DNA from: Hadesarchaea archaeon
GTDB taxonomy: Archaea; Hadarchaeota; Hadarchaeia; Hadarchaeales; Hadarchaeaceae
Reading direction: 5' to 3'
DNA: 11,810 bases
NCBI GenBank assembly: GCA_023129675.1
Contig: JAGMBM010000093.1
Coordinates: 1-11,810 of the forward strand
The notes under the pieces were generated by a model, which did not search any database, had not been told where the DNA came from, and saw nothing but the letters and a program-made list of their open reading frames with translations. A program made the position numbers and the translations under genes. This document shows, piece after piece, positions 1 through 11,810 of this stretch (position 1 is its first letter; every line of letters begins with the position of its first letter).

Positions 1-1
1 A

Positions 2-250
2 ATCGAGGTCGCCCACCGAACCCGCGGCAAGCTCATCTACGACAGGCTCAACCTGAGGCGTTGGGTGCTCGATAGGCTCACTCCAGTGCTTAAGGAGGAG
101 AGCCCTGAGCTGGCGGGACAGCTACCTGATCTCATCCGAGAGCAATCGGAGAGCTGGCGAAAAGTCTGTTCAAAGGTTGAGTCGATCTGCAGGGAGCTGG
201 GAGTGGAATGCGAGCCAGCTTTTCGAGCTCATTCCTTTACCAACAAATAA
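2..250 (+). CDS. 3' end of an unrecognised gene (partial, 82 residues visible)
   Basis: The frame is open from the left edge to a TAA at 248-250, so the gene starts outside the window; the GTG at 65 is an internal Val codon rather than a likely start. The visible 82 residues are charged and helical (for example RRWVLDRLTPVLKEESPEL, then LIREQSESWRKV), with two Cys residues in the last quarter (CSKVESICRELGVEC has three in all) and no membrane segment. I do not recognise the family. The gene ends 45 bp before the TTG start of the radical SAM gene on the same strand, so the two may be co-transcribed. The coding sense is credible because the frame stays open and its composition matches the neighbours, but the function is unknown. 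Confidence 0.6.
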   Translation: MEVAHRTRGKLIYDRLNLRRWVLDRLTPVLKEESPELAGQLPDLIREQSESWRKVCSKVESICRELGVECEPAFRAHSFTNK

Positions 251-280
251 CTCTTTTTAGTGAAACTTTTAATTTCCAGT

Positions 281-287
281 AGGAGGT
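281..287 (+). promoter_or_regulatory. Shine-Dalgarno site that sets the radical SAM start
   Basis: AGGAGGT lies 8 nt before a TTG codon at 296. The longest open frame begins with GTG at 260, but that start would place this site inside the coding region. A start at 296 gives the N-terminus MVRVLLINPP, which is the usual beginning of a B12-binding radical SAM protein. Confidence 0.75.
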
Positions 288-295
288 TGAAAGAC

Positions 296-1690
296 TTGGT
301 CCGTGTGCTGTTGATCAATCCTCCGATCAAGACGCAGATGACGGGTGTACTTTTTACAGCCATGTGCGAACCCCTAGGCTTGCTCTACATGGCTGCGGTA
401 CTCGAGCAGCGCGGAATAGAGGTCGGAGTTATAGATGGAATCGGCGAGGGGCTCAAGCATGAGGACCTAGAGAACAGGATTGCGGAGTTTAGTCCTGATG
501 TAGTTGGAATCGCATGCATGATGACTGAAACATACCCCGATTCTGCCGAGATGGCGAGGATAGCGAGACGGGCTGCTCCAAAAGCGAAGATAATCTTGGG
601 GGGACACAACGCCTCGTTCGTGGCAGACAAAATCATCGAAAATCTGCCTGAAGCGGATTACGTTGTTGTTGGAGAGGGAGAGTATACATTTCTGGAGCTT
701 GTGCGCTCAATAAGCAATAAAAGTGACATCGGACGGGTGAAGGGGGTGATGTACAGAAACAACGGTAAAGCGACCTTCACAGGGGTTAAAGAACCCGTTC
801 AAAATTTGGATGAACTCCCATTTCCAGCTAAACACCTACTACCGCAGAACGCCCGCTACGGGCACTTTTGGTACGGAAGATACAGAGTAGCACTCAAAAA
901 TCTTTCAGGGATGATCACCAGCCGCGGATGTCCATTCGGGTGCACGTTCTGTTCCTGCACCACCTTCTCGGGCAGAAAAATAAGGGCGAGATCACCTGAA
1001 AATGTGGTAAAAGAGATGGAATATCTCGTCAACGAGCGCGGTGTAAAGCAGATATTTATCGTGGACGACAATTTCACGGCGTTTCCAAAGCGCGTCACAG
1101 AGATATGTAGACTGATCAAAGAAAGAAACATCGATGTCAACTGGTTCTGTGAGGGCAGGGTCGACACAGCATCTGAGGAGATGTACAAAGCTATGGCTAA
1201 GGCTGGCTGCTGGCTGATCTTTTTGGGTCTCGAGAGCGGGAGCCAGCGGGTTCTAGATTATTACAAAAAGAAGACGACGGTTGAGAAAGGGAGGCAGGCG
1301 GTTGCCCTTGCTCAGAAAGCTGGCATAGATGTCGTTGGCTCCTTTATAGTTGGGGCCCCGATCGAGGTCGAGGAAGATTATCAGAAAACGCTTGATTTTA
1401 TCAAGCATGCCGACATGGACATGGTAAGCATAAGCTCACTCAAAGTATTGCCGGGTACGGAACTCTGGCGGAGGTTCGAGGAAAGCGGTGCGATCAAGCC
1501 CAGCGATTGGGACAAATATTTTGAGATATTTGACGTGTTCGATGGACATTCAAAGGAAAAGATACGCAGGTGGATGACGACCGCAGAAAATGGATTCTAC
1601 CACCGCCCAAGCTACATAGTCAAAGAAATGGGAAGGTTATTTGGGCGGCATAGAAAACTGATTTCCTACGTCGTGCGAAACCTCTTCTGA
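296..1690 (+). CDS. B12-binding-domain radical SAM enzyme
   Basis: Cobalamin-dependent radical SAM protein of 464 aa, starting at TTG 296 because AGGAGGT sits 8 nt upstream (a GTG at 260 would add 12 unusual residues). The N-terminal 150 or so residues form a Rossmann-like cobalamin-binding domain, with VLLINPP at the start, a GG turn in IILGGHNASF and the conserved VVGEGEYTFLELV. I see no DxHxxG cobalamin-ligating His, as is usual for the BchE/HpnP/HpnR-like class. The radical SAM domain follows, with CX3CX2C at C212, C216 and C219 (SRGCPFGCTFC) to hold the 4Fe-4S cluster, and GLESG at 311-315. Family members carry out methylations, cyclisations and other radical chemistry on lipids, cofactors and antibiotics; the substrate cannot be read from this sequence. 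It is soluble and probably cytosolic. Its stop at 1688-1690 lies one base from the end of the convergent tRNA-Thr gene. Confidence 0.9.
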   Translation: MVRVLLINPPIKTQMTGVLFTAMCEPLGLLYMAAVLEQRGIEVGVIDGIGEGLKHEDLENRIAEFSPDVVGIACMMTETYPDSAEMARIARRAAPKAKIILGGHNASFVADKIIENLPEADYVVVGEGEYTFLELVRSISNKSDIGRVKGVMYRNNGKATFTGVKEPVQNLDELPFPAKHLLPQNARYGHFWYGRYRVALKNLSGMITSRGCPFGCTFCSCTTFSGRKIRARSPENVVKEMEYLVNERGVKQIFIVDDNFTAFPKRVTEICRLIKERNIDVNWFCEGRVDTASEEMYKAMAKAGCWLIFLGLESGSQRVLDYYKKKTTVEKGRQAVALAQKAGIDVVGSFIVGAPIEVEEDYQKTLDFIKHADMDMVSISSLKVLPGTELWRRFEESGAIKPSDWDKYFEIFDVFDGHSKEKIRRWMTTAENGFYHRPSYIVKEMGRLFGRHRKLISYVVRNLF

Positions 1691-1691
1691 G

Positions 1692-1778
1692 TGGAGCCGC
1701 CGGTGGGGGTCGAACCCACGACCTATCGCTTTCTTGCCGAGTTACGAGGCGATCGCTCCACCGCTGAGCTACGGCGGC
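1692..1778 (-). tRNA. tRNA-Thr(CGT) with a 12-nt intron
   Basis: Read on the - strand, GCCGCCG pairs with CGGCGGC as a 7-bp acceptor stem, followed by discriminator T and encoded CCA (1692-1694). The D arm is GCTC/GAGC, and the T arm is GTGGG-TTCGACC-CCCAC. The anticodon stem ATCGC/GCGAT encloses 19 nt instead of 7. Taking the archaeal intron site after position 37 leaves the loop CTCGTAA and a 12-nt intron, giving anticodon CGT. U73 is the usual discriminator for archaeal tRNA-Thr, which supports the identity. A bulge-helix-bulge is only partly formed: CTCG can pair with CAAG at three of four positions. It reads codon ACG. Confidence 0.92.
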
Positions 1779-1800
1779 CCAATCTAAAACTTGCTCCAAA

Positions 1801-1810
1801 CACTTTAACC
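1801..1810 (-). promoter_or_regulatory. Weak TATA-like site for tRNA-Thr
   Basis: GGTTAAAGTG on the - strand is centred about 27 bp upstream of the tRNA-Thr 5' end, where an archaeal TATA box is expected. The match is poor, so the gene may also be read through from tRNA-Ser, 116 bp upstream. Nothing else in the stretch between the two tRNAs looks like a gene. Confidence 0.3.
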
Positions 1811-1894
1811 ATTTCTAAAACAGGCGCGCTAGGATTTTAATCCAATTTCTTTCTCAATCTGTTTCAGATAAACTAACATGAATTTATGAAAATC

Positions 1895-1982
1895 TGGCGC
1901 CGGGGCAGGGATTTGAACCCTGACGACCCAAAGGGTCAACAGCTCTCGAGGCTGCCGCATTGCCTGACTCTGCCACCCCGGC
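1895..1982 (-). tRNA. tRNA-Ser(CGA)
   Basis: A class II tRNA of 88 nt including encoded CCA (1895-1897). The acceptor stem is GCCGGGG/CCCCGGC with discriminator G. The anticodon arm is GCAGC-CTCGAGA-GCTGT with anticodon CGA, followed by a long variable arm (GACCC, TTT, GGGTC) and the T arm AGGG-TTCAAAT-CCCT. The long variable arm, the anticodon and G73 all indicate serine, reading codon TCG. There is no intron. It lies 43 bp beyond the DP2 stop and on the same strand. Confidence 0.96.
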
Positions 1983-2007
1983 TCATGTAAACTTGTTTCT
2001 TACTCTT

Positions 2008-2016
2008 AATTTAAAC
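2008..2016 (-). promoter_or_regulatory. TATA box for tRNA-Ser
   Basis: GTTTAAATT on the - strand is centred about 30 bp upstream of the tRNA-Ser 5' end and lies between the DP2 stop and the tRNA. It closely matches the archaeal TATA consensus and is at the right distance, so the tRNA probably has its own promoter rather than relying on read-through. Confidence 0.6.
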
Positions 2017-2025
2017 TGACCATAC

Positions 2026-5000
2026 CTACAGAAAGTCCGCAAGGCTCAGCTGTCGATGGGCGTCGCTCTCGAACATTGATTTTATATCGCGCTGCACCAG
2101 CTTGAGGCGTTGCTCGGTGTAATCACTCGACTCGTAATCGTGCGCTATCTGCATCGCAATCTGCAGGTACTTCTCGACGCCTCCCCGCGTGACCGTGAGG
2201 ATGAGCTTCCCCCCACACCGCGTGCATTGGCCTCTTAGCGGGACGCGGCGATACTTTGAGTTGCAGCCCGTGCATCTGAACTGCTGGCTCGCGAAGGCCC
2301 GCATGTTCCCCTTCAAGTCCGGAATGAAGTGGTGCTCGATGAGTCGCTCGGCAACATCCCGTTCGTCCACAGCCCTAATCTTTCTGGCTAGCCCAAGCTG
2401 CGCCGAAGTCTTTTGCTCCATCGTCTCAAGCGTCTTGTAGCGGCTCGTATGGGGACCGGCCGCGATGTTTCCCGTGTCGAACGAAAACTTCAGTCCCACG
2501 TACTGGGCCTCGCTCCCGAGCCTTCGCTCAACGGTCTCCATGAGCTGCGCCAACTCGCTCGGGCTCGCATAGTGAAGCGTGGCCTCATAGAACTCGAGTG
2601 GGTATCGCTCCATCACATCCATATTATGCGCCTCCTTGTCGATCTCGGTGGGGTCGATGCGGGTGTTCAGGATGAGCGGGGCATCCATCATCCCGCCGCG
2701 CTTCGAGGGCAGGAAGCGCTTGCTGAAGTTGAGTAGCGCATCGAGCAAAAGAATGACCGCATCCTCATCCCCGTCTGCATCTCGTCTCTTTGCCGAGTGG
2801 AAGAAGGGGTGCGCGTAGCCGACATTTGCGTCGGTGAAACCGATGACGCGCCCAACAATGCCCACCGATGTGTGCGGCGCTAAACCGATGACTAAGTGCC
2901 CTGTCAAGTCAGCGGGCCAGCTCGCGTTGTAGTACGGCTTCAACCCATAGAACTTCTGAAGTAGCTCGTCGACGAACTTCGACGCGCGGAGCAAGTACTC
3001 GGCGCACGTGTTCGAGAGAATGATGTCCTGTACCCTGAGCTCAACGAGCTGATCATCCCGCTCCAGCGGCTTCTCCTCCCAATCCCGCTCGTAGCCCAAT
3101 TCGCGTAGCCGTTCCACGGACGTGCCTACTTCCCGCGGCCTGAAGTGGGTGAGCGGGGCATCCGTGGCATCGAATCGCACCGTTCCGTCCTTGAATACGT
3201 AGATGCGGTGCTTCGCCCGCAGGATCCCTTTTTCGATGGGCTCTGGAATTTTATGAGCACTCGTCATGCCCCTGACACCTTTGACCTCCGGCGGCGCTTC
3301 CTCCTGCAACCGCTGCAGTGCTTCATCGAAGAGCGGCTTCAGCTCGACCTTCCGCTGGTCGAAGTATCCTGTGCGGACGTTACATGCGAGGCAACGCTCC
3401 TCTTTTGTCGGACGCTTGCAACGGGGGCATACCCGTGTGTAATTTGCGATCGTCCCGCACTTCGGGCATTTTCGAGTGAAGCCAACGGTCCCGCACTTCG
3501 GGCACTCCAGCCTTGCCACCTCTACATAGATTTCTCCACCTTCGGCTGCCTTTATCACACTACGCGTCGCCCCACCGCGCAAGCTGACAGGGAAAAGCAC
3601 GTGCACCGGGGGTTTCATCAACCGTGGGTTTGCCTTCTCCGGTCTGCCCATCCTACATCCTATACGCGTTGGAGCTTTCCGCTTCACCGGAAACCCAGCC
3701 AAGACCTGAACGATCTCCATGACATCCTTCGATGGATTTGCGCGCAACGTCTCCTCGAGGCGCTCGCTTGTCAAACGCTGCCCATCGAGCAGGCTCAAGC
3801 ACCTGCAGAGGGGAAAAACATGACTCTCAATTAAGACGCATCCATTCTCAACCCTATGCGGCACCCCGAGGACCTCAAGCACTCGCTTAGGTGTTTGATT
3901 CAGAATTAAGCGAAGTCCTTCAAGTTTGCCGTCCTCGAACTTCGGCTCCCCTCCCACCAGCCAGCTGCCCAGTTCTCGGAGCTCCTCGATGCCAATATCG
4001 TGAAAAAGGTATGTGTACGCGGGGTGAAGCGGAACCTCGAATTTCTCAGATAATTCCACCGCCAAGGGTGGAGCGGGCTTCAAGTAGGGGGGTGAAAGGT
4101 AAGAAGATAAGTCTGCGTCGAATTTCTTCCCCGCCAGCGCCCCTTTGACTTCCTGGGCCCACCACTCCTCGCAATAACCGGCTGGCATGAGCGGGTGGTT
4201 GTTCTCGAGAAACTCGCCAAAACCTATGAGGATGTCCCCAAGCGATAAGATCTCGCTGACCCGGTCCCTGAGCTCGAGTGCTTGCTCGACCGAATTCACT
4301 TGAACCACCGAGCCGTCGTCGAGCTTGACGATCGGTCCTTCGATTGAGTCCACGGGCGTTACAGCACCACTTTTACCTGGCCGCTCCATCTTGAGCTGAG
4401 TCCCAATCGCTATGAAATCGTCACATATCGTCATCGCCGCGGGGTGGATGCCAACCGCAGCTATGCCAGTATTCCTTGCGCGCCCGTAGCGAAGCCTGAA
4501 CCCTCCTTCCCGGCTCGGGTGGGAAAAAACGGGCCTGCCCGCAATCACCTCATCCAGATACTTGCTCCCTTTCGGGTAAGCCGGCGCAGCTTCCTCCTTT
4601 GACTGTGCTTTGGAAACCAACTCGGAAAGCCAGCCCCAGCCGTCGATATTCAGCTTGCTCACGTGCTTTATTATCTTCGGCGCCTTCTGAAGGACCCCCT
4701 CCACCAAAGCCAAGATCGCCCCTCCCCGGACGAAGTTGTGCCCTATCCGCTCAAGGTCACGATAGGCGGTTACCGAAATGTCCTTTTCGGTCGGTTCACC
4801 GGTTATCTCTACGGGAATATTGCGCACAGCGGCTCGGATGTCGTCAGGGGATGGGGGAGTGTATTGGAGGTGGGCGATATCGGTGGTATAGAGATCCGTC
4901 TCCTCCACAAATCGCTCGACCTCGTTATCGGTCGGCTTGTAAGGGCCCAAGTACAACTTTCGCCGCACGAAGTCCCCAGTGAGGACGGCGAGCGCAGTTG

Positions 5001-5454
5001 CGGTGCCTCCCGCCGACCTAATCGGGCTGGCGAAGTAAAGCGCGAGATAGGGTGAGCCATCAAAATTTTTCCTTATCTCAACATGGGTTATACCCTCAAG
5101 TGGCGCTATCACAATACCCTCTGTTATTATCGCGAGCGCCGTCCGGACTGCCTGCTCCGCCGCCTGCTGCTCTCGAAATCCTCCAAAGTGGCCATCGACG
5201 ATCATCTCAGCTATTTTTAGAGACAGCTCCTCACGTGACATCGCCTTCTCGAGCTCACGTATCACCTCTGCCACGCCGGGCGGTCCAACGAGTTTCTCGA
5301 CCCTCGAGGCGAGGTCTTCGGCCCTGGGGATTTCCAGTTCCAGCTCTGGGTCATGGCCCAACGCCCGAGCTTTCTTGGCTATCCCGTAGATTTCATTGAT
5401 TTGCCGCTCGATTTCATTGAAGTAAGCTTTTATTTCCTGACTGGCAACCGTCAT
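2026..5454 (-). CDS. polC: DNA polymerase D large subunit (DP2), catalytic polymerase
   Basis: The polymerising subunit of the archaeal replicative polymerase PolD (1142 aa), an RNA-polymerase-like double-psi barrel enzyme. The catalytic motif KRRDADGDEDA places acidic residues at D892, D894 and D896, followed by the conserved LLDALLNFS and the KRGGMMDAPL segment. Zinc sites are visible at C651/C654/C663/C666, C676/C679/C688/C691 and C1061/C1064/C1077/C1080. The N-terminus (YFNEIERQINEIYGIAKKARALGHDP) and GRPEKA (604-609) are typical of the family. The protein ends in QLSLADFL (1135-1142), which fits a PCNA-interacting PIP box. No intein interrupts it, although inteins are common in this gene. 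It forms a complex with DP1, encoded just upstream. The ATG at 5454 is preceded by only weak SD pairing, and a TATA-like site 26 bp upstream suggests a leaderless transcript. An Asp replaces the Asn I expect at the first catalytic position (892). Confidence 0.98.
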   Translation of the reverse strand: MTVASQEIKAYFNEIERQINEIYGIAKKARALGHDPELELEIPRAEDLASRVEKLVGPPGVAEVIRELEKAMSREELSLKIAEMIVDGHFGGFREQQAAEQAVRTALAIITEGIVIAPLEGITHVEIRKNFDGSPYLALYFASPIRSAGGTATALAVLTGDFVRRKLYLGPYKPTDNEVERFVEETDLYTTDIAHLQYTPPSPDDIRAAVRNIPVEITGEPTEKDISVTAYRDLERIGHNFVRGGAILALVEGVLQKAPKIIKHVSKLNIDGWGWLSELVSKAQSKEEAAPAYPKGSKYLDEVIAGRPVFSHPSREGGFRLRYGRARNTGIAAVGIHPAAMTICDDFIAIGTQLKMERPGKSGAVTPVDSIEGPIVKLDDGSVVQVNSVEQALELRDRVSEILSLGDILIGFGEFLENNHPLMPAGYCEEWWAQEVKGALAGKKFDADLSSYLSPPYLKPAPPLAVELSEKFEVPLHPAYTYLFHDIGIEELRELGSWLVGGEPKFEDGKLEGLRLILNQTPKRVLEVLGVPHRVENGCVLIESHVFPLCRCLSLLDGQRLTSERLEETLRANPSKDVMEIVQVLAGFPVKRKAPTRIGCRMGRPEKANPRLMKPPVHVLFPVSLRGGATRSVIKAAEGGEIYVEVARLECPKCGTVGFTRKCPKCGTIANYTRVCPRCKRPTKEERCLACNVRTGYFDQRKVELKPLFDEALQRLQEEAPPEVKGVRGMTSAHKIPEPIEKGILRAKHRIYVFKDGTVRFDATDAPLTHFRPREVGTSVERLRELGYERDWEEKPLERDDQLVELRVQDIILSNTCAEYLLRASKFVDELLQKFYGLKPYYNASWPADLTGHLVIGLAPHTSVGIVGRVIGFTDANVGYAHPFFHSAKRRDADGDEDAVILLLDALLNFSKRFLPSKRGGMMDAPLILNTRIDPTEIDKEAHNMDVMERYPLEFYEATLHYASPSELAQLMETVERRLGSEAQYVGLKFSFDTGNIAAGPHTSRYKTLETMEQKTSAQLGLARKIRAVDERDVAERLIEHHFIPDLKGNMRAFASQQFRCTGCNSKYRRVPLRGQCTRCGGKLILTVTRGGVEKYLQIAMQIAHDYESSDYTEQRLKLVQRDIKSMFESDAHRQLSLADFL

Positions 5455-5645
5455 CTGCTCACTTTAATCTGAATTTTTTTATATCTGATCATTTTGAGCG
5501 CGGGGGCTGGGCAGGAGGCAAAAAATTTCTCTGACCGAGGAGGATTTTCTACCTTCCTTTTAGGTAGCACCCGGCCCCCGCTTCGCTCTGCTAATGTTCC
5601 CCACCAATCCAAGAGCAAATCCGCAGCTTGAGCGAGTTCACGCAA
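5451..5645 (-). CDS. Possible small gene bridging DP1 and DP2 (64 aa), doubtful
   Basis: An open frame starting at TTG 5645, 8 nt inside the 3' end of DP1, and ending with TGA in an ATGA overlap with the DP2 start. AGGGTGA precedes the TTG by 6 nt, so translation is possible. The first 25 or so residues could form an amphipathic helix (LAQAADLLLDWWGTLAE); the rest is basic and shows no family features. Most of the second half coincides with a strong inverted repeat, which argues that the DNA here is selected as RNA or as a signal rather than as protein. I recognise no homologue. The exact fit between the two genes is the only real argument for it. Confidence 0.25.
   Translation of the reverse strand: MRELAQAADLLLDWWGTLAERSGGRVLPKRKVENPPRSEKFFASCPAPALKMIRYKKIQIKVSR
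5477..5484 (-). promoter_or_regulatory. TATA-like box upstream of DP2 (leaderless promoter candidate)
   Basis: ATATAAAA on the - strand, within GATATAAAAAAA, is centred 26 bp before the A of the DP2 ATG. In archaea, transcription starts roughly this far from the TATA centre, so a transcript from here would begin at or next to the start codon. This is inference from spacing and sequence only. Confidence 0.45.
5496..5588. repeat. Long inverted repeat (hairpin) between DP1 and DP2
   Basis: GCGGGGGCTGGG at 5500-5511 pairs with CCCGGCCCCCGC at 5570-5581: 12 bp with one wobble as + strand RNA, or 8 bp plus 3 bp around a C-A mismatch as - strand RNA. GAGC (5496-5499) and GCTC (5585-5588) extend the stem past a 3-nt bulge. 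Inside the 58-nt loop, CTACCT (5549-5554) and AGGTAG (5562-5567) form a second hairpin with a 7-nt loop. It could be a structured untranslated region, a terminator or processing site, or a small RNA. No T run follows it on either strand, and it lacks a tRNA T arm. Confidence 0.7.
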
Positions 5646-7215
5646 AATGAATCACCCTGGCTTGGCGGGTTTGTAGATCGATGATGGGCACGATTCCCGG
5701 CGTGGGATTCACCCCAAGCCGCCGCATGAAAATGGTCTTCTCTTGAAAGGTTCCCGAGTTAACCACTTCCACGTCACGATACCGCTCGTACCCGTAAACG
5801 TGCATGTGGCCGCAGTGAAACACGTCGGGCACCTCTTCTATCACGAGGTAATCCTGCTGCTCCGGCGATATCGCCGTGCGCCCCCCATAGACCGGGGCGA
5901 GGTGCCGCTTCTGCAGGAGTTTGACCATCGGGGGCGTGGATTTCTGCCGGTTCAGCCCGGGCATTGTTGCTATTAAGTCGTCGAAGCTCCTCCCGTGATA
6001 GACCAGAAAATTAACACCGTGAAGGGATACCCACACCGGATTCCCGACCATGACAGAGTTCAGGTCGTAGAGGCCTCCCGCGATATCCTTTTGGATCGCC
6101 GGCTGGGGCTCGGAGGGGCGCACGGCATCGTGGTTCCCGGGTGCTATAATGATGGTGATGTGCTCAGGCACTTGGGCTAAGAGTTTAGCCGCGGCATCGT
6201 ACTGCTTGACTATATCATTGATGAGCAACTCATCCTCCTGCTGGGGGTAAACCCCAACCCCATCGACTATGTCGCCTGCGATCACGAGGTACTTGACCCT
6301 GCTCGCCAGCCCCTGCTGCTTGGCGTTGCCTACCTCACCTCGCAACCAATTCACAAACTTTATGAACGCATCCTCGAGGAACATCTCGCTCCCGACGTGC
6401 AGGTCCGATATCAGCGCCGCACAGACAGGGTCCTCAGCGCGGGAGAACTCGTGTGTGGTGGGCAAGTCAGGCCAGACGATGTCTCTAACGAACAACCTGG
6501 GGGCGCGGTCTCCGCTCCGCACATCCCCCACGATCCCGACTACCTCATCCACGACCACCTCTGCCGCTTTTCGCATGAGCTCCCTCCGGCCCTTGAAGAC
6601 CCACGCCGACGCCCGACCGTTCAAATCTTCTATTTCTAAAACTACGTGCCCCCCCGAGGTCTCCCGCTTATCTGAAACCATCCCGATTACTTTCACCAAT
6701 GCCCTATCCTCGAATCTCCTCAGATTGCTGATCGGAATCGCATCGTGAAAGTCGACGCGCTTTCGGAGGATACTGCTCAAGCGCTCATAACGATCCTTAA
6801 ACACGTTCACAAAGTCCTTCAGCTCCCCCTCCGTGTAGCTCCGCCCGGTGACATCCTTAAGCACCTTGACGCGGGGCTCGAACTCACCAGCCTTCGGTTT
6901 GAATTTGGTGCGGGTGAGCTCGGGTAATTTTTCTATAATTTCTCTCGCTCTGGGTGCCTCCCCCGCTTCAGGCAGGCTCGGTTTGGGTGGGGGAACCGTG
7001 GGCACGGCCTCTGTCTTAGCGCCCTCTCCTTCCAGAATTTTTGTAATGAGATCAGCCGTTACCAGAAAGGGCCTGCTTCCCATTTCTCTAATGCCAACTA
7101 GCACTCGCTCGGCCACGGACTCTGTGTCCTCCCGCCTGCGTAGCGTGTCGAGCGCGTCCGACGTCAGTTGCATGTCCGCATCCATAAATTTGCGAATCAA
7201 AGAGGCGTCGTCCAT
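5638..7215 (-). CDS. polB: DNA polymerase D small subunit (DP1), 3'-5' exonuclease
   Basis: The proofreading subunit of PolD (525 aa), an Mre11-like metallophosphoesterase. All metal-binding motifs are present: D271-L-H273 (LISDLHVGSE), G314-D315 with D318 (AGDIVDG), G360-N-H-D363 (APGNHDA), H407 (YHGRS) and G469-H470-M-H472 (CGHMHVYG), so the nuclease should be active. An OB-fold lies at about 172-250 (ALVKVIGMVSDKRE, then VVLEIEDLNG). The N-terminal 60 residues look like the small helical DP1 domain, joined by a Pro-rich linker at about 70-90. GGAG (7225-7222) overlaps the orc1 stop as TAGGAG and lies 6 nt before the ATG, so translation is probably coupled. Partner: DP2, the next gene downstream. 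It is shorter than my recollection of the Pyrococcus protein, mostly in the linker. Confidence 0.97.
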   Translation of the reverse strand: MDDASLIRKFMDADMQLTSDALDTLRRREDTESVAERVLVGIREMGSRPFLVTADLITKILEGEGAKTEAVPTVPPPKPSLPEAGEAPRAREIIEKLPELTRTKFKPKAGEFEPRVKVLKDVTGRSYTEGELKDFVNVFKDRYERLSSILRKRVDFHDAIPISNLRRFEDRALVKVIGMVSDKRETSGGHVVLEIEDLNGRASAWVFKGRRELMRKAAEVVVDEVVGIVGDVRSGDRAPRLFVRDIVWPDLPTTHEFSRAEDPVCAALISDLHVGSEMFLEDAFIKFVNWLRGEVGNAKQQGLASRVKYLVIAGDIVDGVGVYPQQEDELLINDIVKQYDAAAKLLAQVPEHITIIIAPGNHDAVRPSEPQPAIQKDIAGGLYDLNSVMVGNPVWVSLHGVNFLVYHGRSFDDLIATMPGLNRQKSTPPMVKLLQKRHLAPVYGGRTAISPEQQDYLVIEEVPDVFHCGHMHVYGYERYRDVEVVNSGTFQEKTIFMRRLGVNPTPGIVPIIDLQTRQARVIHFA

Positions 7216-7224
7216 GGAAATCTC

Positions 7225-8508
7225 CTACGCGAGCGTCAGCTGCCGCGGAAGGGAGAGCGCCTCGATGTTGCCGATGGGATGCTCTTCCTGAACTGCCGCC
7301 CTCGCTTGAATCGGCGAGATGTTCAACGTTATCTCTTTGGTCCGCCCGTAGCGACCCTTGCTGATAATCTGGGCATTGATGATCCCTAGCATGTCTAGCT
7401 CAGATATCAAATCGCTGACGCGGCGCTGCGTTAGCACGTCCAACCCGCCCTGCCGGCATAGCGCGCGATAGACGGTGTACACGTCACCCGTCACTATCTT
7501 GTGCGAGTTCCTCTCCGTCAAAAGCACGACACTGAAGAGCACCAATTTCGACTGCGATGGCAACGTTCGAACGACCTCCACCATCTTGTCCTGCTCCATC
7601 TTCTCGAAAGCCCGCCTGACATGGGTCACGGTGACCATCTCCACGTCCTCACGCTCGGCCAGCTCGCCAGCGATGCGAAGCAGGTCGAGAGCCCGCCTGG
7701 CGTCACCGTGTTCCCTCGCCGCGTGGGCCGCGCAGAGTGAGATCACGCCGTCGCCTAGCACGCCGTCAATGTAGCTCATCCCCGCTCGCTTCTCCAATAT
7801 GTCCTTGAGCTGAAGCGCGTTGTATGGAGGGAAAACTATCTCTTCCTCGCCGAGGCTGCTCCGAACGCGGGGGTCCAAGTAACTCATGAAGTTCAGATCG
7901 TTGGAGATGCCCACGATGCTCACCTTCGCCTTCATCAGGTCGGAATTCATGCGGGTCAGATTGTAGAGAACTTCATCACCGCTCTTCAGCACGAGCCTAT
8001 CAATTTCATCCAGTACGATCACCGCGAGCTGTGGGTCGTGGTCGAGCGCCCTGAAGAAACATCTGTAGACTTCATCTGTCGGCCAGCCGGTCATCGGAAC
8101 GCTTTTAGGAAAACCGAGAGAACTTGCGTATCCCGCACTGTAGCGTTTCTTGAGTTTCTCCAGGAAAATGTTTGCCAGCGTCGCGAGAATTCGGTACTGA
8201 GTGTTGACGACCTCGCAGTTCAGGTAAACCACTTCCACCTTGCGCGGCGCACGATCGGCGACGCGTTCGAGCTCTTTCGACACGTGCTTCACGCTAGCTG
8301 TCTTCCCTGTCCCCGTCTTGCCGTAGATGAATAGGTTCGACGGCGTCTCCCCTCTTAAGGGGGCCACAAGTATCCGCGCGAGCTGATGAATCTGCTCACC
8401 CCTGTGTGGTAGTTCCTCGGGCGTGTAGCTCGGTCGCAGATACTCCCGGTTTTTGAATATCGGCCTCGTTTCCAACAGCATGTCGAACAGGCCTTCCGAA
8501 CTCCTCAT
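7225..8508 (-). CDS. cdc6: Orc1/Cdc6 replication initiator and MCM loader
   Basis: AAA+ initiator of 427 aa that binds origin recognition boxes and loads MCM. The Walker A motif is GKTGTGKT (63-70), with K69 and T70; Walker B is VIVLDEID, with D167 and E168; sensor 1 is N203 (GISNDLNF). An arginine is in the usual place after sensor 1 (LDPRVRSSL, R214/R216), and sensor 2 is GDARRALDLLR (R271/R272). The C-terminal winged helix spans roughly 310-400, with the recognition-helix region QRRVSDLISELDMLG and wing GRYGRTK. The start at ATG 8508 is supported by GGAGGT 8 nt upstream. That places the first 113 nt inside the 3' end of the gins gene in another frame. DP1 follows after 9 nt. Its likely target is the candidate origin upstream of mcm. 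Confidence 0.97.
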   Translation of the reverse strand: MRSSEGLFDMLLETRPIFKNREYLRPSYTPEELPHRGEQIHQLARILVAPLRGETPSNLFIYGKTGTGKTASVKHVSKELERVADRAPRKVEVVYLNCEVVNTQYRILATLANIFLEKLKKRYSAGYASSLGFPKSVPMTGWPTDEVYRCFFRALDHDPQLAVIVLDEIDRLVLKSGDEVLYNLTRMNSDLMKAKVSIVGISNDLNFMSYLDPRVRSSLGEEEIVFPPYNALQLKDILEKRAGMSYIDGVLGDGVISLCAAHAAREHGDARRALDLLRIAGELAEREDVEMVTVTHVRRAFEKMEQDKMVEVVRTLPSQSKLVLFSVVLLTERNSHKIVTGDVYTVYRALCRQGGLDVLTQRRVSDLISELDMLGIINAQIISKGRYGRTKEITLNISPIQARAAVQEEHPIGNIEALSLPRQLTLA

Positions 8509-8995
8509 TTTTACCTACCTCCTCTCCTGCCTTCTCAAGGGACTCATTCAATCGCTTGCCCCACATGTCGAGTGTCACGGCCAAGCGATTGATCAGGAAC
8601 CGCTCTTGGGGCGGTATGGGATCGGCCCCCTCTGGGGAAAGTGCAAACCGAAGCAGCTTTGGAATCCTGACTTCCATCAGGGTTGAGACTTGGGTCCGAA
8701 TCTCCTCGGCTTTCTTATGCTCTCCAGCCGCCCGTGCAAATGCTATCTCTTGAGCGACCGATGAATAGAAATCATCTGGAACGGGCGTGAGCTCAAATTC
8801 ACGCTCCTCCGCCAAGAGGAGCTTCCGGAGTTCCATTAGCGTGAGTTTCTGGAGGGGCTCCGCGAACCCGTGACGCTCGAGGACCGCAGCCTCCCACGCC
8901 TCAAGCTCCGTTTCCTCCCCCTCCGCCAGCGGGCCCAGCTGCCTGCCCACCAACTTCATCGCTGGCAAATCCTTAAGGATTCGAACGCGTTTCAT
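8396..8995 (-). CDS. GINS complex subunit, Gins23-like (B-A domain order)
   Basis: A subunit of the GINS complex (199 aa), which activates MCM in the CMG helicase. The N-terminal 47 residues resemble the small B domain (VRILKDLP, a GPLAEGEETEL strand-turn, ERHGFAEP). An alpha-helical A domain follows (LRKLLLAEEREFELTPVPDDFYSSV at about 56-80, with the hallmark DDFY, then long helices to about 155). The B-before-A order matches archaeal Gins23 and eukaryotic Psf2/Psf3; Gins51 has the reverse order. A position beside mcm also fits Gins23, but the DFY-type A domain is close enough to Gins51 to leave some doubt. The ATG abuts the mcm stop (TAA-ATG), and GGTGA 6 nt upstream lies inside mcm. Residues 163-199 overlap the start of orc1 and look like a non-conserved tail. 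Confidence 0.85.
   Translation of the reverse strand: MKRVRILKDLPAMKLVGRQLGPLAEGEETELEAWEAAVLERHGFAEPLQKLTLMELRKLLLAEEREFELTPVPDDFYSSVAQEIAFARAAGEHKKAEEIRTQVSTLMEVRIPKLLRFALSPEGADPIPPQERFLINRLAVTLDMWGKRLNESLEKAGEEVGKNEEFGRPVRHAVGNEADIQKPGVSATELHARGTTTQG
8517..8522 (-). promoter_or_regulatory. Shine-Dalgarno site fixing the orc1/cdc6 start
   Basis: GGAGGT on the - strand (within AGGAGAGGAGGT) lies 8 nt before the ATG at 8508. It is the strongest SD in the cluster and sits inside the gins coding region, so the overlap of the two genes is likely real rather than the result of a start call that is too far upstream. Confidence 0.75.
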
Positions 8996-11002
8996 TTATT
9001 TCACCGCCCGTGCGACCATACCTGGCTTCGGCTCGTACAGGTGCCCCCTTATTTTCTCTTGGTCGATCAGCTCTTCCACGAACTTTGGTCTGATACCCTC
9101 CGACTCGGCGATGCGTTTTATCTCCTCGACCGGCGCCGCCCCGCCGTACTCTCCCTCGAGCCGCTCAATTATATCCAGCACGCGGCGGATGTTATCGCGC
9201 TGGGATTTGGGCTTGCCCGTCATGAGCACGTCGATATCCAGTTTTCCCGTCTCGGTGTCGATTCCAGCCTCCTGCAAGGAGCGCTTGATGAGATTGATTG
9301 CACGGTTTGCGTCCTCAACGGTCACGCGATCGCTCAGCCTCATTCGGGTGTTCGCCTTCGCCAGCCGCACAATGGCCTCGAGCTGCCTCACCGTGATCGG
9401 GAGCGGTGCCTCGCCTCGCTCGGCCACCCTCCTCCAATCGACGAAGAAATCCTCGATTGTCTTCATGGCCTCCTTGTCATCAAATTTCGGATCGAGGTTC
9501 TGGCGCGCGTAGATGATGATTTTACGCAGGAAATCCAAGTCGAGGGGCGGCTTGACCACCTTCGTGGGGGCGCGGTGTAGTTCTAGAATGTAGTGGGCCA
9601 TGGTCCGATCTTGGTCGGCGCGTGGTTCGTCGCGCATGATAAAAACCAAGTCGAATCTTGAGAGGATCACGGGATCTAGGGGGACTTGCTGTGCGATTGT
9701 GAGGTTCTTCTCAAATCTGCCGTATTTTGGGTTGGCTGCCGCGAGCACAGCGGTGCGAGTGTTGAGAGTTGCGACGATGCCCGCCTTGGCCACGCTGATC
9801 GTCTGCTGCTCCAACGATTCTAAAATTGCGTTCGAATCCTCTGATCTCATTTTCTCGAACTCGTCGATGCTGGCCAAACCGCCGTCTGCTATCACAAGGG
9901 CCCCAGCCTCGAGGGCCCACCCACCACTTATCTCATCGCGGACTGCCGCAGCCGTAAGGCCGGCACCCGTGGCCTTCATACCGGAGGTGTAAAGACCGCG
10001 AGGGGCAACGTTCGCGGCCCATTTCAGGATTTGACTCTTCGCAACACCCGGGTCACCTGTGAGGAGAACATGGGTATCGCCTCGAATTCTCGTTCCATCA
10101 TGCAAATCAATTGCCTCGCAGCCGAATAGCTGTAGCGCAACCGCCTCCTTGATCGCGTCATGCCCATAGATGCTCGGAGCAATTGACTGGATGATCTTGT
10201 TTCTGATCCAAGGGTCCTTCGCAAGCTCCTTAATTTGGGCCTTGTCCTCCGGGGTCAGCTCGGCCTCCTCGACACCTTTCTGCAGGACCTCGATGTGGCT
10301 GATGAATAATATCTTCCGAAACGTCTTCTTGCGCTCCTGGCGCCTGCCCTCCTGAAAGACGCGCAGCACGCCCGTCAACATCACATGGTTCCCCGGCACC
10401 GCCTTGTCGACAAAATCATCCCTGACTATTCCATCCAACCTTCGGGGCATCCGGCCGCCGCGCAGCTTCTCGGGGGGCTCCTGTATGCACATGCTCTGCC
10501 AGTCGCGGAACTCCGAGCTCTCGATCACGAGGTCGAATGGGCCCTTCTTGCCGCAGTTGGGATTTTCACACACAAGAGGCTCCCTGAAGAACTCACCAAC
10601 CTGAAGTACCTTATTTTTCTCGCCACAACGCCTGCATTTGAATACCGCCTCCGTCGCCTCAGGCTTCACCTCGCCCGACCGCGTCAGGATCCCCTCGACC
10701 TGGATGAACTTGCCCACGTGCCCAGCGCGAATCTTGCGGATTTCTACGGACTTATCGAGTCCCATCACTCGCAAGCGCATTCCGGGAAGCTTCGTTATCC
10801 CTCCCAAAATTTCGTCTGCCGTGTCGAGGAAATCTACTGGATTATCGAGCAAGCTTTTTGCGAGCTCCATGTCAAACTCTAGGAGCTGGTCGAACGCAAT
10901 GAGGAGCGACTTCCGCCCTTCCCTCGCTATCCTGCGTAGCTCCTTGAGGATCTCCCTGCGGTGCAGGAACTCCTCTAGCCTCTCTTTAGCCTTAGGCTCC
11001 AA
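8996..11002 (-). CDS. mcm: MCM replicative helicase
   Basis: Minichromosome maintenance helicase of 668 aa, a homohexameric 3'-5' DNA helicase. The N-terminal domain carries a zinc site at C123, C126, C145 and C150 (CRRCGE, then CENPNC). The AAA+ core has Walker A GDPGVAKS (316-323, K322), Walker B with D380 and E381 (ASIDEFEKM), sensor 1 N424 (AAANPKYGRF), arginine finger R449 (LSRFD) and sensor 2 R539 (PITVRQLEA). The C-terminal 70 or so residues fit the winged helix (IRRVLDIIERLEGEYGG). The length is typical and there is no intein. The start is TTG at 11002, preceded by GGGGTGAG (11015-11008) at 5-6 nt; the N-terminus MEPKAKERLEEFL is plausible. It is the first gene of the replication cluster and runs directly into gins. 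Confidence 0.98.
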   Translation of the reverse strand: MEPKAKERLEEFLHRREILKELRRIAREGRKSLLIAFDQLLEFDMELAKSLLDNPVDFLDTADEILGGITKLPGMRLRVMGLDKSVEIRKIRAGHVGKFIQVEGILTRSGEVKPEATEAVFKCRRCGEKNKVLQVGEFFREPLVCENPNCGKKGPFDLVIESSEFRDWQSMCIQEPPEKLRGGRMPRRLDGIVRDDFVDKAVPGNHVMLTGVLRVFQEGRRQERKKTFRKILFISHIEVLQKGVEEAELTPEDKAQIKELAKDPWIRNKIIQSIAPSIYGHDAIKEAVALQLFGCEAIDLHDGTRIRGDTHVLLTGDPGVAKSQILKWAANVAPRGLYTSGMKATGAGLTAAAVRDEISGGWALEAGALVIADGGLASIDEFEKMRSEDSNAILESLEQQTISVAKAGIVATLNTRTAVLAAANPKYGRFEKNLTIAQQVPLDPVILSRFDLVFIMRDEPRADQDRTMAHYILELHRAPTKVVKPPLDLDFLRKIIIYARQNLDPKFDDKEAMKTIEDFFVDWRRVAERGEAPLPITVRQLEAIVRLAKANTRMRLSDRVTVEDANRAINLIKRSLQEAGIDTETGKLDIDVLMTGKPKSQRDNIRRVLDIIERLEGEYGGAAPVEEIKRIAESEGIRPKFVEELIDQEKIRGHLYEPKPGMVARAVK

Positions 11003-11049
11003 AATTTCTCACCCCAACCGACAGCGGTGAAATGAAGAGGTCGTGAAAC

Positions 11050-11057
11050 GTATTTAG
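11050..11057 (-). promoter_or_regulatory. TATA-like box for the mcm operon
   Basis: CTAAATAC on the - strand is centred about 51 bp before the TTG start of mcm. Transcription starting about 26 bp downstream would give a 25-nt leader holding the GGGGTGAG Shine-Dalgarno site. It is a moderate match to the archaeal TATA consensus, and no better candidate lies nearby. Confidence 0.35.
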
Positions 11058-11374
11058 GGAGTGTGGTGAAAATTTTGAACTTTGAGCTTAAAGTCTGAGA
11101 AACTTTTGCGCACATCCTAAAACTATCTATGTCACAATTTTTCACCTCCAAGAAACTGGACGAACTAGCGCAAAACGGTGGTTTTGGTGCTTTTATTCGA
11201 ATATGCACTTTTATTCCCCCAATAAAACCTAAAAGGAGATTTTTTGAAGTCATTTTTGGGGAGAGGTCACCGAAAGTATTCCCAATCTCAAATTCCCGGG
11301 TTTGCACAGTTTATTTTCAAAATAGCTCTAAAAAAGCGGATATTCTTCAAAACACCATTTTATTTTCCGAGTTC

Positions 11375-11403
11375 GAGTGGAAACAGTCGAAAACAGTGGA
11401 AAC
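11375..11403 (+). repeat. Tandem ORB-core-like repeats (GAGTGGAAAC / CAGTGGAAAC)
   Basis: GAGTGGAAAC at 11375-11384 and CAGTGGAAAC at 11394-11403 are direct repeats 19 bp apart, with a degenerate middle copy CAGTCGAAAAC at 11384-11394, giving a period near 9.5 bp. CAGTGGAAAC is the core I recall for origin recognition boxes of Pyrococcus and haloarchaea. The G-string that completes a full ORB is not seen downstream, so these would be mini-ORB-type sites. Confidence 0.55.
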
Positions 11404-11468
11404 ATAGGTCTAAAGCTTCGAGTTCTGGGTTAAGTTCCAATTTTAAATCGGGAGACGCCTTTTGTGTA

Positions 11469-11810
11469 CTAGGGTATTTTCACGTATTCATAGGCTTCAG
11501 TAGCCGACTCAAAACAGTAATGAACCCGCTGATAACCGCGCCTGAACCCGGCCACATCGGCTGCCACGCGCTCGGTCTCCTCTTTATCGATGATCACCCG
11601 CTTGATGAACTCCGCTATCTCCTCCATCTCGCGCTCCTTCATGCCGAGCCGCGTCACCTCGGAGGTCCCCAGCCTTATCCCGCCCGGATTTTTATAGTGT
11701 CGCCCCTCGCGGATGTCCCATGGTAGCAGGTTGCGGTTTAATATGATGTTGGCCTTTTCCAGCCGCTGCTCCAAAGCCCCCCCGTCCCCGTACTTGGTGA
11801 TGTCGACGAC
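11469..11810 (-). CDS. glyA: Serine hydroxymethyltransferase, C-terminal part (partial)
   Basis: The C-terminal 113 residues of SHMT, the PLP enzyme that interconverts serine and glycine with transfer of a one-carbon unit to a pterin carrier. The frame is open to the right edge of the window and begins VVDITKYGDGGALEQRL; the TTG at 11774 is an internal Leu codon. NIILNRNLLPWD and GGIRLGTSEVTRLGM are SHMT signatures; the Arg of GGIRLGT corresponds to the residue that binds the substrate carboxylate. The PLP-binding Lys lies upstream, outside the window. It ends with TAG at 11469-11471. The gene is on the same strand as the replication cluster, but the 466-bp gap and the mcm promoter suggest a separate transcription unit. 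Confidence 0.95.
   Translation of the reverse strand, partial: VVDITKYGDGGALEQRLEKANIILNRNLLPWDIREGRHYKNPGGIRLGTSEVTRLGMKEREMEEIAEFIKRVIIDKEETERVAADVAGFRRGYQRVHYCFESATEAYEYVKIP

Follow-up and report, generated by a model that had tools for sequence, protein, structure and literature searches.

Tandem ORB-like repeats before a Hadesarchaea mcm operon: probably an operator region rather than the primary origin

Genes and repeats of the mcm gap

The window, i.e. the whole stretch of 11,810 nucleotides that was analysed, is the entire contig C239 of a Hadesarchaea genome assembly (G000; 975,796 bases, 245 contigs, 79% complete). The genes on its minus strand follow the order glyA (cut), mcm, gins23, orc1/cdc6, DP1 and DP2, with a gap of 466 bp between glyA and mcm.

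2026..5454, minus strand: DP2, large subunit of PolD (NF003103)
5638..7215, minus strand: DP1, small subunit of PolD (NF003118)
7225..8508, minus strand: orc1/cdc6, Orc1-1-type initiator (NF001625; 2qby_A, 2v1u_A)
8396..8995, minus strand: gins23, open frame (NF053565, E 1.4e-12, under the cut-off); its 3' end overlaps the orc1 frame
8996..11002, minus strand: mcm (NF040949, 794 bits, under its cut-off of 940)
11050..11077, minus strand: second conserved block, CAAAATTTTCAC then CCCTAAATAC (conservation 0.84 for 11066-11077)
11236..11259, minus strand: BRE/TATA-like stretch following the box (from position counts at 67 sites), with a weak form in this genome
11260..11277, minus strand: promoter-like box ACTTTCGGTGACCTCTCC, the most strongly conserved element in the gap (conservation 0.96)
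11300..11309, minus strand: CTGTGCAAAC, the inverted copy of the original prediction (2 mismatches; conservation 0.67 against a mean of 0.63)
11310..11374, no strand: AT-rich spacer (72% A+T)
11375..11384, plus strand: ORB-core copy GAGTGGAAAC (conservation 0.88)
11384..11393, plus strand: degenerate middle copy CAGTCGAAAA, partly changed in relatives
11394..11403, plus strand: ORB-core copy CAGTGGAAAC (conservation 0.89), with a spacing of 19 bp to the first copy
11469..11810, minus strand: glyA, 3' part only, truncated at the end of the contig (NF000586)

The original prediction placed origin recognition box (ORB)-like repeats near an initiator gene, and orc1 is indeed the third gene of the operon. 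Its product has Sulfolobus Cdc6-1 (2qby_A, E 7.6e-107) and Aeropyrum Orc1 (2v1u_A, E 2.9e-94) as best PDB matches, and the winged-helix stretch is well kept. A second Orc1/Cdc6 of the genome (G000:C44, L163:912-2108, minus strand) is closest to Pyrobaculum Cdc6 (1fnn) and is a candidate regulator. In four relatives (G009, G011, G022 and G025) mcm matches its profile in two pieces within single frames of more than 1000 amino acids, likely due to inteins; the G009 frame contains a LAGLIDADG_3 match. An Rfam search of positions 10900-11810 at E values up to 5 gave no match.

Letters and coordinates of the tandem at 11375-11403, including the degenerate copy between the outer ones, were confirmed, and the repeats match the consensus of the ORB core. 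A genome-wide motif scan, proposed earlier as a check, is uninformative for lone copies, which occur at chance level, whereas the tandem arrangement is above chance. With up to 2 mismatches the core has 10 matches in the window against 9.3 expected, and the 975,796 bases of the genome contain a single exact CAGTGGAAAC, the same number as for its reversed control. Among first-order Markov copies, none of 4000 gaps and none of 300 windows contained a pair on one strand within 30 bp and with no more than 1 mismatch.

The tandem is also kept in the family. Sixteen gaps were aligned and scored on 8 genus representatives (mean column 0.63), with G003, G005 and G009 left out and G015, G020 and G021 aligned but unscored. 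The most conserved 12-mers of the gap are CTTTCGGTGACC (0.96), TTCCACTGTTTT (0.89), TGTTTCCACTCG (0.88) and CAAAATTTTCAC (0.84), so ranked that the tandem cores take second and third place among the representatives. The same alignment does not sustain the opposite-strand copy. Its letters and position are correct, but it is a chance-level match without conservation, altered in most relatives (CTGTGT, CTGTAT, CTGCTA, TTTTAA), and probably a chance match. The AT-rich stretch between the copies is real and its excess modest (72% A+T; the gap mean is 62%). Windows of 60 bp across the gap have an average of 62% and a maximum of 75%, in the one beginning at 11306, so that the spacer is the AT-rich part of an AT-rich gap.

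A strict pair, TTTCCMCT-N1..14-TTTCCMCT, was scanned in 31 genomes. Exactly one match each was obtained in 12 of the 19 genomes of family f1, in all 12 inside the mcm gap by coordinates. In these 19 genomes the reversed pattern matched 7 times, and the evidence is therefore the common location and not the count. The remaining f1 genomes have diverged copies (G009, G010, G016, G017) or no readable gap (G004, G013, G018), and in f3 genomes no TTTCC[AC]CT copy occurs within 700 bp of mcm. The direct copies are about 10 bp apart, with three copies in G015 and G019; in G015, G019 and G009 the array reads TTCCACTG..TTCCACTGG, which is the full dyad core. The G-run of full ORBs is absent from the array, which has only the core at 11375-11403.

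The inverted ORB pair and the predicted origin

Inverted boxes flanking an unwinding element had been proposed for the mcm gap. This layout is not supported there: the inverted arm is unconserved, the G-run is absent, and the classical arrangement lies at another gap in all 18 loci that were read. The pattern TTCCAGTGGAAACNNAGGGG, assumed here to represent the full ORB, gave 19 matches at up to 2 mismatches in 15 of the 31 genomes, against 3 for the reversed control; 17 of the 19 fall within 13 Hadarchaeota genomes, and G000 has none at this threshold. The 18 Hadarchaeota loci comprise those 13 and five reached otherwise (our own C113, G007, G019, G020 and G021). Each has an inverted ORB pair with G-run (up to 5 mismatches) at a gap other than that of mcm. 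On C113 the pair lies at 1060-1079 on the minus strand (3 mismatches) and 1244-1263 on the plus strand (5 mismatches); these full ORBs carry the variant core TTCCACAGGAAA, which the array does not follow. A tyrS-like gene is located on the same stretch in 17 of the 18 loci (none was found in G019; that of G022 has 41% identity and the opposite orientation), and PF00579 was confirmed in all three tyrS-like genes tested. The f3 genomes retain the pair as well. Where it shares a contig with the mcm gap, the distance is about 5 kb (G023, G024, G025), 6-7 kb (G009, G015, G019, G022), 7.6 kb (G005), 10-11.5 kb (G001, G007, G008) or 33 kb (G010). We predict that the ORB pair of the tyrS gap is the chromosomal origin, and the mcm gap is probably not the primary one. 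In a literature search limited to titles and abstract openings no Hadesarchaea replication origin was found.

Skew analysis, another check proposed earlier, was carried out on relatives only and gave a divided result: the three significant keto change points all lie at the ORB pair and not at the mcm gap, while GC minima are mixed. The best keto change point of each of 7 contigs was judged against a block-permutation null. It was significant on those of G015, G023 and G019, at +1162, +51 and -1277 bp from the ORB pair and at 7310, 4823 and 5296 bp from the mcm gap, respectively; G009, G010, G001 and G008 gave no significant point by this null. The raw GC-skew minimum is within 2.4 kb of the ORB pair in G019, G009 and G008 (in the last near the contig end) and distant from both sites on G015, G023 and G001. 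Gene orientation also shifts skew, and its behaviour at the ORB pair is support, not proof.

The mcm gap might still be an origin, alone or as one half of a bipartite origin with the tyrS-gap ORBs, in which Orc1 would open the AT-rich spacer. We regard this as unlikely. It would account for the ORB-like array, the spacer and the orc1 gene in the operon, and two minima are nearer the mcm gap than the ORB pair, namely the cumulative keto minimum of G019:C4 at 104,780 (best change point 112,360) and the GC-skew minimum of G010 at 27,813 (mcm gap at 22,080, ORB pair at about 55,000). Opposed to it are the lack of a conserved inverted arm and of a G-run, the position of the significant keto change points 4.8-7.3 kb away and within 1.3 kb of the ORB pair, and the f3 genomes, which keep the pair but have no TTTCC[AC]CT within 700 bp of mcm. 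Initiator boxes in front of the replication operon are upheld; the origin claim attached to them probably is not.

Readings of the tandem array

We consider it fairly likely that the array serves as a tandem mini-ORB operator within the mcm-gins23-orc1-polD promoter region and not as a primary origin. This reading is supported by the conserved tandem and its 19-bp spacing, the ORB-type initiator encoded in the operon and the full inverted ORBs elsewhere; since the copies are direct, without G-run and beside a promoter, a weaker regulatory site is the simplest interpretation. The Orc1 of the operon would bind here, probably less tightly than at the full ORBs of oriC, and would tune the operon from which it is made, as DnaA boxes do at dnaA. 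Such control by Orc1 is plausible. Between the array and mcm, a second protein may act at the ACTTTCGGTGACC box and so connect radA, nurA, RPA and a Hel308-like gene with the operon. Counting against an operator are the lack of excess in the count of strict pairs, the seven f1 genomes without such a pair, the large distance of this box from the mcm start and, for this genome, its weak TATA-like letters. The array might additionally take part in initiation. These functional statements are all drawn from sequence comparison.

The direct copies, the missing G-run and the position before a promoter would suit a transcription factor other than Orc1 binding TTTCCACT, with the ORB-core likeness a coincidence, and it fits such a factor that the array does not share the TTCCACAGGAAA variant of the genome's own full ORBs. 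This is quite improbable in view of the full dyad core TTCCACTG..TTCCACTGG in G015, G019 and G009 and the location before an operon that encodes Orc1. Very improbable is a third possibility, that the main effect of the array is to titrate Orc1 away from the origin nearby and not to regulate transcription: Haloarcula provides a precedent, a separate ORB cluster that controls oriC2 negatively (PMC3936714, in excerpt), but the present array has only two or three copies and is sited in a promoter region.

Known origins offer partial parallels to the favoured operator reading. In Pyrococcus abyssi cdc6 lies with DP1 and DP2 at oriC (PMC2643942, in excerpt), and the Thermococcus kodakarensis origin contains a full ORB and mini-ORBs (PMC5663688, in excerpt). 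Similar to these Thermococcales origins, as far as the excerpts describe them, ORB-type boxes here adjoin a cluster with orc1 and PolD genes; unlike them, the operon has only direct mini-ORB-like copies and the full inverted ORBs are elsewhere. In Haloarcula an ORB cluster exerts negative control, and autoregulation of DnaA is cited in the same excerpted report (PMC3936714). The ORB-rich region of oriC2D in Haloarcula hispanica resembles the array, in that excerpt, as a proposed control element with ORB copies apart from the origin, whereas the copies described here precede mcm and orc1 and stand beside a promoter-like box. The favoured reading sets initiator boxes for control apart from those for initiation, and it shifts the predicted chromosomal origin of an uncultured archaeal phylum off the tempting site beside mcm.

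A promoter-like box and a LAGLIDADG-fold ORF at the predicted origin

More surprising than the repeats or the origin claim are the box and an ORF at the predicted origin. The box ACTTTCGGTGACCTCTCC, absent from the original prediction, matches 162 times across the 19 f1 genomes when up to 3 mismatches are allowed, against 38 times for the reversed control, and 15 times against 2 in G022 (f2). There is no excess in the four f3 genomes (8 against 29) and no match in G015. An order-wide regulon was rejected: f3 has a variant before mcm in three of four genomes that is hardly dispersed, and G015 lacks a match. The 67 distinct sites gathered here are a selection from the total, not a full count. 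Letters beyond the search pattern are kept (of the 67 sites, 64 have A at -3, 65 have T at -1, 57 have C at +18 and 54 have C at +19), and A-rich and CTTAAA-like letters follow at fixed spacing. On these grounds the box looks like a promoter element. Most predicted starts are 20-60 nt downstream; mcm is an exception, with the box 217-256 nt before the start, and the second block at 11050-11077 is a possible nearer mcm promoter.

Genes after the box were classed by Pfam, NCBIfam or BLAST cluster, where not every cluster member was scanned individually. By this classification 22 of the 67 sites precede replication or recombination genes (NurA-type 5, radA 4, mcm 4, an origin-side primase-like gene 7, RPA 1, and 1 Hel308-like gene, which carries an intein), 12 precede LAGLIDADG genes (one apparently broken, L263), 10 precede mobile genes (TnpB 8, IS200 TnpA 1, DDE transposase 1), one precedes a radical-SAM gene adjoining an nreA-like gene, and 22 are unclassified or geneless. 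Of the 12 main RadA loci of f1 with upstream sequence, 11 carry the box with no more than 3 mismatches, the exception being G015; a copy that differs at 5 positions stands at radA of the f2 genome G022. No box occurs at those RadA paralogue loci that were read, and RadA was not found in G000. LAGLIDADG_3 was scanned in six genomes, with frames under 700 amino acids taken as free-standing and 4 longer intein-like frames dropped. A same-strand upstream box, counted by eye, is present at 10 of 12 free-standing genes in G000, G001, G009 and G012; the two without it are on G009:C15 and G012:C84. G015 has no free-standing gene of this kind. In G023, where the box regulon is absent, long frames account for most of the 10 matches.

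The box begins with ACTTTC, which would fit the DNA-damage response element ANTTTC of Sulfolobus, bound by Orc1-2 (PMC9738581, in excerpt), and it precedes recombination genes; the fit of so short a hexamer may be coincidence. At 18 bp the box is far longer than that element.

In 11 relatives (G009, G014, G015, G016, G019, G020, G021, G023, G024, G025 and G026) the stretch between the inverted ORBs contains a LAGLIDADG-fold ORF of about 110-140 codons (for example L193:10938-11273 and L194:10408-10740, plus nine other loci), and the ORB encodes its closing residues (L/F)(Q/E)WKxR. PF00961 matched 8 of 9 aligned members at E up to 1 (best 6.3e-9) and did not match the modelled member. The model (pLDDT 89.7) resembles in fold the single-motif homing endonucleases I-TnaI (Foldseek E 3.0e-6) and I-Vdi141I (E 7.2e-6). 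Unlike those enzymes, the ORF is placed within a predicted chromosomal origin, between its ORBs, and the last motif residue is acidic in only 1 of 9 aligned members, or 2 of 11 counting G020 and G021. The protein is mostly without the catalytic acid and may be mostly catalytically dead. Among 61 genomes strong matches occurred only in those 11, one each, with weak ones in G014, G021 and G058. A search of 5.8 billion proteins gave 19 matches, one of which NCBI names LAGLIDADG family homing endonuclease, from Hadarchaeales. A limited literature search found no earlier description of an origin enclosing a LAGLIDADG ORF that overlaps an ORB.

We tentatively suggest that the family may run an SOS-like circuit, which we consider somewhat short of probable. 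One box would join the replication operon (mcm, GINS, Orc1, PolD), radA, nurA, RPA, the Hel308-like helicase and the origin-side primase-like gene; free-standing LAGLIDADG endonucleases and TnpB would have adopted it, and in relatives a LAGLIDADG-derived, mostly dead protein would be encoded inside the origin, sharing coding letters with an ORB. Mobile nucleases would thereby be wired into host control of replication and recombination, at the promoter and at the origin. The common box is a candidate archaeal replication-recombination regulon and a possible way for mobile nucleases to time expression.

The seven of the 18 loci without the LAGLIDADG ORF are our own and those of G001, G005, G007, G008, G010 and G022. 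A gene of about 190 codons adjoins the left ORB in exactly these seven (for example L206:481-1050, L198:12840-13403 and L204:11977-12588). The origin-side YYRRLD protein under the box (L198:11931-12743, minus strand, and homologues) has no Pfam or NCBIfam name and is primase-like by model (pLDDT 67), with weak matches to LigD-polymerase/primase structures (E 1.4e-4, TM about 0.5). Imperfect palindromes begin about 25-29 bp inside the left ORB at many tyrS-gap loci; they were set aside, as their scores differ widely. At several TnpB/IS sites, such as L157 and L158, a GC-rich hairpin ending in GGGAGGGGATGA.. stands directly before the box and resembles an element end or a guide-RNA scaffold.
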